Position numbers and translations under genes: made by a program. The notes under the pieces are model-generated. The model was not told the DNA's origin. It did no database searches and saw nothing but the letters and a program-made list of their open reading frames with translations. Of a DNA stretch of 64,000 bases, positions 1-64,000 are shown piece after piece; position 1 is the first letter of the stretch, and each line of letters opens with the position of its first letter. Location: assembly GCF_023573145.1 (NCBI RefSeq), contig NZ_CP097635.1, positions 2,976,001 through 3,040,000 on the forward strand, written 5' to 3'. Source of the DNA: Aquincola tertiaricarbonis (GTDB lineage: Bacteria; Pseudomonadota; Gammaproteobacteria; Burkholderiales; Burkholderiaceae_C).

Positions 1-969
<969 letters not shown>

Positions 970-983
970 GTGATTCTCCCGGG

Positions 984-1799
984 CTACTTCACAGCGCCAA
1001 AGGTCAGGCCTTGCACCAGCTGCTTTTGACTGAACCAGCCCACCACCACGATGGGCGCGATGGCCATCAGCGAAGCGGCCGACAACTTGGCCCAGAACAG
1101 GCCCTCGGGGCTGGAATACGAGGCGATGAGGGTGGCCAGCGTGCCGGCCTTGGACGAGCTGAGGTTGAGCGACCAGAAGGCCTCGTTCCAGCTCATCACC
1201 AGGCAAAGCAGCCCGGTGGAGGCCAGCGATCCCATGGCCAGCGGGCGGATGACGTGCTTGAACTCGCCCCAGATGCCGGCGCCGTCCATGCGCGCGGCTT
1301 CGAGGATGTCGCCCGGGATGTCCTTGAAGCCCGAATACAGCATCCACACCATGATGGGCAGGTTGGACAGCGTGAACACCACGATCAGCGCCAGCAGCGA
1401 ATCCAGCAGCCCGGCGGTCTGCGCCATCACGTACACCGGCACCAGCGCGCCCACCGCCGGCATCATCTTGGTGGACAGCATCCACATCAGGATGTCGCGG
1501 GTGCGCCGGGTGCGGAAGAAGGCCATCGAGTAGGCGGCCGGCGCCGCGATGGCCAGCCCCAGCACCGTCGACACCACGCTGGTGATCACCGAGTTGATGG
1601 CGAAGTGCAGGTAGTCGCTGCGCTCGTTCACCTCGGCAAAGCTGTGCAGCGTGGGCTCGAAGAACAGCTGCGGCGGAATCGCGATGGCCTGCTGCTCGGT
1701 CTTGAAGGCGGTGAGCACCAGCCAGATCAGCGGAAACACCAGCACCAGCGTCACGCCCCAGGCGGCCACGGTGCGCAGCAGAAGGGTCAGGTTCTTCAT
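984..1799 (-). CDS. Carbohydrate ABC transporter permease, MalG type
   Basis: Inner-membrane permease of 271 aa, binding-protein-dependent transport family, with about six membrane segments. The cytoplasmic EAA loop is visible ([20 protein letters not shown]), the site that docks on the ATPase. The final stretch [18 protein letters not shown] is typical of SmoG/MtlG-like polyol permeases. It lies between the MalF-type permease (12 bases upstream) and the ATPase and is presumably cotranscribed. Its role as half of the channel is known for the family; sorbitol or mannitol as substrate is inferred. Confidence 0.95.
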
Positions 1800-1811
1800 G
1801 CGGTCTCCTGC

Positions 1812-2669
1812 TCAGTCGAGGTTCTTGCCGATCAGGCGGATGAGGAACACCGCGGCGATGTTGGCCAGCAGCACCGCGAACAGCGCACCGGCCGAAGCCA
1901 CGCCCACGTCGAAGTTCATCAGCGCCTGCTTGAAGATCAGGAAGGCGACGTTGGTGCTCTCGTTGCCCGGCCCGCCACCGGTGGTGGTGAAGATCTCGGC
2001 GAACACGCTCATCAGGAAGATCATCTCGATCATCACGACGACGGCGATGGGCCGCGCCAGGTGCGGCAGCGTGAGGTACCAGAACTTCTGCAGCGCATTG
2101 GCGCCGTCCATGCCGGCGGCTTCCATCTGGTCGCGGTCCAGCGACTGCAGCGAGGTGATGAAGATCAGGCAGGCGAAGGGCAGCCACTGCCAGGCCACCA
2201 TCAGGATGATGGACAGCAGCGGATGCTCGGTGAGCCAGTCCACCGGCTGGAGGCCGAAGAACAGCGCCACCTGCGCCAGCACGCCGTACACCGGGTTCAT
2301 CATCATGTGCTTCCACAGCAGCGCATTGGCCGTGGGCATCACGAAGAAGGGCGAGATCAGCAGCACCCGCACGATGCCGCGGCCGGGAAACGGTTCATTG
2401 ACCAGCAGCGCCAGGGCCACGCCCAGCACCACCGTGATGGCGATGACCGAGCCCAGCAGCAACAGGGTGTTGACCACCGAGGCGCCGAAGTCGGGGTCGG
2501 TCACGAAGTAGTGGAAGTTCTCCAGACCGATGAAGGTCTTGTCGCCCGGCTGCATCAGGTTGTAGCGGACGGCGGAGAAGTACAGCGTCATCAGCAGCGG
2601 CACGATCATCCACAGGAAGAGCGTGGCTACCGCAGGCGCCATCAGCGCGCGGGGCAGGAGTCGGTTCAT
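1812..2669 (-). CDS. Carbohydrate ABC transporter permease, MalF type
   Basis: Inner-membrane permease of 285 aa with a hydrophobic N-terminus ([19 protein letters not shown]) and an EAA loop ([20 protein letters not shown]). It forms the heterodimeric channel with the MalG-type permease downstream. The start follows a GA-rich stretch, 63 bases after the binding-protein stop. Gene order binding protein, MalF, MalG, ATPase matches the smoEFGK/mtlEFGK polyol operons of proteobacteria. Confidence 0.95.
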
Positions 2670-2732
2670 CGCGGACCTCGGGTGAAGCAGGGGCCACCGG
2701 CCGTGCGCCGGCGGGCCCCCGGGGGCACGGGC

Positions 2733-4037
2733 TTACTTGTAGTAGCCGCCCTTGCGCATCTCGCGGTCGGCCGCGGCCTGCGAGGTCTTCAGCGCCTGGT
2801 CCACGCTGGTCTTGCCGGCGACGGCGGCGCTCATCTGCTGGCCCACCGCGATGCCGATGGCCTGGAACTCCGGAATGGCCGCGAACTGCACGCCCACGTA
2901 CGGGCTCTTGGGCAACGTGCTGTCGTTCGGGTTGGCGCTGTCGATGGCCTTCTTCTCGGCCGCCGCGAACACCGCCGCCTTCATGAACTCCGGGTTGGCA
3001 TAGGTGGACTTGCGGGTGCCGGTGGGCACCGCCGCCCAGCCCTTTTCCTTGGCCACCAGGTTGATGTAGTCCTTGGAGGTGGCCCAGGCGATGAACTTCT
3101 GCGCGGCATCGGCATTCTTGGTGCCGGCCGGGATGGCCAGCGCCCAGGCCCACAGCCAGTTGGCGCCCTTCTCCGTCACCGCATACGGGCCCTGGGCGAA
3201 GGCCACCTTGTCGGCCACCTTGCTCTGCTTGGGGTCGGTGATGAAGGAGGCGGCGATGGTCGCGTCCACCCACATGCCGCACTTGCCTTCGTTGTACAGC
3301 GCCAGGATCTCGTTGAAGCTGTTGGCGCTGGAGCCGGGCGGGCCGTACTTCTTCAGCAGGTCGACGTAGAACGTGACCGCGTCCTTCCAGGGCTTGGTTT
3401 CCAGCTGCGGCTTCCAGCTCATGTCGAACCACTGGGCACCGAAGCTGTTGGCCATGGTGCTGAGGAAGGCCATGTTGTCGCCCCAGCCCGGCTTGCCGCG
3501 CAGGCAGATGCCGTACACGTTGGGCGGGTTGTGGATCTTGGCGGCGGCGTCGCGCACCTGCTCCCAGGTGGGCCGCTCGGGAAACGTGACGCCGGCCTTG
3601 TCGGTCAGGTCCTTGCGGTACATCAGCATCGAGCTTTCGCCGTAGAACGGTGCCGCATACAGCTTGCCGTCCACCGACAGGCCGTTGCGCATGGCCGGCA
3701 GCAGGTCGTCCACGTCGTAGCCGGCGGTGGGCGTCAGCTCCTTCAGCCAGCCCTTCTTGGCCCAGATCGGCGTCTCGTACATGCCGATGGTCATCACGTC
3801 GAACTGGCCGCCCTTGGTGGCGATGTCGGTGGTGACGCGCGAGCGCAGCATGCCCTCCTCCAGCGTCACCCACTTGAGCTTGATGTCGGGGTACGCCTTC
3901 TCGAACTGCGGCGTCAGCTTCTGCATCTCGATCATGTGGCCGTTGTTCACGGTGGCGATGACCAGCTCGGTGGCGGCGTGCGCCGCACCCGCGGCGGCGC
4001 CCATGCACAGGATCAGGGCGGCCTGGTAAGTCTTCAT
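2733..4037 (-). CDS. Polyol/sugar ABC transporter substrate-binding protein
   Basis: Periplasmic binding protein of 434 aa with a signal peptide ending near AGAAHA (about residue 22), then a family-1 solute-binding fold. Internal stretches such as VTTDIATKGGQFDVMTIG and LYAAPFYGESSMLMYRKDL are characteristic of the SmoE/MtlE mannitol/sorbitol/polyol binding proteins as I know them. It is the first gene of the minus-strand transporter operon. The 144 bases upstream (4038-4181) should carry the operon promoter; I see no clear operator there. A related polyol such as arabitol, or another sugar, is possible. Confidence 0.93.
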   Translation of the reverse strand: MKTYQAALILCMGAAAGAAHAATELVIATVNNGHMIEMQKLTPQFEKAYPDIKLKWVTLEEGMLRSRVTTDIATKGGQFDVMTIGMYETPIWAKKGWLKELTPTAGYDVDDLLPAMRNGLSVDGKLYAAPFYGESSMLMYRKDLTDKAGVTFPERPTWEQVRDAAAKIHNPPNVYGICLRGKPGWGDNMAFLSTMANSFGAQWFDMSWKPQLETKPWKDAVTFYVDLLKKYGPPGSSANSFNEILALYNEGKCGMWVDATIAASFITDPKQSKVADKVAFAQGPYAVTEKGANWLWAWALAIPAGTKNADAAQKFIAWATSKDYINLVAKEKGWAAVPTGTRKSTYANPEFMKAAVFAAAEKKAIDSANPNDSTLPKSPYVGVQFAAIPEFQAIGIAVGQQMSAAVAGKTSVDQALKTSQAAADREMRKGGYYK

Positions 4038-4181
4038 GCTGCGTCTCCTTCTGTTCGTCGGTTCGTCGACGGGGCGAACTTTAGGAGCCGACCTCTTGCG
4101 AGGCGCATACGGATTTCAAAGCAACCGATACGCGATTGCAGCGAAGACTGGGGGTTTACCAGGGTATGGTGCGAGCCCGTT

Positions 4182-4625
4182 TCACACCGCCTGCGCCGCC
4201 AGCCGCAGCTGCCGGCTGTGGCGGCGCTGGCGCGCGGTGCCGCCCTCCTCGGCCTCTTCCTCCTGGGCGAGGAGGTGCTGGTGCCACGGCAGGGCGTGCA
4301 CCGCCGACATCAGGTGCAACATCCGCTCCTCGTCGTCGAGCACGTGGCCTGCCCGGCCGATCAGCACCACGTTGGACAGGATGTTGGTCGGGTCGGCCAT
4401 CGCCACCGCGGTCTTGGACACGGCCACCCAGTCCCAGGCCATGCCCACCAGCCGCCGCGAGACCTGGGCGGCCCACAGCACCTGGCCGTACTCGGCACCG
4501 GTCTGGGCATGTCCGTGCTGTTTTGACAGATTCAGCTGCCGGTAGCGGTGCATCGATCGGTTAAATTCGGATACGGTCACGAGAACCGGCGCCCAGGTAA
4601 CCACGGACCAGATCGGCACGACCAT
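4182..4625 (-). CDS. Hypothetical protein, divergent from LuxR gene
   Basis: A 147-aa protein I do not recognise. It starts MVVPIWSVVTWAPVLVTV, a short hydrophobic stretch that could be a membrane anchor or part of the fold. It has a central region with MADPTNILSNVVLIGRAGHVL, and a charged C-terminus (LAQEEEAEEGGTARQRR). It is transcribed away from the LuxR-family gene at 4722, leaving a 96-base shared promoter region. The position suggests a possible regulatory or functional link to that regulator, but this is inference only. An alternative is a spurious frame, though the spacing and start region look genuine. Confidence 0.55.
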   Translation of the reverse strand: MVVPIWSVVTWAPVLVTVSEFNRSMHRYRQLNLSKQHGHAQTGAEYGQVLWAAQVSRRLVGMAWDWVAVSKTAVAMADPTNILSNVVLIGRAGHVLDDEERMLHLMSAVHALPWHQHLLAQEEEAEEGGTARQRRHSRQLRLAAQAV

Positions 4626-4645
4626 TGTTGTTCTCCAAAGAAGTT

Positions 4646-4711
4646 CGAGAGGGTAGTGTGAGACAGAAATTCAGGCTCGCCAACTGCCAAAACGTGTAGG
4701 CCGCCCTCTCG
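4646..4711. repeat. Long-spaced inverted repeat in the luxR leader
   Basis: CGAGAGGG at 4646-4653 is exactly complementary to CCCTCTCG at 4704-4711, bracketing about 50 bases between the divergent gene and the LuxR start codon at 4722. In RNA the arms could pair just upstream of the ribosome-binding region; in DNA they could be paired half-sites. Function is unproven. Confidence 0.35.
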
Positions 4712-4721
4712 CAGACACGAC

Positions 4722-5435
4722 ATGTTATTGAAGCACTACTTCGACGTCAGCCAGGCAGAGGATATCGACACCTTTCGCCGGCGGTTGATCGACATGGCCG
4801 GGGCGCTGGATTTTCCGCTCATCACCAGCGTGCTCGTGGTGGAAGACCAGCACGCCGGGCGACACCAGCTGCACGAGGTGGGCAATATCCCCGAGGCCTT
4901 TGCCAATGCCTCGCGGGCGCCGGAATCGGTGGCGCGCGACCCGGTGATCAAGCGTTTGCGCACCTTGTCGGTGCCATTCGCCTACGACCAGTCGCTGTAC
5001 GTCGAGGAAAAGGCCGGCGACCTGTGGGAGGAGCAGGCGCCCTACGGCTACCACAGCGGCATCTCGATGGCGCTGCACCTGCCGGACGGCAAGCACTTCT
5101 TCCTGGGCGTGGACCGCGACCATGCGCTGCCGGCAGACGAGGGCCTCTCTCGCACCATGGCCGACCTGCAGTTGCTGGCGGTGCATGCCCAGTCGGCCGC
5201 CGCCCGGCTGCTGCTGCCCAAGGCCGAGCCGGTGGAGCCACCGCCGCGGCTGTCCCCGCGCGAGATCGAGGTGCTGCGCTGGGCGATGGACGGCAAGTCC
5301 AACTGGAACATCGCGCAGATCCTCAACGTGTCCGAGCACACGGTGTCGTTCCACCTGCGAAACGCCTTCGCCAAGCTGAAGGCTTCCACCCGCACCCAGG
5401 CGGTGCTCAAGGCCAAGACGCTGGACCTGCTGTAG
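4722..5435 (+). CDS. LuxR-family regulator with autoinducer-binding-like domain
   Basis: A 237-aa two-domain transcription factor: an N-terminal ligand-binding domain (about residues 20-160) and a C-terminal GerE/LuxR helix-turn-helix (LSPREIEVLRWAMDGKSNWN through HTVSFHLRNAFAKL, about 172-228). The Asp-Pro pair (ARDPVIKRL) and the glycine region (YGYHSGISMALHLPDG) of acyl-homoserine-lactone receptors are kept. The Trp/Tyr residues that contact the lactone in TraR/LuxR are not evident, and VPFAYDQSLY replaces the usual VPxxW. It may therefore sense another ligand. No luxI gene is in the window; a tiny ORF and a GNAT gene follow. Start is an ATG 96 bases from the divergent gene. Confidence 0.9.
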   Translation: MLLKHYFDVSQAEDIDTFRRRLIDMAGALDFPLITSVLVVEDQHAGRHQLHEVGNIPEAFANASRAPESVARDPVIKRLRTLSVPFAYDQSLYVEEKAGDLWEEQAPYGYHSGISMALHLPDGKHFFLGVDRDHALPADEGLSRTMADLQLLAVHAQSAAARLLLPKAEPVEPPPRLSPREIEVLRWAMDGKSNWNIAQILNVSEHTVSFHLRNAFAKLKASTRTQAVLKAKTLDLL

Positions 5436-5439
5436 GGCT

Positions 5440-5460
5440 TGCAGGGGGGGCACCCCTGCA
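5440..5460. promoter_or_regulatory. Palindrome just after the LuxR gene (possible lux-box-like operator)
   Basis: A 21-bp element with perfect 8-bp arms TGCAGGGG (5440-5447) and CCCCTGCA (5453-5460) around five bases. It starts 4 bp after the LuxR stop codon and ends 77 bp before the ATG of a possible short peptide gene. Length and symmetry resemble lux-box operators, so the upstream regulator could bind here. As RNA it could also be a terminator stem for the LuxR gene, but no T-tract follows. The operator role is inference. Confidence 0.45.
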
Positions 5461-5537
5461 TGGTTGTGTAGCTTACGCCGCTCAGGCGCTTTCGAGAAAC
5501 TGCGTTCCATCGGATCACGGTTTTCAAGGAGCGCAAC

Positions 5538-5588
5538 ATGACTCAATCGCACAGCATCGCCCCGGCCTTTCCCCGCGTCGGTTTCTGA
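5538..5588 (+). CDS. Possible 16-aa peptide gene between LuxR and GNAT genes
   Basis: A very short frame encoding MTQSHSIAPAFPRVGF, preceded by a strong ribosome-binding sequence (AAGGAG, ending seven bases before the ATG). It lies alone in a 330-base gap (5436-5765), downstream of the 5440-5460 palindrome and upstream of a terminator-like hairpin at 5693-5715, so it could be the only coding part of a short transcript. It could be a signalling peptide, a leader peptide, or a chance ORF within a small RNA. No homolog comes to mind. The good Shine-Dalgarno and the bracketing elements argue for translation. Confidence 0.4.
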   Translation: MTQSHSIAPAFPRVGF

Positions 5589-5692
5589 TTTCAGGCTGAG
5601 TTTGGCCCCGCGGCGCCCGGAGTTTTTCCGGCGGGCTGCAGAACAACAAGACCGCCAACTCTCACAGGGCGCGGCAATCATCCCCGAAAAAC

Positions 5693-5719
5693 GCCCCCAA
5701 CCTTGGCTGGGGGCGCTTT
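5693..5719 (+). terminator. Intrinsic-terminator-like hairpin before the GNAT gene
   Basis: Perfect 8-bp GC stem CGCCCCCA (5693-5700) and TGGGGGCG (5708-5715) with a 7-base loop, preceded by AAAAA and followed by CTTT. The T-tract is short. It would end transcripts from the LuxR/short-peptide region about 47 bases before the GNAT start codon, or act as an attenuator for the GNAT gene. Confidence 0.5.
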
Positions 5720-5765
5720 CCGCATTTCCATTCCAGATATTCGTACACGTCGGAAGGAGGTTTTG

Positions 5766-6203
5766 ATGGCCGATGCCGAACGTGCCAGCCAGCCACAGCA
5801 CCGGATGGCCCCGGTGAATCTCACCGACTATCCCAGCCTGGTGCGCATCTGGCAGCAGTGCGGCCGCGATACCGAGACGCTGCGCACCACCTTCGTGTGG
5901 GAAGCGCTGCGCCGGGCCACGCAGGTGCGGGCCTACCGCACGCCCACCGGGCAGGTCATCGGCTTCCTCATCACCTCCGGTGAGCGGCTGGAAGTGGTGT
6001 GCGTTGCGCCCGCCTACCAGGGCCAGGGCGTGGGCGCACAAATGCTGCACTTCGCACGCGAGCAGCTGGGTGCCCGCGAGGTACAGCTCGACAGCCTGCC
6101 GCCCGGCCTGTGGGACTTTCTGTCCACGCAAGGCATGCGGCCAGCCACGGGCGCCCGCCACCTGCCCCTGCCGCAACCCCGTGCCTCGCAGGTGTCGCTG
6201 TGA
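5766..6203 (+). CDS. GNAT-family N-acetyltransferase
   Basis: A 145-aa cytoplasmic acyl-CoA N-acyltransferase fold protein. The acetyl-CoA-binding motif A is clear in LEVVCVAPAYQGQGVGAQML (about residues 76-95). The substrate is unknown; similar short GNAT proteins modify amino acids, polyamines, antibiotics or protein N-termini. The start is set by a very strong ribosome-binding site (GGAAGGAGG) just before the ATG at 5766. The stop codon overlaps the GTG of the next small gene, so the two are probably translationally coupled. It lacks LuxI-type motifs, so it should not be called an AHL synthase. Confidence 0.85.
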   Translation: MADAERASQPQHRMAPVNLTDYPSLVRIWQQCGRDTETLRTTFVWEALRRATQVRAYRTPTGQVIGFLITSGERLEVVCVAPAYQGQGVGAQMLHFAREQLGAREVQLDSLPPGLWDFLSTQGMRPATGARHLPLPQPRASQVSL

Positions 6204-6436
6204 CCGAGCAGACCGGCCTGCCGCGCCCCGCCTTGCCCGTGGGCGCACTGCCCCTGCGCCTGCACGGCGAGCTGGTGGTCGTCAGCCCCGCGGCGGCGCC
6301 CTCGCTGCGCCCCGGTGCCGAAGGCTGGGTGGTGGAGATCGACGCGGCGCCGCAAGAGGTGCACTACACGATCGAGTTCGACGACGGCGCGATGGTGCAC
6401 CTGCCCGCGCACCTGGTGCTGAACCACCCTGGCTGA
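6200..6436 (+). CDS. Small unknown protein coupled to GNAT gene (78 aa)
   Basis: A small protein I do not recognise, starting with GTG at 6200 inside the stop codon of the GNAT gene (4-base overlap). The sequence alternates short beta-prone stretches (LPLRLHGELVVVS, GWVVEIDAAPQEVHYTIEF, AMVHLPAHLVLNHPG), compatible with a small beta-barrel or SH3-like fold. The overlap argues for co-expression and joint function with the acetyltransferase. An alternative upstream start in this frame would overlap the GNAT gene much further and is less likely. Confidence 0.6.
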   Translation: MTEQTGLPRPALPVGALPLRLHGELVVVSPAAAPSLRPGAEGWVVEIDAAPQEVHYTIEFDDGAMVHLPAHLVLNHPG

Positions 6437-6752
6437 GCGCATTCCGTGCGCCGCGCCGGTGCGCGCAGCCCCTTGCTGGCGCATTTGCGGCGCATTCGCA
6501 GCCCTGATCGCTGGGCACGAACGTTGCGTGATGCTCACCGCCTGCCGCGGTAGCGTCGCTGCGGCCAGGCCTCCCCTCCGCTGATGACGGCGGACCACCG
6601 ATCGCGCGGCAGCCCCTGGCTGCGGCCGTTGGTGGATTCCACCCGTACTCAAAACCAGAGGTGGCGGCGCATGCCTGCGCCCCGCCGGGGTCGGCCGAGG
6701 CGCAGCTCCTGCTCAGCACCGCGGCCCGCCCGCGTATGACCAGGATGCAAGC
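6437..6752. other. 316-base intergenic region upstream of nirBD
   Basis: No credible gene seen. It should hold the nirBD promoter and leader. A nested hairpin is visible: GCAGCC-CCT-GGCTGC at 6609-6623 enclosed by CCACC (6595-6599) and GGTGG (6631-6635), without a T-tract. I do not see a paired-hairpin-plus-terminator arrangement as clear as the one before the FNT gene, nor an FNR box. Confidence 0.6.
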
Positions 6753-9569
6753 ATGAAGATCGTTCTCGTCGGCCACGGCATGGTGGGCCACAAGTTCCTG
6801 GAAAGCCTGTCGCAGGCCGACCTGCCCGGCCTGGAAGTGACGGTGCTGTGCGAGGAGCCGCGCCCGGCCTACGACCGTGTGCACCTGTCCGAGTTCTTCA
6901 GCGGCAAGACGGCCGAGCAGCTGTCGCTGGTGGCACCCGGCTTCTTCGAGCGCACCGGCTACACCCTGAAGCTGGGCGCCCGCGCCGCCAGCGTCGACCG
7001 CCGCGCCCGCACCGTCACCGCGGTGGATGGCAGCGTGCACCCCTATGACCGTCTGGTGCTGGCCACCGGCTCCAGCCCCTTCGTGCCGCCGGTGCCTGGC
7101 CGCGACCGCCCGCACTGCTTCGTCTACCGCACGATCGAGGACCTGGAGGCGATGAAGGCCTCGGGCGCCAAGTCAAGCAGCGGCGTGGTGGTGGGCGGCG
7201 GCCTGCTGGGCCTGGAATGCGCCAAGGCGCTGTGCGACCTGGGCCTGCAGACCCATGTGGTGGAGTTCGCGCCGCGGCTGATGGCGGTGCAGGTGGACGA
7301 CGGCGGTGCCCGCGTGCTGCGCAGCAAGATCGAGGCGCTGGGCGTGCAGGTGCACACCAGCCGCAACACGGTGGAGATCACCGACGGCGCCAGCGCCCGC
7401 CACCGCATGGTGTACGCCGACGGCACCTACCTCGAGACCGACATGATCGTGTTCTCGGCCGGCATCCGCCCACGCGACGACCTGGCCCGCCAGTGCGTGC
7501 TGGCCATCGGCCCGCGCGGCGGCGTGGTGATCGACGACCACTGCCGCAGCAGCGACCCTCACGTGTACGCCATCGGCGAATGCGCCAGCTGGAACGAGCA
7601 GACCTTCGGCCTGGTGGCGCCCGGCTACGAGATGGCCCGCGTGGCCGCGCAGCACATCGCCGGCAGCGCCGAGGCAGCCTTCCGCGGCGCCGACATGAGC
7701 ACCAAGCTCAAGCTGATGGGCGTGGACGTGGCCAGCATCGGCGACGCCCACGGCAAGACACCCGGCAGCCGCCAGTGCCAGTACGTGGACGAGCGGCGGC
7801 AGGTGTACAAGAAGATCGTGATCAGTGAAGACGGCAGCCGTCTGCTGGGCGCGGTGCTGGTGGGCGACGCCGCCGAATACGGCACGCTGCTGCAGATGGC
7901 GCTCAACGGCATCAAGCTGCCGGCCGAGCCCGAGTTCCTGATCCTGCCCACCAGCGACGGCAAGGCCCGGCCCGGCCTGGGCGTGGATGCGCTGCCCGAG
8001 ACGGCGCAGATCTGCTCGTGCAACAACGTGAGCAAGGGCCGCCTGTGCGCCGCGGTGGCCGAAGGCGCCACCACCATCGGCCAGATCAAGGCCTGCACCC
8101 AGGCCGGTGCCACCTGCGGCGGCTGCGTGCCGCTGGTCACCCAGGTGATGAAGGCCGAGATGGCCCGCCTGGGCATGGCCGTCAACGACCACCTTTGCGA
8201 GCACTTCCCGCACTCGCGCCAGGCGCTCTACCACCTGGTGCGCGTGGGCGGCATCCGCAGCTTCAGCGATCTGCTGGCCCGCCACGGCCGTGGCCAGGGC
8301 TGCGACATCTGCAAGCCGGCGGCGGCCAGCATCTTCGCCTCGTGCTGGAACGAGTTCGTGCTCAAGCAGGACCTGGCGCCGCTGCAGGACAGCAACGACT
8401 ACTACCTGGGCAACCTGCAGAAGGACGGCACCTACTCGGTGGTGCCGCGCATGGCCGGCGGCGAGGTGACGCCCGACGGCCTGATCGCCGTCGGCCAGGT
8501 GGCCAAGAAGTACGGCCTGTACACCAAGATCACCGGCGGCCAGCGGGTCGATCTGTTCGGCGCCAAGGTCGACCAGCTGCCCGCCATCTGGGAAGAGCTG
8601 ATCGCCGCCGGCTTCGAGTCGGGCCACGCCTATGGCAAGAGCCTGCGCACCGTCAAGAGCTGCGTGGGCAGCACCTGGTGCCGCTACGGCGTGGACGACA
8701 GCCTGGGCCTGGCCGTGATGCTGGAGAACCGCTACAAGGGCCTGCGCGCGCCGCACAAGATCAAGTTCGGCGTCTCGGGCTGCACCCGTGAATGCGCCGA
8801 GGCCCAGGGCAAGGACGTGGGCGTGATCGCCACCGACAAGGGCTGGAACCTCTACGTCTGCGGCAACGGCGGCATGAAGCCGCGCCATGCCGAGCTGCTG
8901 GCCGCCGACCTGGACCGGGCCACGCTGGTGCGGCTGATCGACCGCTTCCTGATGTTCTACGTGCGCACCGCCGACCGGCTGCAGCGCACCAGCACCTGGC
9001 GCGACAACCTGGAAGGCGGCCTGGACTACCTGAAGGACGTGATCGTGCAGGACAGCCTGGGCCTGGGCGCCGAGCTGGAAGCCCAGATGCAGCACGTGGT
9101 GGACACCTACCAGTGCGAATGGAAGACCGCCGTCAACGACCCGCAGGTGCGCCAGCGCTTCCGTTCCTTCGTCAACATCGCCCCGGCGCCCACCGAAGCG
9201 CCGCAGACGGAAGGCCCGCGCTGGGTGCCCGTGTGCCGCACCGAGGACATCCTGCCCGAGGCCGGCGTCGCCGCGCTGGTGGACGAGCAGCCCATCGCCG
9301 TCTTCCGCCTGGGCGACGGCAGCTTCCACGCCATTGATGACGTGGACCCGAAGTCGGGCGCCAGCGTGCTCTCGCGCGGACTGGTGGGCAACCTGGGCGA
9401 CCGGCTGGTGGTGGCCTCGCCCATGTACAAGAACCACTTCGACCTGCGCAGCGGCGAATGCCTCGAGGCGCCCGAGCATTCGGTGCGGGCCCATGCCGTG
9501 CGCGTGGAAGACGGCCAGGTGCTGGTGGCGCTGGCGCACACAATGCAGGAAGAACCCGCCACCGCCTGA
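6753..9569 (+). CDS. nirB: Assimilatory nitrite reductase NADH, NirB-NirD fusion
   Basis: Reduces nitrite to ammonium in the cytoplasm with NAD(P)H. The 938-aa chain has an FAD/NAD module (KIVLVGHGMVGHKFLE at the N-terminus; VVVGGGLLGLECAKAL), a BFD-type [2Fe-2S] cluster region (CSCNN and TCGGC), and the siroheme/[4Fe-4S] segment (SCVGSTWCRYG; GCTRECAEAQGKDVGV). The last 110 residues are a complete NirD Rieske-like domain without cluster ligands (RWVPVCRTEDILPEAGVAAL through YKNHFDLRSGECLEAPEHSV). NirD is normally a separate gene; here it is fused in frame. The nasR gene follows after 13 bases. Assimilatory nitrate reductase is not in the window. Confidence 0.95.
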   Translation: MKIVLVGHGMVGHKFLESLSQADLPGLEVTVLCEEPRPAYDRVHLSEFFSGKTAEQLSLVAPGFFERTGYTLKLGARAASVDRRARTVTAVDGSVHPYDRLVLATGSSPFVPPVPGRDRPHCFVYRTIEDLEAMKASGAKSSSGVVVGGGLLGLECAKALCDLGLQTHVVEFAPRLMAVQVDDGGARVLRSKIEALGVQVHTSRNTVEITDGASARHRMVYADGTYLETDMIVFSAGIRPRDDLARQCVLAIGPRGGVVIDDHCRSSDPHVYAIGECASWNEQTFGLVAPGYEMARVAAQHIAGSAEAAFRGADMSTKLKLMGVDVASIGDAHGKTPGSRQCQYVDERRQVYKKIVISEDGSRLLGAVLVGDAAEYGTLLQMALNGIKLPAEPEFLILPTSDGKARPGLGVDALPETAQICSCNNVSKGRLCAAVAEGATTIGQIKACTQAGATCGGCVPLVTQVMKAEMARLGMAVNDHLCEHFPHSRQALYHLVRVGGIRSFSDLLARHGRGQGCDICKPAAASIFASCWNEFVLKQDLAPLQDSNDYYLGNLQKDGTYSVVPRMAGGEVTPDGLIAVGQVAKKYGLYTKITGGQRVDLFGAKVDQLPAIWEELIAAGFESGHAYGKSLRTVKSCVGSTWCRYGVDDSLGLAVMLENRYKGLRAPHKIKFGVSGCTRECAEAQGKDVGVIATDKGWNLYVCGNGGMKPRHAELLAADLDRATLVRLIDRFLMFYVRTADRLQRTSTWRDNLEGGLDYLKDVIVQDSLGLGAELEAQMQHVVDTYQCEWKTAVNDPQVRQRFRSFVNIAPAPTEAPQTEGPRWVPVCRTEDILPEAGVAALVDEQPIAVFRLGDGSFHAIDDVDPKSGASVLSRGLVGNLGDRLVVASPMYKNHFDLRSGECLEAPEHSVRAHAVRVEDGQVLVALAHTMQEEPATA

Positions 9570-9582
9570 CCCGAGAGCCCGC

Positions 9583-10887
9583 ATGACCGAGACCGCCCTG
9601 CCCCTGACCGCCTCGCAGCTGGTGCTGCGGGCCAAGCAGCGCGAGCTTGAGGCGGTGCGCCAGCTGGCCCAGCGCACCGAGCTGGTCGATGCCATCGGCC
9701 GGCTCATCCACGGCCTGCAGCGCGAACGCGGCGCCACCAGCGTGTGGCTGGCCTCGGGCGGCCAGCGCTTTGCCGAGGTGCGCACCCAGGCCATGGCCGA
9801 GGCCGACCAGGCCGAGCAGGTGCTGCGCCAGCAGCTGGCCGGCCAGCTGGCGCCTGAACAGGCCGCTGGTGCGCCGCTGCTCACGCTGATGGCCTGGGTG
9901 TTGATGGGGCTGGAACAGCTGCCCGCGCTGCGCGCGCAGGTGGCCCGCCAGCAGCTGGACGCGGCCGCTTCGGTGGCCGCCTACAGCCGGCTCATCGCCG
10001 GGCCGGTGGAACTCATCTTCCACATCGCCGACGCCGCGCGCTTGCCGGCCGCCTCACGCCTGCTGGTGGCGCTGCTGCACCTGGTGCAGGCCAATGAAGC
10101 CGCCGGCCAGGAACGGGCACTGGGCGCGGTGCTGTTCGCTTCCGGCCGCTGCGCGCAGGCGCAGCAGCAGCGGGTGCTGCACCTGATCGATGCGCAGGAG
10201 CGCAGCCTGCAGGTGTTTGCCGACTTCGCCGAGCCGGCGTTGCGCAGCGACTGGGAAGCGCGCCAGCTCACGCCCGAGGCCGCGCGACTGGAGCGGCTGC
10301 GCCGCACCCTGGCCATGGCAAGGCCGGAGGCGCCGCTGGACACCCGCCACAGCGACGACTGGTTCGAGGTGAGCAGCCAGCGCATCGATGCGCTGTGGCA
10401 GCTGCAGCTGGACCTCATGGCGCGGCTGCGCGCCGAGTGCGAATCGCAAAGCCGGCAGGCCGAGCAGGACCTGCAGGACTCCGAGGGCCTGCTGCAGGGC
10501 CTGCGCCGCCACCCGCCCCAGCATGCCGGCGCGGTGGCCCGCTTCTTCGAGGCCGACCCGGCCGCACAGCCGGTGCCCGGCCCCGACGCGGTGGCCCCGG
10601 CGGCCGACAACGCGGCCCTGATGGCGCTGCTGCAGGAACAGGCCGCCCGCCTGGCCCGCATGGAGGCCGAGCTGGACAACGCCCGCCGCACGCTGCATGA
10701 ACGCAAGGTGATCGAGCGCGCCAAGGGCGTGCTGATGTCGCGCCTGGGCATGACCGAAGAAGCCGCCTTCCGCGCGCTGCAGAAGACCTCGATGGACCAG
10801 AACCGCCGGCTGCTGGACGTCGCCGAGGCCACCTTGTCGCTGCCCGACTTCGCCTTCGGGCCGACGCCCGGCGTGCCACACGTCTAG
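9583..10887 (+). CDS. nasR: NasR-like nitrate/nitrite-sensing ANTAR antiterminator
   Basis: A 434-aa cytoplasmic regulator: an N-terminal NIT nitrate/nitrite-sensing domain (LIHGLQRERGATSVWLAS) and a C-terminal ANTAR RNA-binding domain (RKVIERAKGVLMSRLGMTEE through NRRLLDVAEATL). In Klebsiella, NasR binds nitrate or nitrite and prevents termination in the nas leader. The start at ATG 9583 is chosen because it lies 13 bases after nirBD and gives the full NIT domain. The 207-base gap after this gene contains two hairpins and a strong terminator that look like its own target. Confidence 0.93.
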   Translation: MTETALPLTASQLVLRAKQRELEAVRQLAQRTELVDAIGRLIHGLQRERGATSVWLASGGQRFAEVRTQAMAEADQAEQVLRQQLAGQLAPEQAAGAPLLTLMAWVLMGLEQLPALRAQVARQQLDAAASVAAYSRLIAGPVELIFHIADAARLPAASRLLVALLHLVQANEAAGQERALGAVLFASGRCAQAQQQRVLHLIDAQERSLQVFADFAEPALRSDWEARQLTPEAARLERLRRTLAMARPEAPLDTRHSDDWFEVSSQRIDALWQLQLDLMARLRAECESQSRQAEQDLQDSEGLLQGLRRHPPQHAGAVARFFEADPAAQPVPGPDAVAPAADNAALMALLQEQAARLARMEAELDNARRTLHERKVIERAKGVLMSRLGMTEEAAFRALQKTSMDQNRRLLDVAEATLSLPDFAFGPTPGVPHV

Positions 10888-10919
10888 ACAAGCAGGCACC
10901 AGCCGGGTGCGCTGCGCAT

Positions 10920-10966
10920 GGCATGGAAGGTGCATGCCCGTCGGACATCGAGCTAAAGGCGGCTCG
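10920..10966 (+). promoter_or_regulatory. Candidate ANTAR-binding paired hairpins
   Basis: Two adjacent stem-loops sit between nasR and the FNT gene. P1 pairs GGCATG (10920-10925) with CATGCC (10933-10938) around GAAGGTG. P2 pairs CGAGCT (10949-10954) with GGCTCG (10961-10966) around the hexaloop AAAGGC, which has A at loop position 1 and G at position 4 as described for ANTAR RNA targets. P1 fits that pattern only if one G is bulged. Together with the terminator that follows, this is the architecture expected for NasR-controlled antitermination. Confidence 0.6.
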
Positions 10967-10978
10967 CCCCCACGGATG

Positions 10979-11043
10979 ACGGCGTCCGTTGCCTGCCCTG
11001 CACCTGTTGCAGCGGCATGGCAACGGACGCCGTTTTCGTTTTT
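10979..11043 (+). terminator. Strong intrinsic terminator in the FNT leader
   Basis: A perfect 15-bp stem, ACGGCGTCCGTTGCC (10979-10993) with GGCAACGGACGCCGT (11019-11033), followed by TTTCGTTTTT (11034-11043). The loop can fold a further CTGCA/TGCAG hairpin. It lies 51 bases before the FNT start codon, so it should stop transcription into the transporter unless antitermination occurs. Confidence 0.88.
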
Positions 11044-11094
11044 GCGCTGCAACCGGCTGCACCTGCGGCAGCCACCCGCCCCCAAGGAAGTGCC

Positions 11095-11907
11095 ATGGCC
11101 TACCTCGCCCCCGCCGAATTCGTCACCAAGATGGTCGATGCCGGCGAATCCAAGCTGCTGATGTCCACCCGCGACACGCTGATCCGCTCCTACATGGCCG
11201 GTGCCATCCTGGCGCTGGCGGCCGCCTTCGCGGTGACGGTGACGGTGAACACCGGCAATGCGCTGATCGGCGCGCTGCTGTTCCCGGTGGGCTTCTGCAT
11301 CCTGTACCTGCTGGGCTTCGACCTGCTGACCGGCGTGTTCACGCTGACGCCGCTGGCCGTGCTGGACAAGCGGCCCGGCGCCACCTGGGCCGGCGTGCTG
11401 CGCAACTGGACGCTGGTGTTCTTCGGCAACTTCGCCGGGGCCCTGACGGTGGCCCTCTTCATGGCCATCATCTTCACCTACGGCTTCTCGGAGGCGCCCA
11501 ATGCGGTGGGCCAGAAGATCGGCCACATCGGCGAAGGCCGCACGCTGGGCTATGCCGCCCACGGGGCAGCCGGCATGCTCACCCTCTTCATCCGCGGCGT
11601 GATGTGCAACTGGATGGTGTCCACCGGCGTGGTGGCGGCCATGATGTCCACCAGCGTGTCGGGCAAGGTCATCGGCATGTGGATGCCCATCCTCATCTTC
11701 TTCTACATGGGCTTCGAGCATTCCATCGTCAACATGTTCCTGTTCCCGTCGGGCCTGCTGCTGGGCGGCCAGTTCACCTTCATGGACTACCTGATCTGGA
11801 ACGAGATCCCCACCGTCATCGGCAACCTGGTGGGCGGCCTCACCTTCGTGGGGGCTACGCTGTACGCCACGCACTACAAGACCGCCCCCCAGCGCGTGGT
11901 GGCCTGA
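11095..11907 (+). CDS. Formate/nitrite transporter family protein (nitrite channel)
   Basis: A 270-aa inner-membrane FNT/NirC-type channel with about six helices and the paired FNT signatures FFGNFAGAL and VIGNLVGGLTFVG. In this context it most likely imports nitrite for NirBD. The ATG at 11095 is preceded by AAGGAAG and lies just after the leader terminator. An upstream in-frame ATG at 11017 is rejected because it would put the terminator hairpin inside the coding sequence. The kinase/phosphatase gene follows after 10 bases. Expression is probably controlled by NasR through the leader. Confidence 0.93.
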   Translation: MAYLAPAEFVTKMVDAGESKLLMSTRDTLIRSYMAGAILALAAAFAVTVTVNTGNALIGALLFPVGFCILYLLGFDLLTGVFTLTPLAVLDKRPGATWAGVLRNWTLVFFGNFAGALTVALFMAIIFTYGFSEAPNAVGQKIGHIGEGRTLGYAAHGAAGMLTLFIRGVMCNWMVSTGVVAAMMSTSVSGKVIGMWMPILIFFYMGFEHSIVNMFLFPSGLLLGGQFTFMDYLIWNEIPTVIGNLVGGLTFVGATLYATHYKTAPQRVVA

Positions 11908-11917
11908 AGCAGCACCG

Positions 11918-13651
11918 ATGCTGCAGGTGACGCTGGGCCAGCACTCGCTGGCCGGGCCGGGCCACGCCCGCAACCAGGACTTCCATGGCGCGGTGCTGCC
12001 CGGCGCCGCGCTGCGGGCCAGCAAGGGCGTGGCGGTGGCGCTGGCCGATGGCATCGGCTCCAGCGCGGTGGGCCATGTGGCCAGCGCTGCGGCGGTGCGC
12101 AGCTTCCTGGACGACTACTACCTGACGCCCGAGAGCTGGTCGGTGCGGCGCTCGGCCCAGCGGGTGCTGCAGGCCACCAACTCCTGGCTGCATGCGCAGA
12201 CCATGCGCGGCGAAGGCCGCTTCGACAAGGACCGCGGCCATGTGTGCACCTTCAGCGCGCTGGTGCTCAAGGGTCGGCACGCCCACCTGCTGCACGTGGG
12301 CGATTCACGCATCTACCAGCTGCACGAGCGCACGCTGGAGCCGCTGACGCAGGACCACCGGCTGCAGCTCAGCGCCACGCAGGCCTGCCTGGCCCGGGCC
12401 CTGGGCACCGGGCCGGCGGTGGAGATCGACTACCACCAGTGGCTGCTGCGGCCGGGTGACCTGTACCTGCTGGCCACCGACGGCGCCCACGACCACCTGA
12501 GTGCCGCTGTGGTGCATGCCGCCCTGTCCCGCCATGGCGGCGACCTGCAAGCCGCCGCGCAAGACTTGGCCGACGGTGCCCGCGCGGCCGGCAGCACCGA
12601 CGACATCACGGTGCAACTGCTGCGGGTGGAGGCGCTGCCCGATGCCGATGCCGCCACCGCCCGGGCGGCCTGGCAGGCGCTGCCGCCCGCACCTGCGTTG
12701 TCGCCCCGCCAGATGCTGGACCACTACACCCTGGTGCGGCCGCTGCACACCGGCGCCCGCAGCCAGGTGCACCTGGCCCATGACGACGCCAGCGGGCAGC
12801 CGGTGGCCCTCAAGTTCCCGTCGGCGGACACGCTGGCCGACCGCACGCTGCTCGACCGCTTCCTGCTGGAGGAATGGGTGGCCCGGCGCATCCACAGCCC
12901 GCATGTGCTGCGGCCGGCCGCCGATCACGGGCCGCGCAGCCACCTGTACGTGGCGATGGAGTACCTGCCCGGCCAGACGCTGGCGCAATGGATGCGGGAC
13001 CATCCCCGGCCCGGCCTGGCCGAGGTGCGGGCCATCGTCGCCCAGCTGGGCCAGGGGCTGCAGGCCTTTCACCGGCTGGAGATGCTGCACCAGGACCTGC
13101 GGCCGGAAAACGTGATGATCGATGCCAGTGGCACCGTGAAGATCATCGACTTCGGCACCGTGCAGGTGGCCGGGCTGACCGAATGCGGACCCACGCCGGC
13201 GGCCAGCGCGCTGGTGGGCACGCTGCAGTACGCGGCGCCCGAATACTTCGTGGGCCAACCGGCCGACACCCGCGCCGACCTGTTTTCGCTGGCCGTGCTG
13301 GCCTACCAGATGCTGAGCGGCCAGCTGCCCTATGGCCTGCAGGTGACGCGGCTGCGGGACGCCTCCGGCCTGCGCCGCCTGCGCTACACGCCGCTGCGCC
13401 ACCACCGGCCTGACCTGCCGGCCTGGCTGGACGCGGTGCTGCACAAGGCGCTGCAGCCGCAGCCCGCACGCCGCCAGCAGGCGGTGTCGGAGCTGCTGCA
13501 CGACCTGAACCAGCCCGGCCCGGCCTTCCACCGCCAGCGCCTGCCACCGCTTGCGCAGCGGCATCCGGTGCGTTTCTGGCAGGCCACCAGCGCGTTGCTG
13601 GCGCTGGTGGCGCTGCTGCTGTTGCACGCGCTGCTGCAGCGCGGGCCGTAG
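11918..13651 (+). CDS. Bifunctional PP2C phosphatase / Ser-Thr protein kinase
   Basis: A 577-aa fusion. Residues about 1-235 are a PP2C phosphatase (NQDFHGA, LADGIGSS, HVGDSRIY, LATDGAHD metal-binding motifs). Residues about 265-530 are a protein kinase with ALKFPS (ATP lysine), LHQDLRPENVMID (catalytic loop with HQD in place of HRD), KIIDFGTVQVAG (DFG) and GTLQYAAPEY. A hydrophobic C-terminal helix (SALLALVALLLLHALL) anchors it in the membrane, kinase inside. Such fusions recur next to nitrate/nitrite transporters in proteobacteria; the target is unknown. It is the last gene of the nitrite operon, facing a convergent gene. Confidence 0.92.
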   Translation: MLQVTLGQHSLAGPGHARNQDFHGAVLPGAALRASKGVAVALADGIGSSAVGHVASAAAVRSFLDDYYLTPESWSVRRSAQRVLQATNSWLHAQTMRGEGRFDKDRGHVCTFSALVLKGRHAHLLHVGDSRIYQLHERTLEPLTQDHRLQLSATQACLARALGTGPAVEIDYHQWLLRPGDLYLLATDGAHDHLSAAVVHAALSRHGGDLQAAAQDLADGARAAGSTDDITVQLLRVEALPDADAATARAAWQALPPAPALSPRQMLDHYTLVRPLHTGARSQVHLAHDDASGQPVALKFPSADTLADRTLLDRFLLEEWVARRIHSPHVLRPAADHGPRSHLYVAMEYLPGQTLAQWMRDHPRPGLAEVRAIVAQLGQGLQAFHRLEMLHQDLRPENVMIDASGTVKIIDFGTVQVAGLTECGPTPAASALVGTLQYAAPEYFVGQPADTRADLFSLAVLAYQMLSGQLPYGLQVTRLRDASGLRRLRYTPLRHHRPDLPAWLDAVLHKALQPQPARRQQAVSELLHDLNQPGPAFHRQRLPPLAQRHPVRFWQATSALLALVALLLLHALLQRGP

Positions 13652-13682
13652 CCTGCAGCGCGCAGGCCCGGCCCGCGGCGCC

Positions 13683-14663
13683 TCAGGCGGCCACTGGCTC
13701 GCGCTGCCGGCGCCGCCGCGCCACCAGGCCCAGCACGCCGCCACCCAGGGCCAGCATCAGCCAGGTGGAAGGCTCGGGCACCGCCTGGATGGTGTCCCAG
13801 GCCACGCCCTGCAGCGCCACCGCTTCGCTGGCCGTCATGCCCAGCTGCAGCGCGGCGTACTCGGTGCCGCCCAGGCTGCGCGGATCGATGCCGGTGATCA
13901 TCCCGAAGTCGACCAGCGCATGCAGGTAGTAGCCGTAGTTGCTGGCGTGGTAGTTGTCGCTGGCCCAGAGGTTGATCTTGCCGGCGTCGATGCCGTCGTA
14001 CGGGTTGGCATCGGCCAGGCCGGTGGTGATGGCGCGGTTCCAGGCCAGGCCCACGGGGTTCACGCGGCTGACGATGGTGGGGTTCTGCGCCGCGGCGAAC
14101 TCATAGCCCGCCTGCACGTCGATGCCCATCTGCGTGATCGGCTTGCCGAACCAGGGGCTGGTGGCATTGCTGAAGGTGAGGTCGGCGCGCGACCACGTGG
14201 CGGTCAGGCTGATGTCGACGTTGGGGTTGCGCGCCTGGAACACGTTGCCCAGGATGCCGGTGTAGGTGGCGATCTTGGTCGGGTTGTTCGGCGCCTGGAA
14301 GTCCAGGTTGCTCTGCCCGTGCATCACCACCTTGTCCCACGGCTTGTCGATCAGCGACAGGCGGTTGTTGTAGTGGAAGTCGAGGTTGCTGCCCGGCTCC
14401 GTCTCAAGGCTGACGTTGTAGTCCAGCCCCGACTGCACGGTGAAGGCCTTGAACAAGGCCGGTACGCCGCCGATGTTGGTGCCGTTGAGGTCGGTGACGG
14501 TGTTGGTGCCCCAGTTCTGCACCGAAGCCAGCGCACCATAGGTGAAGCTGTTGCCGATGAAGAGGATGGAGGTGGCGGCGCCGGCCGGCATGGCCTGCAG
14601 CCCGCACAGGGCCAGGGCCGCGGCAGCGGCCACGTGGCGGGGGTGGAATCGAACTCCTGGCAT
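13683..14663 (-). CDS. PEP-CTERM-anchored SGNH/GDSL-like hydrolase
   Basis: A 326-aa exported protein. A signal peptide ends near MPAGAA, followed at once by SILFIGNSFTYGA, the block-I serine motif of SGNH hydrolases (related to DUF4886). VVMHGQSNLDF and SDNYHASNYGYYL could supply the remaining catalytic residues (Asp..His). The C-terminus VPEPSTWLMLALGGGVLGL plus RRRR is a standard PEP-CTERM sorting signal, so it is probably processed by an exosortase and secreted or attached to exopolysaccharide. Start at 14663 is chosen for its AGGAGA site; an in-frame start at 14843 would add 60 unlikely residues. Substrate unknown, perhaps an ester or acetylated polysaccharide. Confidence 0.85.
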   Translation of the reverse strand: MPGVRFHPRHVAAAAALALCGLQAMPAGAATSILFIGNSFTYGALASVQNWGTNTVTDLNGTNIGGVPALFKAFTVQSGLDYNVSLETEPGSNLDFHYNNRLSLIDKPWDKVVMHGQSNLDFQAPNNPTKIATYTGILGNVFQARNPNVDISLTATWSRADLTFSNATSPWFGKPITQMGIDVQAGYEFAAAQNPTIVSRVNPVGLAWNRAITTGLADANPYDGIDAGKINLWASDNYHASNYGYYLHALVDFGMITGIDPRSLGGTEYAALQLGMTASEAVALQGVAWDTIQAVPEPSTWLMLALGGGVLGLVARRRRQREPVAA

Positions 14664-14931
14664 GGTTGTTGTCTCCTGCTTGTCTATGCAACTTCGCTGG
14701 CCGGCGTGTTCCGGGCAGCCCTTGAATGTGGCGCGCGCCCGGGTCCGACGCCTCCGTGGCCACCCGTAGCCCGGGGTGGCAAATGCAACCGTTGGTACCG
14801 CTCGCCTGACATGGCTGCGCAGGTGATGCGCGCCATCGGTCAATAGTGATCAGCTCTGCGCCTGGCACTCAGCAAACAGTGCGTGCCAAGCGGGTGCAAA
14901 GGCGGCGACACTCCATCGCGTCCCATCTCTG

Positions 14932-17145
14932 GTGCACCGCTGCGTGAGCATCCGTACCCGCCTGTTGCTGATCGTTCTGTCGGTATGGTTGCCCGCGGCA
15001 GCGGCCTTTGGGCTGCTGGCCCGCAGCACCTACCTGCGCGGTGCCGACGCGGCCCGCCAGCAGGTGCAGCAGCTGGCCGAGCGGCTCAATGCCGCGGTGG
15101 AGCGTGAGCTGGAACGCCGCGAGGTCATGGCACGCACGCTCAGCGTCTCGCAGGCGCTGGCCGACGGGCGCTATGCCGCCTTCCATGCCGAGGCCACGGC
15201 CGCGGTGCAGCAGACCGACAGCTGGGCCCTGGTGAACACGTTGAACCGCCAGCTGCTCAACACCCGCGTGCCCTTCAGTGCCGAAGGGGTGCCGCGCATC
15301 AACCAACGGCCGCTGCTGCAAACCGGCGCGGAGGTGCGCTTCGTGCTGCGCGGGCCGATGAGCCAGCAACCGGTGGTCGGCGTCTTCGTGGCCGACACCG
15401 TGAGCCCGCCGCGGCACAACGTGGGCGTGGCCTTCAACGCCGTGGTGCTGCAGCAGCTGGTCGAAGCGCTGCCCTACCCCGAAGGCAGCGTCGCTTCGGT
15501 GATGGACCAGCAGCAACGCGTGGCCGCCCGCAACCGAGAGCCGGGCCGCTGGGTGGGGGTGCAGGCCACCGGCGAGCTGGGCCGCCGCGCCGCCGCGCGC
15601 GAACATGGTTTTGCGCAGACGGTGACGCTGGACGGCGTGGCCTCGCTCAGCTACCTCAGCCCGCCCAACCGCCATGGCTGGACCACGGTGATCGCGCTGC
15701 CGATGCGCACCCTCACCCAGGCGGCCAACCGCCTGACGCTGCAGGCCCTGAGCGCCTCGGCCGTGCTGCTGCTGGTGGGCCTGGGCCTGGCCCTGCTGGC
15801 GGCGCGGCGCATCAGCCGGCCGATGTTCCAGCTGCGCGATGCCGCGCTGCAGCTGGGGGCCGACCAGGTGCCGCCGGCGCTGGCCACCGGCGTGAGCGAG
15901 GCCGATGCCGTGGCCGCCGCGCTGCGCCGCGCCGGCCAGCATGCACAGCAGGCGCAGCAGGAGCTGCAGGCCCGCGTGGCCGCCGCGGTGGAAGAAGCCC
16001 GCCAGGCCCAGGCCAAGCTGCTGGAATCGCAGAAGCACGAAGCCATCGGCCGCCTGACCGGCGGGCTGGCGCACGACTTCAACAACCTGCTGCAGACCAT
16101 CACCACCGCCGTGCAGCTGGCCCTGCGGGTGGTGCCGGAAGGCCCGCACCGGCGCGCGCTGCAGGCGGCCGTGGGCGCCAGCGCCAAGGCGGCCGGCCTG
16201 GTGCGGCAGATGCTGGCCTTCGGCCGCGCGGCCACGCTGGCGCCGCGCCCGGTGGCGGTGAACGACTGGCTGCTGCAAAGCGAAGAGCTGATCAAGAAGA
16301 CGCTGCAGGGTCGCGTGGGCCTGAGCGCCCACATCGCGCCCGGCCTGCCGGCGGTGATGGTAGACCCCACGCAGCTGGACCTGGCGCTGCTGAACCTGAT
16401 CTTCAACGCCCGCGACGCGATGCCCGATGGCGGCACCGTCACCATCGCCGGCCGCGAGGCGCAGGCGGACGAGCTGGCCGGCCTGCCGCCCGGCCGCTAC
16501 GTGCGCCTGTCGGTGGCCGACACCGGCCACGGCATGGACGCGGCGACGATGGCGCAGGCGGTGGAGCCCTACTTCACCACCAAGCCGGTGGGCGCCGGCA
16601 GCGGCCTGGGCCTGGCCCAGGTGCAGGCCTTTGCGCGCCATTCGGGCGGCCTGCTGCGGCTGCGCAGCGAGGCCGGCCAGGGCACCGAAGTGACGCTGCT
16701 GCTGCCGGTGGCCGACGCGGCCGCGCCCGCCCCCCTGCAGGCCGGCAGCGTGCCTGCGCTGCCGGGCGACGCCGCCCGGCGCCCGCTGCGGGTGCTGATG
16801 GTGGAAGACGATGCGCTGGCCGCCTCGGTGGTGGTGCCGGCACTGCAGGCCGCCGGCCACCAGGTGCAGCTGTGCGAAAACGCCGACCAGGCGCAGGCGG
16901 TCCTGCAGGGCGAAGCCTCCTTCGACCTGCTGTTCACCGACGTGGTGATGCCCGGCCGGCTCAACGGCATCGACCTGGCACAGTGGGTGCGCCAACACCG
17001 GCCGCAGCTGCCCACGGTGCTGGCCACCGGCTTCACCCAGCAGGCGCCCGACGCCGACCTGGTGGTGCTGCACAAACCCTATGCCATCGACCAGCTGCTG
17101 GCCACGCTCGCCAGTGCCGCCGCGGCGGCTACAGCACCTCGTTGA
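14932..17145 (+). CDS. Hybrid sensor histidine kinase with receiver domain
   Basis: A 737-aa membrane sensor: a TM helix at about 8-28, a periplasmic sensor region to about 260, a second TM (SAVLLLVGLGLALLAARRI), a coiled coil, HisKA with phospho-acceptor His381 (GRLTGGLAHDFNNLLQ), HATPase (NLIFNARDAMPDGG, VADTGHGMD, GSGLGLAQVQAF), then a C-terminal receiver domain with phospho-Asp670 (LLFTDVVMPG). The family is NtrY/DctB-like, with the receiver as an intramolecular relay. No response-regulator gene is adjacent. Start is GTG 14932; GTG 14944 (MSIRTRLLL) is an equal alternative. Its end overlaps the convergent PLD gene by 17 bases. Confidence 0.92.
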   Translation: MHRCVSIRTRLLLIVLSVWLPAAAAFGLLARSTYLRGADAARQQVQQLAERLNAAVERELERREVMARTLSVSQALADGRYAAFHAEATAAVQQTDSWALVNTLNRQLLNTRVPFSAEGVPRINQRPLLQTGAEVRFVLRGPMSQQPVVGVFVADTVSPPRHNVGVAFNAVVLQQLVEALPYPEGSVASVMDQQQRVAARNREPGRWVGVQATGELGRRAAAREHGFAQTVTLDGVASLSYLSPPNRHGWTTVIALPMRTLTQAANRLTLQALSASAVLLLVGLGLALLAARRISRPMFQLRDAALQLGADQVPPALATGVSEADAVAAALRRAGQHAQQAQQELQARVAAAVEEARQAQAKLLESQKHEAIGRLTGGLAHDFNNLLQTITTAVQLALRVVPEGPHRRALQAAVGASAKAAGLVRQMLAFGRAATLAPRPVAVNDWLLQSEELIKKTLQGRVGLSAHIAPGLPAVMVDPTQLDLALLNLIFNARDAMPDGGTVTIAGREAQADELAGLPPGRYVRLSVADTGHGMDAATMAQAVEPYFTTKPVGAGSGLGLAQVQAFARHSGGLLRLRSEAGQGTEVTLLLPVADAAAPAPLQAGSVPALPGDAARRPLRVLMVEDDALAASVVVPALQAAGHQVQLCENADQAQAVLQGEASFDLLFTDVVMPGRLNGIDLAQWVRQHRPQLPTVLATGFTQQAPDADLVVLHKPYAIDQLLATLASAAAAATAPR

Positions 17146-18391
17146 GCAGGTAGAAGGCGTTGTCCTTGAGCTTGTGCCAGGTGCCGCGGCGCACCCACTG
17201 GTCCAGCTCGATCTCGGTGGCGCGGGCGGCGTACTTCTCGAAGATGGCGTCCAGCCGCGTGGCCAGCGCCGCGTCGCTGATCGACAGGCTGATCTCGTCG
17301 TTGATCTCGAAGCTGCGGTCGTCGAAGTTGCTGGAGCCGATGGCACACCACACGCCATCCACCGTCACGATTTTCTGGTGCAGCAGCGTGTGCGGGTACT
17401 CGAACAGCCGCACGCCGCAGCGCAGCAGCTTCTCGAAGTTGCGGTGGCCCGCATGCTGCACCATCGGATTGTCCGAGCCGCTGGTCGAAGGCATCAGCAC
17501 CCGCACGTCCACGCCGCGCTTGACGGCTGCGCCCATCGCGTCGATGGCCTCGGGCTCGGGGATGAAGTAGGGGTTCTGGATCCACAGCCGGTGCTGCGCC
17601 AGGCAGATGATGGTGTGGTGCAGGATCTTGACGGTGGGCGCCGAGTTCTCGGGCTTGGCGAACACCGCATGCATCGTGGCATCGCCCGCCGGCGGCAGCG
17701 GCGGAAACACCGCATCACCGACGAACAGCTCACCCGTCTCGCCGGCCCAGTTCTCGCTGAAGGCGGCCTGGATGCTGTGCACGATGGGCCCGTGCAGCTG
17801 CAGGCTCACGTCGGCGAAATGCTGGCCGTCCTCGGCATTGCCCAGCCAGTCGTCCACCACGCAATGGCCGCCGACGAAGGCTTCGCGACCGTCCAGCACC
17901 ACCAGCTTGCGGTGGTCGCGGTCGTTGAGCACGCCGATGTTGCGCAGCGCCCGCTTGTGGAAGAAGCAGACTTTGCAGCCCGCCTGGCGCATCTGCGCCA
18001 CCACCTCGCGGCCGGCGGCCTTGCTGCCCTGCGCGTCCAGCAGCACCCGCACCTTCACGCCGGCCCGGGCGCGCTCGGCCAGCGCCGCTGCCAGGCGCCG
18101 GCCCAACTGGCCGTCCTTCCACAAGAAGGTCTCGAAGTGCACCGACTGCGTGGCCTGGCCGATGCGCTCGATCAGCACGTCGAAGAAGGCGCCGTTCTCA
18201 TGCACCGTCCAGCGGTTGCCGGCCAGCGCCGAGCCCAGCGTCAGGCCCGCGAGGCTGGGCATCAGCGCGTCGATCGGATGGTCGCATTCGATCTTCAGTG
18301 AAGGATCGCGGTGGCGCCGGATCGACCAGATGACCAGCAGTTGCACCACCACCAGCATGGCCAGCATGCCGCCCCAGAAAGCTCCGCTCAT
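17129..18391 (-). CDS. Phospholipase D family protein / cardiolipin synthase-like
   Basis: A 420-aa inner-membrane protein with one N-terminal helix (GGMLAMLVVVQLLVIW) and two PLD catalytic HKD motifs: HRKLVVLDGREAFVGG and HQKIVTVDGVWCAIGSSN, each followed by the usual small-residue run. It most likely transfers a phosphatidyl group to make cardiolipin (ClsB/ClsC class). Start at 18391 (MSGAFWGGML) is preferred over 18439 because the extra 16 residues are Arg-rich and unlike the family. It stands alone, convergent with the histidine kinase. Confidence 0.9.
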   Translation of the reverse strand: MSGAFWGGMLAMLVVVQLLVIWSIRRHRDPSLKIECDHPIDALMPSLAGLTLGSALAGNRWTVHENGAFFDVLIERIGQATQSVHFETFLWKDGQLGRRLAAALAERARAGVKVRVLLDAQGSKAAGREVVAQMRQAGCKVCFFHKRALRNIGVLNDRDHRKLVVLDGREAFVGGHCVVDDWLGNAEDGQHFADVSLQLHGPIVHSIQAAFSENWAGETGELFVGDAVFPPLPPAGDATMHAVFAKPENSAPTVKILHHTIICLAQHRLWIQNPYFIPEPEAIDAMGAAVKRGVDVRVLMPSTSGSDNPMVQHAGHRNFEKLLRCGVRLFEYPHTLLHQKIVTVDGVWCAIGSSNFDDRSFEINDEISLSISDAALATRLDAIFEKYAARATEIELDQWVRRGTWHKLKDNAFYLLNEVL

Positions 18392-18468
18392 GTCCCCGCC
18401 CCGCGCCGCGCGCCTTGTTGTTGCAGCGCGCCGGTGCAATCAGCGCGCCCGCGTGGCGGACAACGGCA

Positions 18469-20028
18469 TTAAAGCGTGGGCGCGGGCACCGGCCCCAGCA
18501 GGGCCTCGATCGCCAGCCCGATGGCGATCAGCCGGCGGTCGCTGCCCACCGGACCATCCAGCTCCAGCCCCACCGGCAGGCCGCCTGCCGTCAGGCCCGC
18601 GGGCAGCGACAAGCCGGGCAGCCCCGCATTGCTGCCGGGGTCGGTGTTGCGGATGTAGGTGCCAAAGGTGTCGGACGGCGGGCCGCCATTGACCGACACG
18701 GTGGACGAGCCGTTGACCGCATCGATGGTGGTGGCCGGCAGGAGGGTGGTGGGGAACAGCAGCGCCTCGATGCGGTTGTCGGCGAAGCAGGCGGCATACA
18801 GCGCCTGCATGCGGGGCCGGTGGACGTTGATCGCATCCGGATAGGCGGCGCCGAAGGCATCGGCCAGGATGGCCGAAAAGGCACCCTTCACGTCTGGGCT
18901 GGCCACGCCCGCGGCCACGTCGGCCAGCGTGAGGTTGGCCGCGCCGTTGGCGGCCAGCCAGGCCGGCAGGTCGGCGATGGGTTCGTGTAGCGCGATCTGG
19001 AACGACACCTGGTTGTTCAGCTCGGCCAGGCCCGGCAGGTCCAGGTCCACCAGCACCACGCCGGCGGCCTGCAGCCTGGCCCGCGCAGCCTGCGCCACGG
19101 CCGCCAGGCCGTTGTCCAGCCCGGCCCAGAAGCTGGCCGGCACACCCAAGCGCAGGCCGGCCAGGCTGGCGGCCGCTGGCACGGCGGTGCCGGTGATCGC
19201 GGCGTCCAGCAAGGCCAGGTCGGCCACGCTGCGGCCCATCGGGCCCACGGTGTCGCGGGTGTGGCTGATGGGCACCACCGCGTTCTCGTCGTGGTAGCGG
19301 CGGTCCGCCCCGCCGTTGCCCACCGAGGGTCGCAGCCCCGCGATGCCGCACAAGGCCGCGGGCACGCGGGTGGAGCCACCGGTGTCGGTGCCCAGCCCGG
19401 CCACCGCGATGCGTGCCGCGATGGCCGCCGCGGTGCCGCCCGACGAACCGCCGGGGATGCGGGTGCTGTCGTACGGGTTGTGCACCGGCCCGGCAAACGG
19501 CGAGAGGTTGGTGCTGGTGATGCCGAAGGCCAGCTCGTGCAGGTTGGTCTTGCCCAGCACGATGGCGCCGGCCTGGCGCAGCCGCGCCACGCTGGGCGCA
19601 TCGGCCGCGGCCACAAGGTTGCGCAGGGCCGGTGTGCCGCCGGTGGTGGGCAGGCCGCGCACGTTGATGTTGTCCTTCACCACCACGGGCAGGCCGGCCA
19701 GCGGCGGCAGCGCGGCACCGCTGCGGCGCTGCGCATCCACCGCACGGGCGGCGGCCAGCGCGCCGGCTTCGTCCAGCGTGATGAAGGCATTGAGCGAGGC
19801 CAGCGCGCGTGCGCGGGTCAGCAGCGTGGTCACCAGTTCTTCGGCCGTCAGCAGCCCCTGGGCGATGGCCGAGACGGTCTCGGCCGCGCTGAGCTGGCGT
19901 TGCTCGCTGGCGCTGTAGCCGCCGTCGCCCCCGCAAGCAGCCAGCAGGCCGGCGGCCCCGGTGGCACTGCAGGCGCCCAGGGCGCCGGTGGTCTTGAGGA
20001 AGTGGCGACGGTCGATGGCAGCAGGCAT
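18469..20028 (-). CDS. Exported amidase (amidase signature family)
   Basis: A 519-aa amidase-signature enzyme hydrolysing C-N amide bonds through a Ser-cisSer-Lys triad. The lysine motif VVVKDNINVRG and the Gly/Ser-rich signature IPGGSSGGTAAAIAA are visible. The N-terminus MPAAIDRRHFLKTTGALGA has a twin-arginine motif, and LLAACGG is a lipobox-like site, so it is probably exported by Tat and may be a lipoprotein. Substrate unknown. The broken LuxR-type gene lies upstream on the same strand and may once have regulated it. Start at 20028 is chosen to begin at the Tat signal. Confidence 0.92.
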   Translation of the reverse strand: MPAAIDRRHFLKTTGALGACSATGAAGLLAACGGDGGYSASEQRQLSAAETVSAIAQGLLTAEELVTTLLTRARALASLNAFITLDEAGALAAARAVDAQRRSGAALPPLAGLPVVVKDNINVRGLPTTGGTPALRNLVAAADAPSVARLRQAGAIVLGKTNLHELAFGITSTNLSPFAGPVHNPYDSTRIPGGSSGGTAAAIAARIAVAGLGTDTGGSTRVPAALCGIAGLRPSVGNGGADRRYHDENAVVPISHTRDTVGPMGRSVADLALLDAAITGTAVPAAASLAGLRLGVPASFWAGLDNGLAAVAQAARARLQAAGVVLVDLDLPGLAELNNQVSFQIALHEPIADLPAWLAANGAANLTLADVAAGVASPDVKGAFSAILADAFGAAYPDAINVHRPRMQALYAACFADNRIEALLFPTTLLPATTIDAVNGSSTVSVNGGPPSDTFGTYIRNTDPGSNAGLPGLSLPAGLTAGGLPVGLELDGPVGSDRRLIAIGLAIEALLGPVPAPTL

Positions 20029-20107
20029 GCGTTGGCTCCGGCAGTGGAGCCACGACGGTACGGGCGGCCCCCACCCGCCCGCCATCCTTGGGAATGAGGA
20101 GGGTTGT

Positions 20108-20869
20108 TCAGCCGTGCAGGCGGTGCGCCAAGGCCGCGCGGTTGGGCACGTCCAGCTTGCGGAAGGCGTGGTCCAGGTGCGTGCGTACCGTGGTGATGGA
20201 GATGCCCAGCCGCTGCGCGATGGTCTTGTCGGGCAGGCCCTGTGCGGCCAGCCCGGCCACCTGGCGTTCCCGGCCGCTCAGCAGGGCCTGCCAGTCCGGC
20301 GCCTGCGTCGCAGCCGCGGCGGGAGCAAGGGCGGCCGGCGCCACCAAGGTGGCATCACGGCTGCGCCGCAGCGCCGCCACGAAGGCCGGCCGCACCAGGT
20401 CCAGCAGCTCACGTTCGTCGTCGCCGAAGTCGGCATGCCGGCGGTCGCGCCAGATGCGCATGTCGCCGATGTTGTGCTCGCCGTCCCAGGCGTAGAGGTT
20501 GATGCCCCAGTGCAGCCCGTCACGCGCCAGGAAGTCGTTGAAGAACTAGGTGCGCCGCAGGGCGGGATGCGGCAGCACGTCGGTGGCACGCACCGCGCGG
20601 CGGTGCTGGCGCATCGTCAGCGTGATGGGGTCGTGGAACTGGTAATGCTGCTCGTAGCGGGCCAGGTTGCCGGGGTCCATCTCCAGGTGCACGCCATGGC
20701 TGAAGCGCTGGCCGGCTTCGTCCCACACATAGCTGGCGAAGAACTGGGCCCCCAGCAACTGCAGCATCTGCCCGCCCAGTTGCAGCCGCACCTGCTGCTC
20801 CTCCAGCGGCTCGGCCAGGGTGGCCATGACGCGGGCCAGCGTGTCGGCCCGGCTGCGGCTCAAGTACAT
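20108..20869 (-). pseudogene. LuxR-family regulator interrupted by in-frame amber codon
   Basis: One continuous minus-strand frame of 254 codons encodes a LuxR-type regulator, but codon 108 is TAG (20546-20548). Upstream, MYLSRSRADTLARVMATL to PHPALRRT is an N-terminal sensor-like domain. Downstream, FFNDFLARDGLHWGINLYAW continues the same domain and leads to a complete GerE helix-turn-helix (LLSGRERQVAGLAAQGLPDK, SITTVRTHLDHAFRKL). There is no frameshift; a single base change from GAG, AAG or CAG would restore it. Either it is a recent pseudogene, a sequencing error, or the C-terminal half restarts at ATG 20461. Adjacent to the amidase. Confidence 0.85.
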
Positions 20870-20944
20870 GCAACCCCCGGTGCGCCGTGGAAGCAGGCGC
20901 AGCGCGGGGGATGATAGGGGCGGTGCCGCCGAAGCGGCAGAGGG

Positions 20945-21319
20945 TCAGCCGGCCTTCTTGGCCCAGGCGCTGCACCAGCCGGCGCCGGCCACCTGCTTGG
21001 CGCCGAACAGCGGGCAGCCGCCCGCCTTGTCGGTGGCCTTGCCCTGGAACAACGCGCAGTTGCCGCAGTGCTGACCGGCGGCGAACTTGGGGTACTTCTT
21101 GGTGTCCACCCGCTTGGCATCGGCCACGTAGCCCAGCGCAGCGGCCTGCGGGTCCTTCTCGTCCAGCAGGGTCTGGGCGCGGGCCCGCGGCGCCGCCAGC
21201 ACCGCGGCGCTGCCGGCCACGGCCATCAGGAACACCCGGCGCTGGCGGGGGGCGGCCGGATCGGCTGCCGCGGTGGTGGCGCTGGCCTGTCGGCGGGGGT
21301 CTTGCGGTTGGCGGCTCAT
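20945..21319 (-). CDS. High-potential iron-sulfur protein (HiPIP)
   Basis: A 124-aa periplasmic electron carrier holding one [4Fe-4S] cluster. A long Tat signal contains RQRRVFLMAVAGSAAVLAA and ends near ARA. The mature part has the HiPIP cysteine pattern: HCGNCALF, GGCPLF, GWCSAW. In purple and other betaproteobacteria HiPIP donates electrons to the photosynthetic reaction centre or to terminal oxidases; no partner gene is nearby. Divergent from the MerR-type gene. Confidence 0.95.
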   Translation of the reverse strand: MSRQPQDPRRQASATTAAADPAAPRQRRVFLMAVAGSAAVLAAPRARAQTLLDEKDPQAAALGYVADAKRVDTKKYPKFAAGQHCGNCALFQGKATDKAGGCPLFGAKQVAGAGWCSAWAKKAG

Positions 21320-21451
21320 GTCAGGTCTCCTTGCGATGGCTGGGATGAGCCTGCAGCGTAGCCCTGAAGCGCGTCATGGCCTTTGATGAATCGCAACAAC
21401 CGGGGCGATTGGTCTCATACTCCGGTTCAAACCCGATTCAGTGAAGTCGCC

Positions 21452-22621
21452 ATGAAGCGCCCCGCCCCGGAAAACCCGACGAGCCCGCCCGAAACCACCA
21501 CGGCCAGCGGTGGCAGCCTGCACCGCAGCGGCGCCGTGGCCCGCATGCTGCAGATGCCGGTGGCCACGCTGCGCGTGTGGGAGCGGCGCTACGGCCTCAG
21601 CCAGCCGCAACGCTCGGCCAGCGGCCAGCGGCTGTACTCGGCCGACGAGGTGCGCCGCCTGGCCCTGTTGAAGCAGCTCACCGACCGCGGCCATGCCATC
21701 GGCCAGTTGGCCGGGCTGAGCATGGCCCAGCTGCAGCAGGTGGCCAGCACCCATGCCAGCGTGCTGGCCGAGCACCACAGCATGCCCGCACCCGCGCCGG
21801 CCGGCCCCGCCCCTGCATCACGCCGCTGGCAGCTGGCGGTGGTGGGCAGCGGACTGGGTGCACGCCTGCAGCCGCAGTGGCTGGCCGGACGCGCAGCCGT
21901 GCCGGTGGCGGTGCTGGGCCCGTACGCCACGCTGGCCCAGGCCCAGGCCGCATTGGCCGGCCAGGCGGTGGACGCCTGGCTGCTCGAAGCCCCGCGCCTG
22001 CACCCGGGCTGGCTGGCCGAGCAGCAGGCGGCCTGCCCAGCGCTGCGCGAGGCGCCCTGCGCGGTGCTGTACCGCTATGCCGCCGATGCCACCTGCCAGG
22101 CGCTCGCCGAAGCCGGGCTAGCCTTGCTGCGCGAGCCGCAGCCCGATGCGGTGCTGGGCCCGTGGATGGCCGGCTGGCTGGCCAGCCTGGCACTGCGGCA
22201 GGCCGCAGCGGCGGGCCTGGCTGCGCCGGGTCTGCTGCCGCCCGGCCCGGCCACACCCGATGCCGCCGAAGCGCCCCTGCCCGCCCGGCGCTGGGACGAC
22301 GCCGCACTGGCCGAATTCGCCGGCCTGTCCACCACCATCGCCTGCGAATGCCCGCGGCATGTGGCCGAGCTGCTGATGCAGCTGTCCCACTTCGAGGCCT
22401 ACAGCGCCGAATGCGCCGACCGCGGCCCCAGCGACGCGCAGCTGCACAGCTACCTGCGCCGGGTGGCGGCCACCGCGCGCGCCAGCTTCGAGACGGCGCT
22501 GGAGCAGGTGGCGCTGCATGAAGGGCTGTTGCCTCACGCGATCAGGCCGAGCGGGTCGCAGGTCGCCGAGCCCCGCGCCGCCGGGCCGTCCCAAGGCGCG
22601 GAGAGCCCCCCTGGGGGGTAG
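21452..22621 (+). CDS. MerR-family transcriptional regulator (CarH/LitR-like architecture)
   Basis: A 389-aa regulator. The N-terminal MerR winged helix carries GAVARMLQMPVATLRVWERR then YGL, the WERRYG form seen in CarH/LitR/MlrA proteins. The middle region is Rossmann-like but lacks the DxHxxG cobalamin motif. The C-terminal region (AECPRHVAELLMQL-type helix, here CECPRHVAELLMQL) is like that of related regulators. The last 15 or so residues (RAAGPSQGAESPPGG) are encoded by a copy of the interspersed repeat found elsewhere in the window, so the native stop was probably lost. Start at 21452 is chosen over 21383 as it begins nearer the HTH. Confidence 0.85.
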   Translation: MKRPAPENPTSPPETTTASGGSLHRSGAVARMLQMPVATLRVWERRYGLSQPQRSASGQRLYSADEVRRLALLKQLTDRGHAIGQLAGLSMAQLQQVASTHASVLAEHHSMPAPAPAGPAPASRRWQLAVVGSGLGARLQPQWLAGRAAVPVAVLGPYATLAQAQAALAGQAVDAWLLEAPRLHPGWLAEQQAACPALREAPCAVLYRYAADATCQALAEAGLALLREPQPDAVLGPWMAGWLASLALRQAAAAGLAAPGLLPPGPATPDAAEAPLPARRWDDAALAEFAGLSTTIACECPRHVAELLMQLSHFEAYSAECADRGPSDAQLHSYLRRVAATARASFETALEQVALHEGLLPHAIRPSGSQVAEPRAAGPSQGAESPPGG

Positions 22622-22645
22622 CGAGCGACCGCGAGCTTGGGGGCC
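22571..22645 (-). repeat. Interspersed GC-rich repeat, single copy at the merR 3' end
   Basis: Sequence from CCCGCGCCGCCGGGCC to GCGAGCTTGGGGGCC is the reverse complement of the repeat core at 40492-40645 and 56271-56422 (GCCCCCAAGCTCGC ... GGGGCGGCCCGG), with some divergence. It forms the final codons of the MerR gene and the start of the gap before the EamA transporter. The structure is foldable, with complementary outer arms. Confidence 0.8.
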
Positions 22646-22738
22646 TTAGACTGCGCAAGCTGCGTCCCACGCGGGTGGCCGTTGCCCGGGCAGTTCCGCC
22701 GCGGCAGCCGCGCCTCCGCACCGTTCCCTGCCTTCGCC

Positions 22739-23698
22739 TTGACCCCTCTTTCCGTGTTCACCCGGCCGCGCAACGTCGTGGCCCTGGCCCTGCTGTGCTG
22801 CCTGCTGTGGGGCAGCTCCTACGCTGCCATCAAGAGCGGCTATGCGCTGCTGCAGATCGTGCCGGCCGACCTGCCGGCCAAGCTGCTGTTCGCCGGCTGG
22901 CGTTTCCTGGCGGCCGGGTTGGTGCTGCTGGCCGCGCTGGCCCTGATGGGCCGCACGGTGCGCCTGCCCGATGCACGCGCCTGGGGCCGTGTGGGCCTGC
23001 TGGGCGTGGCGCAGACCACGCTGCAGTACCTGTTCTTCTACGTGGGTCTGGCCTACACCACGGGCGTCAAGGCCTCCATCCTCAATGCCACCGGCACCTT
23101 CTTCAGCGTGCTGCTGGCGCACTGGCTGCATGCCGACGACCGGCTGTCACCGCGCAAGGCACTGGGATGCGCCATCGGCTTTGCCGGCGTGATGGTGGTG
23201 AGCCTGGGCCAGGGCCCGCTGGACTTCGACTTCACGCTGCGGGGTGAAGGCTGCATCGTGGCCGCGGCAGCGGTGCTGGCCGCTTCCAGCATCTACGGCA
23301 AGCGGGTGTCGCAAGGCATGCACCCGGTGCTGATGACCGGCTGGCAGCTGGCCATCGGCGGTGCGGTGCTGCTGGTGTTGGGCTGGGCCGGCGGCGGCCA
23401 GCTGGGGCACTTCAGCCTGGGGGCGTGGCTGCTGCTGGGCTACCTGGCGCTGCTGTCGGCGGCGGCCTTCTCGCTGTGGAGCCTGCTGCTCCAGCACAAC
23501 CGGGTCAGCCGCATCACCGCCTTCAACTTCATGGTGCCGGTGTTCGGCACGCTGCTGTCGGCGCTGTTTCTGGGTGAACGCATCCTGGAGCCCAAGTACG
23601 CGCTGGCCCTGGTGCTCACCTGCGCGGGCATCTGGCTGGTGACGCAGCAAGGCGCGGCCCGGGGCCGCGCCTGCGCTCAGGTGCCGCAGAAGGTTTGA
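22739..23698 (+). CDS. EamA/DMT-family transporter
   Basis: A roughly 319-aa inner-membrane protein with ten predicted helices in two EamA repeats (VVALALLCCLLWGSSYAAIK at the N-terminus; FMVPVFGTLLSALFLGER near the end). It likely exports or imports a small metabolite; no specificity can be read. The start is uncertain: TTG 22739 or GTG 22754 both give a normal N-terminus and neither has a clear ribosome-binding site. Longer frames would begin inside the interspersed repeat. Its last 22 bases overlap the convergent selO gene. Confidence 0.88.
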   Translation: MTPLSVFTRPRNVVALALLCCLLWGSSYAAIKSGYALLQIVPADLPAKLLFAGWRFLAAGLVLLAALALMGRTVRLPDARAWGRVGLLGVAQTTLQYLFFYVGLAYTTGVKASILNATGTFFSVLLAHWLHADDRLSPRKALGCAIGFAGVMVVSLGQGPLDFDFTLRGEGCIVAAAAVLAASSIYGKRVSQGMHPVLMTGWQLAIGGAVLLVLGWAGGGQLGHFSLGAWLLLGYLALLSAAAFSLWSLLLQHNRVSRITAFNFMVPVFGTLLSALFLGERILEPKYALALVLTCAGIWLVTQQGAARGRACAQVPQKV

Positions 23699-25194
23699 TA
23701 GCCGGCCGTCACGGCCGCCGGGGCCGGCTCGCCGTAGGGCTGCAGCTCGGGCGTTTCGCTGAACGGTTGCTGCAGCGCGGCCAGCAGGCGCTCGAAGGGC
23801 TGCAGGTCGTTCTCCATCATGGCGGCGGTCAGCGCCTCTTCCACCCGGTGGTTGCGCGGGATGACGAAGGGGCTGGCGCGGCGCATCGCCGCGGCGCGCT
23901 GGGTGGTGGCTTCGCTCACCACGCCGTCCGCCGCCGCCGGCAGGTCGGCCCGCTGGCGCCAGCGTTGCAGCCAGGCCTGCAGCGGCGCGGTGTCGGTGAA
24001 CAAGGCCTGCAGCATGTCGTCGCGGCCCTCGGCCGCGTCGGCCAGGCGGCGCCAGCCCAGGGTGAAGTCCACCGCCTGCGCTTGCAGCAGCGCCAGCCAG
24101 TCGGCGGCCAGCTGGCGGTCTTCGGCATCGTCGCCGCTGCCTGCCACCAAGCCCAGTTTGGCGCGCTGGCCGGCCAGCAGCGCCGCTTCGTACAGCGCCG
24201 GAAAACCGTCGATCACCGCCATCGCCTGCTCGACGGCCCGCTGGGTCTCGGCTTCTTCTTCGCTGCCGGCGATCAGCGGCAGCAGCGTTTCGGCGAAGCG
24301 GGCCAGGTTCCAGCGCGCGATGTGCGGCTGGTTGGCATAGGCGTAGCGGCCGCCGTGGTCGATGCTGCTGAACACCGCGGCCGGGTTGTACGCCTCCATG
24401 AAAGCGCAGGGCCCGTAGTCGATGGTTTCGCCCGACAAGGCCATGTTGTCGGTGTTCATCACGCCGTGGATGAAGCCCACGTTGATCCACTGCGCGATCA
24501 GCCGGGCCTGCCGCTCCGCCACGGCCTGCAGCAACGCCAGCGGCGCATCGGGCCGGGCGGCCAGCGCGGGGTCGTGGCGGTGGAGGGTGTAGTCGGCCAG
24601 CTGGCGCAGCCGCGCCAGGTCGCCGCGCGCGGCATAGAACTGGAAGGTGCCCACCCGCAGGTGGCTGGCGGCCACGCGGGTGAGCACGGCGCCGGGCAGC
24701 GGCAGCTCGCGCATCACCCGCTCGCCGGTGGCCACCACCGCCAACGCGCGGGTGGTGGGAATGCCCAGCGCATGCATCGCCTCGCCGATCAGCACCTCGC
24801 GCAGCATCGGGCCCACCGCAGCCTTGCCGTCACCGCCGCGCGAGAACGGCGTACGGCCCGAGCCTTTGAAGGCGATGTCGCGGCGCCGGCCCTGGCGGTC
24901 GATCACCTCGCCCAGCAGCAGCGCGCGACCATCCCCCAGCTGCGGCGAGAAGCCACCGAACTGGTGGCCGGCATAGGCCTGGGCGATGGGCTCGGCGCCG
25001 TCGGGCAGCTGGTTGCCCACCCAGGTGGCAGCGGCCTGCGGGCCCTGCAGCAGCGCCGGGTCCAGGCCCAGCTCGGCGGCCAGCGCCTCGTTGGCATACA
25101 GCAGGCGCGGCGCGGGGGCGGTGGCCGGCTTCCACGGCACGTGAAAGCCCTCCAGCTGGCGGGCGTAGGTGTTGTCGAAGGCGATGACGGTCAT
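23677..25194 (-). CDS. selO: Protein adenylyltransferase SelO (YdiU family)
   Basis: A 505-aa pseudokinase-fold enzyme that transfers AMP from ATP to Ser/Thr/Tyr of target proteins, linked in E. coli to redox homeostasis. Typical stretches are YAGHQFGGFSPQLGDGRALL, GSGRTPFSRGGDGKA, GIPTTRALAVV, GVMNTDNMALSGETIDYGP, and a C-terminal C-G-T (TFCGT) that includes the conserved penultimate-region cysteine. Length is normal. The start at 25194 (MTVIAFDNTYARQL) is preferred over 25233. Convergent with the EamA gene, with overlapping ends. Confidence 0.95.
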   Translation of the reverse strand: MTVIAFDNTYARQLEGFHVPWKPATAPAPRLLYANEALAAELGLDPALLQGPQAAATWVGNQLPDGAEPIAQAYAGHQFGGFSPQLGDGRALLLGEVIDRQGRRRDIAFKGSGRTPFSRGGDGKAAVGPMLREVLIGEAMHALGIPTTRALAVVATGERVMRELPLPGAVLTRVAASHLRVGTFQFYAARGDLARLRQLADYTLHRHDPALAARPDAPLALLQAVAERQARLIAQWINVGFIHGVMNTDNMALSGETIDYGPCAFMEAYNPAAVFSSIDHGGRYAYANQPHIARWNLARFAETLLPLIAGSEEEAETQRAVEQAMAVIDGFPALYEAALLAGQRAKLGLVAGSGDDAEDRQLAADWLALLQAQAVDFTLGWRRLADAAEGRDDMLQALFTDTAPLQAWLQRWRQRADLPAAADGVVSEATTQRAAAMRRASPFVIPRNHRVEEALTAAMMENDLQPFERLLAALQQPFSETPELQPYGEPAPAAVTAGYQTFCGT

Positions 25195-25289
25195 GGCAGG
25201 CAATGTTGGCAGACGGTGGCAGTCTGCCGGCAAACCGGAGACCGTGCCGCCGGGCGGGCTGCCCCAGGTCAGCGCCCGTGGCGGGGCCG

Positions 25290-26075
25290 TCAGGCTTCGT
25301 CCGAGGTCGGCATGCCGGCGATGCGTGCCGAGATGGCCTGCACCGCGGCCAGCAGTGGCTGCACATAGGCCGCCTGCACGTCAGCCGGCTGGCGGTAGCG
25401 CAGCGTGCTCACGCTCACCGCGCCCACCGGCTCACCCTGGCCGCCGCGGATGACGGCGCCGTAGCAGGTGATGCCGGCTTCGTTCTCCTCGTCGTCCACC
25501 GACCAGCCGTCCGCCTGCACCCGCTGCAGCTGGCGTCGCAGCGCCTCGGGCCGCACCACGGTGTGGTCGGTGTGGCGGGTCAGCTCCAGCGTGGGCAGCA
25601 GCGCCTCGCGCCGCGCTTCGTCCAGCGCGGCCAGGTAGGCCTTGCCCACCGCGGTGGAATGCATCGGCATGCTGCTGCCCACGCGGGAGGCCATGCGCAC
25701 CGCACTCGGGCTTTCCAGCTTCTCGATGTAGACCATGCGGGTGCCGCTGGGCACCGCCAGGTGCACCGTCTCGCCGGTGGTGTCGCGCAACTGGCGCAGT
25801 GCCTCGCCCGCCGCGCCGCGCAGGCCCGAGCGGCCCCAGCTGCGGCTGGCCAGTGCCATCAGCCGCGGGCCCAGCTCGTAGCTGCCGCCGCCTTCGGCTT
25901 CGCGCAGCAGGCCTTCGGCCAGCAGCGCCGCGACGATGCGGTGCAGCGTGGGCCGCGGAAAGCCGCTGGCGCGGGTGAGTTCGGCCGTGGTCATCGGCCC
26001 CGGCGCATCGGCCACCAGTTGCAGCACCTGCATGAACTTGCCGAAGGCGGCGGTACCCTGGACGGCCGTGGGCAT
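25290..26075 (-). CDS. IclR-family transcriptional regulator
   Basis: A 261-aa regulator with an N-terminal winged helix (VLQLVADAPGPMTTAELTRA through FPRPTLHRIVAALLAEGLL) and a C-terminal effector-binding domain (STAVGKAYLAAL; CYGAVIRGGQGEPVGAVSVS). It is the last gene of the cupin/binding-protein/SDR operon, 7 bases after the SDR stop, and so probably regulates it. A strong palindrome at 28425-28441 in the divergent promoter region is a good candidate operator. Start at 26075 chosen because upstream codons belong to the SDR gene. Confidence 0.92.
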   Translation of the reverse strand: MPTAVQGTAAFGKFMQVLQLVADAPGPMTTAELTRASGFPRPTLHRIVAALLAEGLLREAEGGGSYELGPRLMALASRSWGRSGLRGAAGEALRQLRDTTGETVHLAVPSGTRMVYIEKLESPSAVRMASRVGSSMPMHSTAVGKAYLAALDEARREALLPTLELTRHTDHTVVRPEALRRQLQRVQADGWSVDDEENEAGITCYGAVIRGGQGEPVGAVSVSTLRYRQPADVQAAYVQPLLAAVQAISARIAGMPTSDEA

Positions 26076-26082
26076 GGCTTGT

Positions 26083-26811
26083 CTAGGCAACCAGGTAGCC
26101 GCCGTCCACCGGCAGCGTGACGCCGGTGATGAAGCCGGCCGCCGGCGAGCACAGGAACAGCACCGCCTGCGCCACGTCGGCCGGCGTGCCCCAGCGGCCC
26201 AGCGGCGTGCGCGCCAGGATGGGGCCGTTGCGCGCCGGATCGTCCTGCAGCGGCTGGGTGAGCGGCGTGGCGATCCAGCCCGGCGCCACCGCATTGACGC
26301 GGATGCGGTCTTCGGCATAGGCGATGGCCAGCGACTTGGTGAGCTGCATCACCCCACCCTTGCTGGCCGAGTAGCCCGGCACCAGGCCGCCACCGAAGAA
26401 GCTGAGCATGCTGGCGATGTTGACGATGCAGCCCTGCGTGGCGCGCAGGTGGGCGCGCGCGGCGGTGCACACCCGCATGCTGCCGGTGAGGTTGACGGCC
26501 AGCACCTGCTCGAACACCGGCAGCGCATGCTCGGCGCCGCGACGGATGATGCCGGCGCAGTTGACGACGATGTCCACCCGCTGCAATCCGGCCATCAGCG
26601 CCTGCACGCTGTCTTCGCTCGTCACGTCGGCCTGGCGCAGCGCCACGCCTGCGGCCAGCGAGCCGTCGCCCGCGCCCAGGTCGGCCGCGGTGACCTGCGC
26701 GCCGAGGGCCGCCAGCTGGTTGGCGATGGCCGCGCCGATGCCCTGGGCACCACCGGTGACCAGGGCATGGCGGCCCTGGAGCATCGTCGGCAGGTAGGTG
26801 GGGGTCGTCAT
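26083..26811 (-). CDS. SDR-family NAD(P)-dependent oxidoreductase
   Basis: A 242-aa classical short-chain dehydrogenase: cofactor motif TGGAQGIG (about residues 19-26), NCAG, catalytic Ser in NIASM, YxxxK in YSASKGG, and a C-terminal substrate loop followed by VTLPVDGGYLVA. It probably oxidises or reduces a hydroxy/keto intermediate. It lies 11 bases after the Bug binding-protein gene and shares its operon with the cupin dioxygenase. The substrate cannot be named. Confidence 0.92.
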   Translation of the reverse strand: MTTPTYLPTMLQGRHALVTGGAQGIGAAIANQLAALGAQVTAADLGAGDGSLAAGVALRQADVTSEDSVQALMAGLQRVDIVVNCAGIIRRGAEHALPVFEQVLAVNLTGSMRVCTAARAHLRATQGCIVNIASMLSFFGGGLVPGYSASKGGVMQLTKSLAIAYAEDRIRVNAVAPGWIATPLTQPLQDDPARNGPILARTPLGRWGTPADVAQAVLFLCSPAAGFITGVTLPVDGGYLVA

Positions 26812-26822
26812 CAGTTCTTGAC

Positions 26823-27809
26823 TCAGTTCTTGATGTTCAGCTTGGCCATCAAGGCCTTGAAGTAGGTGTTGTCGCGCGCCATCGCGGTGCGGAAGGCCGC
26901 GTCGTCGGCATACGAGTAGCCCAGGTTCAGCTTGTCCATCGCCTCGCGCAGCGCAGGCTCGTTGGCGGTCTTGGCGGTGACGCCACGCAGCCAGGCCATC
27001 ACCTCGGGCGGCGTGCCCTTGGGCGCCGCCAGCCCGCGCCAGGTGCCGATCACCAGGTCGATGTTGCGTTCCTTCAGCGTGGGCACCTTCTCGAAGCCCT
27101 TGACGCGGTTCTCGGCCATCACCGCCAGCGTCTTGAGCTTGCCGCTGGCCACGTAGGTGCCCACCTCGGCCGGGCTCACGGCCACCGCGTCGATGTGGCC
27201 GCCCATCAGCGCCTGCACCGCCGGGCCCGCGCCCTGGAAGGGCACGTGGTTGTACTGGGTGCCGGTCTTGTCTTCCAGCGCGGCGGCGGCGAGGTGCCAG
27301 ATGGAGCCGTTGCCGGCGTTGCCCACCTTCATCTCGCCCGGCGTCTTGCGGGCCGCGGCCAGGAACTCCTCGATGGTGTTGTAGGGCGCATCGGCCTTGA
27401 CGGTGATGGCCGCCTGGTCGGCGTTCAGCCGCGCGATCAGCGAGAAGTCTTCATGCGTGAACTTGGCCAGGCCCATGTGCGGCAGCGTGGTCAGCTCCAC
27501 CGTCACCAGCGCCAGCTTGTAGCCGTCGGGCTTGGCGTGGATCACCTCGTTCCAGCCAATGGCGCCGCTGGCGCCCGGCTTGTTGACGATGACGATGCCG
27601 GGAGGCACCTGCTTGCGCGCCGCCTCCGCGAAGGCGCGGGCCAGCGCGTCGGTGCCGCCACCGGGCTGGAAGGGCACCACCAGCTCGATCGGCCGGTTGG
27701 GGTAGTCCACGGTCTGCGCGGTGGCCGGCGCGGTGAAGCTGGCGGCCAGGCCGGTGGCCAGGGCCAGTGCGGGCAGCCAGCGGCTGCACAGGGTGGGGAT
27801 CAAACGCAT
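26823..27809 (-). CDS. Bug/TTT-family periplasmic binding protein
   Basis: A 328-aa tripartite tricarboxylate transporter (TctC/Bug) receptor. The signal peptide ends near APATAQ, followed by VDYPNRPIELVVPFQPGGGT and the usual IVIVNKPGASGAIGW and KPDGYKLAL blocks. It binds a carboxylate, probably an aromatic acid or keto acid related to the neighbouring cupin and SDR. No TctA/TctB membrane genes are nearby, as is common for Bug proteins in Burkholderiales. It is the second gene of the operon, 26 bases after the cupin gene. Confidence 0.93.
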   Translation of the reverse strand: MRLIPTLCSRWLPALALATGLAASFTAPATAQTVDYPNRPIELVVPFQPGGGTDALARAFAEAARKQVPPGIVIVNKPGASGAIGWNEVIHAKPDGYKLALVTVELTTLPHMGLAKFTHEDFSLIARLNADQAAITVKADAPYNTIEEFLAAARKTPGEMKVGNAGNGSIWHLAAAALEDKTGTQYNHVPFQGAGPAVQALMGGHIDAVAVSPAEVGTYVASGKLKTLAVMAENRVKGFEKVPTLKERNIDLVIGTWRGLAAPKGTPPEVMAWLRGVTAKTANEPALREAMDKLNLGYSYADDAAFRTAMARDNTYFKALMAKLNIKN

Positions 27810-27835
27810 CTCGGTCTCCTCTCTCGGGTTCTGGT

Positions 27836-28363
27836 TCAGCGGATGTAGCGCTGCACGAAGTCTTCGCCCAAGCCCACCCGGGCATAGTGGCGGCGGCATA
27901 GGTCGATCTTGGTGAACACGTCTTCGTAGCCCAGCACCGCGCCCTGCGGGTCGGTGTAGACCATCACGCCATTCACCTGGAAGAACGTGATCATTTCCTC
28001 CACGCCTTCGGGCACCACCAGCGTGTGCGTTTCGCCCGGCGGCTCGAACACGTAGCTGCCGGCGGTGGCTTCCCAGTCGTGCTCCAGGTAGCGCCAGCGT
28101 CCCTTGAGCACGAAGCCGTGCACCGCCTGCGGATGCCGGTGGCGGCTGAGCACGCCCGACTTGCGCACCCGCAGCAGGTTCATCCAATAGCCCTGGCTGG
28201 CGTTCAGGCACAGCGGGCGGAACCACACGTTCTCGGCCTGCGGCACCCACAGGCGCTCGTCCACGGGCACCGCGTCGGGCACCACGATCTCGGGCAATGC
28301 ATCGGGCGGAAACGGCAGCTGGTAAGGCACCAGCGGATCGGCATCGGGTCGGTCGAGGGGCAC
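27836..28363 (-). CDS. Cupin dioxygenase, 2,4'-dihydroxyacetophenone dioxygenase-like
   Basis: A roughly 175-aa single-cupin protein. The metal-binding motif 1 is in SRHRHPQAVHGFVLKGRWRY (two His spaced by one, plus a third), and motif 2 in YVFEPPGETHTLVVPEGVEE. It resembles 2,4'-dihydroxyacetophenone dioxygenases, which cleave a C-C bond next to a ketone. The start is uncertain: GTG at 28363 gives the expected length; an ATG at 28447 would add 28 residues and overlap the palindromic operator. First gene of the IclR operon. Confidence 0.8.
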   Translation of the reverse strand: MPLDRPDADPLVPYQLPFPPDALPEIVVPDAVPVDERLWVPQAENVWFRPLCLNASQGYWMNLLRVRKSGVLSRHRHPQAVHGFVLKGRWRYLEHDWEATAGSYVFEPPGETHTLVVPEGVEEMITFFQVNGVMVYTDPQGAVLGYEDVFTKIDLCRRHYARVGLGEDFVQRYIR

Positions 28364-28424
28364 GGCAATCTCGGACGGACGATGAAGACACGCGCCACGG
28401 TCCGCTGGACTGCCAGACCGGGTT

Positions 28425-28461
28425 TGTCCACCATGTGGACAGCGCATCCATAAAGTGGACA
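28425..28461. promoter_or_regulatory. Palindromic operator, probable IclR site
   Basis: TGTCCAC-CAT-GTGGACA at 28425-28441 is a perfect 17-bp palindrome, and another half-site GTGGACA occurs at 28455-28461. They sit between the cupin gene and the divergent alpha/beta hydrolase. IclR proteins bind palindromes of this size, often with an extra half-site, so the IclR gene of the operon is the likely ligand. Confidence 0.7.
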
Positions 28462-28510
28462 AACGATAAGCCAGCGCCGGGCGGGCCGCCATAGGGCTAA
28501 CCTTGGGTGC

Positions 28511-29380
28511 ATGGCTGAAGTTCAATGGCCCCTCCATGTCCATACCCTGGCCGACCTGCAGGCGCTGCAGCACGCCAGCACCGTGCTGCATACGCCTTGC
28601 GGGGATGGCGCGCTGGCCTGGCATGCCTGGGGCAGCGGCCGGCCGGTGGTGCTGCTGCACGGCGGCGCCGGCAGCTGGACCCACTGGGCGCGCAACATCG
28701 CGCCGCTGGTGCAGGCCGGCCACCGCGTGCTGGCGGCCGACATGCCAGGCTTCGGCGATTCGGCCGAACCGCCCGACGGCCACGATGCCGACGTGCTGCC
28801 CGGCTGGCTGGAGCAAGGCCTGCACGCCTTGATCGGCGATGCACCGGTGGACCTGGTGGGCTTTTCGTTCGGCGGCCTGGTGGGCGGCCTGTGGGCCGCG
28901 GCCCACCCCGCCCGCGTGCGGCAGCTGGTGCTGGTGGGCGCACCGGCCTTGAGCGAAGCGCCGATGGCGCCGCTGCCCCTGCGTGCCTGGGACACGGCGC
29001 CACCCGGCGAGCGCCGCGACGCCCTGCACCGCCACAACCTGGGCGTGCTGATGCTGTCCCGGCCCGAGGCCATCGACGCCCTGGCCGTGGCCCTGCACGG
29101 CGCCAACATCGAACGCGACCGCATGCGCCGCCGCCGGCTCATGCGCACCGACCTGCTGCTGCGCACGCTGCCCCGGCTGCGCTGCCCGGTGCACGGCCTG
29201 TGGGGCGACGACGACGTGCTCTACCGCGGCCGGCTGCAAGTGGTGCGCGACGCCCTGGCCCAGGCCCCGGCCGGCGGCTCGCTGCGGTTCATCGCCGGGG
29301 CCGGGCACTGGGTGCCCTACGAAGCGGCGGAAGAGTTCAATGCCGCGCTGGCGGCGCTGCTGGACGAGGCGCGGCCCTGA
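28511..29380 (+). CDS. Alpha/beta-fold hydrolase
   Basis: A 289-aa hydrolase with the oxyanion-hole motif LLHGGAGSWTHW, nucleophile elbow GFSFGG, acid WGDDDVLY and catalytic His in GAGHWVPYE. It is probably an esterase or a C-C bond hydrolase of the meta-cleavage type. It is divergent from the cupin/Bug/SDR/IclR operon across a shared operator, so it probably belongs to the same pathway. The substrate is unknown. Confidence 0.9.
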   Translation: MAEVQWPLHVHTLADLQALQHASTVLHTPCGDGALAWHAWGSGRPVVLLHGGAGSWTHWARNIAPLVQAGHRVLAADMPGFGDSAEPPDGHDADVLPGWLEQGLHALIGDAPVDLVGFSFGGLVGGLWAAAHPARVRQLVLVGAPALSEAPMAPLPLRAWDTAPPGERRDALHRHNLGVLMLSRPEAIDALAVALHGANIERDRMRRRRLMRTDLLLRTLPRLRCPVHGLWGDDDVLYRGRLQVVRDALAQAPAGGSLRFIAGAGHWVPYEAAEEFNAALAALLDEARP

Positions 29381-29539
29381 TCGGCAACGGGGCGCCCTGC
29401 GGCGCCACGGGCCGGCCAGCCAGGCCACCGTCACCCCCTAACGCGAAGGCCGGCCCCCAGCCTGCCCCGCGCTATCGTGCCAGCGCGCCGCGCGGGCCTG
29501 GCCTGCCGGCCCCATGCCCGTCCCACCCCTGGACCCGCC

Positions 29540-31636
29540 ATGCGCCGTCACCTGCTGTTCCCCGCTCTCCTGCTCGGCCCCCTGCTCGGCCTGCTCCCCG
29601 CCCTGTCCTGGTCCGCGCCAACCGGTTCGGCCGGGGTGATCCACCGGCCGGTCAAGCCGACGGCGCAGGCGCCGGGTGGCGGCGTCGGGTACTCGGCCGA
29701 GCACATGGACCGCAGCGTCGATCCGCGGCAGGACTTCTATGCCTATGCCAACGGCCGCTGGTTGAAGCGGCTGACCATTCCCGATGCCGAATCGGACATC
29801 GGCGGCTTCTCGATGCTGGGGGCCAACCTCGATGCGCAGCTGCAGCAGCTGGCGGTGCAGGCCAGCCAGGCCGCCGCGCCCCGGGGCAGCCCCGCGCAGC
29901 AGGTGGGCGACTATTACCGCGCCGCGCTCGATCTGCGCCAGCGCGACGCCGCCGGGCTGCAGCCGGTGCAGGCCGACCTGGACGCGGCGGCACAGGCCGG
30001 CGGGCCCACGGACCTGGCCCGGTTGTCGGCGCGGCTGCAGGCGCGCACCGGCAATTCGCCGCTGCTCAACTTCGCGGTGATGACCGACTTCCAGGACAGC
30101 GCGCGCACGCAGCTCACGCTGCAGCTGGGCGCCTTGTCGCTGGAGCGCGACCAGTACAGCGACCCGGCCAGCCAGAAGATCCGCGACCTGTACGTCGACC
30201 ACGTCACCCGCATGCACCAGCAGCTGGGCGATGCGCCGGACGTGGCCGCGGCCAAGGCACGCAGCATCCTGGCGATGGAGTCCGAGCTGGCCGCGCCGCG
30301 GCTGACGCCGCTGCAGGCCTACGACCCGGCGCGCATCTACAACCTGATGTCGGTGGACGAAGCGCAGGCGCTGATCCCGGCCATCGACCTTCGGGCCATG
30401 GCCACCGCCGCCGGGCTCACGCTGCCGGCGCGGCTGCAGCTGCCCGACCTGGCCGGCCTGAAGGCGTTGAACCAGCTGCTAGCCAACCGGCCGGCGCCCG
30501 ACCTGCAGGTACTGCTGCGCTGGTCGGTGCTGGCGCGCAATGCCGACTTCCTGGGCCAGCCCTGGTTCCAGCTCAGCCAGGAGTTCCAGCGCCAACGCGA
30601 CGGGTTGGCCAGCACGATGCCGCTGGAACGGCAGGCGGTGCAACTGCTGACGGTGGAGCTGTTTCATCCGCTGTCGCAGTTGTACGTGCAGCGCTACTAC
30701 ACCGAAGACACCCGGCGCGAGATCACGCGCATGGTGGGCCACATCAAGGACGAGTTCGCGCGGCGGCTGAGGACCAACCCCTGGCTGGACGCGCCCACCC
30801 GCGCCGCGGCGCTGGCCAAGCTGGCGCAGGTGGACATCCAGGTGGGCTACCCGCAGCGCTGGATCGACTTCAGCGGCGTCGAGATCCGCCCCGACGACCA
30901 CCTGGGCAACCACCAGCGCATTGCCGCCTTCCAGCTGCAGCGCGAGATCGACAAGGTGGGTCGCCCCGCCGCTCGCGAGCGCTTTGCCGAGGTGGGCCAC
31001 ACCACGCCGGTGTCGATCAACGCGGCCTACGACCCGCAGCTCAACGGCATCGACATCACCGCCGCGATCTCGCAGCCGCCCTTCTTCACGCCCGGGGCCG
31101 ACAGGGTGGTGAACTACTGCACCATGGGCGCAGTGATCGGCCATGAGCTGACGCACGGCTTCGACAGCACCGGCCGCCAGTACGACGCCCAGGGCAATGT
31201 GCGCGACTGGTGGACGCCCGCGGCCACGGCCGAGTTCAAGAAGCGCAACGACCGGCTGGTGGCGCAGTTCAACCAGGTGCAGCTGCTGCCCGGCCTGCAA
31301 CTGGACGGCGCGCTGACGCTGGGCGAAAACACGGCCGACCTGGGCGGCATCACGCTGGCGCATGCAGCGCTCCAACGGGCGCTGAAGGGCCAGCCGCAGC
31401 CGCGCGTCGATGGTCTGACCACCGACCAGCGCTGCTTCGTGGCCTGGGCGCAGTTGTGGATCTACAAGGCCCGCGAAGAACGCATCCGCCTGCTGGCCGC
31501 CATCGACTACCACGCCAACAGCGCGGTGCGCGGTTATGCGCCGCTGCTCAACCTCGACGCATTCCACCGCGCGTTCGGCACCCGGCCGGGCGATGCGATG
31601 TGGCGCGCCCCGCGCGAACGCATCCGGATCTGGTGA
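29540..31636 (+). CDS. M13-family zinc metallopeptidase (PepO/neprilysin-like)
   Basis: A 698-aa exported endopeptidase. The signal peptide (LLFPALLLGPLLGLLPALSW) ends near WSA; it is followed by a long M13 N-terminal domain (MDRSVDPRQDFYAYANGRWL). The zinc site is HELTH at residues 535-539 (GHELTHGFDSTGRQYD), with the third ligand Glu596 in LGENTADLGGI. It ends in the short R-I-W C-terminus usual for M13. It probably degrades peptides in the periplasm or outside. Start at 29540 chosen over 29477 because it begins at the signal peptide. Confidence 0.95.
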   Translation: MRRHLLFPALLLGPLLGLLPALSWSAPTGSAGVIHRPVKPTAQAPGGGVGYSAEHMDRSVDPRQDFYAYANGRWLKRLTIPDAESDIGGFSMLGANLDAQLQQLAVQASQAAAPRGSPAQQVGDYYRAALDLRQRDAAGLQPVQADLDAAAQAGGPTDLARLSARLQARTGNSPLLNFAVMTDFQDSARTQLTLQLGALSLERDQYSDPASQKIRDLYVDHVTRMHQQLGDAPDVAAAKARSILAMESELAAPRLTPLQAYDPARIYNLMSVDEAQALIPAIDLRAMATAAGLTLPARLQLPDLAGLKALNQLLANRPAPDLQVLLRWSVLARNADFLGQPWFQLSQEFQRQRDGLASTMPLERQAVQLLTVELFHPLSQLYVQRYYTEDTRREITRMVGHIKDEFARRLRTNPWLDAPTRAAALAKLAQVDIQVGYPQRWIDFSGVEIRPDDHLGNHQRIAAFQLQREIDKVGRPAARERFAEVGHTTPVSINAAYDPQLNGIDITAAISQPPFFTPGADRVVNYCTMGAVIGHELTHGFDSTGRQYDAQGNVRDWWTPAATAEFKKRNDRLVAQFNQVQLLPGLQLDGALTLGENTADLGGITLAHAALQRALKGQPQPRVDGLTTDQRCFVAWAQLWIYKAREERIRLLAAIDYHANSAVRGYAPLLNLDAFHRAFGTRPGDAMWRAPRERIRIW

Positions 31637-31673
31637 CGCTGCGGCCCGCGCTGCGAGCTTGGGGGGCCAACCG
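31637..31673. repeat. Fragment of the interspersed repeat
   Basis: GCGCTGCGAGCTTGGGGGGCC within 31640-31670 matches one arm of the repeat family (GAGCTTGGGGGCC), between the convergent peptidase and glycosyltransferase genes. It looks like a decayed partial copy. Confidence 0.5.
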
Positions 31674-32351
31674 TCAAGCCGCTGACGCCAATCCGCCATC
31701 CAGGCTGAGCAGGAAGTCCGCGAACCCACCCCGCGCCCTGGCCTGCCGGCGGGCGCTGGTGCGCACCTGCGGTGTCACGCTCCAGGCGATGCGGGCGCCG
31801 GTGGCCTGCAGGTCCTCCACCAGGGCCACGTCTTCCGAGCAGGCCAGCGGGCGGAAGCCGCCGGCCCTGCGGTAGGCCTCGGCGCACACGCCCAGGTTGG
31901 CGCCATGGATGTGGCGGTGGCCGTCGATGGCGCGGTAATGGGCCTCATAGCGGCCACGCACCTGCGCGCTGTGCAGCGACCAGTCGGCCACCGTCACGCA
32001 GCCGCACACCGCATCGGCACCCGCCTGCTGGTGGCGCAGCTGGGCCACCAGCCAGTCGTCGGCCACTTCGCTGTCGGCATCGGTGAAGGCCAGCCAGCGG
32101 GCGCCGGCCGCCAGCAGGGCCTGGGCACCGGCCTGGCGCGCCAGGCCGACGTTGCGGGCCTGCAGCGGCAGGCCACGGGCACCGCCCGCCTCGGCAATGG
32201 CGGCGCTGCCGTCGGTGCAGGCATCCAGCACTACCAGCAGCAGCACCGACTCACCCGCCAGCGCCGGGTGTCGCGCCGCGCGTTGCAGCGCGGCCAGGCA
32301 GCGGCCCAGCACCGCTTCTTCGTTGTGGGCGGGCACGGCGATGCCGATCAC
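31674..32351 (-). CDS. Family 2 glycosyltransferase
   Basis: A 225-aa GT-A fold enzyme starting IGIAVPAHNEEAVLGRCL, with the metal-binding DxD in FTDADSEVADDW and the acceptor-side EDVALVEDL. It transfers a sugar from a nucleotide sugar; there are no membrane helices. It is the last gene of a four-gene operon and its ATG overlaps the methyltransferase stop by 4 bases, so translation is coupled. The product is unknown; the neighbours suggest a glycosylated, methylated, deacetylated small molecule or lipid. Confidence 0.9.
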   Translation of the reverse strand: MIGIAVPAHNEEAVLGRCLAALQRAARHPALAGESVLLLVVLDACTDGSAAIAEAGGARGLPLQARNVGLARQAGAQALLAAGARWLAFTDADSEVADDWLVAQLRHQQAGADAVCGCVTVADWSLHSAQVRGRYEAHYRAIDGHRHIHGANLGVCAEAYRRAGGFRPLACSEDVALVEDLQATGARIAWSVTPQVRTSARRQARARGGFADFLLSLDGGLASAA

Positions 32352-32956
32352 ACCAGCCCCTCCCGCGCCGCGACGGAGCGGCCGTCGGTGGCCCAGACCG
32401 ACAACACGAAGTCGGCTTCTTCATGCCGCAACAGGCGCGGCAACGCCAGCGTGTGGTGCAGCAGCGCATCCACCGCATCGCCGTTCAGCGTGCAGCCTTC
32501 GATAGGGTGGCGCCAGTGGCAGGCCAGCACCACGCCATCGCCAGCCTGCACGCTGTGCCGCGCCTGGCGGGCCACCTGGGTCAGGCCTTCGGCGCCCAGG
32601 TAGTAGCCCAGCTCGCTCAGCACCACCAGGTCGAAAGGGCCATCGGCCGGCCATCCATCGGGCAGGCTGAGCTGCCGCACCTGCGCATGCGGCAGCTCAG
32701 CCAGCAGCCGGCGCGCCGCGGCCACGGCCGTGGGTTCCAGGTCGGCCGCCAGGTAGCGGTCGCAGCGCGGCGCCAGCACCGCGGCCAGGTCACCGCCCGC
32801 GCAGCCGGGCTCGAAGCCGCTGGCATAGCGGCGATCGGGCAGGCAGGCGGCCGTCAGCGCGCGTTTGCGCTGCTCGTACCAGCGGGTGCGGTAGCCCCAG
32901 GGGTCGTCGCCCTGGGCATAGAGGTGGCGAAAGTAATGGGCGTCGATCTCGGGCAT
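32348..32956 (-). CDS. Class I SAM-dependent methyltransferase (NodS-like)
   Basis: A 202-aa methyltransferase. It opens MPEIDAHYFRHLYAQGDDPW followed by GYRTRWYEQRKR, a NodS-type N-terminus. SAM-binding motif I is FEPGCAGGDLAAVLA, with AADLEP at the end of strand 2. NodS methylates the free amine of deacetylated chito-oligosaccharides, which fits the PIG-L deacetylase upstream. Start at 32956 is 50 bases after the PIG-L stop. Assignment to the family is good; the substrate is inference. Confidence 0.88.
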   Translation of the reverse strand: MPEIDAHYFRHLYAQGDDPWGYRTRWYEQRKRALTAACLPDRRYASGFEPGCAGGDLAAVLAPRCDRYLAADLEPTAVAAARRLLAELPHAQVRQLSLPDGWPADGPFDLVVLSELGYYLGAEGLTQVARQARHSVQAGDGVVLACHWRHPIEGCTLNGDAVDALLHHTLALPRLLRHEEADFVLSVWATDGRSVAAREGLV

Positions 32957-33006
32957 GGGCGTCGGGCGTGGGCGTCTGGCGTCTGCGTCGCGTTTGGGGG
33001 TCCGCC

Positions 33007-33798
33007 TCAGGCGGGCCAGCCGGGCGGTGGATCGATGGCCGGCGCCATCACGTACTCCACCGGCCGCAGCCAGCGGGCCAGCGCCCACGGCGGCAAGATG
33101 GGCTGGGCCCCGGCCGGCGCCTGCAGCTGTGAGTGGTGCAAGGCCAGCGCCTCCCGCTTGGCGCGCAAGGCCTCGGGCGGCAGCATGAGCTGGCGCAGGC
33201 GTTGCCAGGGCACGCGGGCGTCGCCGGGTTCGGCCCAGTGCCAGGTCCACACCGGCACTTCCACCAGTTCCGCCCCGGTGGCGGCACAGGCCGCGGCGCA
33301 GGCGCGGCCGGTGGCTTCATGGTCGGGGTGGCCGTCGTGGCGCCAGGTGGTGAACACGCGGTCGCCCGGCTGCAGCAGCGGCAACAGTGCCTGCACCAGT
33401 GCGCCCTCGTGCAGGGTCACGCCGCCATCGGGCAGGCCCAGGGGGTGGATGGCGTCTGCCGGCAGGCCCAGCCGGGCCAGGCCCTGGCGGCGCTCCTGCC
33501 GACGCGTGGCGGCCAGACTGTCGGGCGGGGTCGGGTCGCCTTCGGGCACACCCACTTCGCCGTCCGTCACGCCCAGCACTTTCAGCGTGCGGCCGGCGCC
33601 AGACCACTGCCACAGCAGGCCGCCGACGGCCAGCACTTCGTCATCAGGGTGCGGAGCCACCACCACGGCGCGGCGGCCGTCGGGCAGCAGCGCCATCGCC
33701 TCCAGCCGTGGCAAGGCTTGCAGCAGCGGGCAGGCGGCCCAGGCCGCTGCCGGCGTGCCCTGGCCGTGGATCAAGGGCGCTGGGGCTACAGCGTCCAT
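33007..33798 (-). CDS. PIG-L family deacetylase
   Basis: A 263-aa LmbE/PIG-L zinc hydrolase with the hallmark VVVAPHPDDEVLAVGG (about residues 46-61) and the second metal motif WRHDGHPDHEATG. The family removes acetyl groups from N-acetylglucosamine-containing compounds. Its start overlaps the end of the acyl-CoA dehydrogenase-like gene by 13 bases, so coupling is likely. Together with the NodS-like methyltransferase and the glycosyltransferase it suggests tailoring of an amino sugar. Confidence 0.92.
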   Translation of the reverse strand: MDAVAPAPLIHGQGTPAAAWAACPLLQALPRLEAMALLPDGRRAVVVAPHPDDEVLAVGGLLWQWSGAGRTLKVLGVTDGEVGVPEGDPTPPDSLAATRRQERRQGLARLGLPADAIHPLGLPDGGVTLHEGALVQALLPLLQPGDRVFTTWRHDGHPDHEATGRACAAACAATGAELVEVPVWTWHWAEPGDARVPWQRLRQLMLPPEALRAKREALALHHSQLQAPAGAQPILPPWALARWLRPVEYVMAPAIDPPPGWPA

Positions 33799-34901
33799 GC
33801 GGCGGCCCCTTCGGCGGTGCCCACCCGCCGCGCCAGGCTGGCCAGGTCGCGGTCGGCATGGGTCTGCCGCACGAACACCGGCAGGTCGGCCGCCAGACGG
33901 GCGAACTGCGGGTCGCGGCAGTACGGAGTGGCCCCCAGCGCACGCCCGGCCAGCACCAGCAGTCGCTGGGCCGCCATGTCCACCGCGCTGCGCACCTGCA
34001 GCGCGAGCACCTGGGCGTCGTCGTGGGGATGGGCATCGACCCAGGCGGCAGCCTGCCGCAGCAGTGCAGCCAGCGTCTGCAGTTCCACATCGGCCTGGCC
34101 CAGCGCCACCTGGGCGGGCCAGCGGCGGTCGGCCGGGGCATCGGCCAGGCGGGCCGCCGCCCGGTGCAGCGCCTGGCCCAGGGCCAGGCAGCCGCCGTAC
34201 CAGCAGGCCGCCACGCCGATGCCGCCCTGCCAGAAACCCGGCCGCCGCAGGTACGCGCCGGACGTGCCGCACAGGCGTGCCGTGGCACCTTCCAGCTGCA
34301 CGTCCAGGCTGCGGCTGTCGGCCATGCCCACGGCACACCAGGCACCGGGCTGCACCTGTACTTCCGGCTGGGCCATGTCCACCAGCACCAGCCAGGGGCC
34401 GCTGTCGGCCGCGTCCGGCCCGTCGGCCCAGGCGGTGAGCAGGCCATGGGTCACGTCACCGGCACCGGAGCACCAGCGCTTGGTGCCGCGCAGGCGCACC
34501 TCACCCGTCGGCAGGCGCTCAAAAGTCACCCGGCCATCGGGCGGCTCGGCGGCCCACATGCCTAGACAAGCGCCGGCCGGCGGGGCCGGCTCGTTCAGTT
34601 CATTCAGCACGGCCAGGGCGTCGGTATGGCCTTCGTACCACTTGGCCAGCGACAGGTCGTGGGCCGCCACTGCCGCCAACGCCTGCCAGCGCTGCAGCGT
34701 GCGCCCGCTGCCGGGCCACGGCAGCTCATCCAGCCCGGCCGCCACCAGCGCCTGCAACTGGGCGCCGGTGCCGTGCGCAGCGCCCTGCGCCAGGCGCTCC
34801 AGCACCGAGCCGATGCGGTCGACCAGTGGCCGGGCAGCCGCGGCCGGCAAGGGGCTCAAGAGGCCAGGACGCACCGGCGACAAGACAGGAGAGGCGCACA
34901 T
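33786..34901 (-). CDS. Acyl-CoA dehydrogenase-family protein
   Basis: A 371-aa flavoprotein-like ACAD homolog, with the middle beta-domain readable (GTKRWCSGAGDVTHGLLTAW) and a C-terminal helical domain (VALGQADVELQTLAALL). Residues for catalysis cannot be assigned by eye. It heads the minus-strand operon with the PIG-L, methyltransferase and glycosyltransferase genes and may oxidise an acyl chain or an amine. The start at 34901 (MCASPVLSPV) lacks a strong ribosome-binding site; a different start is possible. Divergent from paoA. Confidence 0.82.
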   Translation of the reverse strand: MCASPVLSPVRPGLLSPLPAAAARPLVDRIGSVLERLAQGAAHGTGAQLQALVAAGLDELPWPGSGRTLQRWQALAAVAAHDLSLAKWYEGHTDALAVLNELNEPAPPAGACLGMWAAEPPDGRVTFERLPTGEVRLRGTKRWCSGAGDVTHGLLTAWADGPDAADSGPWLVLVDMAQPEVQVQPGAWCAVGMADSRSLDVQLEGATARLCGTSGAYLRRPGFWQGGIGVAACWYGGCLALGQALHRAAARLADAPADRRWPAQVALGQADVELQTLAALLRQAAAWVDAHPHDDAQVLALQVRSAVDMAAQRLLVLAGRALGATPYCRDPQFARLAADLPVFVRQTHADRDLASLARRVGTAEGAAAWTL

Positions 34902-35091
34902 CGATGGACGGCACGGCGCCGCTGTGAGGGTGTGCAGGCATGGTCGCCCGCACCGCCGTACGCACCGTGTAGGACGCTTGCGCGTATGGCCGTAGGTGTC
35001 TTGCGCGGCTGGCCCTTTTGGGTTGATGGGCGGCCCTCCCGGGCCTGGTGATTGCCGAACCGGCGTCATCCCCGACCCGGAGCACATTCCC

Positions 35092-35730
35092 ATGGACAGT
35101 CCCCACCTGGCGCTCTCGCGCCGCGAACTGCTGCTGGCCAGCGCCGCTTCCGTGGCGGCCAGCTCGGCCGCCGCAGCGCCCGCGGCCCCGGCCGATGCCA
35201 CCGCCAGCACCGAACCCCCCACCACCCGCGTGAGCCTGCAGGTCAACGGCCGCGTGCATGCGCTGGAGCTGGACAACCGCACCACGCTGCTGGATGCGCT
35301 GCGTGAGCACCTGCAGCTCACCGGCACCAAAAAGGGCTGCGACCACGGCCAGTGCGGCGCCTGCACCGTGATGGTGGACGGCCAGCGGATCAACAGCTGC
35401 CTGTCATTGGCGGTGATGCACGAAGGCGCCGCCGTCACCACCATCGAAGGCCTGGGCCAGCCCGGCCAGCTGCACCCGATGCAGGCGGCCTTCATCAAGC
35501 ACGACGGCTACCAGTGCGGCTACTGCACGCCGGGGCAGATCTGCTCCGCCGTGGCGGTGCTGGACGAGATCCAGCGCGGCGTGCCCAGCCACGTCACGGC
35601 CGACATCACCGTCAAGCCTTTGCTCAGCGCCGAGGAGCTGCGCGAGCGCATGAGCGGCAACATCTGCCGCTGCGGCGCGTACAGCAACATCGTCGATGCG
35701 ATGACCGAAGTGGCGGGGGTGCGCGCATGA
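35092..35730 (+). CDS. paoA: Aldehyde oxidoreductase iron-sulfur subunit PaoA
   Basis: A 212-aa 2x[2Fe-2S] subunit of the periplasmic molybdenum aldehyde oxidoreductase. A Tat signal ([20 protein letters not shown]) leads to a plant-type ferredoxin domain ([29 protein letters not shown]) and the second cluster domain ([26 protein letters not shown]). It passes electrons from the molybdenum cofactor to FAD. Start at 35092 begins at the Tat signal. Its stop overlaps the paoB start (ATGA). Confidence 0.95.
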
Positions 35731-36677
35731 AGGCCTTCAGCTACGAACGGGCCAAGTCGCCCGCCGAGGCCGCAGCCGCGGCCGCGCAGACGCCCGGGGC
35801 CCGCTTCATCGCCGGTGGTACCAACCTGCTGGACCTGATGAAGCTGCAGATCGAGACGCCGCCGCACCTGATCGACGTCAACGGCCTGGGGCTGGACAAG
35901 ATCGAGCCCAGCGGCGGCGGGGGGCTGCGCATTGGCGCGCTGGTGCGCAACACCGCCCTGGCGGCCGACGAGCGCGTGCGGCGCGACTACGGCGTGCTGT
36001 CGCGCGCGCTGCTGTCGGGCGCCTCAGGCCAGTTGCGCAACAAGGCCACCACCGCGGGCAACCTGCTGCAGCGCACCCGCTGCCCCTACTTCTACGACAC
36101 GCAGCAGCCCTGCAACAAGCGCCAGCCCGGCAGCGGCTGCTCGGCCATCGGCGGCTATTCGCGCCAGCTGGCCATCGTGGGCACCAGCGCGGCCTGCATC
36201 GCCACCCACCCCAGCGACATGGCGGTGGCCATGCGGGTGCTGGACGCCACGGTGGAAACCGTGCGCGGCGACGGCCGCCGCCGCACCATCCCGATCGCCG
36301 ACTTCCACCGGCTGCCCGGTGACACACCGCAGATCGACACCACGCTGGAAGCGGGCGAGCTGATCACCGCGGTGACGCTGCCGCCGCCGCTGGGTGGCAA
36401 GCACCTCTACCGCAAGGTGCGCGACCGCGCCTCGTACGCATTCGCGCTGGTGTCGGTGGCCGCGGTGCTGCAGCCCGATGGCCGCGGCCGTGTGGCCGTG
36501 GGCGGCGTGGCCCACAAGCCCTGGCGCATGGAAGCGGCCGAGCCGCAGCTGACCCAGGGCGCCAAGGCCTTCACCGCCCAGCTGCTGGCCGATGCGCGCA
36601 CCGATGAACACAACGCCTTCAAACGTCCGCTGGTGGAGCGCACGCTCGCCGCGGTGATGGCCGAAGCGAGGACCTGA
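35727..36677 (+). CDS. paoB: Aldehyde oxidoreductase FAD-binding subunit PaoB
   Basis: A 316-aa FAD subunit (xanthine dehydrogenase family). FAD-binding motif [14 protein letters not shown] is near residue 31. [20 protein letters not shown] followed by cysteines ([10 protein letters not shown]) matches the extra [4Fe-4S] cluster loop known from E. coli PaoB. It accepts electrons from PaoA. No signal peptide, so it is co-exported with the complex. It is coupled to paoA by a 4-base overlap; paoC starts one base after its stop. Confidence 0.94.
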
Positions 36678-36678
36678 G

Positions 36679-38889
36679 ATGAAATTCGACCAACCCGCCA
36701 CCACCAACCCGATCGACCAGCTCAAGGTCATCGGCCAGCCGCTGGACCGCATCGACGGCCCCATGAAGACCACCGGCACCGCGCGTTATGCCTATGAACG
36801 GCACGACGTGGCCCGCAACGCGGCCTATGGCCATGTGGTAGGCGCCGCCATCGCCAAGGGTCGCATCGTGTCGATGGACCTGCGGGCCGCCCGTGCCGCG
36901 CCCGGGGTGCTGGCCATCGTCACCGCCCGCAATGCGGGCAAGCTGGCCAAGGGCAAGATGAACACCGCCAAGCTGCTGGGCGGACCGCGGATCGACCACC
37001 ACCACCAGGCGGTGGCGGTGGTGGTGGCCCGCAGCTTCGAGCAGGCGCGCGCCGCGGCCGAGCTGGTGCAGGTGCGGTATGCCACCGCGCCCGGTGCCTT
37101 CGACCTGTCGGCCGCGCGCGATGGCGCGCCGATGGCCAAGGCCAACGAGAACAGCGGCCCCACCCACACCGCGGTGGGCGACTTCGCCGGGGCGTTCGCC
37201 AAGGCGCCGGTGCAGCTGGACACCACCTACACCACGCCCGACCAGTCGCACGCGATGATGGAGCCGCATGCCACGCTGGCCGCCTGGGAAGGCGAGAAGC
37301 TGACGGTGTGGACCAGCAACCAGATGATCGACTGGGGCGCCGGCGACCTGGCCCGCACGCTGAACATGAAGAAGGAGAACGTGCGCCTGATCTCGCCCTT
37401 CATCGGCGGCGGCTTCGGCGGCAAGCTGTTCCTGCGCGCTGATGCGGTGCTGGCCGCGCTGGGTGCCCGCGCGGCCGGCGTGCCGGTGAAGGTGGCCCTG
37501 CAGCGGCCGCTGATCTTCAACAACACCACCCACCGGCCGGCCACCATCCAGCGGCTGCGCATCGGCTGCGAGCAGGATGGCCGCATCACCGCCATCGGCC
37601 ATGAGAGCTGGTCGGGCGACCTGCCCGACGGCCAGCCCGAGACCGCGGTGAACCAGACGCGCCTGCTGTACGCCGGCGCCAATCGCATGACAGCCATGCG
37701 GCTGGCGGTGCTGGACCTGCCCGAAGGCAATGCGATGCGCGCGCCTGGCGAAGCGCCGGGCCTGATGGCGCTGGAAATGGCCATCGACGAGATGGCCGAG
37801 CGCCTGGGCATGGACCCGGTGCAGTTCCGGGTGGTGAACGACACCCAGGTGGACCCGGAGAAGCCCTCGCGCCGCTTCTCGCAGCGCCAACTGGTGCAGT
37901 GCCTGCGCACCGGGGCCGAGCGCTTCGGCTGGGCGCAGCGCAACCCGCAACCCGGCCAGCAGCGCGAGGGCCGCTGGCTCATCGGCACCGGCGTGGCGGC
38001 GGCGCTGCGCAACAACCTGCTGCAGAAGTCCGGCGCCCGGGTGAAGCTGGAGCCGGGCGGCCGGGTGACGGTGGAAACCGACATGACCGACATCGGCACT
38101 GGCAGCTACACCATCATTGCCCAGACGGCGGCCGAGATGATGGGCGTGACGGTGCAGCAGGTGGCGGTGCGGCTGGGGGATTCCAGCTACCCCACCTCGG
38201 CCGGCTCGGGCGGGCAATGGGGCGCCAACAACTCGACCTCGGGCGTGTATGCGGCCTGCGTCAAGCTGCGTGAGCAGGTGGCCCGCCAGCTGGGCATGGA
38301 CCCGGCGCAGGCCGAATTTGCCGACGGCCAGGTGACGGCCGGTGGCCGCAGCGTGCCGCTCGCGGATGCCGCCGGCAGCGCCGGCCTCGTGGCCGAAGAC
38401 GCGATCGAGTATGGCGATCTGGACAAGCAGTACCAGCAATCCACGTTCGGCGCCCACTTCGTGGAGGTGGCGGTGGACGCCGCCACCGGCGAGATCCGCG
38501 TGCGCCGCATGCTGGCGGTGTGCGCGGCCGGCCGCATCCTCAACCCCAAGTCGGCGCGCAGCCAGGTCATCGGCACGATGACCATGGGCGTGGGCGCGGC
38601 GCTGATGGAAGAGCTGGCGCTGGACAAGCGCCGCGGCTACTTCGTCAACCATGACCTGGCAGGCTACGAGGTGCCGGTGCATGCCGACATCCCGCACCAG
38701 GACGTGATCTTCCTGGACGAGACCGATCCGATCTCGTCGCCGATGAAGGCCAAGGGTGTGGGTGAGCTGGGCCTGTGCGGCGTGGCGGCGGCCATCGCCA
38801 ACGCGGTGCACCATGCCACCGGCATCCGGGTGCGCGACTACCCGGTGACGCTGGACAAGCTGCTGGACCGGCTGCCGCCGGTGGCCTGA
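36679..38889 (+). CDS. paoC: Aldehyde oxidoreductase molybdenum-binding subunit PaoC
   Basis: A 736-aa catalytic subunit that oxidises aldehydes (often aromatic) to carboxylic acids in the periplasm, using a molybdenum-MCD cofactor. The N-terminus NPIDQLKVIGQPLDRIDGP and the segment FIGGGFGGKLFLRADAVLAA match E. coli PaoC closely. The catalytic glutamate lies in KGVGELGLCGVAAA near the C-terminus. The cofactor-insertion chaperone gene paoD is not adjacent here. It ends the paoABC operon. Confidence 0.95.
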   Translation: MKFDQPATTNPIDQLKVIGQPLDRIDGPMKTTGTARYAYERHDVARNAAYGHVVGAAIAKGRIVSMDLRAARAAPGVLAIVTARNAGKLAKGKMNTAKLLGGPRIDHHHQAVAVVVARSFEQARAAAELVQVRYATAPGAFDLSAARDGAPMAKANENSGPTHTAVGDFAGAFAKAPVQLDTTYTTPDQSHAMMEPHATLAAWEGEKLTVWTSNQMIDWGAGDLARTLNMKKENVRLISPFIGGGFGGKLFLRADAVLAALGARAAGVPVKVALQRPLIFNNTTHRPATIQRLRIGCEQDGRITAIGHESWSGDLPDGQPETAVNQTRLLYAGANRMTAMRLAVLDLPEGNAMRAPGEAPGLMALEMAIDEMAERLGMDPVQFRVVNDTQVDPEKPSRRFSQRQLVQCLRTGAERFGWAQRNPQPGQQREGRWLIGTGVAAALRNNLLQKSGARVKLEPGGRVTVETDMTDIGTGSYTIIAQTAAEMMGVTVQQVAVRLGDSSYPTSAGSGGQWGANNSTSGVYAACVKLREQVARQLGMDPAQAEFADGQVTAGGRSVPLADAAGSAGLVAEDAIEYGDLDKQYQQSTFGAHFVEVAVDAATGEIRVRRMLAVCAAGRILNPKSARSQVIGTMTMGVGAALMEELALDKRRGYFVNHDLAGYEVPVHADIPHQDVIFLDETDPISSPMKAKGVGELGLCGVAAAIANAVHHATGIRVRDYPVTLDKLLDRLPPVA

Positions 38890-38976
38890 CCAGCTGCACA
38901 GGCACGACCACTGTCAAGCTGGCGCTACAGCGGCCGATATCCGCAGCTGTTGCGTCTTGTCTTGAAGTGGTCGTCC

Positions 38977-40494
38977 ATGAAACTCCGTACCCGAATCCTC
39001 TGGCTTTGTGCCGCAGCCCTTTGCGGCGCGCTGGCGCTGATCGGGCTCTCGCTCCATGGGCTCCGCCAGACCATGCTGGAAGAGCGCACCGCCCAGGTGG
39101 ACAACATGGTGGTGCTGGCGCTGGCCGCGGTGGACAAGCTGCATGAGCAGGAAAAGGCCGGCAAGCTCACCCGCGAGGCCGCCCAGGCCCAGGCCGTGGC
39201 CGTGCTGAGCAGCCTGCGCAAGGATGAGCGCTACTACTTCGTCCGTGGCTACACCAACGACATCAACTACGTCCACCCCAACCCCAAGCGCATCGGCATC
39301 GTCGACCCCAAGGGCGGCAAGGAAGCCGGTGAACGCTACCGCGCCGCGCTGCAGGGCAAGGCCATCGGCAACGTGGTGGCCCCCGGCACCCGCCCCGGCC
39401 TGCAGGAGAAGGTGGACAAGCTGTATGCCGTGGCGCACTTCCAGCCCTGGGACTGGATCATCGGCACCGGCGACTACATCGACGACATCGACACCGCCTT
39501 CTGGCGCGCCGCCGCGATGATGATGGGCGTGGGCGGCACGCTGATGGCCGTGGTGGGCGTGATGGGCTGGACCATGTCGCGCCGCATCTACCGCGACCTG
39601 GGCGGCGAGCCCGACTACGCCGCGCAGATCGTGCGCCGCATCGGCGCCGGCGACCTCTCGGTGCAGGTGCAGCTGCGGCCCGGCGACAGCAACAGCCTGC
39701 TGGCCGCGATGCACCAGATGCAGCAGGGTCTGGCCGGCACGGTGGGCAGCATCCGCCTGGCGACCGACCACATCGCCACCGCCTCCGGCGAGATCGCCGC
39801 CGGCAACCTCGACCTGTCGGCCCGCACCGAATCCCAGGCCAGCGCGCTGCAGCAGACCGCCGCGTCGATGGAAGAGATCACCGCCACCGTCAAGCAGAAC
39901 GCCGAGAACGCCCGCCAGGCCAACGAGCTGGCCGTGGCCGCCTCGCAGGTGGCCGCCCGCGGTGGCGCGGTGGTGGGTGAAGTGGTGCAGACCATGAGCG
40001 CCATCAGCGACAGCTCGCGCAAGATCGCCGACATCATTGGCACCATCGACGGCATCGCCTTCCAGACCAACATCCTGGCGCTGAACGCGGCGGTGGAAGC
40101 CGCGCGCGCCGGCGAACAAGGCCGCGGCTTTGCGGTGGTGGCGGGCGAGGTGCGCACGCTGGCCCAGCGCAGCGCCGAGGCGGCCAAGGAAATCAAGTCG
40201 CTGATTGGCAGCTCGGTGGACATGGTGGAAGCCGGCACCCGCCTGGTGGGCCAGGCCGGTGCCACCATCCAGGAAGTGGTGGGCAGCGTGGAACGCGTGA
40301 CCACCGTGGTGGCCGAGATCACCACCGCCTCGCAGGAACAGACCTCCGGCATCGAGCAGGTGAACCAGGCCATCGCCCAGATGGACCAGGCCACCCAGCA
40401 GAACGCCGCGCTGGTGGAGCAGGCCTCGGCCGCCGCCATGTCGCTCAAGGAGCAGTCGCGTACGCTGGTGGAAACCGTCGCCTCCTTCCGCTGA
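38977..40494 (+). CDS. Methyl-accepting chemotaxis protein with Cache-type sensor
   Basis: A 505-aa transmembrane chemoreceptor: TM1 at about 5-22, a periplasmic single-Cache domain ([38 protein letters not shown]), TM2 ([20 protein letters not shown]), a short HAMP and the cytoplasmic signalling domain with the hairpin tip [20 protein letters not shown]. It has no terminal CheR-docking pentapeptide. Single-Cache receptors often sense short organic acids. Start at 38977 gives a proper TM1. A tandem repeat element begins exactly at its stop codon. Confidence 0.93.
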
Positions 40495-40645
40495 TGTTGG
40501 CCCCCAGGCTCGCTGCGCTCGCCACCCCCCGGGGGGGCTCTCAGCCCCTTGGGGCGGCCCGGCGGGGCTGATGTCTGCCCCCAAGCTCGCTGCGCTCGCC
40601 ACCCCCCGGGGGGGCTCTCAGCCCTTTGGGGCGGCCCGGCGGGGC
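40492..40645. repeat. Tandem pair of 77-bp interspersed repeats
   Basis: Two near-identical 77-bp units (40492-40568 and 40569-40645) start TGATGT and carry GCCCCCAAGCTCGCTGCGCT or a one-base variant, then CCACCCCCCGGGGGGG and TTGGGGCGGCCCGGCGGGGC. The outer arms are complementary, so each unit can fold into a long hairpin. The first unit begins on the stop codon of the chemoreceptor gene. Possibly REP-like, with a terminator role. Confidence 0.9.
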
Positions 40646-40710
40646 TGAGGGGCCCTGCCTGCATCGGCGGGTGACAAGCAGGTAGACTGCGAGGTTTTTT
40701 CCCGACCCGA

Positions 40711-41406
40711 ATGTCTGCTGGCGCGATGGCGCGCGCCCCCCGGCGCGCGGAGATCACCGGGGCTGCTCTGGTGCGGCTGCTGGCGCGGCTGACCGAGGCC
40801 GACGTGCCCGAGTCACGCCTGCAGTTTGCCCAGCGCCTGGCCCACTGGCTGGGCTGGGCCGATGCCATTTCCCTCTACGGCGCCCTGGGCCCCGTGGGCA
40901 GCGCGCCTGCGCCTGAGAGCACCGGCAGCCGGCCCGCGCCGGCCGCAGCGCCCGCCGCCGACCCCCACGCCGACGCCGACCAGGTGCGCCAGCAGCTGGC
41001 CCGCCAGCTGACCGAGCCAGCCCTGGAAGCGCGTGAAGCCCAGGACGCCGAAGGTTTTGCGCCCTGGCGCCGCCACTGCAACCAGCGCCAGAACGCCATG
41101 GAACGCGCCATCGCGCCGCTGCGCGAGCGCCTGCGCCAGCAGCTGGCCGCCTGCTCCCCCGCGATGGCGCGGCTGGCCGAGGTGGACGCGGTGATGGAAC
41201 AGGTGCTGGCGCCGCAGGAGCAGCGGCTGCTGGCCACCGTGCCCGGCTGGCTGGGCAAGCACTTCGAGCGCCTGCGCCGCAGCAGCCAGCCCGGCTTCGA
41301 GCAGGACCTGCAAGCGGTGCTGCTGGCCGAACTCGAGATCCGATTCCAACCGGTGGAGGGGCTGCTCGAAGCCCTGGCCACCGCGCAGCGACAAGCAAGC
41401 ACATGA
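40711..41406 (+). CDS. DUF3348-family protein, first gene of putative motor operon
   Basis: A 231-aa soluble protein of the DUF3348 family (EITGAALVRLLARLTEADVP; RLQFAQRLAHWLGWADAISL), helical throughout, with an Ala/Pro-rich linker at about 60-90. Function unknown; no catalytic motif visible. The N-terminus is basic. Its TGA overlaps the ATG of the DUF802 gene (ATGA), so the products are probably made together. No strong ribosome-binding site precedes the ATG at 40711. Confidence 0.85.
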   Translation: MSAGAMARAPRRAEITGAALVRLLARLTEADVPESRLQFAQRLAHWLGWADAISLYGALGPVGSAPAPESTGSRPAPAAAPAADPHADADQVRQQLARQLTEPALEAREAQDAEGFAPWRRHCNQRQNAMERAIAPLRERLRQQLAACSPAMARLAEVDAVMEQVLAPQEQRLLATVPGWLGKHFERLRRSSQPGFEQDLQAVLLAELEIRFQPVEGLLEALATAQRQAST

Positions 41407-43538
41407 ACCGACACCTCCAACACGCCGTGTTCGCGGCCGGCCTGGGCGCCATCGCCTGGGTGGCCGTGGGCTATGCCGGCCGCAGCCCGCTGGCGCTGGT
41501 GATGATGGCGCTGATCGCCGCCACCTACCTGGCCGGCGCGCTGGAACTGCGCCGCCACCGCGCCGCCACCGACGCGCTGCAGGCCGCGCTGGCCGACCTG
41601 GCACAACCCCAGCAGGAGCTGGCCCCCTGGCTGCAGCGCCTGCCCGCCGCCCTGCGGCAGCCGGTGCGGCTGCGCATCGAGGGTGAGCGCAGCGCCCTGC
41701 CCGGCCCCGCGCTGACGCCCTACCTGACCGGCCTGCTGGTGCTGCTGGGCATGCTGGGCACCTTCCTGGGCATGGTGGTCACGCTCAACGGCACCGGCCT
41801 GGCGCTGGACAGCGCCACCGACCTGGCCTCGATCCGCGCTTCGCTGTCGGCGCCGGTCAAGGGCCTGGGCCTGGCCTTCGGCACCTCGGTGGCCGGCATC
41901 GCCGCTTCGGCCATGCTGGGGCTGCTGTCGGCCCTGCTGCGGCGCCAGCGCCAGCAGGTGGTGCAGCAGCTGGACGGCCACATCGCCGGCCCGTTGCGCG
42001 TGTTCTCGCAGGCGCACCGCCGCGACGAACAGCTGCGCCTGCTGCAGCAGCAGGCCGAGACGCTGCCGGTGCTGGTGGACCGGCTGCAGGCCCTGATGGG
42101 CGGCATTGAGCGCCAGGGGGAGCTGCTGGGCAGCCGGCTGGCCGATGAGCAGGCCCGCTTCCATGAGCAGGCCGGCCAGGCCTACACCCAGCTGGCCGCC
42201 TCGGTCGGCCGCTCGCTGGAGCACAGCCTGGCGGCCAGCGCCCGCGCCGCCGGCGCCACGCTGCAGCCGGTGGTGGAAGCCACCATGGCCGGCATCGCCC
42301 GCGAGACGCAGGCCTTGCAGGCCACGCTGGCCGGCGGCCTGGACCGACAGCTGCAGGCCCTGACCGATCGCGTGGAAACCGCCCACACCCGCGTGGCCGA
42401 CCACTGGCAGCAAGCGCTCGCCGACCACCAGGCGCAGCAGGCCGGCCAGGCGCAGCACTGGCAGGCGCGGCTGGACGCGCTGGCCGAGCGGCTGGAACAA
42501 CGCTCCAGCGCGATGGTGGACGCCGTGGCCCAGCGGCTGGACCACACCGCCGACGCCGTGGCCACCCGCTGGCAGGCCCTGGCCGCCGAGCAGCACCGGC
42601 TGCAGCAGGCCACGGTGGCCGAGCAGCAGCGCGCCCAGCAAGCCAGCGCCGCCGAACAGCTGCGCTTGCACCAGGCCAGCGCAGCCGAGCTGCAGGCCCT
42701 GCAGCGCAGCACCGCCGAGACGCTGCAGCGCCAGCAGCAGCAGGCCACCACCGCGCTGCAGCAGGCGATGGACGCCGCCGCCAGCGGCTTTGCCCAGCAG
42801 GCCGCGGCGCTGCTGCAATCGGTGGAGCGGGTGCATGCCGGCCTGCAGAGCAGCCTGGCCGAGGCCGATGCCCAGCGCCTGGCGGCCTGGACGGGCCGGT
42901 TGAACGGCATGGCCCACTCGCTGCAGCAGGCCTTCGAGCAGACCGGCCAGCGCACGCTGGCCGAGATCGGCACGGTGCTGCAGGCAGCCGCCGATGCGCC
43001 GCGCGCCGCGGCCGAGGTGATCAACGAACTGCGCGACAAGCTCAGCGACAGCATGGCCCGCGACCAGGCGATGCTGGCTGAACGCGAGCGCATGCTGCAG
43101 ACCCTGGGCACGCTGCTGGACACGGTGCAGCACGCCAGCCAGGGCCAGCGCCAGGCCATCGACACGCTGGTGGCCTCGTCCGCCGAGCTGCTGGACGGCC
43201 TGGGCCAGCGCCTGGCCGCCAGCACCGAGGCGCACGAAGGCCGCATGGCCGAGGTGGCCGCGCAGCTCACCGGCAGCGCGGTGGAAGTGGCCAGCCTGGG
43301 CGAAGCCTTCGGCACCGCGGTGCAGCAGTTCAGCCAGACCAGCGAGCAGCTGGCCGCGCAGCTGCAGCGCATCGAAACCGCGCTGAGCCAGTCGCTGACG
43401 CGCAGCGACGAGCAGCTGGCCTATTACGTGGCGCAGGCGCGTGAGGTCATCGACCTCAGCATCAGCTCGCAGCAGCAGATCGTCGAAGACCTGCAGCAGC
43501 TGGGCCGCCAGCGCGCGCTGGCCGGCAGCGACGCATGA
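41403..43538 (+). CDS. DUF802 protein; MotA/ZorA-like stator with long coiled-coil tail
   Basis: A 711-aa protein. Two hydrophobic helices lie near residues 8-25 and 29-47. A MotA/TolQ/ExbB-like pair follows: helix 3 at about 107-128 (LTGLLVLLGMLGTFLGMVVT) and helix 4 at about 153-178 (GLGLAFGTSVAGIAASAML then GLLSALL). Residues about 180-700 are almost continuous Gln/Ala/Glu-rich coiled coil. This is the layout of ZorA, an ion-driven stator with an intracellular tail. The partner gene downstream has the matching MotB/ZorB layout. Function not known; the motor role is inference from architecture. It is coupled to both neighbours by ATGA overlaps. Confidence 0.85.
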   Translation: MNRHLQHAVFAAGLGAIAWVAVGYAGRSPLALVMMALIAATYLAGALELRRHRAATDALQAALADLAQPQQELAPWLQRLPAALRQPVRLRIEGERSALPGPALTPYLTGLLVLLGMLGTFLGMVVTLNGTGLALDSATDLASIRASLSAPVKGLGLAFGTSVAGIAASAMLGLLSALLRRQRQQVVQQLDGHIAGPLRVFSQAHRRDEQLRLLQQQAETLPVLVDRLQALMGGIERQGELLGSRLADEQARFHEQAGQAYTQLAASVGRSLEHSLAASARAAGATLQPVVEATMAGIARETQALQATLAGGLDRQLQALTDRVETAHTRVADHWQQALADHQAQQAGQAQHWQARLDALAERLEQRSSAMVDAVAQRLDHTADAVATRWQALAAEQHRLQQATVAEQQRAQQASAAEQLRLHQASAAELQALQRSTAETLQRQQQQATTALQQAMDAAASGFAQQAAALLQSVERVHAGLQSSLAEADAQRLAAWTGRLNGMAHSLQQAFEQTGQRTLAEIGTVLQAAADAPRAAAEVINELRDKLSDSMARDQAMLAERERMLQTLGTLLDTVQHASQGQRQAIDTLVASSAELLDGLGQRLAASTEAHEGRMAEVAAQLTGSAVEVASLGEAFGTAVQQFSQTSEQLAAQLQRIETALSQSLTRSDEQLAYYVAQAREVIDLSISSQQQIVEDLQQLGRQRALAGSDA

Positions 43539-44260
43539 GCCTGGCCTGGGACACCCCCGAAGACGGCGTTGAGGAGGCGGGCACGCCGGTGTGGGCCGCC
43601 TTCGGCGACCTGATGGCCGGGCTGCTGGGCGCCTTCGTGCTGATCCTGGTCTACGTGGTGGGCCAGCAGCTGGACCTGAGCCACCGGCTGCAGGCCGAGG
43701 TGGCACAGCGCCAGGCCGAGACTCAGCGCCGGCAGTCGCTGGAACAGGTGCTGGCCGGGCCGCTGGCGGCCGGCCGCGTCTCGCTGGTGGATGGCCGCAT
43801 CGGCATCAGCGGCAGCCTGCTGTTCGAGTTCAACTCGGCCGACCTGCAGCCCGAGGGCCGGCGCCTGCTGCGCAGCCTGGCCAGGCCCCTGGCCGCCTAC
43901 CTGCGTGAGCGCGACGAGATGCTGATGGTCAGCGGCTTCACCGACGACCGCGGGGTGCGCGAGCGCAGCAAGCATTTCGAGGACAACTGGGAGCTGTCGG
44001 CCCAGCGCGCCCTCACCGTGACCCGCGCGCTGATCGAAGAAGGCCTGCCGGCCCCGTACGTGTTCGCGGCGGCCTTCGGCGCGCAGCAGGCTGTGGCCAG
44101 CAACGCCGATGCCGAGGGCCGGGCCAAGAACCGCCGGGTGGAGATGTCGCCGATGCAGCGGCCGGCCCGGGGCCCCGCACGCGCAGCCTCCGCCCCCACC
44201 CTCGCCCCCGCTGCCGCGGCCAGCACCGCTGCCCCGGCGCCCGCCCCCCGCCGTGACTGA
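43535..44260 (+). CDS. OmpA-domain protein, MotB/ZorB-like
   Basis: A 241-aa protein with one N-terminal helix (GDLMAGLLGAFVLILVYVVG, about 24-43), preceded by a cytoplasmic tail. Asp25 at the helix start is placed like the proton-binding aspartate of MotB/ZorB. The periplasmic part is an OmpA-like peptidoglycan-binding domain: LLFEFNSADLQPEGRRLL, SGFTDD, NWELSAQRALTVTRALIEEG, NADAEGRAKNRRVEM. Its length and layout fit the B subunit of a 5:2 rotary motor with the DUF802 protein. The C-terminus is a Pro/Ala-rich tail. It overlaps both neighbouring genes. Confidence 0.9.
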   Translation: MSLAWDTPEDGVEEAGTPVWAAFGDLMAGLLGAFVLILVYVVGQQLDLSHRLQAEVAQRQAETQRRQSLEQVLAGPLAAGRVSLVDGRIGISGSLLFEFNSADLQPEGRRLLRSLARPLAAYLRERDEMLMVSGFTDDRGVRERSKHFEDNWELSAQRALTVTRALIEEGLPAPYVFAAAFGAQQAVASNADAEGRAKNRRVEMSPMQRPARGPARAASAPTLAPAAAASTAAPAPAPRRD

Positions 44261-44837
44261 GCTCTTGCAGCCGCCCCCGCTGGCCGACTGGCTGGCCGAG
44301 CGCCGCGCCCAGGGCGCGCAGCAGCGCGACCCGATGCGCTTCCGCTTCATCGAGGCCATGGCCCGGCGCGCGGCCGGGCATCGCGGCTTGGCGGCCGAGC
44401 GCCTGGCGCAGCGGCTGCAGCAGCTGGCTGCGGCCTACGATGGTGCCGCCGCGGCGGCACCGCAGCCCGCTTCGGCGGCCCCGGCCGCAGCGCGCCCACC
44501 CGGCCCGCTGGCCGCCCTGGTGGCGGAACTGGCGCAGCAATCGCCGCCCGAGACCGAGCTGAAGACGCTGCGCGACTTCCGCAGCACCTGGTCGCGGCTG
44601 AGCGCCGAGCGCCGGCTCACCCAGTCGCTGGCGGTGGTGCCCGACAACGCGGGGCCGCTAAACTCGCAGCAGCTGGTGCACCGCGCCCTGCGGCTGATGC
44701 GTGAGCTGTCGCCCGGCTACCTCGACCGCTTCGTGCAGCACGTGGACGCGCTGCTGTGGCTGGACCAGCTCAATGCCGCCGGTGCCGCGCCCCGCAAGAC
44801 CAGTGCCGCCGACCGCCGCCGCAGCAGCAGCCCTTAG
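44253..44837 (+). CDS. DUF2894-family protein, last gene of putative motor operon
   Basis: A 194-aa soluble, basic, helical protein of the DUF2894 family (DPMRFRFIEAMARRAAGHRG; LKTLRDFRSTWSRLSAERRL; LRLMRELSPGYLDRFVQHVD). Function unknown. The GTG start at 44253 overlaps the OmpA-gene stop by 8 bases. In this operon it could be an effector or an assembly factor. The central Ala/Pro-rich stretch is a flexible linker. Confidence 0.85.
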   Translation: MTELLQPPPLADWLAERRAQGAQQRDPMRFRFIEAMARRAAGHRGLAAERLAQRLQQLAAAYDGAAAAAPQPASAAPAAARPPGPLAALVAELAQQSPPETELKTLRDFRSTWSRLSAERRLTQSLAVVPDNAGPLNSQQLVHRALRLMRELSPGYLDRFVQHVDALLWLDQLNAAGAAPRKTSAADRRRSSSP

Positions 44838-44851
44838 CGCGCCGCCCAGAT

Positions 44852-45913
44852 ATGATGGACATCAGCCCTACTGATGTCTTGATGGTCGACCTACCGCGCC
44901 CTGGCCCCACGCTGCGCTTCATCCGTTGGACGGCGCGCTTCAGAACCCGGCCCCGCCTGGCCTACCCCGTGGCGGTGATCGCCTTCCTGCTGGCCCTGGG
45001 GGCCCGCTTCCTAGCCGATCCGCTGCTGGGCAACGGCTTCCCGTTCCTCACGTTCTTCCCAGCCATCCTGCTCAGCGCCTTCGTGTGCGGCCGCGGGCCG
45101 GGCACGCTCTGTGCGCTGCTGTCCATCGGGGCGGCGTGGTACTGGTTCATCCTGCCGCGGGAGAGCTTCGCGCTCGATGGCACTGCGGCCCTGGCCATCG
45201 CCTTCTTCGTGCTGATCAGCGTGGTCGACATCGTGGTGATCGACCTGCTGTCGCAGGTGACGAGCCAGCTCGAGAAGAGCCAGGAGCGTTCGCAGGCGCT
45301 GTTGGCACAACGCACCACGCTGTTCCAGGAGCTGCAGCACCGGGTGGCCAACAACCTGACGCTGGTGGGCAGCGTGCTGGCGGTGCAGGCCCGCCAGCTG
45401 CGCCACAACCCCGAGGCCACCGCTGCGCTGAACGAGGCGCGGCGCCGCTTCGACCTGTTCTCGCGCATCCACCGCCGGCTGCACGACCCGGCCGCGGCCG
45501 ACCAGCCGCTGGCCGAGCGCCTGCGCGAGATGTGCGACGACATTCTGAAGGCGGCCGAGGCCGGGCAGGTGCGCTGCGAGGTGCATGCGGCCGACCTGGT
45601 GTTCGACATCGACCGCACGACGGTGCTGTCGATGATCGTGCTGGAGGTCATCAGCAATGCGCTCAAGCATGCCTTCGAGCCGGGCGAAGCTGGCCACATC
45701 GTGGTGAACCTGCAGCCGCTGGACGCCCGGCAGCTGGAGCTGGCCATCACCGACGACGGCCGCGGCATGCCCGAGGGCTACGACAGCAGCCGCAGCGAGC
45801 GGCTGGGCATGAAGATCCTGTCGGGCTTCGCCTCGTCGCTGCGCGGCACGGTGGAACTGCGGCCGGGGCCGCGCGGCACTGGCACGTGCGTGCGCGTCGT
45901 ATTCCCCGCCTGA
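44852..45913 (+). CDS. Sensor histidine kinase, HisKA_2 type with DUF4118-like membrane domain
   Basis: A roughly 353-aa membrane kinase. Three to four helices (AYPVAVIAFLLALGARFLAD; FLTFFPAILLSAFVCGRGPG; GTAALAIAFFVLISVVDIVV) form a DUF4118-type region, followed by a HisKA_2 box with phospho-acceptor His in ELQHRVANNLTLVGS and HATPase motifs (LEVISNALKHAFEPGE; ITDDGRGMP; LGMKILSGFASSL). The start is uncertain: ATG 44852 overlaps a TATGAT that could be a promoter -10 element, and ATG 44882 is an alternative. Tandem repeats start at its stop codon. No cognate regulator adjacent. Confidence 0.88.
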   Translation: MMDISPTDVLMVDLPRPGPTLRFIRWTARFRTRPRLAYPVAVIAFLLALGARFLADPLLGNGFPFLTFFPAILLSAFVCGRGPGTLCALLSIGAAWYWFILPRESFALDGTAALAIAFFVLISVVDIVVIDLLSQVTSQLEKSQERSQALLAQRTTLFQELQHRVANNLTLVGSVLAVQARQLRHNPEATAALNEARRRFDLFSRIHRRLHDPAAADQPLAERLREMCDDILKAAEAGQVRCEVHAADLVFDIDRTTVLSMIVLEVISNALKHAFEPGEAGHIVVNLQPLDARQLELAITDDGRGMPEGYDSSRSERLGMKILSGFASSLRGTVELRPGPRGTGTCVRVVFPA

Positions 45914-46076
45914 TGGAGCCCCCAAGGCCCGGGCTTCGCCCGGACCGCCCCCCCGAGGGGGAGCCACGAAGCTTGGGGCGGCCCGGCGCTTCGTGATGGA
46001 GCCCCCAAGGCCCGGGCTTCGCCCGGACCGCCCCCCCGAGGGGGAGCCACGAAGCTTGGGGCGGCCCGGCGCTTCG
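45911..46076. repeat. Tandem pair of identical 83-bp repeats
   Basis: Two exact 83-bp units, 45911-45993 and 45994-46076, each TGATGGAGCCCCCAAGGCCC through CGGCCCGGCGCTTCG. They share the outer arms (GCCCCCAAG, CTTGGGGCGGCCCGGCG) of the 77-bp family but have a different inner stem (CCGGGCTTCGCCCGG). The first unit starts on the histidine kinase stop codon; the second ends 10 bases before the convergent MarR gene. Confidence 0.93.
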
Positions 46077-46085
46077 TGACCCTGC

Positions 46086-46553
46086 CTAGCCGTTTTCGTC
46101 CGCAGCCAGATTCGCCCGCACCCGCTGCAGCAGCGCCAGCAGCTGCTGGCGCTCGGCCTCGCTCAGGCCTTCCAGGCTTTGCCGGGCCACGGTGCTCAGC
46201 GCACGCTGGTTGTCGCGCTGCAGCTGGCGGCCGGCCTCGCTCAGGTGCAGCCGGATCTTGCGGCGGTCGGTGTCGTCCACCTGCGCTTCCAGCAGCCCGC
46301 GCTCCTTCAGGCCGGTGACCAGCCGCGCGATCTGCGCCTTGTCGCGGCCCGAATGGGTGGCCAGGTCGCCGGCCATCGCCCCCGGGTGGCGGGCGAAGAA
46401 GCCCAGCACCTTGTCCTCCAGGTGGGTGATCGCTGGCGCACTGTCACGCAGCAGCCGGTACTGGCGGCCGCGGTACAGGTGCATCAGCGCATGGATCGCG
46501 TCGAAGACCTCATCAGCGGCGGCATGGTTGACATTATCAACTTTAGGTCTCAT
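46086..46553 (-). CDS. MarR-family transcriptional regulator
   Basis: A 155-aa dimeric winged-helix regulator. The DNA-binding core is GAMAGDLATHSGRDKAQIARL followed by VTGLKERGLLEAQ, with the wing in DDTDRRKIRLHLSEAG. It is divergent from the siderophore-interacting protein gene and probably controls it and itself. Two copies of TGACATTRTCA flank its start (46529-46539 and 46560-46570). Start at 46553 (MRPKVDNV); 46571 is an alternative that would cover the second site. The first operator copy lies inside the first codons. Confidence 0.9.
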   Translation of the reverse strand: MRPKVDNVNHAAADEVFDAIHALMHLYRGRQYRLLRDSAPAITHLEDKVLGFFARHPGAMAGDLATHSGRDKAQIARLVTGLKERGLLEAQVDDTDRRKIRLHLSEAGRQLQRDNQRALSTVARQSLEGLSEAERQQLLALLQRVRANLAADENG

Positions 46554-46570
46554 GATGGATGACATTGTCA
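46529..46570. promoter_or_regulatory. Twin palindromic operators between marR and sip
   Basis: TGACATTATCA at 46529-46539 and TGACATTGTCA at 46560-46570, 31 bp apart (about three helical turns), each palindromic or nearly so (the first extends to GTTGACATTATCAAC). They overlap the start of the MarR gene and lie upstream of the divergent sip gene. Typical of MarR autoregulation. Confidence 0.65.
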
Positions 46571-46585
46571 CCTATCTGTTCCACC

Positions 46586-47332
46586 ATGACCACCGCTTCC
46601 ATGCCCACCTCCACCCGCCGCGTGCAACGCGTGCGCCATGAACTGCGCCGCCGCGATCTCCAGGTGCTGCGCACCGAGCCGCTGGGCCCCGGCTTCGTCG
46701 CCATCACCTTCGGCGGCGAATCGCTGGCCGACTTCGTGTCGCTGGGCTTTGACGACCACGTCAAGTTCATGCTGCCCGGTGAGACGCCCGAGGCCGAGCC
46801 CGTGCGGCGCGACTACACGCCGCGCCGCTTCGACGCGGCGCGCCGCGAGCTGACCATCGAATTCGCGCTGCACGGCCACGGCGCCGCCAGCGACTGGGCG
46901 CGCCAGGCCCGCCCGGGCGACAGCGCCACCATTGGCGGGCCGCGCGGCTCGATGGTGGTGCCCACCGACTATGACTGGCACCTGCTGGTGGGCGACGCCA
47001 CCGCCCTGCCCGCGGTGCACCGCCGCCTGGAAGAGCTGCCGGCCGGTACCCGCGCGGTCGTCCGCCTGCTGGTGGCCGAAGCCGACCGCCGCGCGCTGAC
47101 CAGCGAGGCCACGCTGGACCTGCAATGGCTGGACACGCCCGACCAGCTCCTGCAAGCCCTGCAGGCCCAAGCCCTGCCCAGCGGCGAAGGCTTCGCCTGG
47201 GCAGCCGGAGAAGCCGCCACCATGGCCCGCGTGCGCGACCTGCTGCTGGTCGAGCGCGGCCATCCGAAAGAGTCCGCCCGCATCTCGGCCTACTGGCGGG
47301 CGGGCACGTCGAGCTTTCACGAGGATCTGTGA
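46586..47332 (+). CDS. Siderophore-interacting protein (NADPH ferric-chelate reductase)
   Basis: A 248-aa FAD-dependent reductase (ViuB/YqjH family) that releases iron from ferric siderophores in the cytoplasm. The FAD-binding region is HVKFMLPGE...RRDYTPRRFDAARREL. NAD(P) binding and the C-terminal signature are in VGDATALPAVHRRLEELPAG, AWAAGEAATMARVRDLLLVE and ISAYWRAGTSSFHEDL. Start at 46586 gives a normal N-terminus; 46559 would add nine residues and overlap the operator. Divergent MarR gene as likely regulator. Confidence 0.93.
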   Translation: MTTASMPTSTRRVQRVRHELRRRDLQVLRTEPLGPGFVAITFGGESLADFVSLGFDDHVKFMLPGETPEAEPVRRDYTPRRFDAARRELTIEFALHGHGAASDWARQARPGDSATIGGPRGSMVVPTDYDWHLLVGDATALPAVHRRLEELPAGTRAVVRLLVAEADRRALTSEATLDLQWLDTPDQLLQALQAQALPSGEGFAWAAGEAATMARVRDLLLVERGHPKESARISAYWRAGTSSFHEDL

Positions 47333-47354
47333 GCCGGTCCGCTGGACCGTTCAG

Positions 47355-48350
47355 TCACTCCGGCTGTATGCCGGCTGCCTTGATCACCGCCCCCCAGCGC
47401 TGGATGTCCTTGGCCAGCAGCTCGCGGGCCTGGGTGGGGGTGCTGGATTGCAGTCGCATGCCCAGGGCCTCCAGGCGGGTGCGCACGCCGCCATCGGCGA
47501 CCGCGCTGGCGATGGCGCGCTGCAGCGCGTCGATCACCGGCTGCGGCGTGCCGGCCGGCGCGGCGATGGCGTTCCAGCTGCTCACGTCGTAGCCCTTCAG
47601 GCCCGCCTGCTGCACCGTGGGCACGTCGGGCAGCGCCGCGTTGCGCTGGCTGGCGGTGGTGGCCAGCGCGCGGATCTCGCCGGCCTTGAGCTGGGCCATC
47701 ATCGGCCCGACGATCTCCAGCGCCACGTCGATCTCGCCGCTGCGCAGCGCCATCAGCACCGCCGGCGAGCCTTTGTAGGGCACGGTCAGCAGCTGCACGC
47801 CGGCCACGGTTTCGAACAGCTTGGCCGCCAGGTGCTGGGTGCTGCCCACCGCGATGGTGCCGGTCTTCAGCGCTCCGGGCTGGGCCTGCGCATGCCGCAG
47901 CAGGTCGGGCAGCGTCTTGAACGGCGAGTTGGCGGGCACCACGATGCCGAGGTCGAAGAAGCCCAGCGTGGAGATGGGCTGCAGGTCCTTCAGCGTGTCG
48001 TAGGGCAGCTTCTTGAAAAGGCCCACGCTCACGGCGTTGCCGTTGCTCATCAGCAGCAGCGTGTGGCCGTCGGGCTTGGCGCTGGCCACGGCCTGGCTGG
48101 CGACGATGCTGCCCGCGCTGGGCCGGTTGTCCACCACCACGGTCTGCTTGAGGGTCTGGCCCATGGCCTCGGCCACCGCGCGGGCGGTGACGTCGGCGAT
48201 GCCGCCCGGCGCAAAAGGCACGATCAGCGTGATCGGCCGGCTGGGAAACGCCGGCTGCGCCTGAACGGCAGCCGGCAGCCAGCCCGCGGTGGCGGCCAGC
48301 AGCGCGGTGCCCAGGGCGGCGCGACGGCGCCGCTTGAAGAATGTCGTCAT
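47355..48350 (-). CDS. Bug/TTT-family periplasmic binding protein
   Basis: A 331-aa Bug receptor. The signal peptide ends near AAVQAQ, followed by PAFPSRPITLIVPFAPGGIA, VVVDNRPSAGSIVAS and KPDGHTLLLMSNG. It probably binds an aromatic or dicarboxylic acid. It is the last gene of the minus-strand lig cluster, 25 bases after a porin gene, with which it could work for outer-membrane and periplasmic uptake. No TctA/B genes nearby. Confidence 0.92.
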   Translation of the reverse strand: MTTFFKRRRRAALGTALLAATAGWLPAAVQAQPAFPSRPITLIVPFAPGGIADVTARAVAEAMGQTLKQTVVVDNRPSAGSIVASQAVASAKPDGHTLLLMSNGNAVSVGLFKKLPYDTLKDLQPISTLGFFDLGIVVPANSPFKTLPDLLRHAQAQPGALKTGTIAVGSTQHLAAKLFETVAGVQLLTVPYKGSPAVLMALRSGEIDVALEIVGPMMAQLKAGEIRALATTASQRNAALPDVPTVQQAGLKGYDVSSWNAIAAPAGTPQPVIDALQRAIASAVADGGVRTRLEALGMRLQSSTPTQARELLAKDIQRWGAVIKAAGIQPE

Positions 48351-48375
48351 CTCAACTCCTGATGCGTGAAGGTTC

Positions 48376-49461
48376 TCAGAACCGGTGACGCAGGCCCAGC
48401 ACCAGGCCGTTCTGGCTGCCCAGGGTGCCCATGAAGGCCGGCTTGGCATAGCCGCCCTCCACCTCGTTGCGGTCGACCACGGCATAGACGTCGCTGCGCT
48501 TGGAGAAGGCATACGACGCCGTGACGTAGGCCACCTTGCGCTTGCCGGCCAGCCGCGCACTGCCGGCCTGCTTGTCATGCAGGTAGGCGGCGCTGATGGT
48601 GACGGTGGGCAGCACCCGGGTGCTGGCGCCCAGCGTCCACACCCGGTTGGTCTGCGGGCTCACCTCGTCGTCGCGGCGCATGGCACCGGCCAACAACGTG
48701 AAGGCTTCGGTGAGCTTCCAGTTGCCGCCGGCGCCCACGATGCGGCGCTGCTCGGTGTCGGCCAGGTTGTTCAGCCGCTGCACGTACGCCCCCAGGCTCA
48801 CCGGGCCGGCGGTGTAGGCGGCCGACACGGCCCAGGCATCGCTGCCGTTGTTGCCGGCCACCTCACCCAGCGTGCGTGCGGCGGCCAGTTCCACGCCGGC
48901 CAGCTTGGCCTCCAGCTTCACCATGTTGTCCTGCCGCGCCACGTGGTGGCTGCTGAAGATGGAGTGCGCGGTGCTGTTGGGGTTGCCCTCGGGCTGGAAG
49001 CGCGCCGTCATCTGGTGGGCCAGGGTGTACTGGCGCCCCAGGCTCAGGCCCCAGCCATCGGTGCTGCGCAGGCCGATGTAGATCTCGCGGCCCCAGAAGC
49101 GGGTGGCAGCGGCCACCTGGCCGTAGTCGGCCGTGGGGCTGGCCTGGGCCGAGGCGCCGGTGCTGGGGTCGAAGCCCGACTCCATGGCCAGCAACGCCGA
49201 GAGGCCGCCGCCCAGGTCTTCCCGTGTGCGAAAGCCCAGCCGGCTGCCGGTGAAGATGCCGTCGTCCATGCTGACACGCGAGGCGCCGTCGGCGCCCACG
49301 TTGCTGGCGCGGCGCACCGCGGCATCGAAGAGGCCGTAGATCGTCACGCTGCTGGTGGCCTGGGCTGCCGCCAGCAAGGGCAGGCCGGCCAGCGCGCAGG
49401 CAGCGACGCAACGGGCCGGCAGGCGGCGCTGGCGTTGGGTGAAAGAAGGGGTGCGGTTCAT
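48376..49461 (-). CDS. Outer-membrane porin (Porin_4 family)
   Basis: A 361-aa 16-strand general porin. The signal peptide ends at LLAAAQA, followed by TSSVTIYGLFDAAVRRASNV, the typical burkholderial porin start. The C-terminal strand LVLGLRHRF ends with Phe, needed for BAM insertion. It probably admits anionic substrates for the adjacent Bug proteins. Start at 49461 follows an AGGAGACAAG ribosome-binding site. It lies between two Bug genes of the lig cluster. Confidence 0.94.
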   Translation of the reverse strand: MNRTPSFTQRQRRLPARCVAACALAGLPLLAAAQATSSVTIYGLFDAAVRRASNVGADGASRVSMDDGIFTGSRLGFRTREDLGGGLSALLAMESGFDPSTGASAQASPTADYGQVAAATRFWGREIYIGLRSTDGWGLSLGRQYTLAHQMTARFQPEGNPNSTAHSIFSSHHVARQDNMVKLEAKLAGVELAAARTLGEVAGNNGSDAWAVSAAYTAGPVSLGAYVQRLNNLADTEQRRIVGAGGNWKLTEAFTLLAGAMRRDDEVSPQTNRVWTLGASTRVLPTVTISAAYLHDKQAGSARLAGKRKVAYVTASYAFSKRSDVYAVVDRNEVEGGYAKPAFMGTLGSQNGLVLGLRHRF

Positions 49462-49579
49462 CGGTCTTGTCTCCTCTGGGTTGAATCTGGGCATGCGGCG
49501 GCCCGGCCAGGGCCTTCGAGGGCCTGGCTGCGGGTGGCGTCAGGGATGAGCCGCGGGCGCGCCCACGGCGTGCAAACGG

Positions 49580-50566
49580 CTAGTCCGGCTTGACCTTGCC
49601 GGCGCGCACCACCTCGGCCCAGCGGGGCAGTTCGCGCACGATCAGCTCGCCGAAAGCCTTGGGTGTGCCGGGCGTGGGAATGGCGCCTTCGGCGGCCAGC
49701 TGCTGCGCCACCTCGGGCGTCTGCAGCGCCTTGTTGACCTCGGCATTCAGCCGCGCCAGCACCGGGGCGGGTGTGCCTGCCGGCGCGACGAAGCCGTACC
49801 ACTGGTCGGCGTCGAAGCCGGGGTAGCCGCTTTCGGCCACCGTGGGCACGTCGGGCAGGCTGGCCAGGCGTTGCGGGCTGGATACCGCCAGCGCCCGCAG
49901 CTTGCCCTGGCGCACATGCGGCAGCACCACCGGCGCGCCGGTGAAGGTGGCGTCCACCTGGCCGCCCAGCAGGTCGGTGATGGAAGGCGCGGTGCCGCGG
50001 TACGGGATGTGCAGCACGAAGAAGTTGCCGCGCAGCTTCAGGTACTCGAAGGCGATGTGGGCCGCGCTGCCGTTGCCGCCCGACGAGTAAGTCATGCGGC
50101 CCGGCTGGGCCTTGGCCTGGGCGATGAACTGCGCCAGCGTCTTGATCGGCGAGGCGGCATTGACCACCAAGATGTTGGGCACCCGCGCCACCATGCCCAC
50201 GGGGTCGAAGCTCTTGACCGGGTCGTAGGCCAGCTTGGGGTACAGCGCCGGGTTGACCGCCAGCGTGCCGATGTGGCCCATCAGCAGCGTGTTGCCATCG
50301 GGCTCCGCCCGCGCCGCCTCGGCCGCGCCCAGCGAGCCGCCGGCGCCGGCCTTGTTGTCCACCAGCACCGTCTGCCCCAGCGCCGGGCCCAGCCGTGCGC
50401 CCACGGCGCGCGCCAGGATGTCGGTGGAGCCGCCCGGCGGAAAGGGCACGATGAGCCGCAAGGTGCGGCCGGACTGGGCCTGCACCGTCAGGCCCGGCAG
50501 CACGAGGCTGGCGGCAGCGCCGATGAGCAGGGAGCGGCGGCGCAACGGGAACGGGGTGGGTGGCAT
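49580..50566 (-). CDS. Bug/TTT-family periplasmic binding protein
   Basis: A 328-aa Bug receptor. The N-terminus MPPTPFPLRRRSLLIGAAAS is a possible Tat/Sec signal with cleavage after VQA; then SGRTLRLIVPFPPGGSTDIL and TVLVDNKAGAGGSLGAAEAA. It is one of three Bug genes in this arm, 42 bases after the preceding one, so it is likely cotranscribed. The ligand is probably a pathway substrate such as gallate, protocatechuate or pyrone dicarboxylate; this is inference. Confidence 0.93.
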   Translation of the reverse strand: MPPTPFPLRRRSLLIGAAASLVLPGLTVQAQSGRTLRLIVPFPPGGSTDILARAVGARLGPALGQTVLVDNKAGAGGSLGAAEAARAEPDGNTLLMGHIGTLAVNPALYPKLAYDPVKSFDPVGMVARVPNILVVNAASPIKTLAQFIAQAKAQPGRMTYSSGGNGSAAHIAFEYLKLRGNFFVLHIPYRGTAPSITDLLGGQVDATFTGAPVVLPHVRQGKLRALAVSSPQRLASLPDVPTVAESGYPGFDADQWYGFVAPAGTPAPVLARLNAEVNKALQTPEVAQQLAAEGAIPTPGTPKAFGELIVRELPRWAEVVRAGKVKPD

Positions 50567-50608
50567 GGGTGTCTCCGGTTTCTTGTTGTGGTGGGCCGTG
50601 GGCGGCCG

Positions 50609-51595
50609 TCAATCGGGCTGGATACGGGCCTCGCGGATCAGCTTCTGGTAGCGCTGCTGCTCGCTGGCCAGCAGGCTGGCGAACATCGCGGTGCTGCCGG
50701 GCGTCACTTCACCGCCGGCGGCCGACAGGCGCTCACGCACCTCGGCCGTGGCCAGCGCCTTTTCCACGGCCTGGTGCAGCCGCGCCACCACCGGCGCCGG
50801 CAGCCCGGCCGGGCCCACCAGGCCGTACCAGACCGAGGCCTCGAAGCCCGGAAAGCCCGATTCGGCGATGGTCGGCGCCTCGGGGAAGATGGGCGAGCGC
50901 CTGGCGCTCAGCGCCGCCAGCACCTTGAGCTTGCCGCCCTTGACGTGCGGCTGCACTTCCAGCGCGTTCACCGCCACCAGCTGGATGTGGCCGGCGATCA
51001 CGTCATTCATCGCCTGCGAGCCGCCCTTGTACGGCACATGCACCGGCTGGATGCCGGCCGCACGTGCGAACAGTTCGATGGCCAGGTGCGGCGTGGAGCC
51101 GTTGCCCGGCGTGCCGTAGTTGAGCGAACCGGGCTGCAGTTTCAGCCGCGCGATCAGCTCGCGCAGCGAGCCGATGCCGGCCTGTGCATTGGCGGCCAGC
51201 ACCACCGGCACCCTGCCCACCTGGGCGATGGGCGTGATGTCGCGCGCCAGGTTGTAGGGCGCGGGCTGGTACAGCGAGACATTGGCCGCCAGCGCATTGG
51301 CGGCCAGCATCAGCGTGTAGCCGTCGGGCGGGCTCTCCAGCAGCGCCTTGATGGCGATGTTGGTGCCGGCGCCGGGCTTGTTCTCGATGATCACCGACTG
51401 GCCCAGGCCCGGGGCCATGGCCTGGCCGAGCGCGCGAGCGATGATGTCCACCGCACCGCCCGGGCTGTAGCCCACCAGCACCCGCAGCAGGCGGTTGGGA
51501 TACGCGGCCTGCGCATGGGCGCTGCCCAGGGCGGCGGGCGCGCAGAGCAGCCCGGCCAGCCGGGCCAGGGCCTGGCGGCGTTGCATCGGGGTCAT
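50609..51595 (-). CDS. Bug/TTT-family periplasmic binding protein
   Basis: A 328-aa Bug receptor with signal cleavage near GSAHAQ, then AAYPNRLLRVLVGYSPGGAV, VIIENKPGAGTNIAIKALL and PPDGYTLMLAANAL. It lies 44 bases after ligI in the same operon. Position directly after the pyrone-dicarboxylate hydrolase suggests a ligand from that pathway. Start at 51595; a frame to 51796 exists but covers ligI sequence. Confidence 0.93.
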   Translation of the reverse strand: MTPMQRRQALARLAGLLCAPAALGSAHAQAAYPNRLLRVLVGYSPGGAVDIIARALGQAMAPGLGQSVIIENKPGAGTNIAIKALLESPPDGYTLMLAANALAANVSLYQPAPYNLARDITPIAQVGRVPVVLAANAQAGIGSLRELIARLKLQPGSLNYGTPGNGSTPHLAIELFARAAGIQPVHVPYKGGSQAMNDVIAGHIQLVAVNALEVQPHVKGGKLKVLAALSARRSPIFPEAPTIAESGFPGFEASVWYGLVGPAGLPAPVVARLHQAVEKALATAEVRERLSAAGGEVTPGSTAMFASLLASEQQRYQKLIREARIQPD

Positions 51596-51639
51596 GGCGT
51601 CTCCTTCGGGAACTGCAGGAACAAAGGGATCGGCAGCGG

Positions 51640-52557
51640 TCAGCGCTCTTCGGGCCAGTACAGGCGCATCGGGTTGTCCACCAGCAGCTGCTGGCGCTGC
51701 GCCGGCGTGGGCGCGATCTGCCCGATGTGGTCGACCAGCAGGCCGTCGTCGGGCATGTGGTCCTTCAGGTTGGGGTGCGGCCAGTCGGTGCCCCACAGCA
51801 CACGGTCAGGGAAGCGTTCCATCAAGTGGCGGGCGAAGGGCACCACGTCGCGGTAGGGCCGCGGCTCGCCGTTCAACGCGGGCGGGCCGGCCACGCTCAG
51901 CCGCTCGGGGCAGCTGAGCTTGCTCCACACGTTGGGGTGCTCGTCCATCAGCCGCACGAAGCGGCTGAACTCGGGCCCGTCGACCGGCTGGCGCACGTCG
52001 GGCCGGCCCATGTGGTCCACCACCACCGGCGTGGGCAACGTGGTGAAGAAGTCCCACAGCTCGGCCAGGTCGGCCGCCTCGAAGTACACCACCACATGCC
52101 AGCCCAGCGGCTGGATGCGTGCGGCGATCTCCATCAGCTCGTCGCGCGGCGTGAAGTCGACCAGCCGCCGCACGAAGTTGAAGCGCACGCCGCGCACGCC
52201 CAGCGCATGCATGCGCTGCAGCTCGTCGTCGGTCACGCTGCGCCGCACCGTCACCACGCCACGCGCCCTGCCCTGCGAATGGGCCAGCGCATCCAGCAGC
52301 GCGCCGTTGTCGGCGCCGTGGCAGGTGGCCTGCACGATCACGTTGCGGGCAAAGCCCAGGTGGTCGCGCAAGGCAAACAGCTGCTCGCGGCTGGCATCAC
52401 AGGGCGTGTACTTGCGCTCGGGCGCATACGGGAAGCGGTCGCCCGGCCCGAAGACATGGCAATGCGCATCGACCGCGCCCGCCGGCAGCTGCAGCCGCGG
52501 CCGGCTGGGACCGGCGTACCAGTCCAGCCAGCCCGGGGTCTTGGTGAAGGCGCTCAT
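51640..52557 (-). CDS. ligI: 2-pyrone-4,6-dicarboxylate hydrolase LigI
   Basis: A 305-aa metal-independent or weakly metal-binding amidohydrolase-fold enzyme that opens 2-pyrone-4,6-dicarboxylate to 4-oxalomesaconate/4-carboxy-2-hydroxymuconate forms. It matches LigI along its length: GAVDAHCHVFGPGDRFPYAP, LFALRDHLGFARNVIVQATC, PVVVDHMGRPDVRQPVDGPE, VLWGTDWPHPNLKDHMPDDG, and the end NPMRLYWPEER. It links protocatechuate 4,5-cleavage or methylgallate routes to LigJ. Its start overlaps the DUF1932 gene stop by 4 bases. Confidence 0.93.
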   Translation of the reverse strand: MSAFTKTPGWLDWYAGPSRPRLQLPAGAVDAHCHVFGPGDRFPYAPERKYTPCDASREQLFALRDHLGFARNVIVQATCHGADNGALLDALAHSQGRARGVVTVRRSVTDDELQRMHALGVRGVRFNFVRRLVDFTPRDELMEIAARIQPLGWHVVVYFEAADLAELWDFFTTLPTPVVVDHMGRPDVRQPVDGPEFSRFVRLMDEHPNVWSKLSCPERLSVAGPPALNGEPRPYRDVVPFARHLMERFPDRVLWGTDWPHPNLKDHMPDDGLLVDHIGQIAPTPAQRQQLLVDNPMRLYWPEER

Positions 52558-53492
52558 CGCTGGCGCTCCTGGGCCACCGCGGCCAGCAGCCGGTCGGCCT
52601 CGGTGCGCCAGTCGGCGCTGCGGGCAAAGCCGGCTTCGCCGCGTTGGCCGAACACACCGGCATCGGCCAGGTCGGCCACCCAGGCCTGGCGCTCGGCGGT
52701 GCCGCTGGCGCTCCAGGGTTGCAGGCCGGCCTCGCGCACGGTCTGGGCCACCTCGCGCACTTCCTCGGCGCGGCGGCGGCCATGCTCGATCACACGCTGG
52801 AAGAAGTAGGCCGCCTGCTTCTCCCAGTCGATGCCCGGGAAGGTCTCGTACAGAGAAGCGATCACCGCGTCTTCCACGCCGTAATGGCGGGCGGTGCTCA
52901 GGCTTTCGATGACCATGGCCTCCAGGCCTTTGATCATCACGCTGCGGCACATCTTGGTGGCCGAGGCCACGCCCAGCCGCTCGTCGGCGAGCTTGGCGGC
53001 AAAGCCCAGCGCATTCAGCGGCGCCACCACCGCGGCCGCATGCGGCCCGCCCAGCAGCAGCGGCACGCGGATGCGGTACGGCGGCACGCTGGTCATCACC
53101 GCGCCTTCCACGTAGCGGCCACCGGCGGCGTCCACCACGCCGGCCGCGCGCTGCTTGGCGCCCGGCGAGGCGGAGTTCATGTCGATGAACACCGCGCCCG
53201 CCTGCAGGTGCGGCGCTGCGGCTTCGGCCACCGCCACCGCCTGGCTGGCGGTGACGGCACTGATCACCAGATCGGCACCGGCCACGGCGCCGGCGGCCTG
53301 GGCGTGCAGCTGCACGCCATGTTCTTGCGCATGGGCTTGCGGCGCGGCTGCCTGCGCGGGCTGCTGCAGCTTCAAGTCATGGGCGGCCACGGCCAGGCCC
53401 TGCGTGCGCAGGTCCTCGGCCAGGATGCGGCCGACCTCGCCATAGCCGATGAGCGCGATGCGGCCGAAGGCCTGGGGTACTTCGCTCATCAT
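52554..53492 (-). CDS. NAD(P)-dependent oxidoreductase with DUF1932 domain
   Basis: A 312-aa beta-hydroxyacid-dehydrogenase-like protein. The N-terminal Rossmann motif is IALIGYGEVGRILAEDL; VFIDMNSASPGAKQRAAGVV matches the 6-phosphogluconate dehydrogenase fold, and the C-terminal half (TKMCRSVMIKGLEAMVIESL) is the DUF1932 domain. It lies between ligK and ligI. It could take the role of LigC (dehydrogenation of the ring-cleavage hemiacetal to the pyrone) or reduce a keto acid; unproven. Start: two adjacent ATGs, 53492 or 53489. Confidence 0.88.
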   Translation of the reverse strand: MMSEVPQAFGRIALIGYGEVGRILAEDLRTQGLAVAAHDLKLQQPAQAAAPQAHAQEHGVQLHAQAAGAVAGADLVISAVTASQAVAVAEAAAPHLQAGAVFIDMNSASPGAKQRAAGVVDAAGGRYVEGAVMTSVPPYRIRVPLLLGGPHAAAVVAPLNALGFAAKLADERLGVASATKMCRSVMIKGLEAMVIESLSTARHYGVEDAVIASLYETFPGIDWEKQAAYFFQRVIEHGRRRAEEVREVAQTVREAGLQPWSASGTAERQAWVADLADAGVFGQRGEAGFARSADWRTEADRLLAAVAQERQR

Positions 53493-53494
53493 GT

Positions 53495-54178
53495 TCAATC
53501 GATGTAGCGCAGGCCGGCCTGGGCCAGCGGCTCGCGCATCTTGTACATGTCCAGGCCCAGCACGCCGCTGGCCAGCTTCTCGCGCTTGGCGCCTTCGTTG
53601 GCCTCGCGGGCCTGGGCGGCCTTCAAGGTGTCGGCGGCGCGCTCGCGCGGCACGCACACCACGCCGTCGTCATCGGCCACGATCACGTCGCCCGGCGTCA
53701 CCCACATGCCGGCGCACACCACCGGGATGTTGACCGAGCCCAGCGTGGCCTTGATGCAGCCCTTGGCGCTGATGGCCTTGCTCCACACCGGGAACTGCAT
53801 CTCGGTCAGCGTGCGCACGTCGCGCACCCCGGCATCGATGACCAGCGCGCGGGCGCCACGGGCCTGGAAGCTGGTGGCCAGCAGGTCGCCGAAATAGCCG
53901 TCGGTGCATTCGGCCGTGATGGCCGCCACCACGATGTCGCCAGGCTGGATCTGCTCGGCCGCAACATGCAGCATCCAGTTGTCGCCCGGATGCAGCAGCA
54001 CGGTGACGGCCGTGCCCGACACCTGGGCGCCGGCATAGATGGGCCGCATGTAGGGCTTGAGCAGGCCCACGCGGCCCATGGCCTCGTGCACCGTGGCGCT
54101 GCCCAGTGCGGCCAGCGCGTCGGTGGTGGCCCGGTCGGTGCGGGTGATGTGGCGATAGACGACGCCGAGTTCGTACAT
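53495..54178 (-). CDS. ligK: 4-carboxy-4-hydroxy-2-oxoadipate aldolase LigK/GalC
   Basis: A 227-aa RraA-fold class II aldolase that splits 4-carboxy-4-hydroxy-2-oxoadipate to pyruvate and oxaloacetate, and often decarboxylates oxaloacetate. Typical stretches are [57 protein letters not shown] and [20 protein letters not shown] (metal and pyruvate-binding region). Last step of the 4,5-cleavage path. It lies 32 bases after ligJ. Confidence 0.95.
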
Positions 54179-54210
54179 GGCAGGAGCTTGTTCCGTGGTC
54201 AGGGGTTGGC

Positions 54211-55239
54211 TCAGCGGCCCTTGGCCTTGAGCTGCTGGTCGAGGCGGCCGAACACGCGGCGGGCGTTGCCTTCGTACACCTTGTGCTTGTCTTCGGCGCT
54301 CAGGATCGTGCTTGCCTCGATGTAGCGCTTGGTGTCGTCGTAGTAGTGGCCTGTCTCGGGGTCGATGCCGCGCACCGCGCCGATCATCTCGCTGGCAAAC
54401 AGGATGTTGTCCACCGGGATCACCTTCGTCAGCAGGTCGATGCCTGGCTGGTGGTACACGCAGGTGTCGAAGAAGATGTTGTTCAGCAGGTGGTCTTTCA
54501 GCAACGGCTTCTTCAGCTCCTGCGCCAGCCCGCGGAAGCGGCCCCAGTGGTAGGGCACGGCGCCGCCGCCATGGGGGATCAGGAACTTCAGCGTCGGAAA
54601 GTCCTTGAACAGGTCGGACGTCAGGCACTGCATGAAGGCCGTGGTGTCGGCATTCAGGTAGTGGGCGCCGGTGGTGTGGAAGCACGCGTTGCAGCTGGTG
54701 CTCACATGGATCATCGCGGGGATGTCGTACTCGACCATCTTTTCGTAGATCGGGTACCAGTGGCGGTCGCTCAGCGGCGGGCTGGTCCAGTGGCCGCCCG
54801 ACGGATCCGGGTTCAGGTTGATGCCGACGTTGCCGTACTGCTCCACGCACTTGACCAGCTCGGGGATGCAGGTGGCCGGATCCACACCGGGGCTTTGCGG
54901 CAGCATGGCCGCGGGCACGAAATGGTCGGGGAACAGCTGGCTCACGCGGTAGCACAGCTCGTTGCAGATGGCGGCCCAGGCGGCCGAGGTCTCGAAGCCG
55001 CCGATGTGGTGCGCCATGAAGCTGGCGCGCGGGCTGAAGATGGTCAGGTCGCTGCCGCGCTCCTTCATCTTCTTGAGCTGGTTGGTTTCGATGGACTCGC
55101 GCAGTTCGTCGTCGCTGATCTTCAGGTCGGCAGGCTTGGGCGCCTTGGCCGGGTCGGTCAGGCCGGCGATCTGCAGGTCGCGCCAGGCGCCCAGCGCGGC
55201 CGGCGCCGTGGTGTAGTGGCCATGCACGTCGATGATCAT
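54211..55239 (-). CDS. ligJ: 4-oxalomesaconate hydratase LigJ
   Basis: A 342-aa amidohydrolase-superfamily zinc enzyme that hydrates 4-oxalomesaconate to 4-carboxy-4-hydroxy-2-oxoadipate. The N-terminus [20 protein letters not shown] has the metal H-x-[21 protein letters not shown] and [19 protein letters not shown] give further metal/active-site residues. It matches Sphingobium LigJ as I know it. It is the first gene of the minus-strand operon and is divergent from a LysR regulator, whose box lies at 55332-55346. Confidence 0.95.
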
Positions 55240-55331
55240 GAAAGAGGCGTCCTTGTCGCTGCTACGGTGCTCAGCGTCGGATTCTCGAAGTGCGGCGGCG
55301 CCCCACCTAGCGGTGCCGGCCGCTAGCTGCT

Positions 55332-55346
55332 ATGCCGGTTCGGCAT
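55332..55346. promoter_or_regulatory. LysR-type T-N11-A box
   Basis: ATGCCG-GTT-CGGCAT, a perfect 15-bp inverted repeat containing T-N11-A, lies 31 bp upstream of the LysR GTG start and 93 bp upstream of the ligJ start. This is the usual position for LTTR control of a divergent operon. Confidence 0.65.
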
Positions 55347-55376
55347 GGCTCGGCCGTTGCTGGGCACAATGGCGCG

Positions 55377-56267
55377 GTGGACATCAAGCAGGTCGAATAC
55401 TTCATCCAGGTGGCGCAGACGGGCAGCTTCAGCCGCGCGGCCGAGCTGCTGGGCATGACCCAGCCCGCCCTCAGCCGCCAGGTGCGCGCGCTGGAGGTGG
55501 AGCTGCGCGAAACCCTGCTGCTGCGCAACGGCCGCGGCGTGGTGCTCACCGAGCCGGGCCGCCGCCTGCTGGAGCGCGGGCGGCAGATCCTGCAGCTGGT
55601 GCAGGCCACCCAGCATGAACTGGGCAGCATGCGCGGCGAGCCGCAGGGCCAGATCGTGGTGGGCCTGCCGCCCAGCCTGGCGCGGCACATCACGGTGGCG
55701 CTGATCGAGCGCTTCCAGGCCGAGATGCCCAAGGCCCGGGTGGCCATCGTCGAGGGCTTCTCGTCGCACATCACCGAATGGCTGGGCACCGGCCGCGTGG
55801 ACCTGGGCCTGGTCTACAACCCCGAGCCGCAGGCCAACCTGGAACAGGAGCCTGTGCTCCGCGAAGAGCTGTGCCTGATCGGCCCGCCCGGGGCGCCCCG
55901 GCGGGCCGAGATGCCGCTGGCCGAGGTGGGCCGGCTGCCGCTGGTGCTGCCGCAGCGCGGCCACAGCTTCCGCCGGCTGATGGAGCATGAGGCGCTGCTG
56001 GCCAGCGTGAAGCTGCAGGTGGCCTGGGAGGTATCGAGCGTGCCCACCATCCTGGACATGGTGCGCCGCGGCCATGGCTTCGCGGCGCTGACGGCCAGCG
56101 CGGTGAACGAAGGCGAAGGCCCGGGCGCCCTCACCCGCACGCTGATCGTGGAGCCGCGCATCCGCAGCACCTTGTGCATCGCCTGGAGTGCGGCCACACG
56201 GCGTGATGCGTTGCAGCTGCGCACCGCAGCGCTGCTGCAAGACCTGGCCCGCGGATTCGCAGCCTGA
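55377..56267 (+). CDS. LysR-family regulator of the lig operon
   Basis: A 296-aa LTTR with an N-terminal winged helix (MDIKQVEYFIQVAQTGSFSR, AAELLGMTQPALSRQVRALE) and a periplasmic-binding-like effector domain (GQIVVGLPPSLARHITVALI). It is divergent from ligJ and probably activates the lig operon with a pathway intermediate as coinducer. The GTG at 55377 is chosen because it starts right before the HTH; ATG 55332 overlaps the LysR box. Tandem repeats begin four bases after its stop codon. Confidence 0.92.
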   Translation: MDIKQVEYFIQVAQTGSFSRAAELLGMTQPALSRQVRALEVELRETLLLRNGRGVVLTEPGRRLLERGRQILQLVQATQHELGSMRGEPQGQIVVGLPPSLARHITVALIERFQAEMPKARVAIVEGFSSHITEWLGTGRVDLGLVYNPEPQANLEQEPVLREELCLIGPPGAPRRAEMPLAEVGRLPLVLPQRGHSFRRLMEHEALLASVKLQVAWEVSSVPTILDMVRRGHGFAALTASAVNEGEGPGALTRTLIVEPRIRSTLCIAWSAATRRDALQLRTAALLQDLARGFAA

Positions 56268-56270
56268 TGT

Positions 56271-56422
56271 GGATGTCGGCCCCCAAGCTCGCTGCGCTCG
56301 CTACCCCCCGTGGGGGCTCTCCGCGCCTTGGGGCGGCCCGGCGGCGGGATGTAGGCCCCCAAGCTCGCTGCGCTCGCTACCCCCCGTGGGGGCTCTCCGC
56401 GCCTTGGGGCGGCCCGGCGGCG
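56271..56422. repeat. Tandem pair of 76-bp interspersed repeats
   Basis: Two near-identical units (56271-56346 and 56347-56422), each GGATGT(C/A)GGCCCCCAAGCTC through CGCGCCTTGGGGCGGCCCGG. They share the outer arms and most of the core with the 40492-40645 pair. They start four bases after the LysR stop codon and end 89 bases before phoD. Confidence 0.9.
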
Positions 56423-56511
56423 CGGAGCCTGGGATCAGGCCACTGTCAACGAACCTTCATGCGCGCTCCCTACCCTGGAGGTCCACGCCGACCCCACGAG
56501 GAGAGCTCCGC

Positions 56512-58101
56512 ATGACCGAAGACCGTCATTCGACCCAACGCCGACGCCTGCTGCACGGCGGCATGGCCCTGGCTGGTGCCGCCCTGCTGCCGCGGCATCA
56601 GGTCGCGTCCGCCGCCATCGTCACCGCCGAAGGCGACCGGCCGTTGATGGCCCAGGGCATCCAGTTCGGCGACATGACGCTGGGCAACACCATGCTGTGG
56701 AGCCGGGCCGACCGGCCGGCGCGGTTGGTCGCTGAGTACGCCTTCGACGAAGCCTTCACCCGCCCGGTGCGCCGCGTGGGCCCGCATGCGCTGGAAACCA
56801 CCGACTTCACCGCCCGCATGGACCTGACCGGCCTGCCGGCCGACCGCACGGTGTACGTGCGGGCCTGGTTCGAGAGCCTGGCCAACAGCCGCGCCACCAG
56901 CGAACCGGTGCAGGGCCGCTTCCGCACCCCGGCGCTGCAGCGCAGCGTGCGCTTCGTCTGGGGTGGCGACACCGCCGGCCAGGGCTGGGGCATCAACCCC
57001 AGCTTCGGTGGCATGCGCATCTATGAGCAGATGCGCCGGGTGCAGCCCGACTTCTTCTTGCACAGCGGTGACACCATCTACGCCGACGGCCCCATCCAGG
57101 AAACCGTGACCGCCGAGAACGGCCAGACCTGGAGCAACCTGGTGACGCCCCAGGTGGCCAAGGTGGCCGAGACGCTGGACGAATACCGGGGCCGCTACCG
57201 CTACAACCTGCTGGACGAGAACATGCGCCGCTTCAATGCCGAGGTGCCGCAGATCTGGCAGTGGGACGACCACGAGGTGACCAACAACTGGAGCGCCAGC
57301 AAGAATCTGGCGGCCGACAGCCGCTACACCGTCAAGGACGTGCCGTTGCTGATCGCGCGCGGCAGCCGCGCCTTCATGGAGTACGCGCCGATGCGCCCCT
57401 ACGGCGCCGCCGAGCTGGAACGGGTGTACCGCCACATCCCGTACGGCCCGCTGCTGGACGTGTTCGTGGTGGACATGCGCAGCTACCGCGGCCCCAACGG
57501 CACCAACCTCGAAGCCACCGATGGCGACGCCAGCCGCTTCCTGGGCGCCGAACAGCTGGCCTGGCTGAAGGACGGCCTGCGCCGCTCGCGCGCCACCTGG
57601 AAGGTGATCGCCGCCGACATGCCCATCGGCCTGAACGTGGGCGACGGCCGCGACGCCAACGGCCATGCCCGCTGGGAAGCCATTGCCAACGGCAACGACG
57701 GCCAGGCCCGCGGCCGCGAGCTGGAGATCGCCGGCGTGCTGCGCGCCATCAAACAGATGGCGGTGCGCAACGTGGTGTGGCTCACGGCCGACGTGCACTA
57801 CTGCGCCGCCCACCAGTACGACCCTTCGCGCGCGGCCTTCACCGACTTCGACCCCTTCTGGGAATTCGTCGCCGGCCCGCTGAATGCCGGCACCTTCGGC
57901 CCCAACACGCTGGACGGCACCTTCGGCCCGCGGGTGGACTTTCAGAAGGCGCCGCCGGCCGGCCAGGCCAACCTGTCGCCCTATGCCCGCATGCAGTTTT
58001 TCGGCGAGGTGAACATCGACGCGGCCAGCCGCACCTTCACCGTGGCCTTCAAGGACCTGGACGGCCAGCAGATCTACAGCCGCACGCTGGTGCCGGCATG
58101 A
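56512..58101 (+). CDS. phoD: Alkaline phosphatase PhoD family protein
   Basis: A 529-aa Tat-exported phosphodiesterase/phosphomonoesterase (signal QRRRLLHGGMALAGAALLP). Metal ligands are visible in FVWGGDTAGQGWG, FLHSGDTIYADGP, WQWDDHEVTNNW, AADMPIGLNVGDG and WLTADVHYCAAHQYDP. PhoD enzymes use Fe and Ca and are often induced by phosphate starvation; no Pho box was recognised. The ATG at 56512 follows GAGGAGA. Its TGA overlaps the ATG of a PEP-CTERM gene. Confidence 0.94.
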   Translation: MTEDRHSTQRRRLLHGGMALAGAALLPRHQVASAAIVTAEGDRPLMAQGIQFGDMTLGNTMLWSRADRPARLVAEYAFDEAFTRPVRRVGPHALETTDFTARMDLTGLPADRTVYVRAWFESLANSRATSEPVQGRFRTPALQRSVRFVWGGDTAGQGWGINPSFGGMRIYEQMRRVQPDFFLHSGDTIYADGPIQETVTAENGQTWSNLVTPQVAKVAETLDEYRGRYRYNLLDENMRRFNAEVPQIWQWDDHEVTNNWSASKNLAADSRYTVKDVPLLIARGSRAFMEYAPMRPYGAAELERVYRHIPYGPLLDVFVVDMRSYRGPNGTNLEATDGDASRFLGAEQLAWLKDGLRRSRATWKVIAADMPIGLNVGDGRDANGHARWEAIANGNDGQARGRELEIAGVLRAIKQMAVRNVVWLTADVHYCAAHQYDPSRAAFTDFDPFWEFVAGPLNAGTFGPNTLDGTFGPRVDFQKAPPAGQANLSPYARMQFFGEVNIDAASRTFTVAFKDLDGQQIYSRTLVPA

Positions 58102-58700
58102 AGGGGCGCACGGTGCATGGCATGAGCATTCCGCGCCGCTGGCGCGCTGCGCTGGCCCTGAGCCTGGCCGCCCTGGCCACCCAGGCCCAGGCGCTGCAAC
58201 TGGTGGGCGTGCAGGCCGCCGGCAACGACGCCAGCGTGACGCTGAACGGCAGCAGCCTGGCGCTGGACCTGACGCTGCGCAACAGCGCACCGGTGCGGGT
58301 GGAGCTGGCGCTGGAAGCGGCCGACGTGGGCCAGTGGCTGGCCTTCAACGCGGTCGTCGGCGCCGCAGCCGGCGCCGCGCTGCCCGGCTTGCAGCTGAGC
58401 CTGCAAGGCGCCAGCTTCGGCCTGGTGGGCAGTGTCACGCCGGCCTTCGGCCAGCTGGCCTCGATCAGCGGCGACGACCTGCGGCAGACGCTGCAGTTCA
58501 ACCCCGCTGAGACCTACGCGGTGGACCTGGGCGCGCCCTTCGGCCAAGCCGGCACGCAGGACTGGCTGCTGGCGCCCACCGGGCTGCAGGCCGGCGACCG
58601 GCTGGCCTTGACGATCAGCGCGGTGCCGGAGCCGACCACGACCGCGATGCTGGGCCTGGGGCTGGCGGCGTTACTGGTGGCCGCACGGCGGCGGGGCTGA
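58098..58700 (+). CDS. PEP-CTERM sorting-domain protein, coupled to phoD
   Basis: A 200-aa exported protein with an N-terminal signal (RRWRAALALSLAALATQAQA) and a C-terminal PEP-CTERM tail (VPEPTTTAMLGLGLAALLVA then ARRRRG-like basic end). The middle is beta-rich and without recognised motif. It overlaps the phoD stop by 4 bases, so the two are translationally coupled. It may anchor or assist the phosphatase at the cell surface; this is inference. Confidence 0.85.
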   Translation: MKGRTVHGMSIPRRWRAALALSLAALATQAQALQLVGVQAAGNDASVTLNGSSLALDLTLRNSAPVRVELALEAADVGQWLAFNAVVGAAAGAALPGLQLSLQGASFGLVGSVTPAFGQLASISGDDLRQTLQFNPAETYAVDLGAPFGQAGTQDWLLAPTGLQAGDRLALTISAVPEPTTTAMLGLGLAALLVAARRRG

Positions 58701-58708
58701 CCGCGGCC

Positions 58709-60256
58709 TCAGGCCGCCAGCTTGAATCGCGTGAGCAGGCCGCTGAGCCGCGCCGCCTGTTCACGCAGCGATTCGGCCGCGGCGGCGGCCTGCTCGACCA
58801 TCGCGGCATTCTGCTGGGTCATGCCGTCCACCTGGGTGACGGCGGCGTTGATCTCGCGCAGGCCATCGCCCTGCGCCTGCGCCCGGCCGCGGATCTCGCC
58901 TACCACCTCCGCCACCTGGCGGATGCCGCCCTGCAGCGATTGCATCGCGGTGCCGGCCGCTTGGACCAGCCGCGTGCCCTGCCCCACATGCTCGGTGGAG
59001 TCACCGATCAGCTGCTTGATCTCACGCGAGGCATCGGCCGACTGCCGCGCCAGCCGCCGCACCTCGCCGGCTACCACCGCAAAGCCCCGGCCCTCTTCGC
59101 CGGCACGGGCAGCTTCCACCGCTGCGTTCAAGGCCAGCAGGTTGGTCTGGAACGCCAGACCGTCGATCACGCCGGTGATGTGTGCGATGCGGCCGGCGCT
59201 GTCGGTGATGCGGTCCATGCTGCGCACCGCCTGCGCCACCACCTCGCAGCCTTCGTCGGCCGAAGCCCGGGCCGATTGCGCCAGGGCCGCGGCCGAGCCG
59301 GCCGCCTGCTCGGCCGCCGAGACGGCCGCGGTCAGCTCGCCCATGCTGGCCGCCGTTTCCTGCAGGCTGCTGGCGGTGTGCTCGGTGCGGCTGCTCAGGT
59401 CCTGCGTTCCCTGCGCGATCTCGCTGCTGGCCGCGTCGATGGCCACCACGCTGGCACGCACCTCGGCCACCAAGTGGCGCAGATGGTCCTGCATGCGGGC
59501 CAGCGCCGCCATCAACTGCGCCACCTCGTCGCGGCCCTGCGCCTGCACCGGCGTGGCCAGGTCCCCCGCGGCCACCCGTCCCGCCACGCCGATGGCCCGG
59601 TCCAGCGGCCGGGTGACCGACAGCACGGTGAACGCCATCAGCGGCAGATAGACGGCCAGCGTCAGCACCGCCGCGCCGACGATCAGGGCGCGCCAGCGGT
59701 GCACCGCGCCGGTGGCGGCCGCGCTTTGCTGCTGGGCGTGGTCTTCCAGCGTGCGGGCAATGGCCTCCAGCATCGGCTCGGCCGCATGCATCTGCTTCTT
59801 GGCCGGGCCCAGTTGGTCATTGGCGTCGTTGGCGGTGACGATCTGCCCGTTGATAGAGCGCTGGATCACGTCACCCGCCTGAGCGCGGTAGGCCTTGAGC
59901 AGCGGCAGCAGACTGTCCAACTGCCCGGCCGGCAGTCGGTGGCGCAAGGCTTCGAGCTGGGTCATCGCGGCGTCGAAGGAACGGGCCCACTGGGCCTGGT
60001 ACTTCTTCGCCGCCGAGGTGTCGTCGATCTTGAGGATGGTGTCCTTCTCGAAGCGACGCAGATTGCCGAACTCGGCCCGGAAAGCGGTCAAGGCCGTGTG
60101 CGTGGCCACACTCTCGCTGGCAAAGGCATTGAACTGGGCATCCAGCCGGTGCAGCGCCAGCACGGCTGCACCGCTGACCAGCACCAACGACAACGAGGCC
60201 AGCACTGCGGCCCCCATCAACCTGGCCTTGATCGACCATTCGCGCAGAATCTTCAT
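58709..60256 (-). CDS. Methyl-accepting chemotaxis protein (4HB-type)
   Basis: A 515-aa chemoreceptor: TM1 at about 14-36, a periplasmic four-helix-bundle region (EFGNLRRFEKDTILKIDDTS), TM2 (LIVGAAVLTLAVYLPLMAFT), HAMP (RPLDRAIGVAGRVAAGDLAT) and a signalling domain with tip [20 protein letters not shown]. Its end has no CheR-docking pentapeptide. Convergent with the PEP-CTERM gene, 8 bases apart. Ligand unknown. Start at 60256 (MKILREW). Confidence 0.93.
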   Translation of the reverse strand: MKILREWSIKARLMGAAVLASLSLVLVSGAAVLALHRLDAQFNAFASESVATHTALTAFRAEFGNLRRFEKDTILKIDDTSAAKKYQAQWARSFDAAMTQLEALRHRLPAGQLDSLLPLLKAYRAQAGDVIQRSINGQIVTANDANDQLGPAKKQMHAAEPMLEAIARTLEDHAQQQSAAATGAVHRWRALIVGAAVLTLAVYLPLMAFTVLSVTRPLDRAIGVAGRVAAGDLATPVQAQGRDEVAQLMAALARMQDHLRHLVAEVRASVVAIDAASSEIAQGTQDLSSRTEHTASSLQETAASMGELTAAVSAAEQAAGSAAALAQSARASADEGCEVVAQAVRSMDRITDSAGRIAHITGVIDGLAFQTNLLALNAAVEAARAGEEGRGFAVVAGEVRRLARQSADASREIKQLIGDSTEHVGQGTRLVQAAGTAMQSLQGGIRQVAEVVGEIRGRAQAQGDGLREINAAVTQVDGMTQQNAAMVEQAAAAAESLREQAARLSGLLTRFKLAA

Positions 60257-60358
60257 GACGACGACATCCCCATCCACCGATGGGCCGATATCGACCTCCG
60301 AAAGCGTGACTGAAACGCCCCTCTTGCCGCCTTTGCGGGCCTGGAAAGTCAGCTGTCG

Positions 60359-61057
60359 TCAGGCCTGACGCGGCTGTAATCCCAGGCGCTTGGCTACCTC
60401 GGCGATGGCCGGGCTGGCCAGCGCGGTCAGGGCCTGCAGCGCCGCTTCGGGCCGGGCGCTGGCGCTGGCCACCGCGCCGCTGAAGGTGGTGGTGATCTGC
60501 ACGCCAGCGGGCATCTCGCCCAGCACATGCACGCCGGGTTGATTGATCAGCTCGCTCAGCTGCTGGAAGCCCAGGCTGACTTCGCCGCTGGCCACCAGCG
60601 AGGCCACCGGGACGCCGGCGCGGGCCTGCACCAGGCGTGCGCGCAGCGGCTCCATCACACCCCAGCGCTCGAACAGCGCCATCAGCGCCACGCCGCTGGG
60701 GCCGGTGGAGTAGCCGATGCGCGGCGCCTGCAGCACCGCCTCGCGCAGCGCGGCTTCGCTGCCGACATCGGGCACCGGCGCGCCCTCGCGCGCGGCGATG
60801 GCCATCGGCGAATCGACCAGCGGCCGCAGCGTGCCGGGCTGCAGGTGGCCGGCGGCCATCAGCTTGTCCATCGCATCGGCTGCCAGCACCACCAGGTCGA
60901 AGGCCTCGCCCTCGGCCACGCGGCGCGCAGCGTCCACGCCGCCCACCGATTCGAACTGCAGCGTGCTGCCGACCGGCGCGCAACGCGGGGCCAGTTCGGC
61001 CAGCAGCTGCCGGGTGGCCATGGACGAGATGCCGACGAGGGAAAGGGCTGCGCTCAT
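60359..61057 (-). CDS. ModA-like substrate-binding-domain protein without signal peptide
   Basis: A 232-aa protein of the periplasmic-binding (ModA/PBP_like_2) fold: FESVGGVDAARRVAEGEAFD, LVVLAADAMDKLMAAGHLQP, GYSTGPSGVALMALFERWGV, ISAB-like end VAKRLGLQPRQA. It begins MSAALSLVGISSMATRQLLA, straight into the first strand, and I see no signal peptide, so it is probably cytoplasmic. It follows a porin gene in the gallate dioxygenase arm. It could be a cytoplasmic small-molecule binder or a decayed receptor. Confidence 0.85.
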   Translation of the reverse strand: MSAALSLVGISSMATRQLLAELAPRCAPVGSTLQFESVGGVDAARRVAEGEAFDLVVLAADAMDKLMAAGHLQPGTLRPLVDSPMAIAAREGAPVPDVGSEAALREAVLQAPRIGYSTGPSGVALMALFERWGVMEPLRARLVQARAGVPVASLVASGEVSLGFQQLSELINQPGVHVLGEMPAGVQITTTFSGAVASASARPEAALQALTALASPAIAEVAKRLGLQPRQA

Positions 61058-61106
61058 GAAGCAAGGTCTCCGGACTGCTGGGATGGGGCGCGAGTGTGCA
61101 GCAGGT

Positions 61107-62213
61107 TCAGAAGCTGTGCCGCATGCCCACCGCGAACCCGTTCTGTGAGCCCCCGGCCGCCGGCGCGTTGCCGGCTGCGGCATTGCTCACCCCCAGGGCC
61201 AGCGTGCCTTCGTTGTTGATGTGGCCGGCGGTGGCGTACACGGCCGTGCGCTTGGACAGGCTGTAGGTGCCGCGCAGCGCATACAGCATGGCTTCGTTGG
61301 CGCTGTGGCGGTAGTCCAGCTTGAACACCTCGCCGTCCACGGTGAAGGCCGGCGTGACGGCGTAGGCCGCGCCCGCATACCAAAGGCGGCTGCGCGGCGT
61401 GGTGGCGCTGGCCTCGTTGTCGCGGGCGATCACGCCGGCGCCCAGCTTCAGCGCATCGAACTTCGCCCAGCCGGCCACGGTGCTGCGGCGGTCCTTCAGG
61501 CTGCTGCGGGTCAGCCCGGCGAAGGCGCCGCTGCCGCCGCGGATCTCGTCGACGGCCGCCGACACGCCCCAGGCCGCGGCGTCGTACTTGGCCAGCACGC
61601 TCCATTGGCGGCAGGCCTGGCTGTCGTCGGCATTTTCGCCGGCACAGTTGGTGCCCGAGGGGCTGGGGCCGGCGTTCACCGCATCGCGGCCCAGGCTGTA
61701 GGTGGCACCCACGGTCAGGCCGCTGGACGTGCCGCGCCAGGCGATGGCGTTGTCCACCCGTGCATTGGGCAGGTAGCTGTCCAGCGAGCCGGAACCGTAG
61801 GCGGCCGGTCCCAGGATGTCGGCATCCAGCTGCGACCAGAACAGCATCGAGTACTGGCGGCCCAGCGTCAGGCTGCCCCAATCGCCCGACAGACCGACGA
61901 ACACCTGGCGGCCCCAGCTGCGGCCGCCCTGGTTCAAGGTGCCGCTGTCCACGCCGATGCCCTGCTCCAGCGTGAAGATGGCCTTGAGACCGCCGCCCAA
62001 GTCCTCACTGCCGCGCAGGCCCAGGCGCGAAGGCACGCCGCCCGTCAGCCCCGGCATGCGGGTCACGCTGCTGCCGGCGGCGCCGACGTGGGTGAGATGC
62101 TCCACCGCCACGTCGATCACGCCGTAGATCGTCACGGACTGTGCGTGGGCGCCACCGGTGGCGGCAGCAACGGCGGCGGCCACCAGGCCGAACATGTGCA
62201 ATTTCTTTGTCAT
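61107..62213 (-). CDS. Outer-membrane porin (Porin_4 family)
   Basis: A 368-aa porin. The signal peptide ends at TGGAHA, then QSVTIYGVIDVAVEHLTHVG; the C-terminal strand ends GFAVGMRHSF. The ATG follows a strong GGAGGAGA site. It lies between the dioxygenase and the ModA-like gene and probably admits aromatic acids. Paralogous to the porin at 48376-49461. Confidence 0.94.
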   Translation of the reverse strand: MTKKLHMFGLVAAAVAAATGGAHAQSVTIYGVIDVAVEHLTHVGAAGSSVTRMPGLTGGVPSRLGLRGSEDLGGGLKAIFTLEQGIGVDSGTLNQGGRSWGRQVFVGLSGDWGSLTLGRQYSMLFWSQLDADILGPAAYGSGSLDSYLPNARVDNAIAWRGTSSGLTVGATYSLGRDAVNAGPSPSGTNCAGENADDSQACRQWSVLAKYDAAAWGVSAAVDEIRGGSGAFAGLTRSSLKDRRSTVAGWAKFDALKLGAGVIARDNEASATTPRSRLWYAGAAYAVTPAFTVDGEVFKLDYRHSANEAMLYALRGTYSLSKRTAVYATAGHINNEGTLALGVSNAAAGNAPAAGGSQNGFAVGMRHSF

Positions 62214-62242
62214 CGAGGTCTCCTCCAGGTTGTCTAGGCAAG

Positions 62243-63541
62243 TCAGGTCGGCTCGGCCGGGGTGTCCCAGCCCAGTGAGGCGGCGTCCTTGGCGGCCACC
62301 GAGTACAAGGCGCCCGGCGCATTGCGGGTCTGCTGGAAGACTTCCAGCGTTTCGCCGCGCATCGCGGCATAGATGTGCAGGTTGCTCACGCCGACCACGG
62401 CGCCCAGCTTCTCCAGCATGAAGAAGATGGCGCCGTAGCGGATCAGGCCCTGCCAGTCGCGCTCGCGCACCAGGCGGCGCTCCTCGTCGCTGAGGTCGGC
62501 CGCAGCCAGGCAGGCCGCCTCGTCGTCCAGGAAGCGGGCGCGGAACGCCGGCTGCACCAACTGGTGCAAAAAACGGTTGAGCCGGTAGCCCTTGACGCTA
62601 CGCTCCAGCGTGAACGGGTAGGTGCCGGGCAGCGCCTCTGCGCCGGCCAGCTGGGCCTCCACATGCGCCCGGTGCCGTTCGGCGGCGGCCGGCGCCATGC
62701 CCTGCCCGAGTGGCTCATAGATGGCGGTGGCGATGCCGGTCATCGACGGCAGGTAGTAGCTGCGGTGCAGGCAGCGCACCTGCTGCGACAGCGCACCGCG
62801 CATCACCAGCCACATGATGACCTCGGCCCCTTCCAGCCCGCCCAGCGTGGCGTACTCGGCATGCGTCATGCCGGCCAGCTGTTCGGGGTCCTGCTCCAGC
62901 AGGTCGAGAAAGCGGGCATCCCACTCAGGATTGTTGAAGCCGGCACGCTCGCCGTGCACCTGGTGGCTCAGGCCGCCGGTGGCCACCACGGCCACGCGCA
63001 GGTCCTCGGGGTAGCTTTCGATCGCGCGGCGCAGCGCCTGGCCCAGCTTGAAGCAGCGGCGGGCGCTGGGCAGCGGGAACTGCAGCACCCCCATCTGCAA
63101 CGGCACCAGCTGCACCGGCCACGCCGGCTCATGCGGGCACATCACCGACAGCGGCGAGAAGCAGCCGTGGTCCAGGCACCGCGACTGGAAGAACGACATG
63201 TCGAATTCATCGGCCATCAGGCTGCGGCCGATGTGCGCAGCCAGTGCCGGATGCCCGGGCACCGGCGGCAGATCACGGGCGCCGCCGCCCTCGTCAGCCA
63301 CCTGCCACTGTGGGCCCACACCCAGCGCAAAGGCCGAGTAATGGTCGAAGAAGAAGGAGGTGACGTGGTCGTTGTAGATGAACAGCAGCACGTCGGGCCG
63401 CAGGTCGGCGATCCACTGCTGCACCGGCGCGAATGCCTCGAAGATCGGCGCCCAGACCGGGTCGTGGCGCTTGTCGCGGTCGAAAGCGAAGCCGATGGTC
63501 GGCGTGTGGGAGGCGGCGAGGCCGCCGATGATCTTGGCCAC
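62243..63541 (-). CDS. galA: Gallate-type extradiol dioxygenase (fused LigB-LigA)
   Basis: A 432-aa non-heme Fe(II) class III extradiol dioxygenase. The N-terminal LigB-like catalytic domain has iron ligands His12 (GGLAASHTPTIG) and His59 (IYNDHVTSFF) and the acid-base His in GGLSHQVHG. The C-terminal 130 residues are a LigA-like domain (RLNRFLHQLVQPAFRARFLD; GAIFFMLEKLGAVVGVSNLH). This fused order is that of gallate dioxygenases GalA/DesB, which form 4-oxalomesaconate, the LigJ substrate. Protocatechuate as substrate is the alternative. It lies 30 bases after the TRAP permease gene. Confidence 0.9.
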   Translation of the reverse strand: MAKIIGGLAASHTPTIGFAFDRDKRHDPVWAPIFEAFAPVQQWIADLRPDVLLFIYNDHVTSFFFDHYSAFALGVGPQWQVADEGGGARDLPPVPGHPALAAHIGRSLMADEFDMSFFQSRCLDHGCFSPLSVMCPHEPAWPVQLVPLQMGVLQFPLPSARRCFKLGQALRRAIESYPEDLRVAVVATGGLSHQVHGERAGFNNPEWDARFLDLLEQDPEQLAGMTHAEYATLGGLEGAEVIMWLVMRGALSQQVRCLHRSYYLPSMTGIATAIYEPLGQGMAPAAAERHRAHVEAQLAGAEALPGTYPFTLERSVKGYRLNRFLHQLVQPAFRARFLDDEAACLAAADLSDEERRLVRERDWQGLIRYGAIFFMLEKLGAVVGVSNLHIYAAMRGETLEVFQQTRNAPGALYSVAAKDAASLGWDTPAEPT

Positions 63542-63571
63542 GGGTGGGGCACTCCTTGCAGGGGCTGGGCG

Positions 63572-64000
63572 TCAGGCACCGAAGTGGTGGATGAGCACCA
63601 GCGAGATCGCCGGGAACAGCAGCAGCGCGACGATGCGCACCAGGTCCGAGGCCAGGAAAGGCATCACGCCCTTGAAGGTGTCGACCAGGGGCACGTCCTT
63701 GGCCAGCCGGTTGATGATGAAGACGTTCATGCCCACCGGCGGATGCACCAGGCCGATCTCGACCACCATCAACGCCAGGATGCCGAACCAGATGCTCTTG
63801 TCGCCCTGGGCCAGGCCGTGGAAGTCCAGGCCCATCACCACCGGGTAGAAGATCGGGATGGTCAGCAGGATCATGGCCAGGCTGTCCATCACGCAGCCCA
63901 GCAGGATGTAGATCACCAGGATGGCCACCATCACCAGCATCGGCGGCAGGCCGCTGCCTTGAACCCAGGCGGCCAGCTCCACCGGCATCTGCGACAGCGC
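63572..64000 (-). CDS. TRAP transporter large permease DctM (partial, C-terminal)
   Basis: The last 142 residues of a DctM-type TRAP large membrane subunit; the frame runs off the right edge (ALSQ precedes the internal MPVELAAW). Features: LPPMLVMVAILVIYILLGCV, MDSLAMILLTIPIFYPVVMG, LVHPPVGMNVFIINRLAKDV, and a final helix to HHFGA. It imports organic acids with DctP/DctQ partners, presumably beyond the edge. Immediately upstream of the dioxygenase, so probably takes up its substrate. Confidence 0.93.
   Translation of the reverse strand, partial: ALSQMPVELAAWVQGSGLPPMLVMVAILVIYILLGCVMDSLAMILLTIPIFYPVVMGLDFHGLAQGDKSIWFGILALMVVEIGLVHPPVGMNVFIINRLAKDVPLVDTFKGVMPFLASDLVRIVALLLFPAISLVLIHHFGA

Follow-up and report, generated by a model that had tools for sequence, protein, structure and literature searches.

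By its sequence, the four-gene operon examined here is a Zorya type III phage-defence system, lying in a window (the whole stretch of DNA analysed) of 64,000 nucleotides from Aquincola tertiaricarbonis. The system type is already known, having been named and phage-tested in 2021, and the present copy is a further member. All four proteins matched type III models in PADLOC (ZorA3, 1.1e-265; ZorB3, 3.9e-105; DUF3348 protein, 1.7e-71; DUF2894 protein, 6e-63), which supported the proposal of a sequence-only reading that the operon encodes a putative ZorAB-like motor, possibly related to defence. The genes are arranged as follows.

DUF3348 gene, 40711-41406, plus strand: 231 aa; ZorG3 of PADLOC-DB, called ZorF in the Payne 2021 text
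zorA3, 41403-43538, plus strand: 711 aa; MotA/TolQ-like motor subunit with a long cytoplasmic tail
zorB3, 43535-44260, plus strand: 241 aa; single membrane helix bearing Asp25, plus a peptidoglycan-binding domain of the OmpA/MotB type
DUF2894 gene, 44253-44837, plus strand: 194 aa from GTG; ZorF3 of PADLOC-DB, called ZorG in the Payne 2021 text

Operon layout and motor proteins

The four ORFs were coupled on the plus strand just as the sequence-only reading had described them, with ATGA overlaps at the DUF3348/zorA3 junction (41403-41406) and the zorA3/zorB3 junction (43535-43538) and an 8-base overlap, with a GTG start, at the zorB3/DUF2894 junction (44253-44260). When the longest ORFs were taken, the last junction also overlapped by 8 bases in relatives L055, L064 and L069. 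An alternative upstream ATG at 44109 is also in open frame for the DUF2894 gene and would give a longer product. As in other type III systems, zorA and zorB are flanked by DUF3348 and DUF2894 genes, ZorA joins a MotA/TolQ-like membrane part to a long cytoplasmic tail, and ZorB combines a membrane-helix Asp with an OmpA peptidoglycan-binding domain. Pfam recognized DUF3348 (8.6e-60), OmpA in ZorB3 (2.7e-19), DUF2894 (3e-49) and, at residues 320-371 of ZorA3, DUF802 (2.3e-8). Identity to the same-genus relative L055 was 52% for ZorA, 53% for the DUF3348 protein and 47% for the DUF2894 protein. Assignment to Zorya type I or II was rejected, since the operon lacks ZorC, ZorD and ZorE (their PADLOC models gave no match to the four operon proteins at E<=1) and the type III models fit best.

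Hydropathy placed four membrane regions in ZorA3 (about residues 8-26, 29-47, 108-126 and 161-179) and a single one in ZorB3 (residues 24-42); together with Pfam, it bore out the proposed MotB/ZorB layout, with Asp25 (GAC, 43607-43609) at the start of the membrane helix and an OmpA domain. Asp25 was invariant in 24 of 24 ZorB3 sequences, and T120 and S162 were invariant across 50 ZorA sequences. The MotA-like relation claimed for ZorA, put at risk by an HMM comparison, withstood it: the sole match at E<=0.01 of a ZorA3 profile (50 sequences) to solved structures was the ZorA of 8vvn, a type I complex (5.7e-7), in an alignment covering TM3-TM4. The ZorB3 profile, over its positions 9-204, matched 8vvn ZorB across both the membrane helix and the OmpA domain. 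Structure 8qyd we take to be Zorya type I as well. A single ZorA3 sequence had no match in the PDB at E<=0.1, and all four NCBIfam ZorA models scored far under their cut-offs on the present ZorA3. Flagellar MotAB was rejected as an identity on the grounds that Pfam MotA_ExbB (PF01618; 17.2 bits on ZorA3, cut-off 22.9) and, among the best 25 of 41 families for ZorB3, the NCBIfam MotB models fell under their curated cut-offs. MotA_ExbB matched 2 of 50 ZorA3 family members at E<=0.01, and ZorB3 exceeded the cut-off for PRK09040 hypothetical protein (343.7 versus 194).

The ZorA shaft, its partners and a proposed mechanism

Along its length, ZorA divides into three parts.

Residues 1-320, 41403..42362, plus strand: conserved motor and neck, with four membrane segments
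Residues 321-480, 42363..42842, plus strand: variable shaft, with most of DUF802
Residues 481-711, 42843..43535, plus strand: conserved acidic tail tip

Mean identity to the window copy across 95 loci was 0.47-0.77 per 40 residues in the first part and 0.44-0.66 in the third. The shaft, which contains 33-bp (11-aa) repeats at 42582-42695, ranges from 135 to 634 residues among type III relatives. A constant step of 11 residues along the entire shaft was considered and rejected; 84 of 93 sequences in a smaller set fell in classes 0, 4 and 7 modulo 11, distinct lengths were spread modulo 11 in the larger set, and a helical-turn period was therefore used. At 3.635 residues per turn, the 52 distinct lengths, which are not fully independent events, were phase-locked with an R of 0.67, compared with a maximum R of 0.44 in 2000 random sets; the period was picked by scanning 3.4-3.75, and the identical range was scanned in the null. 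No phase was seen in two linker controls (R of 0.06 and 0.18), which cover short length ranges only (28-71 and 23-76). Among same-cluster pairs of unequal ZorA length, 47 of 53 differed by a multiple of 29 residues and the remaining 6 did not; differences of 219 to 348 residues deviate from whole turns by as much as a quarter turn at the 3.635 period. Some length differences between draft genomes may be assembly errors in repeats. Tandem repeats of 261 bp were present in shaft-coding genes at 5.0 and 4.1 copies, and shaft length was constant within three Paraburkholderia caribensis records and within two Caballeronia records. These patterns in the sequences suggest that the shaft may gain and lose length in whole helical turns. 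Because length changes mostly in this way, the tail would be a continuous, nearly straight helical shaft, passing torque or a rotational signal to the acidic tip. Indels that preserve register are to be expected of coiled coils in general and hence speak for a continuous helix rather than for rotation. In types I and II, the cytoplasmic extension is reported to be needed for defence, and component size is described as well conserved within each (PMC11890865).

The two flanking proteins appear helical. An AlphaFold2 monomer of the DUF3348 protein was all-helical (pLDDT 85.6, pTM 0.78), with a confident bundle at about residues 85-230, and that of the DUF2894 protein was helical with an uncertain global fold (pLDDT 78.1, pTM 0.41). 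Family and fold/structure searches recognized no nuclease, helicase or other enzyme family in either, and no fold or PDB match that indicates function; the open-licence literature searched, to the extent of its accessible text, gave no tested role for them (ZorF/ZorG). The DUF2894 protein is basic (median pI 10.6), with an Arg/Lys-rich C-terminus whose charge was at least +3 in 93% of 96 proteins versus 16% of 981 flank ORFs. Conversely, the ZorA tip had a median net charge of -15, and its charge was -8 or lower in 98% of 96 sequences versus 11% of 700.

We consider it reasonably probable that the whole is a type III anti-phage motor in which a rigid shaft drives tip-bound adaptors. Homology with types I and II suggests that five ZorA surround two ZorB, that a disturbance of the envelope causes ZorB to grip peptidoglycan and ion flow to open, and that ZorA turns. 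Both helical partners, with no enzymatic domain recognized in either, would act at the ZorA tip. The basic DUF2894 protein would dock there and/or hold nucleic acid, docking being proposed because of the opposite charges; the DUF3348 bundle would work with it, and the two would take the place of the nuclease and helicase modules that types I and II carry. Partial correlations between the partners and ZorA were higher for the neck (0.27-0.41) than for the tip (0.21-0.36) and therefore do not favor tip docking; the highest value, 0.51, linked the DUF3348 protein with the DUF2894 C-domain. Also counting against this explanation, a Zorya III operon of Burkholderia cenocepacia is described as changing on infection with phage in no more than its first one or two genes, and the authors' subsequent list of transcriptionally active systems does not include Zorya III (PMC12584637).

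More tentatively, type III may be a mechanistically distinct Zorya, enzyme-free and mostly stand-alone, with a shaft built of coiled-coil modules (29-residue steps, often 87-residue blocks tandemly repeated in the gene). Changes in length by whole turns would then let the motor and the acidic tip keep their angular phase, and the tip would drive a basic adaptor on DNA. If this is true, shaft length and phase would be tunable parameters of immunity. The mode of action of Zorya type III looks unsolved in the open-licence literature, as far as its accessible text goes, and the shaft register and charge results make the mechanism easier to test.

It is likewise possible, at no better odds than the preceding proposal, that the DUF2894 protein is itself a nucleic-acid-binding effector that acts through its Arg/Lys-rich tail while the motor pulls or wraps DNA, a reading that overlaps the adaptor explanation, which allows docking or DNA binding. 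Besides the high pI, the last 19 residues were net positive in 96% of 96 DUF2894 proteins versus 51% of 981 flank ORFs. Against this reading, high G+C genomes favor Arg, and an overall charge of +8 was reached by 22% of 416 similarly sized flank ORFs (73% of DUF2894 proteins); moreover, the basic tail might do no more than dock at the acidic tip of ZorA, and no DNA-binding fold was found in the protein.

Distribution and genomic setting

The four genes occur as a unit. DUF2894, DUF3348 and strong ZorB3 are found in one and the same set of 24 genomes among 149 relatives, and a survey of DUF3348/DUF2894 neighbourhoods, as the sequence-only reading had suggested, found all four genes in one order at 96 of 103 loci (window locus included); at the other 7, a contig edge falls within the gene block, as judged from coordinate ranges. 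This arrangement is far beyond chance. Genome G098 gave a DUF3348 match of 23.6 bits, under the cut-off, and BLAST found the four genes absent from its region; the fragmented genome G058 was left out of the region comparison.

The setting of these loci bears on an unlikely alternative, namely, that the operon chiefly encodes a resident motor for the envelope or for DNA handling, with phage resistance as a side effect seen on overexpression. Consistent with residence, a scan of 109 ORFs out of the 196 nearest, which omitted several same-site duplicates and the loci after L131, rarely matched PADLOC families at E<=1e-10: besides a ZorA3 piece, just 4 families appeared, each with a single member. 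The Pfam families of these neighbours were mostly metabolic, transport or regulatory among the best 25 of 99. (Families for the 49 window ORFs were likewise the best 25 of 34, and those of a further listing the best 25 of 54.) Same-site groups comprised up to 10 loci, a ZorB3 query had no match at 1e-10 in 50,697 phage records, and its 27 plasmid matches at 1e-40 were all on records of at least 366 kb. Against residence, the presence of the system among relatives is patchy, and 53 of 103 loci had no flank common with any other locus by the criterion applied here. In same-site pairs (94, 13 of them without Zor values owing to cut loci), mean identity was 70% for the DUF2894 protein versus 87% for the flanks, a divergence expected under conflict. 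Moreover, a type III copy from Stenotrophomonas nitritireducens is reported to have lowered phage plaquing in E. coli (PMC8565338).

In a small Zorya I control, 6 of 10 neighbours matched a PADLOC family, and 5 were counted after exclusion of one OmpA-only match. The RmuC-like and mad2 matches among these five are generic. For Zorya II, 10 of 369 genomes matched at 1e-20, and the analysis covered the two strong loci among them, L180 and L181; at L181, a scan of three neighbours of ZorE gave no match at E<=1e-30. These observations suggest that type III, unlike the Zorya I control, mostly sits apart from other defence genes, a point of relevance to tools that rely on islands to find such genes.

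Least probable is killing by ion leak, in which infection would prompt the DUF proteins to uncouple the motor, the cell would depolarise, and nucleic acid would play no part; the ZorAB proton channel discussed in Payne 2021 (PMC8565338) and the lack of enzyme matches in either partner are in keeping with it, but a long in-register shaft with a conserved acidic tip would be superfluous and the DUF2894 protein is strongly basic.

Comparison with known systems

Flagellar MotAB, ExbBD and TolQR have a membrane core and an Asp-bearing helix in common with the present ZorAB, and MotB also shares the OmpA domain of ZorB3. They differ from it in the long coiled-coil tail of the present ZorA, and flagellar systems differ further in that Pfam recognized no flagellar gene among the four of the operon. 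Zorya types I and II (8vvn, 8vvi) share the ZorA/ZorB layout, the ion-binding Asp and the long tail; the five Zorya I ZorA proteins included here span 635-778 residues, whereas the type III shaft alone varies over the range given above. No feature was found that distinguishes the operon from Zorya type III as defined in Payne 2021 (PMC8565338), with which it shares all four genes, their order and their domains.

The operon and its assignment to Zorya type III

The sequence-only reading had described four coupled genes for DUF3348, DUF802, OmpA and DUF2894 proteins, with four membrane helices in the DUF802 protein and one, starting with Asp25, in the OmpA protein. Open reading frames (ORFs) and their overlaps (ATGA, ATGA and 8 bases, 5' to 3') matched this description, Pfam returned all four domain names, and hydropathy agreed, placing four membrane regions in ZorA and one in ZorB, with Asp25 at its start.

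Genes of the operon and its surroundings (neighbours named from translations and domain tallies)
Upstream of the operon: xanthine-dehydrogenase-type genes
38950-40494, upstream of the operon: chemotaxis-receptor gene
40711-41406, plus strand: DUF3348 gene (Pfam DUF3348; PADLOC ZorG3, 1.7e-71)
41403-43538, plus strand: zorA3 (Pfam DUF802; PADLOC ZorA3, 1.1e-265)
43535-44260, plus strand: zorB3 (Pfam OmpA; PADLOC ZorB3, 3.9e-105)
44253-44837, plus strand: DUF2894 gene (Pfam DUF2894; PADLOC ZorF3, 6e-63)
Within 44756-45913, downstream of the operon: sensor-kinase gene

All four proteins matched PADLOC models for Zorya type III, and the type I and II models for ZorA and ZorB scored far below these; the window's ZorA fell below the cut-offs of the NCBIfam ZorA models. 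According to excerpts of PMC8565338, the 2021 definition of type III drew on 6,401 loci, and phage plaquing in E. coli was lowered by a copy from Stenotrophomonas nitritireducens. Since the type is already known, the operon is ordinary as a find; it is a useful lead on type III mechanism. The names are swapped between sources: DUF3348 is ZorF and DUF2894 ZorG in the excerpted text of that paper, and ZorG3 and ZorF3, respectively, in PADLOC-DB 2.0.0.

The proposed ZorAB-like character of the two membrane proteins was supported by profile comparison as well as by the type III models. A ZorA3 profile built from 50 N-terminal parts had one PDB match at an E value of ≤0.01, the Shewanella type I ZorA of the solved complex 8vvn (5.7e-7), aligned over TM3 and TM4; the window's ZorA as a single sequence had no PDB match. 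With the ZorB3 profile, ZorB of 8vvn was matched over positions 9-204 (1.9e-8) and a chain of 8qyd, which we take to be a type I ZorB, over positions 9-202 (2.6e-7); many OmpA domains outscored both. Asp25 was invariant in 24/24 ZorB3 sequences, as were T120 and S162 in 50/50 ZorA sequences.

Distribution and genomic setting

DUF2894, DUF3348 and ZorB3 (E value of ≤1.9e-91) were each present in 24 of 149 relatives (own genome included), the same 24 genomes, all in the window's family. A 25th DUF3348 match (genome G098) lay below the cut-off, and weaker ZorB3 matches (5.9e-26 or weaker), chiefly over the OmpA part, occurred in 22 more of the 149. In a class sample, DUF2894 was found in 8/369 genomes and adjoined ZorB3 in 7/7 loci other than the window's. 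The DUF2894 search also exceeded its cut-off in a Corynebacterium glutamicum control genome, outside the usual taxa. A named-genome scan that found at least 549 relatives, 80 of them kept (Variovorax, Paraburkholderia, Burkholderia, Xanthomonas, Dyella, Luteimonas and others), brought the set to 103 loci (window, 22 relatives and 80 named). All four genes were present at 96/103 loci, in the order DUF3348-zorA-zorB-DUF2894 and on one strand in 96/96; the remaining seven were cut by a contig end, judging from contig ranges. A ZorB3 search of phage records (cut-off 1e-10) gave no copy; in plasmid records, 27 copies passed 1e-40, and the replicons concerned were all large (at least 366 kb).

By the flank criterion used here, 53 of the 103 loci had no flank in common with any other and the rest could be sorted into 14 same-site groups, each with 2 to 10 loci; therefore, the four-gene block has probably moved often, yet it can stay in place within a genus. 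The window shared same-position neighbours only with the same-genus locus L055 (two upstream genes, 87% and 81% identical). Homologues of its downstream solute-receptor genes (27 to 49% identical) near L055, L059, L064 and L073, which differ in position or orientation, were read as paralogues. In the window, the dehydrogenase genes are separated from the operon by the chemotaxis-receptor gene; at L055, the operon's longest ORF begins 71 bases past the dehydrogenase gene. Mean identities in same-site pairs (94 pairs, 13 without Zor values) were 87% for flanks, 91% for ZorB, 79% for DUF3348 and 70% for DUF2894, and, along ZorA, 93% (residues 81-200), 84% (201-320), 76% (321-480) and 85.5% (481-711). 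The window and L055 were an outlier pair (flanks, 84%; ZorB, 74%; shaft, 33%; DUF3348, 54%; DUF2894, 51%), a divergence consistent with independent arrivals, or with replacement, at the same spot.

Among 109 nearest-neighbour ORFs (of 196), the only PADLOC matches at an E value of ≤1e-10 apart from a ZorA3 piece were single ones to mad3, AriA, BrxL and mad8; Pfam families were mostly metabolic, transport and regulatory (25 of 99 families listed). At five Zorya I control loci, 5/10 nearest ORFs matched defence families beyond an OmpA domain, versus 4/109 for type III (Fisher P = 1.5e-4, with a small control from other taxa). Of two Zorya II control loci, L180 had Zorya I gene matches (ZorA, B, C and D) directly on one side and a DrmD-like helicase on the other, and L181 had no hit in the three neighbours scanned. 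Among 49 other window ORFs, the PADLOC matches listed included single-member matches to the families PD-T4-6 (1.7e-55), mad6 (7.3e-43), C3a189 kinase, MkoA and PglW; these probably reflect a protein kinase and domains of a generic kind. The window also held tandem pairs of intergenic repeats at 40490-40643, 45911-46076 and 56328-56419 (spacing, 77, 83 and 76 bases, respectively); the first two start at the stop codon of the preceding gene, and an 18-base core of the second had 10 copies in the genome versus 0 for the reversed pattern.

The ZorA shaft

ZorA residues 1-320 and 481-711 were conserved, and the stretch between them less so. Shaft length was taken as the number of residues separating two conserved anchors, P289 and R544, and was counted in 172 of 173 ZorA3 sequences. 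This set includes the window's ZorA; 95 sequences came from loci and 78 from a protein search, and some may be duplicates of one protein. The length took 52 distinct values from 135 to 634 residues (window, 256). At a period of 3.635 residues per turn, these lengths fell into one common phase, with R = 0.67; 2000 random-length sets, scanned over the same period range, averaged 0.25 and did not exceed 0.44. Four anchor pairs peaked at 3.635 to 3.645, the loci-only set peaked at 3.635, and control linkers of variable length gave R values of 0.06 (DUF2894) and 0.18 (DUF3348). The plain reading of these lengths is that the shaft would be a continuous helical rod whose ends are obliged to keep their angular relation.

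Within same-site groups, shaft length was unequal in 53/86 pairs. The difference was a multiple of 29 residues in 47 of these (exactly 87 in 19), and 22, 62, 69 and, in three pairs, 219 in the other six. In two loci with 97% identical flank proteins, a 261-bp unit is repeated in tandem, 5.0 times in L118 and 4.1 times in L123; the main repeat unit of the window's zorA was 33 bp (11 residues). No length variation was seen within species groups in five records of two groups.

The two partner proteins and a proposed mechanism

AlphaFold2 predicted a confident helical bundle for DUF3348 (pLDDT, 85.6; pTM, 0.78) and two helical parts of uncertain packing for DUF2894 (pLDDT, 78.1; pTM, 0.41); no related solved structure was found for either. 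DUF2894 was basic (median pI, 10.6), with a charge of at least +3 in its last 19 residues in 93% of 96 sequences versus 16% of 981 flank ORFs, and its five invariant columns were L89 and, in the C-terminal half, P130, G134, P135 and P154. The ZorA tip was acidic, with a charge no higher than -8 in 98% of 96 sequences versus 11% of 700 flank ORFs. Covariation of the partners with parts of ZorA did not single out the tip as their site.

We propose that a rigid ZorA shaft would pass motion to the acidic tip, where the basic adaptor and the helical bundle may act in place of nuclease modules. As a whole, this explanation (Zorya type III, rigid shaft and tip-acting partners), with its parts and their conservation observed and the action of shaft and tip proposed, appears to us reasonably probable, a shade less so because covariation does not favour the ZorA tip. 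It refines, and does not prove, the 2021 proposal (PMC8565338, in excerpt) in which the two additional proteins serve as regulators of ZorAB. Partial texts on DUF802, DUF3348, DUF2894, ZorF and Zorya III yielded no tested role for either protein; an excerpt of PMC12584637 describes changes in the first one or two genes of a Burkholderia cenocepacia Zorya III operon during infection. According to excerpts of PMC11890865, types I and II have a 5:2 motor that grips peptidoglycan and needs its tail.
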